Below, in pieces: positions 1 through 42,630 of a stretch of 42,630 nucleotides of DNA (positions within the stretch are counted from its first letter, which is position 1; each line of letters starts with the position of its first letter). The position numbers and the translations under genes are program-made. The DNA comes from Mesorhizobium sp. (GTDB lineage: Bacteria > Pseudomonadota > Alphaproteobacteria > Rhizobiales > Rhizobiaceae), in NCBI GenBank assembly GCA_004020545.1, contig SAQE01000055.1, positions 1 through 42,630 on the forward strand, given 5' to 3'. Below the pieces are notes generated by a model. It did not search any database. It saw nothing but the letters and a program-made list of their open reading frames with translations, and was not told where the DNA came from.

Positions 1-51
1 GCGCTTCTTCACGCTTGACCACAGCACGAAGCAAATGTGTGCGCACGCTAG

Positions 52-190
52 CCCCTTGTGGGAGAAGGTGGATCGGCGCGCAGCGCCGAGACGGATGAGG
101 GGTGTTCCAGCGGAGTGAAACGCTGGCATTCCCTGGAACACCCCTCATCCGTCGCCTTCGGCGACACCTTCTCCCCACAAGGGGAGAAGG
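52..190. repeat. Palindromic intergenic repeat, family A (copy 1)
   Basis: A long imperfect palindrome. The left half reads ccccttgtgggagaaggtg, then gacggatgaggggtgttcca; the right half is close to its reverse complement (tggaacacccctcatccgtc, then caccttctccccacaagggg). Related copies lie near 15725-15887 and 41774-41925, all carrying the ggatgagg / cctcatcc core between ctcccc / ggggag arms. It abuts the 3' end of the TetR gene. It probably folds as a large RNA hairpin and may act as a 3' end stabiliser or terminator; that role is inference. Confidence 0.75.
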
Positions 191-195
191 GGGCG

Positions 196-861
196 TTATC
201 CCCTCGCCCCGAACCGCAGCCCATCCATCAACAGCTTCACCAGCCGCCCCGACCGCTCGCGCCAATCGGGCGTGTTGGGAGCTGAATAGATTCCGCCGAG
301 CGCATGCATCACGTCGGAAGCGTCGACATCGGGGCGGATTTTTCCCGAAGCGGCGGCCGCCTCGACCAGGCTTCGCATGGCCCCCGAGACGCGGCCGGAC
401 GTGTCGGAGAACAGCGTCGAGTTGGTGGTGAGCAACAAGCGCAGGCTGGTCGCCAGACCGCGCTTGGTGGCGATGTAGTCGACGAAGCGCTGCATCCAGA
501 GCTCCAGCGCGACATCGGCCGGATGATCGCGGGCGAGTTCGTCGGCCGCCTGGCAGAGCCCCTCCACCTCGCGGCGATAGACCACCTCGACCAGATGCTC
601 GCGCGTCGGGAAATGGCGGTAGAGCGTGCCGATGCCGACCCCTGCCCGCTTCGCGATCTCTTCCAGCGAGGCATCGACGCCGTCGGCCGCGAACGCCTGC
701 GCCGCCATCTCGACGAGCTTGTCGCGGTTGCGCTGCGCGTCGGCGCGCAATGGCTTTGGCGCTGGGCTTTCAGGCCTTTCGGCGGTCTCTGGCGGGTGTT
801 CAGTCAGTTTTTTCTCCACTCTCGCAATATGGGGCTTGAACCCGGGCGGGTCAGCCCCCAC
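196..861 (-). CDS. TetR/AcrR family transcriptional regulator
   Basis: About 221 residues. The N-terminal helix-turn-helix covers residues ~45-92, with the typical series AFAADGVDASLEEIAKRAGV and then GIGTLYRHFPTREHLVEVVY. The C-terminal helical domain would bind a ligand and dimerise. The first in-frame start is GTG at 861; another GTG at 816 would remove 15 residues. Neither has a good Shine-Dalgarno, so the start is uncertain. A perfect 20-bp palindrome at 868-887 lies just upstream and fits autoregulation. The gene is divergent from the molybdenum hydroxylase operon that begins at 1283, so control of that operon is plausible. The ligand is unknown. The family call is secure; the target is inference. 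Confidence 0.9.
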   Translation of the reverse strand: MGADPPGFKPHIARVEKKLTEHPPETAERPESPAPKPLRADAQRNRDKLVEMAAQAFAADGVDASLEEIAKRAGVGIGTLYRHFPTREHLVEVVYRREVEGLCQAADELARDHPADVALELWMQRFVDYIATKRGLATSLRLLLTTNSTLFSDTSGRVSGAMRSLVEAAAASGKIRPDVDASDVMHALGGIYSAPNTPDWRERSGRLVKLLMDGLRFGARG

Positions 862-867
862 GTAGAC

Positions 868-887
868 AAACGGAGGCGCCTCCGTTT
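868..887. promoter_or_regulatory. Perfect 20-bp palindrome, likely TetR operator
   Basis: AAACGGAGGCGCCTCCGTTT is a perfect 20-bp palindrome seven bases upstream of the TetR GTG at 861 and in the TetR/hydroxylase divergent region. TetR dimers typically bind such palindromes of about 15-20 bp. An AT-rich stretch follows at 899-912. Binding by the neighbouring TetR protein is inference. Confidence 0.65.
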
Positions 888-1008
888 TAGTGGAGCAGCT
901 TTATCATATAATCAGAGGAAGCGGTATGTCACGTGTTGATGAGTCTAAAGGCGAAGCGCTTCCTCGCCTGACCAACGCTGGGGATTGGCGAAAGCAGGCG
1001 CGACGTCC

Positions 1009-1200
1009 GATCTCCCCCCTTGCGGGGGAGATGTCCGGCAGGACAGAGGGGGGTGCTGTCCCGCCGACCTCTCAATTCCTGATAGGCGCTTCCTCGGAAG
1101 AGATCTCCTTCGAGAAAAGCAATCCGCAAAAGCCTCGTTCCTTCACACCCCCCTCTGCCCTGCCGGGCATCTCCCCCGCAAGGGGGGAGATCAGGCTCTT
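1009..1200. repeat. Inverted intergenic repeat, family B
   Basis: Left arm: tctcccccttgcgggggaga then tgtccggcaggacagagggggg. Right arm: cccccctctgccctgccgggcatc then tcccccgcaaggggggaga. About 80 bp of unrelated sequence lies between. Shorter or degenerate relatives occur at about 5125-5150, 13062-13100, 18110-18250, 26703-26765, 30154-30175, 37548-37573, 38155-38350 and 38815-39030. The rest of 862-1282 holds the TetR palindrome and presumably the hydroxylase promoter; no gene was seen there. Confidence 0.75.
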
Positions 1201-1282
1201 CGCCGCCTTCGCTCCCTTGCCCCTCCTCTCTCAAGCCCCATTTCCATCCCCCTAGCGTCCAGCAATTGGAGCCCGACGCCTT

Positions 1283-1846
1283 ATGACAAGTCAGACCCAC
1301 ACAGGCCAGACCATCATCGATCCTCCCGAAGACGGCCATTTCAGGAACGGCTCGACCAACCAGCCCAGCCCCACCACCCTTTCCCTCCATCTCACCATCA
1401 ACGGTCGCGACCATGCGCTCGAGGTTGAGCCGCGCGTGACGCTGCTCGACGCGCTGCGCGAGCGGCTCGCGCTCACCGGCACCAAGAAAGGCTGCGACCA
1501 GGGCCAGTGCGGCGCCTGCACCGTCCATGTCGACGGCGAGCGCGTGCTGGCCTGCCTGACTTTGGCGGCGCAAGTCGAAGGCCGCTCGATCACCACCATC
1601 GAGGGGCTCGCCGACGAGGACGGCACGCTCAATGCCGTGCAGGCCGCCTTCCTCGAACAGGACGCCTTCCAGTGCGGCTATTGCACACCGGGACAGATCA
1701 TGTCGGCGGTGGCCTGCATCCGCGAGGGCCATGCCGGCTCCGACGAAGAGATCCGCGAATACATGGCCGGCAATCTTTGCCGCTGCGGCGCCTATCCGCA
1801 CATCGTCGCCGCCGTCCGCCAGGCAGCCAAGGAGCTTCGCTCATGA
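1283..1846 (+). CDS. Molybdenum hydroxylase, 2Fe-2S subunit (PaoA-like)
   Basis: Small electron-transfer subunit of a xanthine oxidase-family aldehyde oxidoreductase, 187 residues. It carries both expected clusters: a plant-type ferredoxin site with Cys71, Cys76, Cys79 and Cys91 (GCDQGQCGACT), and the C-terminal cluster with Cys131/Cys134 (CGYCTPGQ) and Cys166/Cys168 (NLCRCGAY). The last four bases overlap the FAD subunit (ATGA), so the three subunits are translationally coupled. Unlike E. coli PaoA, the ~35-residue N-terminal extension has no twin-arginine motif or hydrophobic stretch, so export is not supported and the complex may be cytoplasmic. The ATG at 1283 is the first in-frame start; a GGAG lies about 11 bases upstream. 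Substrate unknown, probably an aldehyde or aromatic aldehyde. Confidence 0.93.
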   Translation: MTSQTHTGQTIIDPPEDGHFRNGSTNQPSPTTLSLHLTINGRDHALEVEPRVTLLDALRERLALTGTKKGCDQGQCGACTVHVDGERVLACLTLAAQVEGRSITTIEGLADEDGTLNAVQAAFLEQDAFQCGYCTPGQIMSAVACIREGHAGSDEEIREYMAGNLCRCGAYPHIVAAVRQAAKELRS

Positions 1847-2826
1847 AAGACTTTTCCTATCTCCGCGCCGACAGCGTCGAGGCCGCGCGCAACGCAGCCG
1901 CCCTTCCCGGCGCTATGCTGCTTGCCGGCGGCACGACGCTGGTCGACCTCGCCAAATGCGGCGTTGCCGAACCCTCGACCGTCATCGACATCAGCCACAT
2001 CGAGGGACTGAACGCCATCGATGTGACCGCCGACCGCGCCGTCATCGGTGCGCTGGCCAAGATGAGCCAAGTCGCCGACCATGCGGCCGTGAAGAGCCAC
2101 TTCCCGGCCGTCTCGGAAGCGCTCTGGCAGGCGGCCTCGGCGCAGTTGCGCAACATGGCGACCATCGGCGGCAACCTGATGCAGCGCACGCGCTGCCCTT
2201 ACTTTCGCGATCCGCAAAACTTCCCGGCCTGCAACAAGCGTTCGCCGGGCAGCGGCTGCTCGGCGATCGGCGGCGTGACGCGTGGCCATGCGGTGCTGGG
2301 CACCAGCGAAGCCTGCATCGCCACCTATCCGGGCGACCTCGCCATTGCGCTCGTCGCCTTCGACGCCGAGGTCGATCTCGGCGAGCGGAAGCTGAAGGTC
2401 GAGGACTTCTTCCTCGCCCCCGGCGCGACAGCGGAGCAGGAGCACGACATCCGCCCCGGTGAGGTGATCACGGCGATCGAAATCCCCGGTTCGGCCGCAA
2501 CCAGACGCTCGACCTATCTGAAAATCCGCGACCGCCAGTCCTATGAATTCGCGGCGGCGAGCGCGGCGGTCGGGCTGGAGCTTGAAAGCGACGGGCGCAC
2601 CATCCGCGACATCCGCGTCGCGCTCGGCGGCGTCGCGACGAAACCGTGGCGGGCGCGGGCCGTCGAAGAGGCGTTGAAGGGCAAGTCGCTCGAAGAAGAC
2701 ATCGTTCGCAAGGCGAGCGAGCTCGCCATGGAGGGCGCCGTCGACCATGGCGCCAACCACTACAAGATCGCATTGGCGCCGCGCGTTGTCGCGCGCGCCG
2801 TCCTCGAATTGGGAGAGACGGCATGA
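1843..2826 (+). CDS. Molybdenum hydroxylase, FAD subunit with extra Cys cluster (PaoB-like)
   Basis: Medium subunit of the three-part molybdenum hydroxylase, 327 residues; FAD passes electrons from the 2Fe-2S subunit. Flavin-binding segments are LLAGGTTLVDLAK (residues 27-38) and TIGGNLMQRTRCP (107-119). A Cys-rich insertion with Cys118, Cys130, Cys139 and Cys158 matches the segment that holds an additional [4Fe-4S] cluster in E. coli PaoB, which separates this group from plain xanthine dehydrogenase FAD subunits. The ATG overlaps the stop of the upstream subunit, and its own stop overlaps the next ATG in the same way. The C-terminal CO-dehydrogenase-flavoprotein domain is present and the length is normal. 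Confidence 0.93.
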   Translation: MKDFSYLRADSVEAARNAAALPGAMLLAGGTTLVDLAKCGVAEPSTVIDISHIEGLNAIDVTADRAVIGALAKMSQVADHAAVKSHFPAVSEALWQAASAQLRNMATIGGNLMQRTRCPYFRDPQNFPACNKRSPGSGCSAIGGVTRGHAVLGTSEACIATYPGDLAIALVAFDAEVDLGERKLKVEDFFLAPGATAEQEHDIRPGEVITAIEIPGSAATRRSTYLKIRDRQSYEFAAASAAVGLELESDGRTIRDIRVALGGVATKPWRARAVEEALKGKSLEEDIVRKASELAMEGAVDHGANHYKIALAPRVVARAVLELGETA

Positions 2827-5111
2827 CCGTTCATGACATGAAACACGCAGCCTCGGACAGCGCCCGCCTCGAAGCGGTCGGCGGGCGCCTGTCACGCGTC
2901 GACGGCCCGGCCAAGATCACAGGAGCGGCGAAGTACGCCTTTGAACAGCAATTGGAAGGGCTGGCGCATGCGGTGCTGGTCGGCGCGACGATTGCCGCCG
3001 GCAAGGTCACGGCGATCGACACCCGCGCGGCGGAAACCGCGCCGGGCGTGCTCGCCGTGCTGACGCCCGGCAGCATCATGGAGCTTAAGGGCGCGTCGGA
3101 CTGGTTTGGCAGACCGCCGGCCGAAGAAACTTATTGCCCTTTGGTCCGCGAGGTCACCTTTTCCGGCCAGCATGTCGCGGCTGTCGTAGCCGAGACCTTC
3201 GAGCAGGCGGTGGCGGCGGCCGCACTCGTCAAGGTCTGGTATGACGAGACGCCGGCCATCGTCGACTTGAGCGACGGCAGCGACGGCATCCCGATCGACG
3301 CCATGACCAAGGAATGGGGCGACGCTCAAGCTGCCTTTGCTGCCGCGCCGGTGCGTGTCTGCGCGGCCTACAACACGCCGCGCGAATTCCAGGCGGCGAT
3401 GGAGCCGCATGGGCTGATCGCGCGCTGGGAAGGCGACGCGCTCACCATCTGGGAGCCGAGCCAGTGGCTCGACGGCATGGCGCGCACCTATGCCGAGTGG
3501 TTCGGCGTGCCGTTCGAGAATGTGCGGCTGGTCTCGCCCTATATCGGCGGCGGCTTCGGCTCGAAGGCGCTGGCGCTCGCGCACAGCGCGGTGGCGGCGG
3601 CCGCGGCCAAGATGCTCGGGCGGCCGGTGAAGCTGGTGCTCAACCGCCCGCAGAATTTCACCTCCTATGGCGGCCGCGCCGCGACCCGCCAGACGGTGGC
3701 GATCGGCGCCGACCGCGAAGGCCGCATCCAGTCGATCGTGCATCGCGGCGTCAACGAGACGGCGGTCGACGGCATGTGGGTCGAGCCGCTCGGCTCCGTC
3801 ACCTCGATCATGTACGCCACGCCCAACTTCTCCTCGAAGCAGAATGTGGTGCGGGTGAACACGGTGGTGCCGGGGGCCAAACGCGCGCCGGGCGAGAACC
3901 CGAGCGCCTTCGGCATCGAATGCGCCATCGACGAGCTCGCCTACGAGCTTGGCATCGATCCGCTGGAGATGCGGCTGATCAACTATGCCGAACAGGATCC
4001 GGAAGCGAAGAAGGCATGGTCGACACGCCAGTTGCGCGAAGCCTTTGCCGCCGGCGCAGAAGCCTTCGGCTGGGCGAAGCGTTCGCCCGCGCCGCGCTCG
4101 ATGCGCGACGGCCACCAGCTCATCGGCTGGGGTGTCGCGGCCGGCACCTATCCGGTGCGGCGCGCCTATGGCGAGGCGATGGTGAAGCTCTTGGCTGACG
4201 GCTCGGCCGAGGTCGAAAGCTCCTCAATCGACATGGGCCAAGGCACCTACACGATCCTGGCGCAGACCGCCGCCGAGACGCTCGGCGTGCCGGTGAAGCA
4301 GGTATCGGTGAAGCTCGGCGACTCGCGTCTTGCGCGGGCCGGCGTCACCGGCGGCTCGCGACTTGCCGGGGTCATGACCGGCGCCGTCTACAAGGCGGCG
4401 GGCCAGGCGCTGGACGAGCTGATCGGGCTGGCGCTCTCCGATCCGCGCTCGCCCTTCCATGGGCTGCAGGCGAACACGCTGGTCGTGAAGGACGGCCGCA
4501 TCGCCTCGCCGCGCGGCGACGGGCCGGAGATTTCGATTCCTGAGCTGATGGGCACGCTCGGCCGCGAAAAGATCGAGGCCAAGGGCGACACGGTTCCGGC
4601 CAGCTTCACGCCGCAGCAGCGCTACAACAACTACACCACCATCGCCACGGCGATCCCGCACACCGAGGGCGACTATTCGCGCCATTCCTGGTGCGCGCAT
4701 TTCGTCGAGGTCCGGGTCGACGAGGATTTCGGCACGGTGCGCGTCTCGCGCGTGGTGTCGGCGCTGGATTCCGGCCGGCTCTACAACCCGAAGCTGGCGG
4801 AAAGCCAGTGGAAGGGCGGCATCATCATGGGCATCGGCCAGGCGCTCTTGGAAGAAGGCATCGTCGACCGGAGACACGGCCGCATCGTCAACGGCAACCT
4901 CGCCGACTACATGCTGCCGACCAACGCCGACATCCCCGATATCCAGACGATCTCGGTCGGCATCCCCGATCCGCATTCCTCCGCCCTCGGCGGCAAGGGC
5001 GTGGGCGAGCTCGGCATCGTCGGCGTCGCGCCCGCGATAGCCAACGCGGTGTTCCATGCGACGGGGAAGCGGGTGCGCGATCTGCCGATCACGCTGGAGA
5101 AGCTGATTTAA
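2823..5111 (+). CDS. Molybdenum hydroxylase, molybdopterin catalytic subunit (PaoC-like)
   Basis: Large subunit of a xanthine oxidase-family enzyme, 762 residues, binding molybdopterin cytosine dinucleotide and oxidising the substrate. Family features are SPYIGGGFGSK, the MGQGTYTILAQTAAETLG segment, and GGKGVGELG near the C terminus with the catalytic Glu at residue 729. Start fixed by the ATGA overlap with the FAD subunit. No XdhC/PaoD-type insertion chaperone follows: the operon ends at a terminator at 5171-5194, so maturation must rely on a factor encoded elsewhere. Likely an aldehyde dehydrogenase/oxidase; the exact substrate cannot be read from sequence. Confidence 0.93.
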   Translation: MTVHDMKHAASDSARLEAVGGRLSRVDGPAKITGAAKYAFEQQLEGLAHAVLVGATIAAGKVTAIDTRAAETAPGVLAVLTPGSIMELKGASDWFGRPPAEETYCPLVREVTFSGQHVAAVVAETFEQAVAAAALVKVWYDETPAIVDLSDGSDGIPIDAMTKEWGDAQAAFAAAPVRVCAAYNTPREFQAAMEPHGLIARWEGDALTIWEPSQWLDGMARTYAEWFGVPFENVRLVSPYIGGGFGSKALALAHSAVAAAAAKMLGRPVKLVLNRPQNFTSYGGRAATRQTVAIGADREGRIQSIVHRGVNETAVDGMWVEPLGSVTSIMYATPNFSSKQNVVRVNTVVPGAKRAPGENPSAFGIECAIDELAYELGIDPLEMRLINYAEQDPEAKKAWSTRQLREAFAAGAEAFGWAKRSPAPRSMRDGHQLIGWGVAAGTYPVRRAYGEAMVKLLADGSAEVESSSIDMGQGTYTILAQTAAETLGVPVKQVSVKLGDSRLARAGVTGGSRLAGVMTGAVYKAAGQALDELIGLALSDPRSPFHGLQANTLVVKDGRIASPRGDGPEISIPELMGTLGREKIEAKGDTVPASFTPQQRYNNYTTIATAIPHTEGDYSRHSWCAHFVEVRVDEDFGTVRVSRVVSALDSGRLYNPKLAESQWKGGIIMGIGQALLEEGIVDRRHGRIVNGNLADYMLPTNADIPDIQTISVGIPDPHSSALGGKGVGELGIVGVAPAIANAVFHATGKRVRDLPITLEKLI

Positions 5112-5124
5112 CGCCAGCTTTATC

Positions 5125-5150
5125 TCCCCCCTTGTGGGGGAGATGGTGCG
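5125..5150. repeat. Family B repeat fragment
   Basis: tctccccccttgtggggga is a short self-complementary fragment of the family B repeat, just downstream of the hydroxylase operon. Confidence 0.5.
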
Positions 5151-5170
5151 CTCGCCTGCTTTTCGCCCGC

Positions 5171-5194
5171 AAAACCCCGGCGTGCCGGGGTTTT
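5171..5194. terminator. Bidirectional intrinsic terminator
   Basis: AAAACCCCGG, a four-base CGTG loop, then CCGGGGTTTT: a perfect 10-bp stem ending in T runs on both strands. It sits between the convergent hydroxylase operon (stop at 5111) and the outer-membrane protein gene (stop at 5209). Confidence 0.85.
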
Positions 5195-5208
5195 GTCCGT
5201 CTGGCAGA

Positions 5209-5904
5209 TCAGAACTTGTAGCTAAGGCCGGCCCGGACATCATGTGTCTTGAGATCGACGTTCGCGACCGTGCCAGGGCCAAAAAGCGGTATCGAGATAT
5301 CCTTTCTGCCGAAGTCGGAGTAGCGATATTCGACGCGAGCGATCCACCTGTCGGTAAAGGCGTGCTCAACGCCAGCCCCAACCGTCCAGCCAAGATGGGT
5401 TTCGTCGTGGATTGGTATTGAACCGCCGGGGCCGGTGGTGATCACGCTAACTTCATACTTGGCGGCGGCCACGCCTGCTGTGATGTAAGGCAAGGTCCGA
5501 TCGAAAGCATAGCCAGCCCGCAGCCGCGCCGAACCCGACCACTTGAGTTCGCTCTTGAGCAGCGCGCCGGCACCGGTGAAGGTGCCCAACCCGTCTGCAT
5601 TGCTGTACGCAAGGTCAGCCTCGGCACCGAGCACGAAGCGGTTCGCCAATTCCTGGTTGACGCCGATATGGACGCCGCCAATGAAACCGCTCGGATCGAG
5701 AGGAACGTTAACGTCGGTGCCCCCAACGCCAGCGTCGGCGATGAAAAAATTGGACTTTCCGGCTGCGTAGCCGAAGTGAACACCGGCATAGAGGCCGGAC
5801 CAATCGTAGGCGGCGGCAACAGGCAGAGTCTCGCCGATGTCCGCCGCGCATACCACGCCGGCAGGCGCGAGAATGAAGGCTGTCGCTAGAAGAATCGTTT
5901 TCAT
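5209..5904 (-). CDS. Omp25/31-like outer membrane beta-barrel protein
   Basis: 231 residues. A signal peptide (MKTILLATAFILAPAGVVCA) precedes an N-terminal WSGLYAGVHFGYA motif typical of rhizobial/Brucella Omp25/Omp31 proteins. Alternating beta-strand sequence follows, including RLRAGYAFDRTLPYITAGVA and VEYRYSDFGR, and the C terminus is the aromatic YKF recognised by the Bam machinery. The ATG at 5904 was chosen because the signal peptide starts there; longer frames to 6027 lack one. It is convergent with the hydroxylase operon and shares its terminator. An 11-bp direct repeat (tgtctgctgcc at 5909 and 5994) lies upstream. Probably structural or a small porin. Confidence 0.9.
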   Translation of the reverse strand: MKTILLATAFILAPAGVVCAADIGETLPVAAAYDWSGLYAGVHFGYAAGKSNFFIADAGVGGTDVNVPLDPSGFIGGVHIGVNQELANRFVLGAEADLAYSNADGLGTFTGAGALLKSELKWSGSARLRAGYAFDRTLPYITAGVAAAKYEVSVITTGPGGSIPIHDETHLGWTVGAGVEHAFTDRWIARVEYRYSDFGRKDISIPLFGPGTVANVDLKTHDVRAGLSYKF

Positions 5905-6106
5905 TGTATGTCTGCTGCCCCAAAAATGTTGCGTCCTCCGCCCGCGTAATGCTTCGCGGAGATTCGGCTGTTGCCGACGCCCGGGTGTTGCATTGTCTGC
6001 TGCCTTGCGTCTTGGGCTGAACCGCACTGGAATTGTCGTGGGATGCGCCGCAGCACTTTACCGATCGATGTGGCCTTTCAGCCTCAGCCGATCGGCGCGC
6101 CATGAC

Positions 6107-7249
6107 TCAAGAAGCTGCGAGCGGTGTGCCTATGTCCGAGACGAGCTTGACGAGATCGGCCTGGCGCTTCGTGTGGGTTTTGGCGAAGATACGGTTGAGG
6201 TGGGTCTTCAAGGTGTTTTCACCGATACCGAGCGACAATGCGCTCTTGGACGCCGACACTCCGCTGCCGATCTGCAACAGAACCCGCGCCTCCGCGGGGG
6301 TAAGGTCGAACAGCGCGGTGAGAACGGCTTCCGGGAGTGGAGACGAGGCCGTCGTGGTCGACACGAAGACGGCCGCGCATGCGGGCCGGAAAGCCGCGCG
6401 AGCGGTTCCTTCGCTCAGCGGCAGCACGTAGGCGACAGCGGGCGGCTGACCCGGGGCCGAAATGGGCAGGCCTATGCCGCGGGAACCAAGCGCGGCATCC
6501 TCGCTCGCGGCGCCGGCGATCGCTTCCAGCAGGGCGCGGGCCGCAACCGGGTTCTGCGCCTGGAGCTGGCCGTTCCTCGAAAGAATGGGACCTTGCACGG
6601 AAAACATCTGCTCGGCAGCGCCATTCGCATGGAGGATCGCGCCGTTGGCGCCGGTAAGAACAACAGGCACAGCGAGATGGTCGAGCGCCTGGCGATAGAG
6701 ATTGGTGGTTACGCGAGCCTGATCGAGCAGATCTCCAATCAGGGAAGAACGGCGCAGATGCGGCGAAAGCAATGCCAGGAAACGCTGATCTTCGGCCGAT
6801 ATGATCGCCCGGCTGGCCCGCGTGGTGCAACCCATGAGCCCGATCCGATCCGATGTATGGACGAATTTGGTGATGCAGGCTTCGCGCAATCCCTGCGGTT
6901 TGGCCCAGTTCTGAAAAAATGGCGTCTGCTGGAGCTCGCCTTCGCTCATATGCGACAGCGTCGCGACGGGCGTGTCGATGTCGCCGACGACCGCAGCCTT
7001 CAGTCCGGGAATTGTATCGAAATCGTAATCCTCCTGCAGCACGCGCATTTGCAGAGGATCCCAAGGCGATTGGGCCGCGAACCGGCCATGATTGTCGGCG
7101 GTGCTGGCAAGCGCGATGGTGGTATAGGCCGCGTCGATGGCCTTTGTGATCCGGGTCATTACCCCGGCCCAGCCTTCCGGGTTCAAAACGCAATCATAAA
7201 TGTCGCCGATAATCGAACCAAGGACTTCGCTGTTCAGCCTTGCCACCAT
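6107..7249 (-). CDS. LuxR-type helix-turn-helix regulator with large N-terminal sensor region
   Basis: About 380 residues from the ATG at 7249, chosen because AGGAG lies about 10 bases upstream; longer starts at 7303 or 7321 lack this. The C-terminal ~65 residues form a LuxR/NarL helix-turn-helix (LTPAEARVLLQIGSGVS, then ENTLKTHLNRIFAKTHTKRQ). The N-terminal ~300 residues have no phosphoacceptor-receiver look; a PAS-like segment (AVPVVLTGANGAILHANGAA) sits in the middle. It is divergent from the AraC gene at 7452, and both lie beside the autotransporter, which suggests joint control of the adhesin. Signal unknown. Confidence 0.88.
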   Translation of the reverse strand: MVARLNSEVLGSIIGDIYDCVLNPEGWAGVMTRITKAIDAAYTTIALASTADNHGRFAAQSPWDPLQMRVLQEDYDFDTIPGLKAAVVGDIDTPVATLSHMSEGELQQTPFFQNWAKPQGLREACITKFVHTSDRIGLMGCTTRASRAIISAEDQRFLALLSPHLRRSSLIGDLLDQARVTTNLYRQALDHLAVPVVLTGANGAILHANGAAEQMFSVQGPILSRNGQLQAQNPVAARALLEAIAGAASEDAALGSRGIGLPISAPGQPPAVAYVLPLSEGTARAAFRPACAAVFVSTTTASSPLPEAVLTALFDLTPAEARVLLQIGSGVSASKSALSLGIGENTLKTHLNRIFAKTHTKRQADLVKLVSDIGTPLAAS

Positions 7250-7451
7250 GCTTCCTATCTCCTGTACGCCCCGATCCCGTTTCGGAGGATTTCGCGGCGT
7301 CATACTTTTGGGTGACGCCACGCATGGTTGAGCTCGATTAAGAATTTCGATCAGTTGAACGCCAAGAAGTTAATGTCGCTGTTTATTCTTGGAGTGGAAA
7401 GCATCGCGCTCTATATATTAGAAATCGCGAATATATGTCGGGGGTAAGCCA
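7250..7451. promoter_or_regulatory. AT-rich divergent promoter region with 7-bp inverted repeat
   Basis: The 200 bases between the LuxR and AraC genes are clearly more AT-rich than their surroundings. An inverted repeat, ATATATT (7413-7419) and AATATAT (7430-7436), lies 15 bases before the AraC start. It is a reasonable operator or promoter element for this pair; no -35/-10 boxes are assigned. Confidence 0.4.
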
Positions 7452-8414
7452 TTGTCGCGAAAGACGGTGTTTTCATCGGCTCAGTTGCCGTCGCATCTCA
7501 ACGACCGCGAGCGATTCTCCCTCTGGCAGGACATCCATGTCGCGGAAATATGGTCGGTCGAATACGACATAGCGGAAAACCTGCCTTTCGAGGCGACGAT
7601 CGAAGCCACGGCCGTGGGAGAATTGGTTCTCGGCCAGATGTCGGGAACAATCAAGCATGCGACGAGGAAGGCGAGTAACATCGCTGATGACGACAACGAC
7701 GGCTATCTCTTGCTGATCAACAAGGCCGACACCGTGCTGAGCGGGGCACAAGCCGGCCGCGAATATGGTGTCGGTCAGGGAGAAGCCGTCCTGGTCACGG
7801 CATCGGAAGCGCTGAAAATGAGCGGCGCCGACCGGAATGTGTGGACGAACGTGGTGGTCCCACGTGCGATCCTCACCCAAGCCTTCCCGCAGATCGATGA
7901 CAGGCTGGCATTGAAAATCGGCGCCGAAAACGAAGCTCTCGATCTTCTCAAACGGTATTGCCAGTTGCTTGAAACCGGCCGCCCCCTCACCTCGCCCGAT
8001 CTCATGACGCACGCGACGGAAACGATCGTCGATCTGATCGGCCTGGTGACGGGCGCGAAAGGTCAGGCTGCCGAATTGGCCGGCCTGCGAGGCCTGCGAG
8101 CGGCCAGGTTGCAGGCGGTTCTGGCGAAGATCGCGGACAATTTCGCCGACCCCGGCATCTCCGCGCAAGGTGTCGCGAAAGAACTCGGCCTGTCGCCGCG
8201 CTATGTCCATGATCTGCTTCAGGGGACGGGTATCAGCTTCTCCGAGCGCGTTCTCGAACTGCGCCTGCAGAGAGCAAACAAGATGCTCTCTCACAGGCAC
8301 AACGACGACATGCGGGTCAGCGAGATTGCCATGATAAGCGGGTTCAGCGACGTGTCGTATTTCAATCGCTGCTTCCGTCGCCGCTTTGGCCATACGCCGA
8401 CGAGCGCCAGATAG
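7452..8414 (+). CDS. AraC family transcriptional regulator
   Basis: 320 residues. The C-terminal ~95 residues hold two helix-turn-helices (GISAQGVAKELGLSPRYVHDLL and VSEIAMISGFSDVSYFNRCF) with the closing RRRFGHTP typical of AraC/XylS proteins. The N-terminal ~210 residues match the 'AraC-binding-like' type (DRERFSLWQDIHVAEIW..., with a VPRAIL segment). The start is a TTG at 7452 behind a GGGGG-containing stretch; a GTG at 7467 is an alternative. It lies directly upstream of the autotransporter in the same direction with a 234-bp gap, so it may activate that gene. Confidence 0.9.
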   Translation: MSRKTVFSSAQLPSHLNDRERFSLWQDIHVAEIWSVEYDIAENLPFEATIEATAVGELVLGQMSGTIKHATRKASNIADDDNDGYLLLINKADTVLSGAQAGREYGVGQGEAVLVTASEALKMSGADRNVWTNVVVPRAILTQAFPQIDDRLALKIGAENEALDLLKRYCQLLETGRPLTSPDLMTHATETIVDLIGLVTGAKGQAAELAGLRGLRAARLQAVLAKIADNFADPGISAQGVAKELGLSPRYVHDLLQGTGISFSERVLELRLQRANKMLSHRHNDDMRVSEIAMISGFSDVSYFNRCFRRRFGHTPTSAR

Positions 8415-8601
8415 ATCCTGGCGCCTCCGGCAACCGGCCAGGCGCCGCTACGATTTGATTCCTTCTCCGGCAGAAGCCGATACGCCGCAGCGCCTTCCGG
8501 TGATCGATGACGCCAAACTGCCACAGCGCGCAGAAAAGGCACGACACCTCACTCCAGTCCAATTCCAGTGCGGCCCTGCCCAAGACAACAGCGGGCTTCG
8601 A

Positions 8602-8639
8602 TGACATGTCAGCCTCAGGGTGAAACGACTGTCATGTCA
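8602..8639 (+). promoter_or_regulatory. Stem-loop/operator just upstream of the autotransporter start
   Basis: TGACATGTCAG (8602-8612) pairs with CTGTCATGTCA (8629-8639) at 10 of 11 positions, enclosing a 16-base loop. TGACATGTCA is itself a perfect palindrome. The structure ends one base before the GGGGG Shine-Dalgarno and ATG at 8649. It could be a DNA operator pair with 28-bp spacing or an RNA hairpin that affects translation. The rest of 8415-8601 shows no gene. Confidence 0.5.
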
Positions 8640-8648
8640 GGGGGTTAA

Positions 8649-11600
8649 ATGCCGCAGAATAGCTTTGGAGGCCGCAAGGCGACGGGATTGAAGTATCTGT
8701 TGCTGACGTCGACCGCGCTGGTCGGTCTTGGCCAGCCGATCGCCGCCACCGCTGCAGAGACCTGGACCGGCGCTGTCTCCACGGACTGGTTTACCGCAGG
8801 AAACTGGAGCCCCGGATCGGTGCCGTCAGCGGCCGATAATGTCACCATCAACACGATCGCGATCAACCCGACCATCATCAACGGCGGAAATGCCTTTGCC
8901 GCCGGCCTCACAATTGCAGGTGGCCCTTCTTTAACCGGTGGTCTGACCATTTCGAATGCCGGCACCCTCACCAGCCAAGACGGTACCTTGGCATATTCAG
9001 CAACCTCCAATGCGTCGGCAACGGTCACGGGTGCCGGCTCCTCGTGGAGTACTTTCGCCAATTTCATAGTTGGATATGGGGGCACCGGCACGCTGAGCGT
9101 TGCCAGCGGCGGCGTTGTGAATGATCTCAATAGTTATGTCGGCTACGTTTCCGGCTCCTCTGGTACGGCCACGGTTGATGGCGCCGGGTCGCAATGGAAC
9201 AGCACGGGCAATCTCTATGTCGGTCTGGGCGGCATCGGCTCGGTGACGGTTTCAAATGGCGGTCTGTTGTCGGACGATCTTGCCAATATTGGCGGGGGGT
9301 TCTCAGCCTCCGGCACCGTGGTGGTGACGGGGGCAGGCTCGGCCTGGACGAACGCTTCCCAGGTGACCGTCGGCGATCAGGGCACCGGCTTTCTGGACAT
9401 ATTCAGCGGCGCAACCGTAACGGATGTGACCGGCATTGTTGCCGCGAATGCCGGCTCCCATGGCACGGTGAATGTCTCCGGCGCGGGATCGACATGGACG
9501 AACAGCGGGATCCTGACGATTGGCCAGAGCGGCACCGGTACGATGATCGTTTCCGCCGGTGGTGTCGTGAACGATGTGCGTGGCTATGTTGGCTACAACA
9601 CCGGCTCCAGCGGCACTGCTACCGTTGATGGCTCGAGCTGGAACAACAGCACCTATCTTGATGTCGGCTATGGCGGAACCGGAACGTTGCACGTTGCCAA
9701 TGGAGGCACGGTTTCCGACATTATCGGTTTCATCGGCAGTTTGACCGACGCCAGTGGTGCCGCAACCGTCGACGGCGCGGGTTCGACGTGGACCAACACC
9801 AGCGACATCGTCGTTGGCTTGGGCGGCACAGGCACGCTGGCGATCACCAATGCCGGAACCGTCACAAGCGGCGTCGGCTTCATAGCCGACTATCTTGGTG
9901 CCACCGGCACGGTCACGGTCGACGGTGCGGGATCGGCATGGACCAACACCGGCAAGCTTTATATTGGAAATGGTGGAAGCGGCGCCCTCACAGTTTCTAA
10001 CGGCGGTGCTGTCACTGACCACAACGCCTATATTGGTTACGCTGGGAGTTCTTCCGGCACTGTTACCATTGATGGCTCGAGCTGGAACAACAGCACCTAT
10101 CTTGATGTCGGCTATGGCGGAACCGGAACGTTGCACGTTGCCAATGGAGGCACGGTTTCCGACATTATCGGTTTCATCGGCAGTTTGACCGACGCCAGTG
10201 GTGCCGCAACCGTCGACGGCGCGGGTTCGACGTGGACCAACACCAGCGAGATCGTCGTTGGCTTGGGCGGCACAGGCACGCTGGCGATCACCAATGCCGG
10301 AACCGTCACAAGCGGCGACGGCTTCATAGCCGACTATCTTGGTGCCACCGGCACGGTCACGGTCGACGGTGCGGGATCGGCATGGACCAACACCGGCGAT
10401 CTTTATGTTGGGAATGGCGGAATCGGCACGATTGCCATCACCAATGGCGGCACTGTCATGAACAATCTCGGCTTTGTCGGATACGCTGGGAGTTCCTCTG
10501 GCACGGCCACCGTCGATGGCACTGGCTCTACCTGGACTAATAGCGGCGATCTGCATGTTGGTGAGGCCGGCACCGGCACGCTCCATATCTCAAACGGCGG
10601 TGCCGTGTCTGACGTCAATGCACTTGTTGCATATGATGTAGTTTCCTCAGGCGCAGTAACTGTGGATGGCTTGGGATCGACGTGGACTAACAGCGGCTAT
10701 CTTGGAGTGCAGGGCAACGGCACCCTCGCCGTCACCCAGGGCGGTACGGTCATCAGCAGCGATGCCAATGTCGGTAGCGCTCCGGGGACGACGGGTACGG
10801 CTATCATCGATGGCGTCGGCTCGAATTGGACTATCGCCAGCAGTTTGATTTTGGGAGTGGCCGGGAACGGTGTCCTTACCGTCAGCAATGGCGGCTTGGT
10901 GTCAGATGTCGATGGGTTTGTCGGATACTACGGCGGATCCAGCGCCCTGGTAACAGTCGACGGTTCTGGCTCCAAATGGGTAAACAGCGGCGATTTGAGG
11001 ATTCTAAGCGCCGGCATGGTGTCCGTCACCAACGGCGGCGAGATCACCGATACCAATGGCATGATTGGGACAAGTGCCGGTGAAATCGGCACTGTCACTA
11101 TTGATGGCGCGGGGTCGAAATGGACCAACGGTGCGGACCTTTACGTCGGCAACTCCGGCGACGGCACCTTGGCCGTCTCCAAGGGCGGTGCGGTTACAGT
11201 TGCCGGGAACCTGTTCATCGCGAATCAGGCGGGCTCCGTGGGCACGGTGAACATCGGCGGCGCGGCCGGATCGGCGGCTGCGGCAGCCGGAACTGTCACC
11301 GCGGCGGGAATCCAGTTCGGCGCAGGCACGGGGACACTCAACTTCAACCACACCGAAACGAACTACGGTTTTGCCTCCGACATCAGCGGCGCGGGCATGA
11401 TCAACCAGCTGGCCGGCGTCACAAAGCTGGCCGGCAATTCCTCCGGCTTCACCGGCACGACGAACGTTTCCGGCGGCGGCCTCTATGTCAACGGATTGCT
11501 CGGCGGTGTGATCAACGTCACCGGCGGCCCGCTTGGCGGGTCGGGCACGGTAGGCAATGTGACCATTGCTTCAGGCGGGAGCTTTGCGCCGGGTAATTCC

Positions 11601-13028
11601 ATCGGCACGATCAATGTTGCCAACGCGACTTTTTCGGCAGGTTCGGTCTATGCCGTCGAATTGGAAAGCGGCGGTACGTCGGATCTGATCAACGCCACCG
11701 GCACGGTCACCATCAATGGCGGCACGGTCGATGTCATTGCCTATCCCGACTATGCGCTCGGCACGACCTATACGATCGTGACGGCGGCTGGCGGTGTCAC
11801 CGGCAGCTTCGACAGCGCGGCCTTCGCTGGCACGATATTTATCGCACCGACGCTCACTTACGACGCCAACAACGTCTACCTCGATTTGGTCGAATTGACC
11901 TTTGCCGATCTGGGGCTGACGGCGAACCAGAAGGCCGCTGCGGCAGGCGCGGAATCGCTTGGCGCCGGCAATGCGCTTTATGATGCAGTCTACGCACTTG
12001 GCACCGCGGCCGAAGCACAGGCCGCCTATGACGCAGTCTCCGGTGAGATCCATGCCTCGACCAAGGGGATGCTGCTCGAGGACAGCCGCTTCATTCGCGA
12101 TGCCGCCACCAACCGCGTCAGCGACGCCTTCGGCGAAGCTGGCGCGGCGGCATTGCCGGTCATGGCCTATGGCGAAGGCGGACCGGAGATGGTCGCGGCC
12201 GACACCGATCGCTTCGCCGTCTGGGGCCAAGCCTTCGGTTCGTGGGGCGACACCGGCAGCGACGGCAACGCCGCCGCCTTCGACCGCTCGACCGGCGGCC
12301 TCCTGGTAGGCGCCGACGGCCTGGTAGGCGACTGGCGTGTCGGCCTCCTCGGCGGCTACAGCCATTCCTCCTTCGATGCCGATGCCCGCAATTCCAGCGG
12401 CAAAGCCGACAGCTATCATCTCGGTCTCTATGGCGGCACCAATTGGGGCGCCATCGCCTTCCGCTCGGGCGCCGCCTACAGCTGGCATGCGGTGTCGACC
12501 GGGCGATCGGTCGCCTTCACCGGTTTTGCCGACACGCTGTCCGCCGACTACGACGCCGCCACGGCGCAGGCATTCGGCGAGCTTGCCTACAAGATGGACG
12601 CCAACCGGTTCCAGTTCGAACCGTTCGCCGCCCTCGCCTATGTCAATGTGAAAACCGACGGCTTCACCGAAAAGGGCGGCGCTGCCGCGCTGATCAGCCA
12701 GGGCAGCAATAGCGACGCCACCTTCGCCGCGCTTGGGCTGCGCGCTTCCACCGATTTACGGCTCGGCGGGATCAAGGCGACGGCGCATGGCACGCTCGGC
12801 TGGCGCCATGCCTTCGGCGATGTCACGCCGACCTCGACCTTCACCTTCGCCGGCGGCGACGCCTTCACGATCGCAGGCGTGCCTGTCGCAAAGGACAGCG
12901 CGGTGATCGAGGTCGGATTTGACCTGCCGATGTCGGCCAATGCGACGCTCGGCCTGTCCTATGCCGGCCAGTTCGGCTCCCATATCGCCGACAACGGCGC
13001 CAAGGCCAAACTCGACGTCAGGTTCTGA
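8649..13028 (+). CDS. Type V autotransporter (large repeat-rich adhesin-like passenger)
   Basis: 1459 residues. The N terminus has a hydrophobic signal segment (LKYLLLTSTALVGLGQPIAA) ending at AETWTG. Residues ~123-868 are about 15 tandem units of ~50 residues with consensus TVDGAGSTWTNSGDLYVG..GTGTL.VSNGGTVSD, the repeat class shared by type V secretion and PEP-CTERM proteins; these form a beta-solenoid. A passenger-associated strand segment (GTVGNVTIASGGSFAPGNSI) comes near residue 980, then a linker. From about residue 1180 a 12-strand autotransporter barrel runs to the terminal LDVRF. Function is probably adhesion or surface display; no protease motif was seen. Units 5-7 and 8-10 are almost identical at DNA level (a 444-bp duplication). 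Two neighbouring regulators probably control it. Confidence 0.93.
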   Translation: MPQNSFGGRKATGLKYLLLTSTALVGLGQPIAATAAETWTGAVSTDWFTAGNWSPGSVPSAADNVTINTIAINPTIINGGNAFAAGLTIAGGPSLTGGLTISNAGTLTSQDGTLAYSATSNASATVTGAGSSWSTFANFIVGYGGTGTLSVASGGVVNDLNSYVGYVSGSSGTATVDGAGSQWNSTGNLYVGLGGIGSVTVSNGGLLSDDLANIGGGFSASGTVVVTGAGSAWTNASQVTVGDQGTGFLDIFSGATVTDVTGIVAANAGSHGTVNVSGAGSTWTNSGILTIGQSGTGTMIVSAGGVVNDVRGYVGYNTGSSGTATVDGSSWNNSTYLDVGYGGTGTLHVANGGTVSDIIGFIGSLTDASGAATVDGAGSTWTNTSDIVVGLGGTGTLAITNAGTVTSGVGFIADYLGATGTVTVDGAGSAWTNTGKLYIGNGGSGALTVSNGGAVTDHNAYIGYAGSSSGTVTIDGSSWNNSTYLDVGYGGTGTLHVANGGTVSDIIGFIGSLTDASGAATVDGAGSTWTNTSEIVVGLGGTGTLAITNAGTVTSGDGFIADYLGATGTVTVDGAGSAWTNTGDLYVGNGGIGTIAITNGGTVMNNLGFVGYAGSSSGTATVDGTGSTWTNSGDLHVGEAGTGTLHISNGGAVSDVNALVAYDVVSSGAVTVDGLGSTWTNSGYLGVQGNGTLAVTQGGTVISSDANVGSAPGTTGTAIIDGVGSNWTIASSLILGVAGNGVLTVSNGGLVSDVDGFVGYYGGSSALVTVDGSGSKWVNSGDLRILSAGMVSVTNGGEITDTNGMIGTSAGEIGTVTIDGAGSKWTNGADLYVGNSGDGTLAVSKGGAVTVAGNLFIANQAGSVGTVNIGGAAGSAAAAAGTVTAAGIQFGAGTGTLNFNHTETNYGFASDISGAGMINQLAGVTKLAGNSSGFTGTTNVSGGGLYVNGLLGGVINVTGGPLGGSGTVGNVTIASGGSFAPGNSIGTINVANATFSAGSVYAVELESGGTSDLINATGTVTINGGTVDVIAYPDYALGTTYTIVTAAGGVTGSFDSAAFAGTIFIAPTLTYDANNVYLDLVELTFADLGLTANQKAAAAGAESLGAGNALYDAVYALGTAAEAQAAYDAVSGEIHASTKGMLLEDSRFIRDAATNRVSDAFGEAGAAALPVMAYGEGGPEMVAADTDRFAVWGQAFGSWGDTGSDGNAAAFDRSTGGLLVGADGLVGDWRVGLLGGYSHSSFDADARNSSGKADSYHLGLYGGTNWGAIAFRSGAAYSWHAVSTGRSVAFTGFADTLSADYDAATAQAFGELAYKMDANRFQFEPFAALAYVNVKTDGFTEKGGAAALISQGSNSDATFAALGLRASTDLRLGGIKATAHGTLGWRHAFGDVTPTSTFTFAGGDAFTIAGVPVAKDSAVIEVGFDLPMSANATLGLSYAGQFGSHIADNGAKAKLDVRF
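9626..9953 (+). repeat. Internal duplication in autotransporter, copy 1
   Basis: 328 bp matched at 10070-10397 with only two differences that I can see (agcgaCatc/agcgaGatc and ggcgTcggc/ggcgAcggc). The offset is 444 bp, i.e. 148 codons or three repeat units (50+50+48 residues). Confidence 0.9.
10070..10397 (+). repeat. Internal duplication in autotransporter, copy 2
   Basis: Second copy of the segment at 9626-9953. The 116 bp between the copies (9954-10069) and after them (10398-10513) are also related but far more diverged. This suggests a recent in-frame duplication or gene conversion over about 330 bp. Confidence 0.9.
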
Positions 13029-13061
13029 TAGATCATTGGCAAAAGCGGAAGCGACGTCCAA

Positions 13062-13110
13062 TCTCCCCCCTTGTGGGTCCCTTGTGGGGAGATGGCGCGC
13101 TCGCCTGCTT
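13062..13110. repeat. Family B repeat fragment
   Basis: tctccccccttgtgggtccc, then ttgtggggagatggcgcgct: a degenerate family B unit with an internal duplication of 'cccttgtgg', in the gap between the autotransporter and the next gene. Confidence 0.5.
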
Positions 13111-13152
13111 TCGCCAATCTCTGTATGATCGCTCCGCAACGGGGGAACGATC

Positions 13153-13656
13153 ATGAACATTGGATTGGTGAAATTCATCACGGCAGTGCCTTTGGCCGCG
13201 GCCCTGCTTACCACCCTCCCCGCCCATGCCTCCTCTTGTTCCTGGTCGGCCAAGATGGTGGAGGACGAAGGCGGCAGCGTGATGATGGCTTCGGTCTGCG
13301 GCGGGCCGAAGGGCGATGCGCATCTGATGCTCGCCTGCTTCGGCAAGCCGGTGCTGAGCTACGATCTGGGCACCGCGGGCGGGCAGCTCGAGCCGGGCAT
13401 CAGCGGGTCCTTCACCTTCAAGGCCGGCGGCAAGAGCGTGACCAGGAAGCTCGATCTGGAAGCGATGTACAACTACTTCACGGCCGAGCTCTCCGGCCCC
13501 GCGGACCCGCTGCTCGCCCTGCTGCGCGGCAAGGGCGAGGCGACGGTCAGCGCCGCCAAATATGGCGAAGCAAGCTTTCCGCTGAAAGGCTCCGGCGCGG
13601 CGATCGGCAAGGTGCTGGCCGAGTGCGGCAAGGGCTCGGGTGGCGAAGAGGATTGA
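13153..13656 (+). CDS. Secreted hypothetical protein
   Basis: 167 residues with a clear signal peptide (about 26 residues, ending at PAHASS) and a GGGGGAACGATC Shine-Dalgarno stretch before the ATG. The mature part has three Cys near positions 29, 54 and 63 and one more near the C terminus, so disulfides are possible, consistent with a periplasmic protein. I do not recognise a named family. It stands alone between the autotransporter (same strand, 124 bp upstream) and a convergent MDR gene. Confidence 0.8.
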   Translation: MNIGLVKFITAVPLAAALLTTLPAHASSCSWSAKMVEDEGGSVMMASVCGGPKGDAHLMLACFGKPVLSYDLGTAGGQLEPGISGSFTFKAGGKSVTRKLDLEAMYNYFTAELSGPADPLLALLRGKGEATVSAAKYGEASFPLKGSGAAIGKVLAECGKGSGGEED

Positions 13657-13682
13657 GCCGCCGATCTCCGATCGGCCCTTCC

Positions 13683-14693
13683 CTACCAATCCAACCCGAA
13701 CACCAACTTGCCGAAGTGGAGTCCGCCGGCGGCCATGTGGGTGTAGGCCTCGGTCGCTTCGTTCTGTGAAAACACCTTGTCGACGACCGGCTCGATCCCG
13801 GCAGCGCCGATGGCGCGGGCGGCGTCGCGGAGGTCGGAGACCGATCCGGTGTTGTTGCCCAGCACCTTCAGCGCCTTGATGATGATCGGCAGCAGATTGA
13901 CCGTGGCCTCCACGCCGGTGACGAAGCCGATGGTGAACAGCGTGCCGCCCGGTGCAGTGGCGTTGACGGCGCGGGCGAAGGTGGCGGTGCCGCCGGTCTC
14001 GACGACGAGGTCGGCGCCGAGGCCATCGGTCAGTTCCAGCACCTTGCCGTCCCAGTCCGGTGTCGCGCGGTAGTTGATGAGGTGATCGGCGCCGAGCGCC
14101 TTGGCCCGCTCCAGCTTCTCGTCCGACGACGAGGTGATGATGACGGTGGCGCCGGCCGCTTTGGCGAGCTGCAAAGTGTAGATCGAAACGCCGCCGGTGC
14201 CGAGCAGCACGACCACCGATCCCGGCCCGACATCGGCGGCGCGCAGCGCGTTCCAGGCGGTGGTGCCGGCGATGGGCAGGGTCGAGGCCGCCTCAAAGGA
14301 GAGATGCGGCGGGATCGGCACGATCGCATTGGCCGGCAGCGCGACATATTCGGCGAGCGATCCGGGCAGCGAGATGCCGCGCATCTGCGTCATCTCGTAG
14401 GGGCGCGGCCGGCCGCCGATCCAGCGCGGCTTGGCATGGGCGACGACGCGGTCGCCGACGCCGAGCCTCGTCACGCCCTCTCCCAGCGCGACGATCTCGC
14501 CGGCGCCGTCGGCAACCGGAATGAGCGGAAAGACCGGTCCGGGGTAGTTGCCGCTCGCCACAGCGACGTCGACGAAATTCAGGCTCGCCGCGCGCTGGCG
14601 GATCAGCACCTCGCCGCGCTGCGGCTCGGGCGTGGCGACGCTGGCGGCGCGAAAGGCGTCCAGCCTGGGTTGGCTCAGTTCGATGGCTTTCAT
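13683..14693 (-). CDS. Zinc-free MDR oxidoreductase (quinone reductase-like)
   Basis: 336 residues of the medium-chain dehydrogenase/reductase superfamily. The N-terminal GroES-like domain has VADGAGEIVALGEGVTRLGVGDRVV; the NAD(P)-binding fold has VVLLGTGGVSIYTLQLAKAAGATVI. The catalytic Cys and the structural zinc cysteines of alcohol dehydrogenases are absent, pointing to NADPH-dependent quinone or enone reduction. It is divergent from the LysR gene at 14792 with a 98-bp gap, the classical arrangement for a LysR regulator and its target. Substrate unknown. Confidence 0.9.
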   Translation of the reverse strand: MKAIELSQPRLDAFRAASVATPEPQRGEVLIRQRAASLNFVDVAVASGNYPGPVFPLIPVADGAGEIVALGEGVTRLGVGDRVVAHAKPRWIGGRPRPYEMTQMRGISLPGSLAEYVALPANAIVPIPPHLSFEAASTLPIAGTTAWNALRAADVGPGSVVVLLGTGGVSIYTLQLAKAAGATVIITSSSDEKLERAKALGADHLINYRATPDWDGKVLELTDGLGADLVVETGGTATFARAVNATAPGGTLFTIGFVTGVEATVNLLPIIIKALKVLGNNTGSVSDLRDAARAIGAAGIEPVVDKVFSQNEATEAYTHMAAGGLHFGKLVFGLDW

Positions 14694-14791
14694 GGTTCAC
14701 TCCGTGGGTGGCTGTTTTGCGGGTTGAGTGAACCTATCTGCTGCGCTATTCCTCGATAATCCTTCGTCTCTGAATTTGAGTATTGCACAAC

Positions 14792-15778
14792 ATGCAGCAA
14801 TCACGCGAACCGGCAGCTCTCGCCGAAATGGCGGCCTTCGCGGCCATCGCCGAGGCGCGCTCCTTCACCAGGGCAGCAGCGCGGGTAGGACGCGACGCGA
14901 CCATCCTGTCGCGCCGCCTGCAGTCGCTGGAGGAGCGGCTGGGCGTCAGATTGCTCCACCGGACGACGCGCAGCGTGTCGCTGACCGAGGCCGGAGCGGA
15001 ATTCCTTCCGCGCGTGCGCGCCATCCTCGCCTCGGTCGACGAGGCCGAGGCAGCAGCGTCGGCGCACGCGGCCGGCAGGCCGCGCGGCCTGCTCAAGCTG
15101 GCGCTGCCCGGCACCTTCGGGCGCATGTGGATCGGGCCGCTCTTGCCGCAATTCCTCGCGGAGTTCCCCGATGTCCACATCGAGGCCGAGTTTTCCAACC
15201 GCTTCGCCGATCTCGTCGCCGAGAATTTCGATGTCGCCGTGCGGCTGGGCAGCCTGGAGGATTCGCGCCTGGTGGCGCGCAAGGTGGCGACGCGGCGCCG
15301 GCTGCTCTGCGCCGCGCCCTCCTACCTTGCCCGAAGGGGCAGGCCGCAAACGCCGCAGGCGCTGCTCGAACATTCCTGCCTCGGCTTCACCGGCTTCCAG
15401 ACCTTTCCGGCCTGGGAGATGACCGACCGCGAGGGCCGGCGCGTGCGCGTCGAGGTTTCGGGGCCGCTCACCACCGACGACGCCGAGGTGCTGGTCGAGG
15501 CCGCCGTGCAGGGTGTCGGCCTGATGATGAGCACCGACTGGCTGGTCGGACGCGAACTCGCCGACGGGCGGCTGGTGCCGATCCTGGAGAACTGGACGCT
15601 GGCCGACGAGGGCGCGATCTATGTCGTCATGCCCTCGGCCAAGGGCCAGGCCGCCAAGACCCGCGCCTTCGCCGACTGGATCGGCAAGCGATTTTCGCCC
15701 GAGCCACCCTGGCGGCGGAGCAGCTCTCCCCCTTCTCCCCTTCTTGTGGGAGAAGGTGTCGTCGAAGGCGACGGATGA
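14792..15778 (+). CDS. LysR family regulator with repeat-encoded C-terminal tail
   Basis: 328 residues. The N-terminal winged helix (FAAIAEARSFTRAAARVGRD, then LQSLEERLGVRLLHRTTR) is followed by a substrate-binding domain of the CrgA/AaeR-like type. The ATG at 14792 was preferred over a TTG at 14783. The domain ends around GKRFSPEPPW; the last ~18 residues (SSPPSPLLVGEGVVEGDG) are encoded inside the family A repeat at 15725-15887, so the original stop may have been replaced. Probably regulates the divergent MDR gene. Confidence 0.9.
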   Translation: MQQSREPAALAEMAAFAAIAEARSFTRAAARVGRDATILSRRLQSLEERLGVRLLHRTTRSVSLTEAGAEFLPRVRAILASVDEAEAAASAHAAGRPRGLLKLALPGTFGRMWIGPLLPQFLAEFPDVHIEAEFSNRFADLVAENFDVAVRLGSLEDSRLVARKVATRRRLLCAAPSYLARRGRPQTPQALLEHSCLGFTGFQTFPAWEMTDREGRRVRVEVSGPLTTDDAEVLVEAAVQGVGLMMSTDWLVGRELADGRLVPILENWTLADEGAIYVVMPSAKGQAAKTRAFADWIGKRFSPEPPWRRSSSPPSPLLVGEGVVEGDG

Positions 15779-15887
15779 GGGGGCTCCAGCTTGGCACAGC
15801 CCTATTCCGTCCAACGCCCTCATCCGTCTCGGCGCTACGCGCCGATCCACCTTCTCCCACAACAAGGGGAGAAGGGAGGGCCGCGCC
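15725..15887. repeat. Palindromic repeat, family A (copy 2)
   Basis: ccttctccccttcttgtggg, then gacggatgagggggctcca on the left; ccctcatccgtctcggcgc, then caccttctcccacaacaagg on the right. It lies between the convergent LysR and slipin genes and supplies the last codons of LysR. Its right end stops one base before the slipin stop codon. Confidence 0.75.
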
Positions 15888-16646
15888 TCACTTCTCCGGT
15901 TCTTTCAGGAACTGCCGCAGCAAATCCACCGGCAGCGGGAAGACCACCGTGGAGGAGCGCTCGCCGGCGATGTCGTGCAGGGCCTCGAAATAGCGCAGTT
16001 GCATGGCTTGCGGCTCCTCGGCCAGCATGCGGCCGGCCTCGACAAGCTTTGCCGCGGCCTGCTGCTCACCATCGGCGTTGATGACCTTGGCGCGCCGCAG
16101 CCGCTCCGCCTCGGCCTGCTTGGCGATGGCGCGGATCATGCTCTCGTTGAGGTCGACATGCTTGATCTCGACATTGGAGACCTTGATGCCCCAGGCATCG
16201 GTGCGCTGGTCGAGGATCTCCTGGATGTCGCTGTTGAGCTTGTCGCGCTCGGCCAGCATCTCGTCGAGCTCGTGCTTGCCGAGCACCGAGCGCAGCGTGG
16301 TCTGCGCAAGCTGGTTGGTCGCGGCCAGGAAATCCTCGACCTGGATGATCGCCCGCTCGGCGTCGACGATGCGGAAATAGAGCACGGCGTTGACCTTCAC
16401 CGAGACGTTGTCGCGCGAAATGACGTCCTGCGGCGGTACGTCCTGCACCACCACGCGCAGGTCGACCCGAACCATCTGCTGGATGAAGGGAACGAGCAGG
16501 ATAAGGCCCGGCCCCTTGACCCCGGTGAAGCGGCCAAGGGTGAAGACCACGCCGCGCTGATACTCCCTCAGGATACGGATGGCCGCCGACAGGAACATGA
16601 TCACCAGCAGCGCAAGGACCAGATAGGCGACATAACCGGCCGTCAT
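15888..16646 (-). CDS. Slipin (SPFH/band-7, stomatin-like membrane protein)
   Basis: 252 residues. One N-terminal membrane helix ([18 protein letters not shown]) precedes a band-7 domain ([40 protein letters not shown]) and a helical region with [22 protein letters not shown]. Slipins form membrane-associated oligomers and are typical partners of NfeD-type membrane proteases. Its ATG overlaps the stop of the upstream NfeD gene by four bases, so the two are coupled. Length is normal and no part is missing. Confidence 0.93.
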
Positions 16647-18067
16647 TGTTTTGCTCCGTCGTTTCCTGCCCCGTCGTAACCTGCGCTACGCCGCCGCACC
16701 GTCAGCACGAGGTCGCTGACGGCGGTCACCTCCGCGCGATCTCCCGGCGCGATCGGCCCGTCGGCCTTCGCCCGCCAGCGTTCGCCGAGCGCCAGCACAT
16801 GGCCCTCGCCGCCTTCCCAGTCGAGGATCTGCACCGGCAGGCCGCGCATGGCCTCGCCGCCGACGCGCGGCGGATTGCGCCGCGCCGCCCAGAGGTAGCT
16901 GCCGGCAAGCAGCGCGAGCCCCAGCGTCAGCGCCGTGGCCGGGCCGATGACCACCCACGATATGGCGAAGCCCGGCCCCTCGACCTTGAGCAGCATGGCC
17001 GCGCCGAGCAGGAAGGCGGCCGCGCCTCCGGCCCCCAGCACGACCGTCGGATTGAAGGCCTCGACGATGAGGAAGGCGACGCCGAGCAGCATCAGGACGA
17101 GCCCGGTATAGTTGATCGGCAGCAGATCGAGGGCATAGAGGGCGAGCACGATGCAGATGGCGCCGATGACGCCGGGCGCCACCGCGCCAGGGCTCGTGAC
17201 CTCGAAGACGATGCCGTAGAAGCCGACCAGCATCAGGAGAACGGCGACGTTCGGATCGGTGATGACGCCGAGAAGCCGGATGAACCAGCCGGGATCCAGC
17301 ATCTCGACAGCCAGGCCCTTTGTCGCCAGCACTTCCTTCTTGCCGGCCACGTCGACGGTGCGGCCGTCGGCCAGTTGCAGGAGCTCGGTCGTGTCGCGGG
17401 CGACGAAGTCGATGACATGTTCCTGCAGCGCAGCACTTGCCGAGAGGCTCGCCGCCTCGCGCACGGCCTTCTCGCCCCAGTCGCCATTGCGCCCGCGCAG
17501 CTCGGCGAGCGAGCGGATGAGCGCCACCGCGTCATTGGTCACCTTGGCCATCATCGCGTCGCCCGGCGGCCGCCCGCTGTCCTTGCCGTCCTTGTCAGGA
17601 GCCCCGTCCTTACCAGGAGCAATGTCCTTCTCGCCGCCGGGAAGCGAGGGCAACCCGCCGAGTTCGACCGGCGTCGCCGCGCCGAGATTGGTGCCGGGCG
17701 CCATCGCCGCGACATGGGTGGCGTAGAGAATATAGGTTCCTGCACTCGCCGCATGGCCGCCGGCCGGCGCGACATAGCCGATAACCGGAACCGGAGAGCC
17801 CAGGATATCCGAGATCATCTCGCGCATCGAGGTGACCAGGCCGCCCGGCGTGTCGAGCTGAAGGATGAGGACCGCGGCGTTGCGCTCGGCCGCGGCCTTG
17901 AGCGCCTCCTTGAGCTGGCGTGAGCTCGCCGGGCCGATGGCGCCGTCGATCGCGATGCTGAGAGCGATCCTCTCCGCCGCCATTCCGGCCGACGAGAAGG
18001 GGAAAAGAACCGCCGCGGCCACGAAGGCCGCTGCCACGAAGGCCACCCGCGCGAGTCTCACGCTCAA
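16643..18067 (-). CDS. NfeD family ClpP-class membrane serine protease
   Basis: 474 residues. A signal or anchor helix (residues ~5-30) is followed by a ClpP/SppA-like domain with [16 protein letters not shown] and the nucleophile Ser108 in GHAASAGTY; Lys175 in [14 protein letters not shown] is a candidate catalytic Lys, giving a Ser-Lys dyad as in archaeal 1510-N. Four to five membrane helices follow (~255-400), then a C-terminal NfeD OB-fold domain (~405-460). A Gly/Asp/Lys-rich linker near residues 143-170 sits between Ser and Lys. Such long NfeD proteins cleave stomatin partners, and a slipin follows here with a 4-base overlap. Likely role: membrane-protein quality control. Confidence 0.92.
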
Positions 18068-18109
18068 AGCTCCTTGGATTCAATATGGGGTTGTGCCGGG
18101 GCAAGTCCA

Positions 18110-18250
18110 ATGAGGGGCGACAGAGGGGGTCGCTGCGCGTGGAGCGCCAACCTCGATCTGCCGCAGCAGGCCGAGCCCAGTCGGACCGCCCCCCTCTGGC
18201 CTGCCGGCCATCTCCCCCTCGAGGAGGGAGTTTACGCGCTCGCCCGCTTT
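18110..18250. repeat. Family B repeat
   Basis: gaggggcgacagagggggtc on the left and cccccctctggcctgccggc, then catctccccctcgaggaggg on the right, with about 60 bp between. It lies in the gap between the NfeD gene and DUF1127; 18251-18368 shows no further gene. Confidence 0.6.
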
Positions 18251-18368
18251 AGCCTCCATCGATTCCACGGCAATTTCGACGCGGGCTCCAACGCTCGCTC
18301 CCTCACCCATCCGGCATTGTCTGCGTCGACCGCGCGAACGAACGCGCCTGCAACCAATGGAGACGACA

Positions 18369-18590
18369 ATGACGACTTTGGATCGAACCACTCGCGAAAC
18401 CGGCCGAGCTGGCCTCAGCCTGTCCGGCCTCGCCGGCCGCGCGCTCAGCCTGGCCTATCGCGCCATGAAGATGCGCAGCGAGCGCGCCGCGCTGCAGGCC
18501 ATGCCGGACTTTCTGCTGAAGGACATCGGCATCAGCCGCTCGCAGATCGAGTACTCCGTGCGCTACAGACAATTCGACACGGATGAGTGA
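18369..18590 (+). CDS. DUF1127 small basic protein (YjiS-like)
   Basis: 73 residues. The C-terminal DUF1127 signature is AALQAMPDFLLKDIGISRSQIE. The ATG at 18369 was chosen over 18357 because GGAG at 18359-18362 lies six bases upstream. Members of this family in alphaproteobacteria act in RNA metabolism and in phosphate, arginine or stress adaptation; that is family knowledge, not visible here. Two hairpins follow the stop: a UUCG-loop stem at 18592-18607 and a terminator at 18630-18654. Confidence 0.9.
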   Translation: MTTLDRTTRETGRAGLSLSGLAGRALSLAYRAMKMRSERAALQAMPDFLLKDIGISRSQIEYSVRYRQFDTDE

Positions 18591-18629
18591 CGGCCGCTTC
18601 GGCGGCCGGAACGGCTCGAAGGCCTGTCA

Positions 18630-18654
18630 AAAACCCCGGCATTGCCGGGGTTTT
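18630..18654 (+). terminator. Intrinsic terminator after DUF1127
   Basis: AAAACCCCGGC, a three-base ATT loop, GCCGGGGTTTT: an 11-bp perfect stem with a T run. The remainder of 18655-18855 has no gene and must hold the promoter of the OsmC operon. Confidence 0.85.
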
Positions 18655-18855
18655 CGCATTTGGCCCTGCCCGCCGACCGGCTTCCCGGGCGTTGGATTCC
18701 GGTGGCGGACGCTCGTCTCAAATGGAATGTCCAACGCAATTTCCACGGTAGGCGTATCAAAAATTCCACGCTCGCACCCACTCTCGTTCAAACGCTCGAC
18801 CGCCAAAGAAAAGCGTCACGGCAACCAAGCCGCAAACAACCCTGGGAGTAGAGAA

Positions 18856-19434
18856 ATGCAACCCAACACCAAACCTGAACGCGTTCCGCTCAACGGCGTC
18901 GACACGCCGAACCTGATCGCGACGATCAATTTCGTGGCCGGCCAGCCGGACCTGGCGAAGTTCCAGTTCCGCGCCCACAACGAATGGATCGAAGGCACCC
19001 ACAGCAAGAGCGTCATGCATGGCTTCTTCGGCGCCGGCCAGGAGCAGAAGCACGAGAAGCCCTACTACGCCGACAGCGACCATCCGGCCATTCTGTGCGG
19101 TGCCGACAATGCGCCGACGCCGGTCGAGTGGCTGCTGCACGGGCTGGCGAGCTGCCTGATGGCGGGCCTTGCCAACATCGCCGCGGCGCGCGGCATCAAG
19201 CTCAGCCGGGTCAAGTGCTCGGTCGACGGCGACATCGACCTGCGCGGCATCCTCGGTATCTCCGACGAGGTCCGCAACGGCTTCCAGAACATCCAGGTGT
19301 CGTTCGAGGTCGAAGGCGACGCGCCGACCGAGAAGCTCAACCAACTGGTCGAACAGGCCCGCGCCCGCTCGGCCGTCTTCGACGTGCTGACCAAGGGCGT
19401 GCCGGTCACGGTCGGGATCAAGACCATCCAGTGA
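18856..19434 (+). CDS. OsmC family protein (peroxiredoxin-like)
   Basis: 192 residues. OsmC/Ohr fold with the two conserved cysteines in AILCGADNAPTPVEWLLHG and LASCLMAG, which would form the peroxide-reducing pair. A GGGAG stretch precedes the ATG at 18856; longer frames back to 18583 run through the terminator and are rejected. It is the first gene of a run of four in one direction (OsmC, flavin monooxygenase-like, geranylgeranyl-reductase-like, MaoC). Possible roles are removal of organic hydroperoxides, or handling of reactive intermediates made by the two downstream flavoenzymes. Confidence 0.92.
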   Translation: MQPNTKPERVPLNGVDTPNLIATINFVAGQPDLAKFQFRAHNEWIEGTHSKSVMHGFFGAGQEQKHEKPYYADSDHPAILCGADNAPTPVEWLLHGLASCLMAGLANIAAARGIKLSRVKCSVDGDIDLRGILGISDEVRNGFQNIQVSFEVEGDAPTEKLNQLVEQARARSAVFDVLTKGVPVTVGIKTIQ

Positions 19435-19500
19435 TCCTTTGAAGGCCGGGGAGACGGTCCGGACCGGACCGTTTCCCTCCTCTGCCAGCGGAACGGAACC

Positions 19501-20721
19501 ATGAAACGGGCTGACGTCGTCATCGTCGGCGCGGGCCAGGCCGGCCTTGCGCTCAGCCATTGCATCGGCCGGATCGGCATCGAGCATGCCGTGCTGGAGC
19601 GCGGCCGCATCGGCGAACGCTGGCGCTCTGAGAGCTGGCGCACGCTCAGGCTCCTGACGCCGAACTGGCTGAACGCGTTGCCTGGCTCGCCCTATGAAGG
19701 CGGCGATCCGGACGGCTTCCTGGACAAACAGGCCTTCGTGGCGAGCCTGGAGGCCTATGCGGGGCGCTGGCAGGCGCCGGTCGAATGCGGCGTCGAGGTT
19801 TTCTCTTCGAGACGGACCGGCGACGGCTTTGTGCTCGAAACCAGCGCCGGCGCCTGGTCGGCCAAGGCCGTCGTGGTGGCAACGGGCCATTGCGACCGGC
19901 CGTCGATCCCTTTTGCGACCAGGGGTGGGCCGCTCGGCATCCACGCTTCGCAATATCGTTCCCCCGGCGAACTGCCGCCCGGCGGGGTGCTGGTCGTCGG
20001 CGCGTCCTCCTCCGGCGTGCAGATCGCCGACGAGCTCGCCCGCACGGGGCGGCGGGTGACGCTGTCCGTCGGCAAGCACACGCGCCTGCCAAGGCTGTGG
20101 CGTGGCAAGGACATCTTCTTCTGGCTCTGCCGGATGGGCTTCATGGCGCAGCCGCTCGAAGCGCTCGCCAATCCCGAAAGCGCCCGGCGCCAGCCCTCAC
20201 TGCAGCTCGCCGGGCGGCCGGACAAGGCCGATGTCGACCTCGCCACCCTGCAGGCGCTTGGCGTCGAGCTGGCCGGGCGCGTGCGCGGGATTGCCGATCG
20301 CGAGATCGTCTTCGCCGACGATCTTGCGCCGCAGATCGCGGCGGCGGAAGCGAAGCAAGCCCGCCTGCTCGCCGAGATCGACCGCTTCGCCGGCGACGCG
20401 CGACCGGGCCGGCGCGAGCCGGTGGCGGTGCCTTCGGCTTGGCCCCAGCGGCTTTCGCTGACGGACGGCTCGATCCGCACCATCATCTGGGCGACCGGCT
20501 ATGCGCGGTCGTTCGGCTGGCTGGAACCGCTGGCGCTCGGCGCCGACGGCGAGCTCGCACATCAGGGCGGCGTCACCAGCGTTCCCGGCCTCTATGCGCT
20601 CGGCTTCCGCTTCCTGCGTAAGCGCGATTCCAACTTCATCGGCGGCGTCGGCGCGGACGCGCAAGCGATCGCCGCCGAGATCTCCCGCTATCTCGACCGC
20701 GACGGCCGCCAAGCCGCCTGA
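19501..20721 (+). CDS. FAD-dependent monooxygenase-like oxidoreductase (CzcO/FMO type)
   Basis: 406 residues with two Rossmann motifs: ADVVIVGAGQAGLALSHCIG at the N terminus for FAD and GGVLVVGASSSGVQIADELA near residue 160 for NADPH. The stretch IIWATGYARSFGWL is the ATG motif of flavin-containing monooxygenases; the classical FxGxxxHxxxW fingerprint is only partly kept (GIHASQYRSP). Second gene of the OsmC operon, 66 bp after OsmC. It probably hydroxylates or oxygenates a small organic substrate; identity unknown. Confidence 0.88.
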   Translation: MKRADVVIVGAGQAGLALSHCIGRIGIEHAVLERGRIGERWRSESWRTLRLLTPNWLNALPGSPYEGGDPDGFLDKQAFVASLEAYAGRWQAPVECGVEVFSSRRTGDGFVLETSAGAWSAKAVVVATGHCDRPSIPFATRGGPLGIHASQYRSPGELPPGGVLVVGASSSGVQIADELARTGRRVTLSVGKHTRLPRLWRGKDIFFWLCRMGFMAQPLEALANPESARRQPSLQLAGRPDKADVDLATLQALGVELAGRVRGIADREIVFADDLAPQIAAAEAKQARLLAEIDRFAGDARPGRREPVAVPSAWPQRLSLTDGSIRTIIWATGYARSFGWLEPLALGADGELAHQGGVTSVPGLYALGFRFLRKRDSNFIGGVGADAQAIAAEISRYLDRDGRQAA

Positions 20722-20740
20722 AGGAGACCGCTTGAGGACA

Positions 20741-22048
20741 ATGACGATGACGACAACCCCGATTTCCCTTCCGCCCGTGCTCAAGCGCGGCCATTACGAC
20801 GCCATCGTCGTCGGCGCGCGCTGCGCCGGCGCCTCGACGGCCCTGCTGCTGGCGCGTGCTGGCCTGAAAGTGCTGGCAATCGATCGCAGGTCCTATGGCT
20901 CCGACACGCTGTCGACGCATGCGCTGATGCGGCCCGCCGTGCTGCAGCTTTCGCGCTGGGGCCTGCTGGAGCCGCTGCTCAAGGCCGGCACGCCGCTGAT
21001 CGAGGCGACGACGTTCCACTATGGCGACGAGGAGATCACCATCCCGCTCAATGCCGGGCCTGACCTTCCCGGCCTGATCGCGCCGCGGCGCACCGTGCTC
21101 GACCGCATGCTCGTCGACGCCGCTCGCAAGGCCGGCGCCGAGTTCCTGCACGACATGGCGGTCGGGGACCTCTTTGCCGACACGCGCGGACGCGTGCGCG
21201 GCGTCGAGATCCGCCGCGCCGGCCGCGCCGCCTTGCGGGTGAGCGCCGACATCGTGGTCGGCGCCGACGGCATCGGCTCGCTGGTGGCGAAATGCTGCGA
21301 CGCGCAGGTGCTGCGAAGCGGTACCGTTTCGGCCGCCCATGTCTATGGCTATGCGCCTGTCGAACCAAGGGGCGGCTACCACTGGTATTTCCGCGACGGC
21401 ATCGCCGGATCCCTGATCCCGACCAATGACGGGCTGGCCTGCATCGTTGCTTCGGTGCCGACGTGGCTGTTCGACCAGCGCTTCCGCCTCGGCCACGGCC
21501 GGGCCCGCATGGAGGTGCTGGGGGCGCTTTCGCCGGCGCTTGCCGAACAGGCGAGCCGAGCGCCGAAGGATGTCCGCCTGCAGGCGTTCCGTGGCGTGCC
21601 GGGTTACATCCGCCAGGCCCATGGCCCCGGCTGGGCGCTGGTCGGCGATGCCGGCTTCTTCCGCGACCCGATCACCTCGCATGGCATTTCCGACGCGCTG
21701 CGCGATGCTGCGGGCCTGGCGCACGCCGTCATCGACGGCTCGGCGGCGGCCTTCGCGGCCTGGCAGCAGGAGCGCGATCTGTTCGCCAACCAGATACTCG
21801 ACACCACGGACGCGGTAGCGGGTTTCGACTGGACGCTCGCCGACATCGGCGAGCGGCATCGCCGCTTCAGCGCCGTCATGAAGGCCGAGGTCCAGGCGCT
21901 GGCCGGACAGCCGATGCCGGTCCGCCGCGCCTCGTCAGCGGCAGGCCGGCAACCGACGACCTATCGGCCGCCGGCCAACCAGGACGAGCCGCAGGCCCCG
22001 GCCGGCGCCTCGAACCTCCATCGCAACCGAACCGGAGCAAGACCATGA
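20741..22048 (+). CDS. FAD-dependent oxidoreductase, geranylgeranyl reductase-like
   Basis: About 435 residues. FAD-binding N terminus (HYDAIVVGARCAGASTALLL, then GLKVLAIDRR) and the GD motif VGDAGFFRDPITSHGISDAL place it among PHBH-fold flavoproteins related to geranylgeranyl reductases and tryptophan halogenase-like enzymes; no halogenase WxWxIP motif was seen. Start: ATG 20741; a TTG at 20732, five bases after AAGGAG, is equally possible. It begins 19 bp after the upstream gene stops and its own stop overlaps the MaoC start (ATGA). Substrate unknown. The C-terminal ~40 residues are Pro/Arg-rich and probably unstructured. Confidence 0.87.
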   Translation: MTMTTTPISLPPVLKRGHYDAIVVGARCAGASTALLLARAGLKVLAIDRRSYGSDTLSTHALMRPAVLQLSRWGLLEPLLKAGTPLIEATTFHYGDEEITIPLNAGPDLPGLIAPRRTVLDRMLVDAARKAGAEFLHDMAVGDLFADTRGRVRGVEIRRAGRAALRVSADIVVGADGIGSLVAKCCDAQVLRSGTVSAAHVYGYAPVEPRGGYHWYFRDGIAGSLIPTNDGLACIVASVPTWLFDQRFRLGHGRARMEVLGALSPALAEQASRAPKDVRLQAFRGVPGYIRQAHGPGWALVGDAGFFRDPITSHGISDALRDAAGLAHAVIDGSAAAFAAWQQERDLFANQILDTTDAVAGFDWTLADIGERHRRFSAVMKAEVQALAGQPMPVRRASSAAGRQPTTYRPPANQDEPQAPAGASNLHRNRTGARP

Positions 22049-22500
22049 CTGTGCATTTGATGAAGGACGGGTGGATCGGCGTCATCAAGGGGCGGCCGCA
22101 AGTGGGCGCCGTCGCCGAGCGTTCGCGGCGCACACGACCGCAGGATATCGACGCGTTCGCGGACATGACCGGCGACCGCAACCCGCTGCATTACGACAAG
22201 GCGCTGGCCGAGGCTTCGGTGTTCGGCAAGCTCATCGTGCAGGGCGGCGTCACCTCCGGCATGCTCAACGCGGTGGTGGCGGAGGATCTTCCCGGCCCCG
22301 GCTCGGTGTTCCTCGAAGTCTCATGGAAATTCGTCAAGGCGGTCGGCGTCGGCGAGTTGATCACCGGCCGCGTCGAGGTCAAGGAGGTGCGCGCCGACAA
22401 GCCGATCACAAAGCTGGAGACATCGGTGCGCAACGAGGCGGGCGACGTCTGCCTAACCGGCACCGCGACAGTGTTCACCGTGCCGCTGGCCAAGGGCTGA
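22045..22500 (+). CDS. MaoC-like dehydratase/hydratase
   Basis: 151 residues, a single hot-dog domain. The hydratase 2 signature is DMTGDRNPLHYDKALAEASV followed by FGKLIVQGGVTSGMLN, with the Asp and His of the catalytic pair in place. Members hydrate enoyl-CoA thioesters; a thioester substrate fits a lipid- or polyketide-like role for the operon. The ATG overlaps the previous stop by four bases. Last gene of the operon: a 10-bp inverted repeat follows and the next gene is convergent. Confidence 0.9.
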   Translation: MTVHLMKDGWIGVIKGRPQVGAVAERSRRTRPQDIDAFADMTGDRNPLHYDKALAEASVFGKLIVQGGVTSGMLNAVVAEDLPGPGSVFLEVSWKFVKAVGVGELITGRVEVKEVRADKPITKLETSVRNEAGDVCLTGTATVFTVPLAKG

Positions 22501-22528
22501 ACAACTTAGATTGTCCGGAGAAAATTGA

Positions 22529-22578
22529 GGCCGGTGCCGCAGTGGGCGGGGGGCGTTGGGGTAGCTGAGGCACCGGCC
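22529..22578. terminator. Inverted repeat between convergent genes, possible terminator
   Basis: GGCCGGTGCC (22529-22538) and GGCACCGGCC (22569-22578) form a perfect 10-bp stem with a 30-base G-rich loop, between the MaoC stop and the convergent SARP-hydrolase gene. There is no T run, so a terminator role is tentative. Confidence 0.45.
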
Positions 22579-22657
22579 GAAGGCGGAATGAACCGCCGCC
22601 ACTCAAGATAGGTTTCGCGCGCGGCGGCGAAATTACGCGATCGCGGAAGGAACATGC

Positions 22658-24256
22658 CTACGACCCCGCCGTCTCGGCGACGAAGGCGCGGACGTGGCCG
22701 ATGAACTCGTCGAAGGCGGGTTCGCCTTCGAGCAGGATGTGGTTGCGGCTCTCCAGCTCGAAGAAGCGCGCGCCGGGAATGCCCGCGGCCATGGTGCGAC
22801 CGGATTCGACCGGGGCAACGTTGTCTTCCCGGGCGTGCAGCACCAGGGTCGGCACCCGCACCTTTTCCAAGAGGTCGCTGACATCGATCACGGAGAAGGC
22901 GCTCTGCAGGCGCCAGGCGTCGTCCGGCGATATGGTGCGCAGCATCAGATCGTCCATCCAGGCGAAATGCTCGTGCGTAGCGCCGGGGATGAACATGGAG
23001 CAGAAAACCTGGCGGAACATCGGGTTCGACTTGCCCCAGCCCTCGCGCATCAGCGTTGCGATCGCCTCTCGCGTCGCGATCTCGCCGGCGTCGCCGCGCG
23101 CCCGCCAGCCTTTGACATAGCCGCCATAGAGGATCATGCCCGACACCTTCTCAGGATGGCGTATGGCGTAGGCGATCGACACCGCGCAACTCTGCGAGAG
23201 GCCGAGAAGCGTGAAGCGGTCGAGCCCGGCCGCCTCGACCACGCATTCGAGATCCGAGACCATAGTGTCGAAGGAGACGTCGACCACGTGGCGTTGCGAC
23301 AGGCCGTTGCAGCGCTCGTCGTAGCGCACCAGTTGGTTCTCGCGCGACAGCGCCGACATCCAGTGCCGCCAGATCGGGCTGTCCCAGTCGAAGGTGAGAT
23401 GCGACATCCAATGCGCGGCGCGCAGGATGGCCGGGCCGCTGCCGGTCTTGGCAAAAGCAAGCCTCGTACCGTCGAGCGCCCGGCAGAAGTGGACAGCGCG
23501 GCCAGGGTCCTGCGCGGCCGTCAGGCTCTTCGCGGGCGGAGGCGATTGCGCCGGCGCCGTGGCATTCGCGCCTGGTTGCGCGGAGCGCGACGTCGGCTTG
23601 GCGGCCGCCGCCCTCACCTTCTCCTCCAGCGCCTCGATCTCTTCCGCCAGGCCTATATCCTCCGGCAGCAGACGGCGCAGGCGCCGGGCAAGCGGCAGCG
23701 CCCGCCTCGGCTCGCCGGCCAGCCGTTCGACCAGCTCGCGCAGGATGCCGAGTTCGGCGAGCTCGACCTCGCTGGCAAGGCCCTTGCGCCAGGCCTCGTA
23801 TTGGAAGCAGCGCTCGAGCGAGAGATCGGCGAGGAAATCGCCTCGGATCGAACCGGCAGCGGCCTCGAGCTCTTCCGTCGACGCCAAGGAAAGATCGCCC
23901 TTCGCCAGCGGCAGCAACCGGGCATAGTCCGTTGCGACCTTGAGGGAGACGCTGTTGCGGTCGGCGACCAGGGCGGATTCGTCGTCGCCCAGCACCTGGC
24001 GGATCTTGGACAGGCTCCAGCGTAAGGCGCCGCGCGGATCGTCGGGAATATCCCAGAAGATCTCGCAAAGCCGCTCGCGCTGATGCGGCTTGCCGGTGAC
24101 CGCGAGATAGGCGAGCAAGGCTCTCGTCTTGCGCGACGGCGGCAGGTCGAGCAGCGCGCCATCGCGGGCCACCTGGAAATCGCCGAGCACGCAAATGTCC
24201 AGCGGCCCGATATACGGACCGTCGGTCATGCGGCCAGGCACCCCTTCGACTGCCAT
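22658..24256 (-). CDS. SARP-type transcriptional activator fused to alpha/beta hydrolase
   Basis: 532 residues. Residues ~18-215 form a winged-helix plus bacterial transcriptional activation (BTAD) region (ICVLGDFQVARDGALLDLPP, RALLAYLA, RGALRWSLSKIRQVLG). An Ala/Pro-rich linker (~216-250) leads to an alpha/beta hydrolase (~255-532) with nucleophile Ser354 (GLSQS), Asp478 (HAREDNVAP) and His506 (RNHILLEG), so the triad looks intact. The hydrolase may sense or cleave a ligand that controls DNA binding. Start ATG at 24256; ATG at 24229 is an alternative. It is convergent with the OsmC operon, which is its most likely target by position. Confidence 0.9.
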   Translation of the reverse strand: MAVEGVPGRMTDGPYIGPLDICVLGDFQVARDGALLDLPPSRKTRALLAYLAVTGKPHQRERLCEIFWDIPDDPRGALRWSLSKIRQVLGDDESALVADRNSVSLKVATDYARLLPLAKGDLSLASTEELEAAAGSIRGDFLADLSLERCFQYEAWRKGLASEVELAELGILRELVERLAGEPRRALPLARRLRRLLPEDIGLAEEIEALEEKVRAAAAKPTSRSAQPGANATAPAQSPPPAKSLTAAQDPGRAVHFCRALDGTRLAFAKTGSGPAILRAAHWMSHLTFDWDSPIWRHWMSALSRENQLVRYDERCNGLSQRHVVDVSFDTMVSDLECVVEAAGLDRFTLLGLSQSCAVSIAYAIRHPEKVSGMILYGGYVKGWRARGDAGEIATREAIATLMREGWGKSNPMFRQVFCSMFIPGATHEHFAWMDDLMLRTISPDDAWRLQSAFSVIDVSDLLEKVRVPTLVLHAREDNVAPVESGRTMAAGIPGARFFELESRNHILLEGEPAFDEFIGHVRAFVAETAGS

Positions 24257-24437
24257 TTACCCCTTTGCTTCTCGCAGCGGGAGAAGACCGCACCGCAATA
24301 TCAAAATCGGCTAATTTACGAAAGCCTCGTCGCTATCGGCTTGGGGCTGAGTTACGACAGGACGGGTGGCGGCGAATGTATGATGGGTAACATTGGCGGC
24401 GGTGCGGTGCCGCGACGGGAAGGCCGGACCCAGGATT

Positions 24438-25136
24438 TCAGCCCGCGGGACTCACGGCGGCGCGGGGGCCCGGCCTGATGTGAGCGAACATGCTGCGGGC
24501 GTTCCAGGTCGGGAAGGCTCTTGCGAGCGACAGGTCGCCCTCGAGTTGGATGCGGTCCTCGCGGGTAGCCTGGGCCCACGTAAGCTGTCCGGCGTGCCAT
24601 TTGACGAAGGCTTCGGCTTCCGCCGTGATGTAGAGGTCCTCGTCGAGGCCAGGGCACGTCTTGCAGATCTCGGTGTCTCCAAGCTCGATGAGCAGCCAAT
24701 AGCGCTCACGGCGCGGGCGGCCCGTGAAGTCGAAACGGATGACGACGCGTCGATCGGGGAGCCGATCCCGGCGGAGCGCATTGCACATCGACCACAGAGC
24801 CACAAAGGGGTCGAGGTGCTGGGGGGCAATCTCGAGCCAATGCGCACCCCACTCGCCGAGCGACTGGCAGACCGTGAAGAGGTCGTGGCCCGCGGACGTG
24901 AGCTCATAATGGCGCCCGCGCCCGTCGGGCTTGGGTGCCGACTCGACGACACCGACCCATTCGAGTTGCTTGAGCCGCTCCGAGAGCAGCGTACGGGAGA
25001 GTCCGGGCGCGCCCTCCAGGATCTCGCTGAAGCTTCCGCAGCCAAGGTACAAATTGCGGATGATCAGCGGTGTCCAGCGCTCGGCGAAAATCTCGGCGCC
25101 GCGGGCGATGGGGCAGTACTGGCCGTACGTTCTCAC
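24438..25136 (-). CDS. HxlR-type winged-helix transcriptional regulator
   Basis: 232 residues from a GTG at 25136, chosen because family proteins begin RTYGQYCPIARGAEI. Winged helix: AERWTPLIIRNLYLGCGSFS and LSRTLLSERLKQLEWVG. The C-terminal ~110 residues are an extra domain found in actinobacterial-type members (EICKTCPGLDEDLYITAEAE). The reading frame extends far upstream, but that part overlaps the divergent oxidoreductase and is rejected. 111 bp separate it from that gene, which it likely represses. Style and neighbour suggest acquisition from an actinobacterial source; that is inference. Confidence 0.88.
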   Translation of the reverse strand: MRTYGQYCPIARGAEIFAERWTPLIIRNLYLGCGSFSEILEGAPGLSRTLLSERLKQLEWVGVVESAPKPDGRGRHYELTSAGHDLFTVCQSLGEWGAHWLEIAPQHLDPFVALWSMCNALRRDRLPDRRVVIRFDFTGRPRRERYWLLIELGDTEICKTCPGLDEDLYITAEAEAFVKWHAGQLTWAQATREDRIQLEGDLSLARAFPTWNARSMFAHIRPGPRAAVSPAG

Positions 25137-25247
25137 GCCACCAGTGTTCCACGCCTGCCGTCGGCTGTGAAGTCCAGATTCTTGACTATACGGCAGCGGT
25201 CCGCGGTGATCCGATGTGGCCTTCCTGCGAGAGAGGAGGACACGACA

Positions 25248-26684
25248 ATGACAACTATGATCGTCGGCCACCGGAGCCAGCAGCCAAACGTCGCGGCGAT
25301 CAACGGATTCCAAGGCCGGCTGATCAGTGCCGACCACGCCGACTACGACATCGCCCGCGCAGTCTGGAACGGCGCCATCGACCGGCGCCCGCGCCTGATC
25401 GCCCGATGCATCGGGGCCGCCGACGTGATCGCGGCCGTGCGCTTCGCCCGCGACAACGATCTGGAGATCGCCATACGAGGCGGGGGCCACAACGTGGCGG
25501 GCACCGCCGTTTGCGACGACGGGATCGTCATCGACCTCTCGGCGATGCGGGGCGTGCGAGTCGATCCCGCCGACCGCAGCGCCTGGGTGCAGGGTGGTGC
25601 GCTCTGGGGCGACGTCGACCGCGAGACCCAGGCGCACGGTCTGGCCACCACCGGCGGAATCGTGAGCCACACCGGAGTCGCCGGACTCACCCTCGGCGGT
25701 GGCGTCGGCTGGCTGATGCGCAAGCACGGCCTCTCAGTCGACAACCTACTCGCCGCCGATGTCGTAACGGCCGACGGTGATCTGCTGCGGGCGTCCGAGG
25801 ACGAGCACTCCGACCTGTTCTGGGCATTGCGAGGCGGTGGGGGCAACTTCGGCGTGGTCACCTCGTTCGAGTTCCGTCTCCACGCCGTCGGGCCTACCGT
25901 GCTGGCCGGGCCCATCCTATGGGACGCAAACGACGCCGGGGATGTCCTCCGCTTCTACCGCGACTTCGTCCGCGATGCTCCCGACGAGCTCGGCACGGTC
26001 GTGAGGTTCGGTACCGCCCCGCCGCTGCCCGTCATCCCTGAGGATCTGCACTGGCGCCCCGTGATGATCGTGGGTAGCTGCTACGCCGGGCCGATCGAGG
26101 ACGGTGAGAAGACGCTCCGCCCGCTCCGCGCATTCCGGACTCCCCTCCTCGACCTGGTCGGGCCCACGCCGTACGTGGGGTTCCAGAGCGCTCTCGACAC
26201 AACCGTCCCCCACGGCTGGAACTACTACTGGAAGTCCACCCACCTGCCCGAGCTCCGCGACGAGCTCATCGACGTGATCGCCGGGCACGCGTTCTCCTCC
26301 TCATCGCCGCGGTCCTACGTGGCGCTGTTCCAACTGAAGGGGGCGGTGAGCCGTGTGGCCGAGGGCGAGACGGCGTTTGGGAACCGCCAGGCGTCGCACG
26401 CGATCACCCTGGACGCGGCGTGGCGACCCGGCGAGGATTATGGCGACCGGGACACCGCCTGGACGAGGGCGCTCTTCGCCGCCCTCGGGCCCTTCCGCGA
26501 AGGCGTTTACGTCAACTTCCTCGGCGACGACGAAGATCCGAACCGGGTCCGCGAGGCGTACGGCGAGTCTGTCTACGACCGGCTGGTGGACGTGAAGACC
26601 GCGTACGACCCCGACAACGTCTTCCACCACAACCAGAACATCCGCCCCGATTTGAGTGACAGTCTGGGCTGCTCCGACGGCTAA
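25248..26684 (+). CDS. FAD-linked oxidoreductase, berberine bridge enzyme type
   Basis: 478 residues. PCMH-type FAD domain with AIRGGGHNVAGTAVCDDG; His81 is the expected covalent FAD attachment site. The second attachment Cys of bicovalent members is Val139 here (GGIVSHTGVAGLTLGGGVG), so one covalent bond is predicted. The C-terminal BBE segment ends in VDVKTAYDPDNVFHHNQNI. The start ATG is firmly set by GAGGAGGA seven bases upstream. Divergent from the HxlR regulator. Such enzymes oxidise sugars or secondary metabolites; the substrate is unknown. Codon choice appears to differ from its neighbours by eye. Confidence 0.92.
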   Translation: MTTMIVGHRSQQPNVAAINGFQGRLISADHADYDIARAVWNGAIDRRPRLIARCIGAADVIAAVRFARDNDLEIAIRGGGHNVAGTAVCDDGIVIDLSAMRGVRVDPADRSAWVQGGALWGDVDRETQAHGLATTGGIVSHTGVAGLTLGGGVGWLMRKHGLSVDNLLAADVVTADGDLLRASEDEHSDLFWALRGGGGNFGVVTSFEFRLHAVGPTVLAGPILWDANDAGDVLRFYRDFVRDAPDELGTVVRFGTAPPLPVIPEDLHWRPVMIVGSCYAGPIEDGEKTLRPLRAFRTPLLDLVGPTPYVGFQSALDTTVPHGWNYYWKSTHLPELRDELIDVIAGHAFSSSSPRSYVALFQLKGAVSRVAEGETAFGNRQASHAITLDAAWRPGEDYGDRDTAWTRALFAALGPFREGVYVNFLGDDEDPNRVREAYGESVYDRLVDVKTAYDPDNVFHHNQNIRPDLSDSLGCSDG

Positions 26685-26702
26685 ATAAGCATGAACAGGC
26701 CG

Positions 26703-26765
26703 ACGGAACAACGCCCCCTCTGGCCCGCCGGCCATCTCCCTCTCAAGAAGGGGGAGGTTGAGCGC
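26703..26765. repeat. Family B repeat, partial
   Basis: ccccctctggcccgccggcc, then atctccctctcaagaaggggg: half of the family B unit, between convergent genes. Confidence 0.55.
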
Positions 26766-26766
26766 G

Positions 26767-28176
26767 TCAACGCTTTCGCCAACCTCCAGCCACGGCAATC
26801 ACCACTGCCGCCACGACCAGCCCCACCGCCACGGCGAAGGTGAAGCGCATGCCACCGGCAACCGCTTCCGGTGCCGCGCCGGCGATGTCCCCCGCCCCCA
26901 CCGCGAAGGCAAACACCGCACCCATCGCCGCCGTGCCGGTCACGAGGCCGAGATTGCGTGATAGGCTCAGCATCCCCGAGACCACGCCGCGCTGGCCCTG
27001 ATCGACGTCGGCCATGACGGCGGTGTTGTTGGCCGCCTGGAAGAGCTGGTAGCCGGGGCTCAGCACGACGATCGCCGACGCGTAGCCGGCGACGCCGAAC
27101 AGCCCCGGCAGCACCGCGAGCGCAACGCAGCCAGTGGCCATCAGCACCAGCCCGGCGACGACCATCGCCGACGCGCCGAGGCGATCGACGACGCGGCCGG
27201 CGACCACGCCGCACAGCGCCGATACGATCGGGCCTATGGAGAGAACGACGCCGACCAGCGCTTCGCTCAAGCCCAGCGCGCGAGACAGGAAGAAGGGCCC
27301 GACCACCAGCGTCGCCATCATCACCGTCGAGACCAGCGCGTTCATGGCAAGGCTCGGCGCCAGCACCGGATCGCGGAACAGCGCGGGCTTGACCAAAGGC
27401 GAGGTCACCTTGCCCTCGGCGTAGAGGAACAGGCCGGCGCCGAGAGTGGCCGCAGCCAGCAGCGCCACGTTCATGCCGCCGAAATGATCGCGCCCCATCG
27501 TCATCGACAGCGCGTAGGCGGTGAGCGTCAGCGCCAGCAGGATCGTGCCTAGTGTGTCGAAGCGCAGCCGCTCTCCCCTCGCATCTGTCCGGCCCGGCAG
27601 GAAGCGCCGGGCGAGCAGGACAGCGGCAATGCCAAGCCCGGCATTGACGAAGAAGATCGCACGCCAGCCGAAAGAGGCGATCAGCACGCCGCCGAGCGAT
27701 GGCCCAAGGGCTGTGCCGATGGCCGACATGGTGCCGAGCAGGCCCATGGCGCTGCCGATGCGCTCCTTCGGCACTGTCTCGCCGACGAAGGCAATGGTCA
27801 GCGCCATCATCACCGCAGCACCCAGGCCTTGCACGGCTCGGGCGGCGACCAGCAGCGGCAGCGTCGGCGCGAGCGCCGCCGCCAACGACGCGGCGCTGAA
27901 CAGGCCAAGGCCGGCGACCAGCAGCAAGCGGCGACCGACGAGATCGCCCAGCCGTCCGACGCTGACGATGAGCGCGGTGATGGCCAAGAGATAGGCGAGC
28001 ACCACCCACTGCACCGCCGCGAAGGAGGCAGCGAAGGCTCTGCTCAGCGTCGGCAGCGCGACATTGGCGATGCTGGCGCTGAGCGAGGACAAGAGCATTG
28101 CCAGCGACAGGCTGGCCAGCGCGCCGGTCGTCGAGCGGCTTGCCGGTACGGCGGCTGTATCGGCGATGTCGGTCAT
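26767..28176 (-). CDS. MFS transporter, DHA2 (drug:H+ antiporter) type
   Basis: 469 residues with about 14 hydrophobic segments. The loop 2-3 motif A is SVGRLGDLVGRR, and motif C is LGTMSAIGTALGPSLGGVL, marking it as an exporter. The ATG at 28176 has GGAG about eight bases upstream; longer frames to 28254 add a non-hydrophobic tail and are not used. Divergent from the LysR gene at 28311 across 134 bp. Likely role: efflux of toxic compounds, controlled by LysR. Confidence 0.92.
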   Translation of the reverse strand: MTDIADTAAVPASRSTTGALASLSLAMLLSSLSASIANVALPTLSRAFAASFAAVQWVVLAYLLAITALIVSVGRLGDLVGRRLLLVAGLGLFSAASLAAALAPTLPLLVAARAVQGLGAAVMMALTIAFVGETVPKERIGSAMGLLGTMSAIGTALGPSLGGVLIASFGWRAIFFVNAGLGIAAVLLARRFLPGRTDARGERLRFDTLGTILLALTLTAYALSMTMGRDHFGGMNVALLAAATLGAGLFLYAEGKVTSPLVKPALFRDPVLAPSLAMNALVSTVMMATLVVGPFFLSRALGLSEALVGVVLSIGPIVSALCGVVAGRVVDRLGASAMVVAGLVLMATGCVALAVLPGLFGVAGYASAIVVLSPGYQLFQAANNTAVMADVDQGQRGVVSGMLSLSRNLGLVTGTAAMGAVFAFAVGAGDIAGAAPEAVAGGMRFTFAVAVGLVVAAVVIAVAGGWRKR

Positions 28177-28310
28177 GGTTCTTCTCCGGCTCAGGTGAAA
28201 CTTGCCGGGAAAATAAGCGCGCGGCTGATATGGCGGAATGCGCAGCATTTGCATTTGAACAGTGCATGAAACGCCATGTCATACAGCCGCAACCGTGCTA
28301 TTGTCGCGCC

Positions 28311-29228
28311 ATGTCGCGACCCGATCTCAACCTGCTCGTCACGCTGGATGTGCTGCTTGCCGAAGGCAGCGTTGCCAAGGCGGCACGGCGGCTGAAGCTC
28401 AGCCCCTCGGCGATGAGCCGCGCCTTGGCAAGGCTGCGCGAGGCGACCGGCGATCCGCTTTTGGTGCGCGCCGGGCGCGGCCTGGTGCCGACGCCGCGCG
28501 CCGTCGAGCTCGGCGCCGAGGTCGGCCGGCTGGTGAGGGACGCGGAGGCCGTACTGCGTCCGGCAGAGCGGCTCGACCTCAAGCGCCTCTCGCGCGACTT
28601 CACGCTGCGCAACAGCGATGGTTTCGTGGAAAATTTCGGCCCTGCCCTGCTCGCCCGCGTCGCCGAGGAGGCGCCGGGCGTGCAGCTCCGCTTCGTGCCG
28701 AAACCCGACAAGGACAGCGCGCCGATGCGCGAGGGCAGCGTCGACCTCGAAACCGGCGTGGTCGGCGGCTCGACCGGGCCGGAGGTGCGGGCGCAGGCGC
28801 TGTTCCGCGACCGCTTCGTCGGCGTGGCGCGCATAGGCCACCCTTTGGGCGAAGGCAAGATCACCGCCGCCCGTTTCGCCGCCGGCCGCCACATATTGAT
28901 CTCGCGCCGGGGGCTGGACCGCGGGCCGGTCGACGATGCGCTGGAACTCGCCGGGCTGACGCGCACGATCGCCACCGTGGTCGGCGGTTTTTCGGAAGCG
29001 CTGGCGCTGGCGCGCGGCTCCGACCTCATCGCCACGGTACCCGAGCGCTACACCGGCAAGCTCCGCGAAGGCCTGTTCACCTTCGCGCTGCCGGTGCGGC
29101 TCGCCGGGCTCACCATCTCGCTGCTATGGCACCCGCGCGTCGACGCCGACCCGGCGCATCGCTGGCTGCGAGGGATCGTGCGCGAAGTGTGCGGGGGACA
29201 GAAGCTGCCAATCTCCTCCAGGGGATGA
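28311..29228 (+). CDS. LysR family regulator
   Basis: 305 residues. Winged helix at the N terminus (LLVTLDVLLAEGSVAKAARR, then LSPSAMSRALARLRE) resembling NodD/LysR-type members that start RPDLNLL; a substrate-binding domain follows. The ATG at 28311 was chosen because SRPDLNLL is the usual N terminus. The divergent 134-bp region carries TGCA-N9-TGCA (TGCATTTGAACAGTGCA), a candidate LysR box. Target presumably the MFS exporter. Confidence 0.92.
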   Translation: MSRPDLNLLVTLDVLLAEGSVAKAARRLKLSPSAMSRALARLREATGDPLLVRAGRGLVPTPRAVELGAEVGRLVRDAEAVLRPAERLDLKRLSRDFTLRNSDGFVENFGPALLARVAEEAPGVQLRFVPKPDKDSAPMREGSVDLETGVVGGSTGPEVRAQALFRDRFVGVARIGHPLGEGKITAARFAAGRHILISRRGLDRGPVDDALELAGLTRTIATVVGGFSEALALARGSDLIATVPERYTGKLREGLFTFALPVRLAGLTISLLWHPRVDADPAHRWLRGIVREVCGGQKLPISSRG

Positions 29229-29433
29229 GATCAGCTATCGCGACCACTTTCGCAATCGCATCAAGCCAGCCTGCGAACGCCGCCATGCTTGCATTGCAGG
29301 TCGCATTCCGCCTCATTAGCTTAGGCTAAACAATGTTATCTATCCGCTTGCCGAACAAACGGGCGCATGCCTTGGAACCCGCGCACCGCCGTCGCGGCGT
29401 TACCAAGCCCGTTTGGAACCGGCCGGAGGCTGT

Positions 29434-29634
29434 TTGAGCGATTTCAGAAAGTTCGCCTGCCCTCAATGCCAGGGGGCAGGCAAGTTGTTCCAATGCGACA
29501 AGTGGGTCGCCTCCAACGGCACCTGCTGCCCGGCCGGCAGCCGCCGCGACAATTGCCCCGGCCAGAGGCTGACCTGCCAGAGCTGCAACGGGACCGGCCT
29601 GCGCGGCTACAGCGTGCCAGTCAGTCAGGAATAG
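29434..29634 (+). CDS. Small Cys-rich zinc-binding protein (CxxCxGxG)
   Basis: 66 residues from a TTG at 29434 behind GGAGG (four-base spacer); no ATG is available. Two DnaJ-type half-sites are visible, CPQCQGAGK and CQSCNGTGL, with more Cys between them (FQC, TCCPAG, DNCPG). This suggests a small zinc-ribbon-like fold, as in the central domain of DnaJ or in Tsi/BSD2-type proteins. It stands alone 205 bp after the LysR gene; 29229-29433 and 29635-29897 show nothing further. Function unknown. Confidence 0.65.
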   Translation: MSDFRKFACPQCQGAGKLFQCDKWVASNGTCCPAGSRRDNCPGQRLTCQSCNGTGLRGYSVPVSQE

Positions 29635-29897
29635 CCATTTCCGGACCCAAAGCCGGCGGGAAACTTTGCTCCGTCCGGACCTGTTTTTTTGTCGACAGAC
29701 GAAATCGCGAAGCAAAGCGAGAGCCGCTGCCGAAAAAGGACGTCGGCGCGATCCGCCGCGCCCCACGCCAGATCGATGCGAACAGCCATTTATCTTTAAA
29801 GTATTTCTGATCGCCATATGAAACTTAATCGTCAAGCATTCGTAACTCATATCTATCGCAACATAGGCGATATGCAAATCAACTGGAGAATTACATC

Positions 29898-30143
29898 ATG
29901 AACATCGAATTTGCCATTCTTGGCATCTTCACGGCGTCGATGCTTGCCAGTTCGGCTTTCGCCGGCGCGCTCGACAATCCGGCAACCACGCCCTCCTTCA
30001 CCACAGGCAGCATCAAGGCGATGACGGGGAGCAAAGCGATGACCAACTCGGGCTGGACAAGTTCCAGGGAATGCACCCACGCCATCGACGTCCAGCACAA
30101 CGACCGCTGCGCCACCACCAAGCAGCTCGGCGGTGCGAATTGA
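29898..30143 (+). CDS. Small secreted hypothetical protein
   Basis: 81 residues with a signal peptide (IEFAILGIFTASMLASSAFA) and a short Thr/Ser-rich mature part with two Cys (RECTHAI and DRCATT) that could form a disulfide. A GGAG lies 12 bases upstream of the ATG; the upstream 100 bases are AT-rich. No named family recognised. Confidence 0.7.
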   Translation: MNIEFAILGIFTASMLASSAFAGALDNPATTPSFTTGSIKAMTGSKAMTNSGWTSSRECTHAIDVQHNDRCATTKQLGGAN

Positions 30144-30153
30144 CGAGACAGCC

Positions 30154-30175
30154 AATCTCCCCTTGCCGGGGAGAT
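30154..30175. repeat. Family B repeat fragment
   Basis: atctccccttgccggggaga is a self-complementary piece of family B, just after the small secreted gene. Confidence 0.45.
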
Positions 30176-30212
30176 CACGCGCTGCTTGGCCTTCGCCTTG
30201 CGGCGTGCCCTT

Positions 30213-30335
30213 TCAAGCGCTGGCGCCGCCCATCAGCGCGGCGATCAACGTCGCCACGAAAATGAGCAACCCTAGCGCCATACGATCCAGCCACGTTTTG
30301 CGCCTGGCGAGAATCTCGAGCAACCGATCGGTCAT
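30213..30335 (-). CDS. Very small single-helix membrane protein (40 aa)
   Basis: 40 residues: a basic N-terminal part (MTDRLLEILARRKTWLDR) then one hydrophobic helix (ALGLLIFVATLIAALMGGAS). The ATG at 30335 follows GGGAGG with a five-base spacer, a strong Shine-Dalgarno. This supports a real gene that standard length cut-offs miss. Topology is probably N-in. No homologue is recognised; a regulator of a membrane complex is one possibility. Confidence 0.55.
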   Translation of the reverse strand: MTDRLLEILARRKTWLDRMALGLLIFVATLIAALMGGASA

Positions 30336-30947
30336 CGCACCCTCCCGCTCGCATCGGCATATCATACCACACCGGCGTCAGGGCACCATGAAGCTGTTCA
30401 CAAAGGTGCCCTAATCTCTGCCCTCCAGACAACGGCTTCCGTCTGCCGTGCAGACCGCTCCCTCAACCCCTCGGGGGGGAGATTTGGCCGCTCAAAGAGC
30501 GATATCTGGCGCCAGTGTTGCGTTGCGGAAATGCCCCCAAAAAAAGTCAGGTTGAGAACCGAGCCTCGAAAACAGGGCAGCCGGGGAAAAACGAACCTAT
30601 TCAAGCGGATAGGCACACATGCCGCAGCAGGCCCGCGGGATGGCCAAAAAGCCCGGAAATCCGCCATTTTTCGGGCCTGCTGCAACCGCAATGGCGTGAT
30701 CGCGGGAGAACGATTTCGGCCCTGCGCAATGCGAAAAACGCCTCGCGCCGGGCTCCTCCCCCGGCGTTGACAGCAGGCACGGCCAATGGCACTCCGCAGT
30801 CACTGGTCACGCCATGACCGTTGCTGTTGGGGACGGACGGGGTTTCAGCAGCTTGGCGGCGGCGCCGGACGGGCGGGCACCTGCGCAGTGTGTACCGCCC
30901 GCTCCTGGCCGGGAGCGGCGCGAACCTCATGTCAGGCCATGCGTCTG
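30336..30947. other. 612-bp gap: repeat fragment and structured inverted repeat
   Basis: No convincing gene. About 30415-30500 holds a degenerate family B piece (ctccctcaacccctcgggg). GCAGCAGGCCCG (30624-30635) and CGGGCCTGCTGC (30672-30683) form a perfect 12-bp stem with a 36-base interior that can pair further. Another weaker stem, gggcgggcac / gtgtaccgcccgc, lies near 30868-30903. The open frames here are short and without Shine-Dalgarno sites. A structured small RNA is possible but unproven. Confidence 0.4.
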
Positions 30948-31037
30948 TTAGAGCGTTACCGACGAGCCGTTGGCGGCCGTGACGGCGGAAAGCTTTCCAC
31001 GCTTGTCAAGCGTCGGCTTGCTGTATGCCTTCTTCAT
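30948..31037 (-). CDS. Putative RiPP precursor peptide 1 (29 aa)
   Basis: 29 residues. Leader-like part MKKAYSKPTLDKRGKLSAVT, then a short tail AANGSSVTL. The YxxPxL element plus a Thr near the leader end is the layout of lasso-type precursor leaders, where YxxP binds the RRE protein and the Thr sits at -2. The tail has no Asp/Glu, so a normal lasso ring cannot form. AAGGGGG precedes the ATG. It lies 87 bp downstream of peptide 2 on the same strand. Rhizobial genomes contain similar orphan 'putative RiPP precursor' genes, as I recall. The coding call is supported mostly by the match to peptide 2. Confidence 0.72.
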   Translation of the reverse strand: MKKAYSKPTLDKRGKLSAVTAANGSSVTL

Positions 31038-31124
31038 CGAGATTCCCCCTTGAACACGATCTGCGCAAAATGAGCGCCGCGGGGAGCGATTGTCAAGTTT
31101 GGACGGTCGGCGGCCGGGCGGATC

Positions 31125-31217
31125 TCAGAACGTGAATCCGGACGACGGCGCGGCGGCGGTCACAGCCGAAAGCCTGTCGCGCTTTTGCAGCCTGGGCTTT
31201 TCGTAGATCTTCTTCAT
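31125..31217 (-). CDS. Putative RiPP precursor peptide 2 (30 aa)
   Basis: 30 residues, beginning MKKIYEKPRLQKRDRLSAVT and ending AAAPSSGFTF. Aligned with peptide 1 it keeps MKK, Y, KP, L, KR, LSAVTAA, while the tail differs; this pattern of constant leader and variable core is typical of ribosomal natural-product precursors. AGGA lies ahead of the ATG. It starts 69 bp after the stop of the 310-residue gene on the same strand, so co-transcription is likely. No cyclase, protease or RRE gene is present in the window. Confidence 0.75.
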   Translation of the reverse strand: MKKIYEKPRLQKRDRLSAVTAAAPSSGFTF

Positions 31218-31286
31218 CGTCCGTTCCTGGGCGGGTCAACGACCGGCGCAGGTGAGCGCGATGTGGCCGCCCTGTCAAGCACGCCC

Positions 31287-32219
31287 TTAGCCCGCATGCT
31301 GCAGCCAGCGGCGGTCGAACACTTCGATGATGGCGCGGAATTCGGCCGGCGGAATCTGGTTGACGCCGCCGTCGCTTTCGGCGCTGAGGAACCGGCCTAG
31401 CTGCCGGTCGACCGCGTCCGGATGCTCGATGACGATGCCGAGGCTCGCCAGGTCGGCGGCGATCGAGGTTCCAGGCGGCAAGTACCCGCCCCATTGTTCG
31501 GCGGCGGGCGCATCGCGCAGGCGCACCAACAAGATCCTGGTGAGCGAGGGCTGCGGCTCGGGGCCGATGATAGCGGTGCCGCACATATAGCCGCCGAGCA
31601 CACTCACCGGCTGCGTCTGCGGAAACAGGCAAAGGAAGAACTGCGCCTCGCCGCCGACCTCCTTCAGATGCAGATAGAGGCTGCGCTTTGCCGGCGTGAC
31701 CGGGCCGCCGAGCTGCAACTGGCCGGTCGGCAACGTCTCGCGATAGGTGGCCGTGAACCCATGCACGCCCGGACCGGCCTCGATCGACAGGCGGCCCCTG
31801 ATGAGCTGGCCGCGATAATAGGGCGACCAGGCGCGTGAATAGCAGGCGTAGGTCCCGGCAAGCGCCAGGCCGACGCCCTTGTCGTCGTGCCCGGGCGAGG
31901 CCTCCGACTGGGCGCTTGCGCGGCGTTCGAGCTCCGCCGTGTCGATGCCGTGGCGTGCCGCTATCGTGGCCGCGAAGGTCGGCAGATCGCTCTCGGCGAT
32001 CCAGGCGCCGGGCTGTTCGAGGCGCAGCACCTTCGCCCAATCTTCATAGACGCTGTGCTCGCGAGGCTGGGCGCGGCCCTGCAGCCATTTATCGGCGCGG
32101 CCGACATCGAACGCCGTCCTCGGATTGACGGCGCGGAACGCCGCCGCCAGGTCCTTGCGGGTGGCGGTTCCCAGCACGACCGAAGTCAGCCGTAGCTTCT
32201 GCGCGATATTCAGTGCCAT
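31287..32219 (-). CDS. Unrecognised 310-residue protein upstream of the peptide genes
   Basis: 310 residues. The N-terminal ~90 residues look like a divergent helix-turn-helix domain (IAQKLRLTSVVLGTATRKDL, ADKWLQGRAQPREHSVYEDW). The remainder (~115-300) is a mixed alpha/beta region with GTYACYSRAWSPYYRGQLIR, GYMCGTAIIGPEPQ and GGYLPPGTSIAADL that I cannot assign. No signal peptide or membrane helix. It is first in a same-strand run with the two peptide genes, so a regulator of them, perhaps ligand-responsive, is the simplest idea. That link is by position only. Confidence 0.8.
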   Translation of the reverse strand: MALNIAQKLRLTSVVLGTATRKDLAAAFRAVNPRTAFDVGRADKWLQGRAQPREHSVYEDWAKVLRLEQPGAWIAESDLPTFAATIAARHGIDTAELERRASAQSEASPGHDDKGVGLALAGTYACYSRAWSPYYRGQLIRGRLSIEAGPGVHGFTATYRETLPTGQLQLGGPVTPAKRSLYLHLKEVGGEAQFFLCLFPQTQPVSVLGGYMCGTAIIGPEPQPSLTRILLVRLRDAPAAEQWGGYLPPGTSIAADLASLGIVIEHPDAVDRQLGRFLSAESDGGVNQIPPAEFRAIIEVFDRRWLQHAG

Positions 32220-32603
32220 CCGGCTACACCTGCTGCATCCCGACGGAATCGGGCTTGGCCTCCTGTTCCAGCGAAGATCATGCTTTTCACGCTCACCGCA
32301 AGGTCAAGGTGCAAGGCATTTCACCTGGATCCACGCTCTTAGCCGGCTAGTTTTCCATATGCTAATATTCCAGGAATTCCAGAGAATTCCACGGTGTTCC
32401 GCATGTACTCCCTTTTCGGGTCGGCGACCAGCGCTAAGCTCGCGATGGGCAAGGGGCAGACCGTCAGGAAAAACGCGCTGAATGTGGGGCTTGAGCTCCC
32501 CTTCCTTCGTTGCAGTGACAGCTCGATTTCGGGCAACGGCGAAACCCGGCTTTCGGGAACAACCGAACCGTAATGCCACCTCATCAGGAAGGAACGACAC
32601 CAG
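32220..32603. promoter_or_regulatory. 384-bp divergent region with helically phased TTCC boxes
   Basis: This region separates the 310-residue gene (minus strand) from the small membrane protein at 32604 (plus strand). TTCC occurs at 32353, 32368, 32377, 32387 and 32397; the last four are 9, 10 and 10 bp apart, i.e. on one face of the helix, inside ATTCCAGGAATTCCAGAGAA. This looks like an operator array. A 56-codon frame (32403-32573) is also open but lacks a Shine-Dalgarno and is not called. Confidence 0.45.
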
Positions 32604-32843
32604 ATGACCTCAACCGCCTCTTCCAGACTCACCTTCATTGTATTCACCGCGGGCTGCATCGCATTGGCGCTGCTCTTCGCGAACGCGCCTGACGGAGGAT
32701 TTCCGTCGAAATACGCCAAGGCGCCCGCGGCGCAGGCTGTTCAACCGACGCGCATCGCCATCGACAACGAAGCGCACGCGATACGCTTCTACATCGACGG
32801 CAAGCAGGTCGCCCTGCTCGACGCGTCCGGTTTCAAGCAATGA
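32604..32843 (+). CDS. Small membrane-anchored hypothetical protein
   Basis: 79 residues. One N-terminal hydrophobic segment ([18 protein letters not shown]) is followed by a short exported part with [27 protein letters not shown] lies 10-16 bases before the ATG. A Cys inside the helix (TAGCIAL) is not a clean lipobox. It may be co-transcribed with the secreted protein gene that starts 31 bp downstream. Function unknown. Confidence 0.7.
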
Positions 32844-32874
32844 GGAGGCGGCAAAGCCAAGAGGGAACATCGTC

Positions 32875-33105
32875 ATGAAAATCATCCTGTCGGCGCTATC
32901 GGCGCTTCTCCTCATGCTTGCCCTGTCGCAAGCTGCTGAAGCCAAAACAAAAACCCTGGTGACCGAAACAAAGAACTGCGCCGAGAAAACTCGGCAACTG
33001 CTGGACCAGACGTCCACCGGCGGAATTGTGCCTCCGGCCGGCGCGATGGCGAAGGCCGCCGAACCGGGCCAAGCCTATCCGCCGCCGCTGGACCTGCATT
33101 TCTAG
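32875..33105 (+). CDS. Small secreted hypothetical protein
   Basis: 76 residues with a signal peptide (IILSALSALLLMLALSQAAEA) and a mature part with one Cys (TKNCAEK) and a Pro-rich end (QAYPPPLDLHF). GAGGGA lies 9 bases before the ATG. Same direction as and close behind the small membrane protein. No family recognised. Confidence 0.65.
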   Translation: MKIILSALSALLLMLALSQAAEAKTKTLVTETKNCAEKTRQLLDQTSTGGIVPPAGAMAKAAEPGQAYPPPLDLHF

Positions 33106-33415
33106 CGATTCGGGCGGACCGCCGTCTCGTGACCGGGAACGCGAGGACGAACGGACCCGGCCGAGCAAAGGCCGCATCGAATAGCCACCCGGCCAGCCTG
33201 AGGGTTGGGGGCTTGGCGCTGCCGGCGGGGGCCGGCGCCCGCCCGCGCGGATCGCAAGGCTGCGGTCCGCGCGGGCCAAATTTCCGGGGCCAGTTTTTCG
33301 GGCCAAGTTTTTCTTGGGGCCAAGTCATTCTTGACGAAAGGACGGCGAACCGGAAAGCTCGTCGCGCCGCGGCGCCAGGAGGCGCCGCGCGACGGGCTTT
33401 GAGGGAGGCCATGCC
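33106..33415. repeat. 310-bp gap with a short tandem repeat
   Basis: At 33273-33332 four related units follow one another: gggccaaatttcc, ggggccagtttttc, gggccaagtttttctt, ggggccaagtcattctt. The rest is very GC-rich (gcgccgcggcgccaggaggc near 33368) and shows no gene. The tandem motif is of unknown function. Confidence 0.5.
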
Positions 33416-33910
33416 ATGCCGGGTGCCGACGAAAAGCTTGCCGCGCTCGGCATCGTCTTGCCGCCACCGCTGAAACTGCCGCCGAGCATGCTGCTGCCCT
33501 TTCCATGGGTCAATGTGCGCGGCGACCGCGCCTATATCTCGGGCCACGGGCCGCAGGAGCCGGGCGGCTCGCTCGCCGGCCCGTTCGGCGTGGTCGGCGA
33601 CAGTGTCTCGCTGGAAGAGGCGCGGGCTTCCGCACGCAAGGTCGGGCTGTCGATGCTCGGGAGCCTCAAGCGCGAGCTCGGCAGCCTCGACAGGATCACC
33701 GGCTGGTGCCGCGTGCACGGCATGGTCAATTCGGCGCCGGGCTTTACCCAGACGCCGGCGGTGATGAACGGCTTTTCGGAGCTTATCCTCGAGGTCTTCG
33801 GGCCGGAGGTCGGCCGCCATGCCCGCACGGCAATAGGGGTCGCGGCCCTGCCCTTCGATCTCCCGGTCGAAATCGAGGCTGAGGTGACGATTGAGGGGGG
33901 ATCGGCTTGA
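33416..33910 (+). CDS. RidA family protein (YjgF/UK114)
   Basis: 164 residues. RidA-type fold with SGHGPQEPGGSLAGPFGVVG, VGLSMLGSLKRELGSLDRIT, and the conserved HARTAIGVAALPFDLPVEIE containing the Arg that binds the carboxylate in RidA. Canonical RidA deaminates reactive enamine/imine intermediates of PLP enzymes; this longer subgroup (about 150-165 residues) has no firmly known role. Stand-alone; GGGAGG lies just ahead of the start. Confidence 0.92.
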   Translation: MPGADEKLAALGIVLPPPLKLPPSMLLPFPWVNVRGDRAYISGHGPQEPGGSLAGPFGVVGDSVSLEEARASARKVGLSMLGSLKRELGSLDRITGWCRVHGMVNSAPGFTQTPAVMNGFSELILEVFGPEVGRHARTAIGVAALPFDLPVEIEAEVTIEGGSA

Positions 33911-33970
33911 CCAGCCCATCGTCGGCGCGATAGGCGGACGCACCGTCATTCAAACGATGAAAGCCCCGCC

Positions 33971-34192
33971 ATGACAGACGCGATCGTAAAAGACAGCAAC
34001 GGCACGCCGCTGAAGGATGGCGACTCCGTGACCCTGATCAAGGACCTCAAGGTCAAGGGCACGTCCGAGACCATCAAGCGCGGCACGCTGGTGAAGAACA
34101 TCCGCCTCACTGGCAATCTCGGCGAGATCGAATGCAACACCAAGCAGGTGAAGGGCCTGGTGCTGAAGACGGAGTTTTTGAAGAAGGCGTGA
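33971..34192 (+). CDS. PhnA/YjdM-like domain protein, short form
   Basis: 73 residues that match only the C-terminal domain of PhnA-type proteins (VKDSNGTPLKDGDSVTLIKD, then LKVKGTSETIKRGTLVKNIR). The N-terminal zinc ribbon of full-length YjdM is missing. No frame upstream supplies it, so it is a natural short form rather than a recent break. Sixty bp after RidA on the same strand. Despite the name, this family has no proven link to phosphonate use. Confidence 0.88.
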   Translation: MTDAIVKDSNGTPLKDGDSVTLIKDLKVKGTSETIKRGTLVKNIRLTGNLGEIECNTKQVKGLVLKTEFLKKA

Positions 34193-34302
34193 TTTGCGGG
34201 GCTGCAGCTTCGGCGCCGCGCCCACTCCCTCTATGTTGCACTGCGTTAGATTTGTTGCATTGCAATATGGAGGCCTAGCGGCAACTCTTTGTCCAAGGCG
34301 GG

Positions 34303-36345
34303 ATGCGAACGACCGTTGCGAGGTTCGTCTTCGTGTCAGCAGCATCGCCGGACTTCCGGCCAGACATCGAAGGGTTGCGCGCGCTCGCCGTGGCGGGCGT
34401 CGTCGCCTTCCATTTCGGCCTCACGGCGCTGCCCGGCGGCTTTGCCGGCGTCGACATCTTCTTCGTCATCTCCGGCTACCTGATCACCCGCCATCTCACC
34501 ACCGAGATTTCGCAGACCGGCCGGCTCGATTTCCTGCGCTTCTACGCACGGCGCGCGCGCAGGCTGCTGCCGGTGGCGCTCTTCGTCATTGCCGCCACGC
34601 TTGCCGCGGGCGCGATCATTCTGTCGCCGGAGGAGCAGGCGCTCTATTCCAAGGGCGCGATGTTCGCCTCCGCCTATATGATCAACCTGTGGCTGATCCG
34701 CTGGTCGTTCGACTATTTCGCCAACGACGCGGCCAACAACCCCTTCATCCATTACTGGTCGCTGTCGGTGGAGGAGCAGTTCTATTTCGCCTGGCCAGCG
34801 CTGTTGATGCTGGCGGCCTGGCTGAAGCCCGGCAAGCGGACCATCATGCTTGCGATGGGCATTGCCGGCCTCGTCTCCTTCACGGTCTGCGCCTGGCTGA
34901 CAACCGTGTCGCAGCCCTGGGCCTTCTATTTCTCGCCGCTGCGCGCCTGGGAGTTCGCCGCCGGCGGGCTGGCCTCGATGACGCCGGCATGGCTGCTCCA
35001 GAAGCGCCCGCGGCTTGCCTTGGCGTTCAGCCTCTGCGGGCTGGCAATGATTGCTTTCGCGTACCTCACCTTCAGCGAGGAGGCTCCCTTCCCCGGTTTT
35101 CTGGCCCTGGTGCCGGTGACCGGCACTGTCCTTCTGCTGCTGGCGGGCGCGGCTGGCGTCAGGGACGGCATTTCTTCACGCAATTCCGAACGGAAAACTG
35201 CGGGGCTCTTTTCCTGGAATGGCGTCGATGCCGCCCTGGCGCTGCCGCCCTTGCAATGGATCGGAAAACTTTCCTATTCGCTCTATCTGTGGCACTGGCC
35301 GGTCATCGTCTATGCCGGCATGCTGGTGGAGGAGTTGACGCTCGCCCAACGCCTGGCCTGCCTCGGGCTGACGCTGGCACTTTCGGCGCTGAGCTACCAT
35401 CTCATCGAGAATCCGATCCGCCGCAACGGCTGGCTTATGGCCAATGCGGCGCGGGCGCTGGTGCCGGCCCTCCTCCTGACCGGCACCGGCGTCGCAGCCG
35501 CTTATGGCAATGCCGCACTTGCCGTGCGCGACCTCGACCCCGAGCAACGGACGATCGCGGCAAGTGCTGCCGAGCCCGCCACCGCGCGCGCCAAGGCCTG
35601 CGTCGAGGGCTATGACACGGTGACGCCGAAGCCATGCGTGTTCGGTAACGGCCAGCGCGCCATCGCGCTGTTCGGCGATTCCCACGCCGACCACTGGTCG
35701 ACGCCGCTGGTCGATGCGGCGAAGAAGAACGGCTACCGCGTCGAGACCTGGCTGAAGAGCTCGTGCCGGGCCTCGCGCTACTCGTTCTTCGTGGCGAAGC
35801 TGAACCGCAACTACCGCGAATGCGACCAATGGCGCGAGCAGGCGATCAAGGAGATCATCGCGGCGAAGCCCTCGCTGGTGGTGATCTCGGAGTTGGCGCT
35901 GACTTCCTCGCGCAAGATGGCGGAAGGCAAGGGCGAGCCGGACACCTCGGACGCCGCGTGGCGGGCTGGTTTGCGCTCGACGCTGACCAGCCTGAGCGAG
36001 GCCGGACTGAAGATCGCCTTTATCCGCGACGTGCCGTTCAACGACGAGAACGTCGACACCTGCGTGGCCAGAGCGCTGTGGCGCAACAAGACGCCCTCGC
36101 TCTGCGACCAGACCCGCGCCTATGCCGCCAACGACGCCATGGCGGCGGTGGAGCGCGAGATCGTCGACAGCGTGCCGGGCGCCTCATACGTCGACCTCAC
36201 CGACCGCTTCTGCGGCGCCACCACCTGCCATGTCTTCATCGACGGCAAGCTCGCCTTCCGCGACCAGCACCATCTGGCGACGCCGTTCGCGGAATCGCTG
36301 GAGCCGGAGGTGGAGAAAAGGGTGATTTCGAAGGTGGGGCGGTAG
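34303..36345 (+). CDS. OafA/YrhL-type membrane acyltransferase with C-terminal SGNH domain
   Basis: 680 residues. Residues ~17-380 are an acyltransferase-3 domain with 10-11 membrane helices: RPDIEGLRALAVAGVVAFHF contains the family start motif with the catalytic-type His, and FAGVDIFFVISGYLITRHL and YWSLSVEEQFYFAWP are hallmark segments. Residues ~440-680 form an exported SGNH hydrolase-like domain with the nucleophile Ser in IALFGDSHADHW and the DxxH-like DQHHLATPF. Such fusions O-acetylate surface polysaccharide or lipopolysaccharide. No polysaccharide genes are adjacent in the window, so the acceptor is unknown. Confidence 0.93.
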   Translation: MRTTVARFVFVSAASPDFRPDIEGLRALAVAGVVAFHFGLTALPGGFAGVDIFFVISGYLITRHLTTEISQTGRLDFLRFYARRARRLLPVALFVIAATLAAGAIILSPEEQALYSKGAMFASAYMINLWLIRWSFDYFANDAANNPFIHYWSLSVEEQFYFAWPALLMLAAWLKPGKRTIMLAMGIAGLVSFTVCAWLTTVSQPWAFYFSPLRAWEFAAGGLASMTPAWLLQKRPRLALAFSLCGLAMIAFAYLTFSEEAPFPGFLALVPVTGTVLLLLAGAAGVRDGISSRNSERKTAGLFSWNGVDAALALPPLQWIGKLSYSLYLWHWPVIVYAGMLVEELTLAQRLACLGLTLALSALSYHLIENPIRRNGWLMANAARALVPALLLTGTGVAAAYGNAALAVRDLDPEQRTIAASAAEPATARAKACVEGYDTVTPKPCVFGNGQRAIALFGDSHADHWSTPLVDAAKKNGYRVETWLKSSCRASRYSFFVAKLNRNYRECDQWREQAIKEIIAAKPSLVVISELALTSSRKMAEGKGEPDTSDAAWRAGLRSTLTSLSEAGLKIAFIRDVPFNDENVDTCVARALWRNKTPSLCDQTRAYAANDAMAAVEREIVDSVPGASYVDLTDRFCGATTCHVFIDGKLAFRDQHHLATPFAESLEPEVEKRVISKVGR

Positions 36346-36379
36346 GCGGGGCGGCTATCTCTCCCCTTGTGGAGAGAAA

Positions 36380-36422
36380 GCGATTTCAACATCTTAGCCG
36401 AAGGCTAAGTGTTAGAAATCGC
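36380..36422. terminator. Long hairpin after the acyltransferase
   Basis: GCGATTTC-AACA-TCTTAGCC, a GAAG loop, GGCTAAG-TGTT-AGAAATCGC: a stem of about 19 bp with two imperfections, less GC-rich than the surroundings. It lies 35 bases after the acyltransferase stop. Without a T run it may be a processing or stability element rather than an intrinsic terminator. Confidence 0.5.
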
Positions 36423-36488
36423 AAGTGAGGGGGAAAAGCGCCTGCCTCCGACAAAGGGGCGCTGGCGCCCTGCGAAATCCCCTCTCTT

Positions 36489-36543
36489 GCATTTTCCAAG
36501 CACTTGCTCGGGGACAAGCCCGCTCGCAAATGCAGGAAAATGC
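36489..36543. repeat. Palindromic repeat, family C (copy 1)
   Basis: GCATTTTCC and GGAAAATGC ends enclose aagcacttgctcggggacaa, then gcccgctcgcaaatgca. A second copy is at 37036-37087. The two flank the cupin gene. Further family B-like pieces (ctcccccccaaggagggag) lie at about 36545-36570. Confidence 0.7.
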
Positions 36544-36580
36544 TTTCTCCCCCCCAAGGAGGGAGATAGGGCGCCTTCCC

Positions 36581-36934
36581 TCACCCCACCACGACGACAA
36601 AATGCTTGGTCACCGGCTCGAGGATCTGCCAGGTGCCCTTGAAATCGGCTTCTACCACGAAGGCATCGCCGGGGCCGACCTCGACAGGCTTGCCGCCATC
36701 CGGGGTGATGACGATGCGGCCGGCGATCATGTGCACGAATTCATAGTCCGTATAGGTGGCGTGGTAGGTGCCGGGCGTCGCGCGCCAGGTGCCCGACATC
36801 ACCTTGCCGTCATCGGCGGTGTGCTGGACGGCGGTCTGCATGGTCGGCCTGCCCTCGACGACGACCCAGCCCGGCAGGTCGCCAGCCTCGGCATGCTCGA
36901 CGGCGCCGAATTTGAGGATGGTGGGCTTGGACAT
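36581..36934 (-). CDS. Cupin-domain protein
   Basis: 117 residues from the ATG at 36934 (AAGGA ten bases upstream); the longer frame to 37138 runs through a repeat and is rejected. Single cupin barrel (TYHATYTDYEFVHMIAGRIV, GPGDAFVVEADFKGTWQI), close to the EutQ/DUF861 type. A metal site is not clear: the usual HxH...E...H pattern is incomplete (Tyr/His substitutions). It is convergent with the acyltransferase and divergent from the stress-promoter gene at 37204. Function unknown. Confidence 0.9.
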   Translation of the reverse strand: MSKPTILKFGAVEHAEAGDLPGWVVVEGRPTMQTAVQHTADDGKVMSGTWRATPGTYHATYTDYEFVHMIAGRIVITPDGGKPVEVGPGDAFVVEADFKGTWQILEPVTKHFVVVVG

Positions 36935-37035
36935 GGGTGGTTCCTTCGATAGCGCCGGGATTGGCTGGGCGCGTGATAGCGGATGGCGCCAGGCTGTGAC
37001 CGCGATATCGCGACACGGCGCGACGGGCACAGCGC

Positions 37036-37087
37036 CTTTTCCAAGCACTTGCGCGGGGGCAAGCCCGCTCGCAAATGCAGGAAAATG
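37036..37087. repeat. Palindromic repeat, family C (copy 2)
   Basis: ccttttccaagcacttgcgc, then gcaagcccgctcgcaaatgc and aggaaaatgc: close match to 36489-36543. Confidence 0.7.
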
Positions 37088-37131
37088 CCTTCTCCCACAA
37101 GCGGGAGGATGAGGCCCCCCGCATTTTCTCG

Positions 37132-37157
37132 GGAACACCGCCCACCTCGAAACCGTT
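37132..37157 (+). promoter_or_regulatory. EcfG-type (general stress) promoter 1
   Basis: GGAAC (37132-37136), 17 bases, CGTT (37154-37157). This is the alphaproteobacterial EcfG/RpoE2 consensus GGAAC-N16/17-CGTT. It is 46 bases before the ATG at 37204. The same element in the same place precedes both paralogues downstream. Confidence 0.75.
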
Positions 37158-37203
37158 TATCCACCGAAGGGGCGTCAATCGAAACCTTAAAGAGGAGGCA
37201 GCG

Positions 37204-37524
37204 ATGAAAAAGCTTCTGTTTGCTTCGATGATCGCCATCGCCTCGGCGTTTGCGATCGCGCCGGCCAGCGCCGGCAGCGTCCAGCTCGGTATCGGCATAG
37301 GCCCGTCCTATGACCCTTACTACGGAGATGACTACTATGGCGGGTATTATCCTCACCGCTATTACCGCGACATCTACGATGACGACTACTACACTCCCTA
37401 TCGTGAGCGTTACGTGGTGCGCTATCATAACCGGTATTATGGCGATAATTGCCGGATTAGGATCGTGAAGCACTGGCGCCATCACCACCGCGTCATCGAA
37501 AAAATCCGTATCTGCGAGCGCTAA
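37204..37524 (+). CDS. Secreted Tyr/His/Arg-rich small protein, paralogue 1
   Basis: 106 residues. A signal peptide MKKLLFASMIAIASAFAIAP...ASA is followed by GSVQLGIGIGPSYDPYYGDD, a Tyr/Asp/Arg-rich middle and a C-terminal pair of Cys (NCRIRIVKHW, IRICER) likely joined by a disulfide. AGAGGAGG lies seven bases before the ATG. It shares signal peptide, spacing and promoter with the genes at 37760 and 38465. No family recognised; a periplasmic or surface protein induced in stress is inferred from its promoter. Confidence 0.82.
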   Translation: MKKLLFASMIAIASAFAIAPASAGSVQLGIGIGPSYDPYYGDDYYGGYYPHRYYRDIYDDDYYTPYRERYVVRYHNRYYGDNCRIRIVKHWRHHHRVIEKIRICER

Positions 37525-37701
37525 CCGACTGGCGCGCGCGACCGGCTGATCTCCCCCCTCGTGGGGGAGATGCCGCCCGAGGCTTTCTGCGACATCCGAA
37601 ACCTGCAACGGCAAGCCGGCTCTCCAGGGTTGGGCAGCTTTCCTGTCTCGACGCCGAGATTCACACTCGGTCTGTCTCTCACCCGCGAACATTAGCAATC
37701 G

Positions 37702-37727
37702 GGAACATAGGCTGCTTCCAGCGCGTT
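37702..37727 (+). promoter_or_regulatory. EcfG-type (general stress) promoter 2
   Basis: GGAAC (37702-37706), 17 bases, CGTT (37724-37727), 32 bases before the ATG at 37760. The bases around it (aatcgggaaca) match the copy at 38406, so promoter and gene were duplicated together. The rest of 37525-37701 holds a family B fragment at 37548-37573. Confidence 0.78.
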
Positions 37728-37759
37728 TATGAGATGCTCAACCTCAGGAGGAGGTAGCC

Positions 37760-38083
37760 ATGAAAAAGCTCCTGCTCGCCTCCGTCATAGCCGTTGCGTC
37801 GGCGGCTGCCCTGACCGGTCCGGCCAACGCCGGCGGCATCCAGTTCGGGATCGACATCGGCGACGGCTATTACAACGACTATTATGACGACTACGAGCCA
37901 TACTATGGCGACTATTACCGCCATCGTTACATATATCGCCCGTATTACGACGACGATTACAGCTACAGGCCGCACTATTACTACCGGCAGCACTACTACT
38001 ACCGACACCACAGGCGCTGCCATATCGAGTATGTGAGACACCGCCACCACAGGTACGAGGCAATTCGCGTCTGCAGGTATTGA
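37760..38083 (+). CDS. Secreted Tyr/His/Arg-rich small protein, paralogue 2
   Basis: 107 residues. Signal peptide MKKLLLASVIAVASAAALTG, then GGIQFGIDIGDGYYNDYYDD, a Tyr-dense middle (YYYRQHYYYRHH) and C-terminal Cys pair (RRCHIEY, IRVCRY), as in paralogue 1. CAGGAGGAGG lies just ahead. Very high Tyr (about a quarter of the mature residues) with His and Arg suggests metal, RNA/DNA or cell-wall binding; none of these is shown by a known motif. Confidence 0.82.
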   Translation: MKKLLLASVIAVASAAALTGPANAGGIQFGIDIGDGYYNDYYDDYEPYYGDYYRHRYIYRPYYDDDYSYRPHYYYRQHYYYRHHRRCHIEYVRHRHHRYEAIRVCRY

Positions 38084-38154
38084 GCCGGCGATTGCCTAAA
38101 GCCCCCCTTGAGGGATCGGCAGCTGGTGTTTGCAATTAGCGAAGCGGGCGGCGA

Positions 38155-38350
38155 CGGCCAATCTCCCCCCTCGTGGGCCAGATGTCCGGCAGGACAGAGG
38201 GGAGCGCGAAGGATCGCGACTTATCGGTCCTGGTCCTGCGGCGGATGCCGGAGAAGTGAGACACCCAGAAAACTGAGACGCTGGCGGGACAGCGCCCCCC
38301 TCTGCCCTGTCGGGCATCTCCCCCTCTTGGCCCACAAGGGGGGAGATCAG
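38155..38350. repeat. Family B repeat
   Basis: ccaatctcccccctcgtggg with gatgtccggcaggacagagg on the left; cccccctctgccctgtcggg, then catctccccctcttggccca on the right. A full-length copy with about 110 bp in the middle, between paralogues 2 and 3. Confidence 0.7.
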
Positions 38351-38405
38351 CTAATCGCCTGGCACTACTGCACTCCACTTTGTTGGGTGCCAATGTCAGC
38401 GATCG

Positions 38406-38431
38406 GGAACGTGGGCTCCTTGTGACGCGTT
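38406..38431 (+). promoter_or_regulatory. EcfG-type (general stress) promoter 3
   Basis: GGAAC (38406-38410), 17 bases, CGTT (38428-38431), 33 bases before the ATG at 38465. Confidence 0.78.
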
Positions 38432-38464
38432 TGTCTGATGATCGACCTTCAGGAGGAGGTTGCC

Positions 38465-38794
38465 ATGAGAAAACTTCTACTGGCCTCGGTGATCGCCGTT
38501 GCCTCCGCGGTAGCCACGATCGCTCCGGCGGATGCGCACGGATTCTTCGGTCTCGGTTTCGGTCCGTTCGGCGGCTTCGGCCCGTTCTACGGCCCGTTCG
38601 GCGGCGGCCCATTCTACGACTATGGCGGCCGCTATTACGGCCCGCGCTACCACGACGACTACTATCCCGGCTACGTGGTCCGCTATCCGCACTACCGGTA
38701 CCACAGCTACTACTACCGGTACCACCATTACAGGCACCACCATCGGTACCATCATAGGCACCACCACCACCATCGGTACTATTACAGGTATTGA
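38465..38794 (+). CDS. Secreted Gly/Phe- then His/Tyr-rich small protein, paralogue 3
   Basis: 109 residues. Signal peptide MRKLLLASVIAVASAVATIA nearly identical to paralogue 2; the mature part differs: a Gly/Phe stretch (FGLGFGPFGGFGPFYGPFGG), then a His/Tyr/Arg tail (HHHRYHHRHHHHHRYYYRY) with no Cys. The histidine clusters suggest binding of Zn, Cu or Ni, which is inference. CAGGAGGAGG precedes the ATG. The low-complexity 3' end (caccatcggtaccat repeats) can slip and may vary between strains. Confidence 0.82.
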   Translation: MRKLLLASVIAVASAVATIAPADAHGFFGLGFGPFGGFGPFYGPFGGGPFYDYGGRYYGPRYHDDYYPGYVVRYPHYRYHSYYYRYHHYRHHHRYHHRHHHHHRYYYRY

Positions 38795-38814
38795 CGAGGC
38801 CGGCGATTGGCTAA

Positions 38815-39030
38815 TCTCCCCCCTTGAGGGGGAGATGTCGCCAAAGGCGACAGAGGGGGTCGCCGCGCGTGAAGCGCCAACGCCTTTCGCGACAAAAGAC
38901 AACGCCGGCGCTTTATGGGAGACGACCCCCTCTGGCCTGCCGGCTTTCGTCGGACGGAAAGCCAAGCAGTTGGCTTTCCGTCCGCTGCGCGGACCGCTCC
39001 TCACCCCCCCACAAGGGGGGAGATTGACAG
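38815..39030. repeat. Family B repeat, expanded copy
   Basis: atctccccccttgaggggga then gatgtcgccaaaggcgacag on the left; gaccccctctggcctgccgg and ctcacccccccacaaggggg on the right, with about 150 bp between. It lies between paralogue 3 and DUF763. Confidence 0.6.
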
Positions 39031-39095
39031 CTCCTCCGCCTTGCAAATCCTCCGCAACATGCCATCTAAATCGCCGGCATCCACGGAGAATCGAC

Positions 39096-40367
39096 GTGAC
39101 GCAGCGAAGCGGCAGCGCCGACCTGCCGCTGCATGGCGGGCGGGTCCCGAAATGGCTGGGCGATCGGATGACGAAGCTCGGCGCGGTGCTCTGCGAAGCC
39201 ATCATCCACCATTACGGCCGCGACGAGCTTTTGCGACGCCTGGCGCATCCCTTCTGGTTCCAGTCCTTCGGCGCCGTGATGGGCATGGACTGGCACTCTT
39301 CCGGCATCACCACTTCCGTCATCGGCGCGCTGAAGCGCGGGCTGAACCCGATGTCCAGCGAGCTCGGCATCCATGTCTGCGGCGGGCGCGGCGCGCATTC
39401 GCGCAAGACGCCGGGCGAGCTGCTGGCGATCGGCGACCGCGTCGGTCTCGACGGCGCGGCTCTTGCCACCGCCAGCCGGCTGGTGGCCAAGGTGGACAGC
39501 GCCGCCGTGCAGGACGGCTACGACCTCTATCTGCACGGCTTCATCGTCACCGACGACGGGCGCTGGGTGGTGGTGCAGCAGGGCATGAACGGCGACGCCC
39601 GCCAGGCGCGCCGCTACCACTGGCTGTCGGAGGGACTGACCAGCTTCGTCGACCAGCCGCATGCGGCGATCGAGGGCGAGCGCCAGGGCGAGATCGTCAA
39701 CCTCACCGACCATCGCGCCGAAAAAGCGCGCGGCGGCCAGGTCGCGCTTCTGAAGACCATGAGCCCGGAAAAGATACTGGCCGAGCTTGCCGTGCTGGAG
39801 CCCCCGGAAATCGTGAGGGCCGAGCCGGAACCGGCTGCGCAGCCGCTGCTCCCCAACCTCGTCATGCCCGCGCATCACGATGTGCGCGAGAGCGACATCG
39901 TCATGCGCCGCCTGCACGGCAACATCGCGTCGGCGATCGAAAGCGGCCCGAAGGATTTCCCCGAGCTGCTGCTTGTGCCCGGCGTCGGCCCGCGCACGGT
40001 GCGCGCTCTGGCCATGGTCTCGGAAGTCGTGCACGGTGCGCCCTACCGCTTCTCCGACCCGGCGCGCTTCTCGCTGGCCCACGGCGGCAAGGACCGCCAT
40101 CCCTTCCCTGTGCCGCTAAAAGTCTATGACGAGACGATCGCGGTGCTGAAATCGGCGGTGGGCAAGGCCAGGCTCGGGCGCGACGAGGAACTGCAGGCGC
40201 TCAAGCGGCTGGACGGTGAGTCGCGACGGATGGAGCGCTATGTGACGGGGCCGAGCCTGAAGGAGATTGTTGCCGGCGAGATGGACCAGTCGCATCTGGT
40301 GGGAGGACGGAGCGTGTTTGGGTGGGAGGGGAAGCCTGACAGCGAGCCGCTGAAGAAAGGCGCTTGA
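39096..40367 (+). CDS. DUF763 domain protein
   Basis: 423 residues from a GTG at 39096 with GGAG nine bases upstream; an in-frame extension back to 38532 crosses the repeat and paralogue 3 and is rejected. Typical DUF763 start (SADLPLHGGRVPKWLGDRM), then HPFWFQSFGAVMGMDWHSSG and GLNPMSSELGIHVCGGRGAH. Near the C terminus, ELLLVPGVGPRTVRALAMVS looks like a helix-hairpin-helix, which suggests nucleic acid binding. DUF763 is found in many bacteria and archaea and its activity is unknown. No partner gene is adjacent; an IS element follows 75 bp later. Confidence 0.93.
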   Translation: MTQRSGSADLPLHGGRVPKWLGDRMTKLGAVLCEAIIHHYGRDELLRRLAHPFWFQSFGAVMGMDWHSSGITTSVIGALKRGLNPMSSELGIHVCGGRGAHSRKTPGELLAIGDRVGLDGAALATASRLVAKVDSAAVQDGYDLYLHGFIVTDDGRWVVVQQGMNGDARQARRYHWLSEGLTSFVDQPHAAIEGERQGEIVNLTDHRAEKARGGQVALLKTMSPEKILAELAVLEPPEIVRAEPEPAAQPLLPNLVMPAHHDVRESDIVMRRLHGNIASAIESGPKDFPELLLVPGVGPRTVRALAMVSEVVHGAPYRFSDPARFSLAHGGKDRHPFPVPLKVYDETIAVLKSAVGKARLGRDEELQALKRLDGESRRMERYVTGPSLKEIVAGEMDQSHLVGGRSVFGWEGKPDSEPLKKGA

Positions 40368-40442
40368 GGCGCGGCGTTGAAACGGCGTCACGCAAAGCAC
40401 GGTAACCGCGTCGGTCGGCGCCGCCCCTCATTGCCCTGCCGG

Positions 40443-41769
40443 TGTCCAGCCGATAGATGGGTAACACTTTGAACCGGATACATAGGTAACAGTTCTCCCC
40501 CTATGGGTCCGTCGCAGCGCCAAGCGGATTGGTTGGCGCGGCGCTGCGACGGACCAGCTTCATGCGTCTAGTGTCGATGATGCCGAGCGGATGGGCATGG
40601 AAGGAAAGTGCCCATTGGCCGTCCTTGGTTTCGGTAGCGGCGACGGCTTCACCGGCCAGTGATTGTGAGACATAGATAAAGCCGCCATTCCATCTGATCT
40701 CGCCATTGTGGCGCACGCGGCGGACCGCGGCCTCGGCCGGATAGTCGGGTTCGGCTGGCGTTCTCGGCATGGTGCGCTGTGAGGATCGGTAGCGCTGTGC
40801 GGGAGTGTCCATGCCCAGCGCCTCATGGGGACGTTCTTCATTGTAGCTGCGCCGAAAGGCCTCGAAGGCCTGGTTCTGGGCCGCCCTGTCGGCCGCCGGT
40901 TCCTTGGCCAGCGGCAGCATGGTCAGATGAAAGCGCTCATGACGTCCGTTCTGCTGTGGCTTGCCGGGCGCGATCCGCTCCAGCGTAATGCCGAGCTTGA
41001 TGAAGCGCACCGCAAGCGGCGTCAGCCCGGTGACGCCGGCCGATGCGAAGGGCGCACCATTGTCACTTCTGAACCGATCCGGCAGGCCATGCTCCTCAAA
41101 CAGCCGTTCGAACACCGGCCAGGCCTCGCTATCGGCTGTCGATCCCGTCGCTTCGAGCGCCAGAAGGTAGCGGCTCGACGCATCCATCACCGTCAACGGT
41201 TCGCAACGCCATTTGTCGGCGGTTCGGAACCAGCCTTTGTGGTCGCCAGTCCATACAGCGTTCGGCTCTTGCGGCTCCAGCCACGGTCCGTTGCCGCAGG
41301 CCCGCAGGCGTGGCCGCTTGCGCGCGCTGACAAGCCCATGCCGCGCAAGGATGGCACCTACTGTTGAGGCCGACGGCCAGACCAGTTCGGGAGCCATGCG
41401 CTTGAGCCGCGCCACGATCTTCTTGGGTCCCCACAGCGGATGCGTTTCCTTCGCCGCGACGATCCGCTCCACCAGATCCAGAGCTGTTGCCCGACCATGA
41501 TTGAGCGGTGCTCGCGGCAGATCATGCAAACCTTCCGGGCCGAACTCCCGATAGCGACCAAGCCATTTGTAGCCGCTCTTGCGCGATATGCCGTAGCCCG
41601 CACAAAGCGCGCTCATCGTCTCCTCGCCGGCCAGGCAATCCACTACAAACCGAAGCCGCTCGTCCATGATGCCAGTCTCTCGCCAAACCATCGCCGGTCC
41701 TCCGGCGGACGAGAAAACTGTCACCCATGCTATCGGTCCATTCTGTTACCTATCTATCCGGTTCGGACA
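40443..41769. mobile_element. Complete IS481-type insertion sequence (about 1327 bp)
   Basis: Both ends begin TGTCC (left at 40443; right end complementary, ...GGACA at 41769), followed by CCG.ATAGATRGGTAACA, so imperfect terminal inverted repeats of about 25-28 bp. A second similar box (CCGGATACATAGGTAACAG left; CCGATAGCATGGGTGACAG right) lies inside each end. CCGG is present on both sides (40439-40442 and 41770-41773), consistent with a 4-bp target duplication. Removing the element restores ccctgccgggcat, the core of a family B repeat. One intact transposase gene fills it. Confidence 0.85.
40501..41691 (-). CDS. IS481 family transposase
   Basis: 396 residues from the ATG at 41691, chosen because GGAGG lies seven bases upstream; a GTG at 41724 and an ATG at 41667 are alternatives. 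N-terminal helix-turn-helix (AGEETMSALCAGYGISRKSG), HTH_32-like segment, then an integrase core with the DDE triad: Asp150 (WTGDHKGWF), Asp210 (FRSDNGAPF) and Glu252 (GRHERFH). Full length with no stop or frameshift, so it may be active. Confidence 0.95.
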   Translation of the reverse strand: MVWRETGIMDERLRFVVDCLAGEETMSALCAGYGISRKSGYKWLGRYREFGPEGLHDLPRAPLNHGRATALDLVERIVAAKETHPLWGPKKIVARLKRMAPELVWPSASTVGAILARHGLVSARKRPRLRACGNGPWLEPQEPNAVWTGDHKGWFRTADKWRCEPLTVMDASSRYLLALEATGSTADSEAWPVFERLFEEHGLPDRFRSDNGAPFASAGVTGLTPLAVRFIKLGITLERIAPGKPQQNGRHERFHLTMLPLAKEPAADRAAQNQAFEAFRRSYNEERPHEALGMDTPAQRYRSSQRTMPRTPAEPDYPAEAAVRRVRHNGEIRWNGGFIYVSQSLAGEAVAATETKDGQWALSFHAHPLGIIDTRRMKLVRRSAAPTNPLGAATDP

Positions 41770-41773
41770 CCGG

Positions 41774-41925
41774 GCATTTCTCCCCGTATAGTGACGGGGA
41801 GAAAGACGCTGTCATCGTCGCCTTCGCCATGTTTCAACGCTGCAGAATAGGCGCCGGCGTCGCGGCCAGCCTCCTTCTCCCCGTCACTATACGGGGAGAA
41901 GGTGCCGGCAGGCGGATGAGGGGCA
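41774..41925. repeat. Palindromic repeat, family A/B relic beside the IS (copy 3)
   Basis: ttctccccgtatagtgacgg, then ggagaa on the left and cttctccccgtcactatacg, then gggagaagg on the right: the two arms are reverse complements, about 70 bp apart; ggcggatgagg follows. Together with the left flank (ccctgcc) it is the repeat that the IS split. 41926-42004 shows no gene. Confidence 0.65.
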
Positions 41926-42004
41926 GCGCTGGCGTATGCAATCAACTTGATTTTTGTATTCTCTGCTTATGGTTATTCCACGCTCAACCGGCACCTTCTT
42001 ATAT

Positions 42005-42604
42005 TCACCCCGCCCGCCTCCCCATCATCATCCCGTAATGCACCGCGAGCAGATCCAGCCCGACCTTCAGCAGCTTGACCACCACGTCCCGCCCGTCGCC
42101 GGTGCGTTCGGCGATGGCCTTCACCGACTGGCCATCGAGGCAGATTCTTCGAACCACCTCCGCCACCTCCCAGTGGGCAAGCGCGGCAGCAGCGTGGGCA
42201 TGCGCGCGGCCGGCTGAGAGCACGCGGTCGGGGACGCCGCCGCCCGTCCGGCCGCCGTCGACGCGCTCGCTCCAGGATTGCGGCTGCAGGCCCTCGCGGG
42301 CGGCGCGCTCGAAATCGTCGCGAAAGCGCTGGCCGGCCTCGCGCTGCTGGCGGGTCAGCGAGGTGATGCCGACCAGCGGATCGACATTGCGCAGGCGCAC
42401 GATGCCGCCGGTGGAGGTGTAGCCGCCGTTCGAGACCTCGTAGACGCGGCGCGCCTCGGCCGTGCCGGGGATGAGCCGCTGGCGGCCGAAGCGGTCTTCC
42501 TTCAGCGCAAAATCATGGCCGAGCTCGCGGCGGATGCGCACCTGCTCAGCCTCGCCCTTGGGGAGTTTGGGGGGCTGGGGTTTTTTGGAGGGCTTGCGGG
42601 GCAT
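42005..42604 (-). CDS. DUF6456-like helix-turn-helix protein
   Basis: 199 residues. Basic N terminus (MPRKPSKKPQPPKLPKGEAE), then a DUF6456-like domain with RQQREAGQRFRDDFERAARE near residue 95 and a C-terminal helix pair EVVRRICLDGQSVKAIAERT, VVVKLLKVGLDLLAVHYG, which looks like a DNA-binding helix-turn-helix. Related proteins are common in Rhizobiales and of unknown function. The upstream 26 bases reach the window end, so the promoter cannot be judged. Confidence 0.8.
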   Translation of the reverse strand: MPRKPSKKPQPPKLPKGEAEQVRIRRELGHDFALKEDRFGRQRLIPGTAEARRVYEVSNGGYTSTGGIVRLRNVDPLVGITSLTRQQREAGQRFRDDFERAAREGLQPQSWSERVDGGRTGGGVPDRVLSAGRAHAHAAAALAHWEVAEVVRRICLDGQSVKAIAERTGDGRDVVVKLLKVGLDLLAVHYGMMMGRRAG

Positions 42605-42630
42605 GGGGGTCCTTGGGTTGAGAGTTAGTA

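What the first reader, a model, noticed from the sequence alone, without database searches (positions are those of the whole stretch)
30948..32219. Orphan twin RiPP-like precursor peptides behind an unrecognised protein
Two tandem ~30-residue genes share a constant leader (MKK-Y-KP-L-KR--LSAVTAA) but different tails (ANGSSVTL versus APSSGFTF). This is the signature of precursor peptides with constant leader and variable core. The YxxPxL plus Thr layout is lasso-like, yet neither tail has the Asp/Glu needed for a lasso ring and no B1, B2 or C enzyme is in the window. They may be matured by a distant enzyme, by a novel chemistry, or act as short signals. The 310-residue protein on the same strand could be a regulator or modifying partner.
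Basis: partly seen in the sequence, partly recalled or inferred. Interest (0 to 1): 0.8.

Follow-up and report, generated by a model that had tools for sequence, protein, structure and literature searches.

The report
Lasso-like peptide precursors without cyclase
Two tiny genes in this soil bacterium belong to a large, scattered family of peptide precursors that appear to be processed by a single distant enzyme set resembling the lasso-antibiotic machinery but lacking its ring-closing enzyme, so they probably yield short, chemically tagged linear peptides of unknown use.

Summary
Two tandem 29/30-aa minus-strand genes (30948-31037, 31125-31217) share a leader, differ in the tail and are under purifying selection. 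The same Mesorhizobium genome has five more copies, one directly upstream of a lasso-type PqqD-like RRE, B2 protease and HprK-like kinase, faced by a nucleotidyltransferase. In 146 Mesorhizobium genomes the peptides (104) track the module's B2 (97): all 97 have peptides (3-28 matches each); 42 of 49 B2-less genomes have none. In 297 family genomes 18 of 19 peptide carriers have it. The 310-aa neighbour does not track them (p 0.72). Leader spacing and T(-2) fit cleavage after Ala21, leaving cores of 5-19 aa (mode 9); all 128 sampled cores have Ser/Thr, and no cyclase was found in 24 regions around the B2. Most likely: RRE-guided phosphorylation, perhaps nucleotidyl/hexosyl transfer, on a core Ser/Thr and B2 cleavage give short linear tagged peptides. 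RefSeq names one relative 'putative RiPP precursor'; my searches found no description of a cyclase-free, many-precursor system. Chemistry, expression and function are untested.

The parts
30948..31037 (-). Precursor P1, 29 aa; inferred leader 30975-31037 (21 aa, ends VTA), inferred core 30951-30974 (ANGSSVTL)
   Evidence: (E 5.9e-16)
31125..31217 (-). Precursor P2, 30 aa; inferred leader 31155-31217 (21 aa, ends VTA), inferred core 31128-31154 (AAPSSGFTF)
   Evidence: (E 6.2e-17)
31045..31051 (-). Shine-Dalgarno-like AAGGGGG of P1
   Evidence: RBS-like 4-mers in 93 of 115 family members vs a mean of 11.0 in control windows
31224..31230 (-). Shine-Dalgarno-like CCAGGAA of P2
31091..31096 (-). 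TTGACA (-35-like) element of P1, first base 59 nt upstream of the ATG
   Evidence: the consensus scan found no sigma-70 promoter here
31273..31278 (-). TTGACA (-35-like) element of P2, first base 61 nt upstream of the ATG, in the gap between P2 and the stop of the 310-aa gene
   Evidence: the consensus scan found no sigma-70 promoter here
31287..32219 (-). 310-aa neighbour protein; judged NOT part of the system
   Evidence: p 0.72; no Pfam/NCBIfam match listed at E up to 10

Best explanation
P1 and P2 are two of seven dispersed precursor genes (each with its own start signals) served in trans by one enzyme module at contig C177:88.6-91.7 kb of the same genome. Shown by sequence and co-occurrence: precursors and the module B1(RRE)-B2-HprK-like kinase-PF14907 nucleotidyltransferase go together; catalytic residues are conserved; no cyclase was found beside the module. 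Inferred: the RRE grips the YxxPxL leader and presents the short core to the kinase, which phosphorylates a Ser/Thr of the core; the nucleotidyltransferase may then add a nucleotidyl or hexosyl group to the phosphate; B2 cuts after Ala21, releasing a linear tagged peptide (8 and 9 residues for P1 and P2) instead of a lasso. Biological role (signal or toxin-like peptide) is a guess.
For: Peptide (E<=0.01) x module B2 (E<=1e-5) in 146 Mesorhizobium genomes: 97 both, 7 peptide only (1-2 hits each, three of them marginal, E 0.003-0.008), 0 B2 only, 42 neither; p 1.1e-29. 297 family genomes: 18/1/2/276, p 1.2e-25; 9 genera shared, 1 and 1 discordant; one of the two B2-only genomes (G386) has four peptide-like frames near its module, picked by eye from a loose pattern scan that also returned chance frames; G367 stays B2-only. 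The 4 peptide carriers outside the family at order level all have a module-type B2 (B2 was not sought in the genomes without peptides there). Peptides sit beside the module in other genera. B1, B2 and kinase together in 19 of 20 fetched regions. Leader register Y-17, P-14, L-12, T/V-2 as in lasso precursors (vs passages of PMC10368454). Kinase His-Lys-Asp-Asp in 49 of 49 distinct sequences, B2 Cys/His 50 of 50, NTase KG and DxD 18 of 18. Kinase model pLDDT 92.3; best folds PEPCK (TM about 0.5), HprK/P at rank 49. PadeK, PsmK/PsmN and BsfK precedents.
Against: No chemistry, transcript or product seen. At genus level the canonical lasso cyclase is also commoner in B2+ genomes (full or nearly full length in 90 of 97, against 11 of 49 B2- genomes), so discordant genomes carry the argument. 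Co-occurrence within one genus is not corrected for phylogeny. In one genome (G409) a precursor lies next to an AsnB-like gene. No -10 box was found. I saw no exporter conserved in the module. The kinase is below cut-off for every named HprK model.
Confidence: 0.62

Rival explanations
1. The precursors are substrates of the canonical lasso cluster of the same genome (C177:56.8-64.3 kb), whose cyclase acts in trans to make lasso or other macrolactam peptides.
For: That cluster exists, with B1, B2, C, kinase, ABC transporter and NTase genes, about 27 kb from the second module; cyclase full or nearly full length in 90 of 97 B2-module genomes.
Against: Eleven Mesorhizobium genomes have the cyclase but not the module: 7 have no peptides, 4 have 1-2. 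G016, G033, G050 and G126 lack the cyclase at E 1e-40 yet have 6, 6, 7 and 15 peptide matches. Cores are 7-12 aa in 112 of 128 and only 11 of 128 have D/E at core position 7-9. The canonical cluster has its own precursor with G1...D9. In 23 genomes (these 4 Mesorhizobium and the 19 from other genera that hold the module B2) one search listed 33 remote matches of 24-34% identity; 30 were examined and 29 of them start MCG like asparagine synthetases, 1 unresolved; 3 were not examined (two in G016, one in G050).
Confidence: 0.1
2. The kinase and nucleotidyltransferase do not touch the core: the products are plain linear peptides released by RRE+B2, and the kinase/NTase act on something else or on the leader.
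For: No core position is invariant; kinase substrate untested; two of 20 regions lack the NTase.
Against: The kinase is present in 19 of 20 regions; Ser/Thr in 128 of 128 cores, Ser in 121.
Confidence: 0.17
3. The 30-residue genes act unprocessed (small regulatory proteins or toxins), with the 310-aa protein as regulator.
For: Adjacent, same strand; promoter-like elements of their own.
Against: 310-aa protein does not co-occur; lasso-type leader register and module linkage.
Confidence: 0.06

Closest known systems
Lasso peptide biosynthesis (split B1/B2 type)
   Same: PqqD-like RRE B1, B2 Cys-His protease (NF033537 over cut-off), YxxPxL leader with T(-2)
   Different: No cyclase found in 24 of 24 regions around the module B2; cores of mode 9 aa, most without the ring acid; many dispersed precursors
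Kinase/NTase-tailored lasso peptides: paeninodin (PadeK), pseudomycoidin (PsmK/PsmN), BsfK (PMC9266682 and PMC10368454, passages seen)
   Same: HprK-like kinase with the same His-Lys-Asp-Asp set and an accompanying nucleotidyltransferase; RRE helps phosphorylation (BsfB1)
   Different: Those are lasso clusters with a cyclase; here kinase and NTase remain and C is absent
RefSeq 'putative RiPP precursor' (WP_258589706.1, Mesorhizobium sp. AR02 plasmid)
   Same: Same leader: MKKKYEKPVLTKRDRLGSVTAQVVVISGPVA
   Different: A name only; no enzyme system is attached to it in the 8 kb seen, and the plasmid collection has no match to the module B2
Prochlorosins (ProcM with scattered precursors; recalled, no call)
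   Same: One enzyme set serving many dispersed precursor genes
   Different: Lanthipeptide chemistry, unrelated enzymes

Membership tests
Lasso peptides | RRE (B1, PqqD-like) and B2 leader peptidase | tested here: met
   Remote module: PF05402 43.3 bits (cut-off 23.4), PF13471 45.2 (26), NF033537 69.3 (33); co-occurrence. Physical interaction with P1/P2 untested
Lasso peptides | Leader YxxPxL at -17..-12 and Thr(-2) | tested here: met
   128 of 133 distinct matches passed a filter requiring Y/C/H, P and L/F/I/V at these places (and at most 50 aa), so P is 128/128 by construction; within them Y 126, L 115, T(-2) 89, V 26, A 13. P1 and P2 have Y, P, L and T
Lasso peptides | Macrolactam cyclase (C) with the system | tested here: not met
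   Own genome: the only PF00733 match listed on C177 is in the canonical cluster. No hit to that cyclase in 20 regions of 15-19 kb (1e-4), nor in the 4 further-family modules: about 18 kb for L223 and L224, only about 3.3 kb around B2 for L232 and L233 (1e-3)
Lasso peptides | Asp/Glu at core position 7-9 for the ring, core long enough to thread | tested here: not met
   11 of 128 cores have D/E at 7-9, 5 of them with 4 or more residues after it; P1 and P2 have none
NCBIfam lasso_leader_L3 / lasso_cyano | Score over curated cut-off | tested here: not met
   P1 16.7 (cut-off 19) and 22.5 (33); P2 no match
Lasso-type HprK-like peptide kinases | Conserved His-Lys-Asp-Asp catalytic set on HprK/PEPCK fold | tested here: met
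   H137, K160, D177, D178 in 49/49; fold search; HprK/P by profile, P-loop stretch only. NCBIfam and Pfam HprK models all below cut-off
RiPP | Genetically encoded precursor post-translationally modified and cleaved | not testable with these tools
   Needs mass spectrometry

The most novel reading that the evidence does not exclude
A distinct RiPP class, evolved from lasso machinery by losing the cyclase, in which one RRE-protease-kinase-nucleotidyltransferase set turns up to 28 separately expressed precursors per genome into a library of short linear Ser/Thr-phospho-nucleotidyl (or phospho-glycosyl) peptides, extended in some genera with an acyl-ligase/GNAT pair.
Probability: 0.35. Interest if true: 0.9.

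Novelty: new variant of a known kind. Interest (0 to 1): 0.72.

Why it matters
It ties hundreds of scattered precursor-like genes of Mesorhizobium (885 profile matches in 97 module-bearing genomes) to a defined enzyme set, and suggests lasso parts working without the defining cyclase. It makes a direct test possible: what do lasso-type kinases and nucleotidyltransferases do to short linear cores, and why does one genome keep many substrates with their own start signals for one enzyme set?

Tried and rejected
310-aa protein as partner: rejected by co-occurrence; its AlphaFold model was unusable (pLDDT 48.7); no PADLOC match.

Canonical cyclase in trans: weighed above. In 23 genomes one search listed 33 remote matches, 30 with loci; 29 start MCG like asparagine synthetases, one (L257, G367) had no resolved start, 3 were not examined.

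Shared promoter: TTGAC within -90 to -25 in 73 of 115 (70 of them at -52 to -72), against 53 of 952 control ORFs and 4.2% of shuffles. The control is rough (first ATG of any frame of 120 aa or more, many not real genes), and the 115 are not independent: 47 of 88 non-redundant ones carry it. No -10 hexamer emerged, so no sigma factor is assigned.

Plasmid collection: the module B2 has no match; two plasmids hold partial precursor-like matches (E 0.5-0.6). Literature: ten searches showed no cyclase-free lasso-like system in the listings; the library holds only open-licence PMC papers, so this is weak evidence of absence. Papers: passages of PMC9266682, PMC10368454, PMC13352647, PMC11006600; all others only as listings with abstract starts.

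Dropped rows: 5 of 133 distinct peptide matches failed the pattern/length filter; 13 of 128 were left out of the promoter and RBS counts (start not M/V/L, or too little upstream DNA). The 128 come from fetched loci (mostly best matches), not from all matches, were found with a profile that itself contains Ser columns, and a few have a one-residue shift in the leader. For the NTase count only 18 sequences of 300 aa or more were used.

Full report
WHAT IS THERE. The window is a whole contig (C139) of a 6.99 Mb genome. The 310-aa protein has 84-93% identical homologues on eight named Mesorhizobium contigs, 74-75% on two more and 85% in a Hyphomicrobiales MAG. P1 (30948-31037, minus) and P2 (31125-31217, minus) are exactly as reported. 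They agree at 15 of 21 leader positions; the best chance pairs agree at 8-10. Among 20 P2-like and 6 P1-like distinct homologues pN/pS is 0.26 and 0.19; in P1 the leader is more constrained (0.10) than the core (0.45), in P2 both are alike (0.26, 0.24).

NOT ORPHANS. The genome holds seven family members: the pair, three on contig C18, one on C88 and one at C177:88593. The C177 copy lies directly upstream of a PqqD-like 95-aa protein, a lasso B2 protein (NF033537, 69 bits, cut-off 33) and an HprK-like protein, faced by a PF14907 nucleotidyltransferase. About 27 kb away is a separate, canonical lasso cluster with cyclase and its own precursor (inferred core GGAGTTALDAAFPAHTPFDQLTFS).

CO-OCCURRENCE. 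In 146 Mesorhizobium genomes the precursor profile (E <= 0.01) hits 104, the module B2 97 (one match each); 97 both, 7 peptide only with 1-2 hits, 42 neither; p 1.1e-29. Matches in B2+ genomes: 3-28, median 8. Of the 7, four (G019, G020, G118, G134) have a single PF13471 protein, and all four carry the canonical cyclase; three (G097, G120, G130) are marginal hits. The 310-aa protein is independent (p 0.72). In 297 genomes drawn from the family (109 genera; five of the positives from the same genus) 19 have peptides (E <= 0.001), 20 the B2 (E <= 1e-20), 18 both; by genus 9 shared, 1 and 1 discordant. At order level 10 of 297 genomes have peptides (E <= 1e-4), 4 of them outside the family; those 4 all have a PF13471 B2 of the module type; B2 was not sought in the rest. 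Outside Mesorhizobium the peptides often sit next to the module, e.g. ten within 2 kb in L186. None of this is corrected for phylogeny.

THE MODULE. In 20 regions chosen because they hold the B2 (15 non-Mesorhizobium), B1 and kinase are in 19, NTase in 18; one region (L197) shows B2 alone. No homologue of this genome's cyclase appears there or in the four further-family modules (two of these seen only within about 3.3 kb). In 8 of the 15, homologous AMP-binding and GNAT genes lie beside the NTase; Pfam names rest on L186 (both) and L189 (GNAT). Catalytic residues among distinct sequences: B2 Cys73/His110 50 of 50, kinase His137/Lys160/Asp177/Asp178 49 of 49, NTase Lys172-Gly173 and Asp191/Asp193 18 of 18. 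The kinase model (pLDDT 92.3) matches PEPCK best (TM about 0.5, normalised by the query) and HprK/P at rank 49; its profile finds HprK/P by sequence over the P-loop stretch (E 2e-5).

THE PRECURSORS. In 128 distinct members (133 before a filter on the Y-P-L pattern and length) Y, P and L stand 17, 14 and 12 residues before the junction after Ala21, with T (89), V (26) or A (13) at -2; this is the spacing reported for lasso precursors (PMC10368454, passages). Cores are 5-19 aa (mode 9), rich in Pro, Ser and Gly; all have Ser or Thr. Eleven have an acid at 7-9 and five of those at least four residues behind it, so a ring is unlikely for most, not excluded for all. RBS-like 4-mers precede 93 of 115, and TTGAC stands upstream in 73 of 115 versus 53 of 952 control ORFs: separate transcription units are likely, transcripts unseen.

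MECHANISM. Kinases PadeK, PsmK and BsfK phosphorylate lasso precursors, PsmN adds hexose to the phosphoserine or acts as nucleotidyltransferase, and BsfB1 aids both phosphorylation and cleavage (PMC9266682 and PMC10368454, passages). The same parts minus cyclase, acting on short Ser/Thr cores, most simply give linear tagged peptides. Presence of parts and partnership are shown by sequence and co-occurrence; phosphorylation, tagging, cleavage site and role are inferred.

AGAINST. The canonical cyclase is itself enriched in B2+ genomes (90 of 97 full or nearly full length, 2 split, 5 without a hit at 1e-40; 11 of 49 in B2-). What separates the two is discordance: cyclase without module goes with 0-2 peptides (11 genomes), module without cyclase with 6-15 (G016, G033, G050, G122, G126; G122 is 79% complete). 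A precursor in G409 lies upstream of an AsnB-like gene with intact MCG start. I saw no exporter conserved in the module.

NOVELTY. RefSeq already calls one relative 'putative RiPP precursor'. NCBIfam lasso leader models fall below cut-off. The ten literature searches listed under Tried and rejected showed no such system. I file it as a new variant of the lasso-derived RiPP kind and not as a lasso peptide, because the cyclase and ring-acid features were tested and not met.

Noticed in passing
L186, L189, L190, L191, L195, L196, L199, L200 (regions of unnamed family genomes): AMP-binding ligase plus GNAT acyltransferase homologues beside the module in 8 of 15 non-Mesorhizobium regions; L194 has a formyltransferase-like gene (PF00551) with homologues in L192 and L193. 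Possible extra tailoring.
   Followed up: partly
L252:1387-3375 (G409): A precursor-like peptide (MKKLYEKPTLLKRAVLSAVTAAIQNSLQKLP) immediately upstream of an AsnB-like protein with intact MCG start.
   Followed up: partly
L038 (C177:56.8-64.3 kb): Canonical lasso cluster with kinase and nucleotidyltransferase; inferred precursor core GGAGTTALDAAFPAHTPFDQLTFS. Homologous cyclase full or nearly full length in 101 of 146 Mesorhizobium genomes, split in G051 and G078.
   Followed up: partly
window 8649-13028: 1459-aa autotransporter-like protein with long internal repeats (identical short frames 444 bp apart).
   Followed up: no
L267:4001-4093 (Mesorhizobium sp. AR02 plasmid): Unannotated precursor-like frame MKKTYEKPVLTKRERLPSITALVPISAVGK (read) about 3.3 kb from an annotated 'putative RiPP precursor'.
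   Followed up: no
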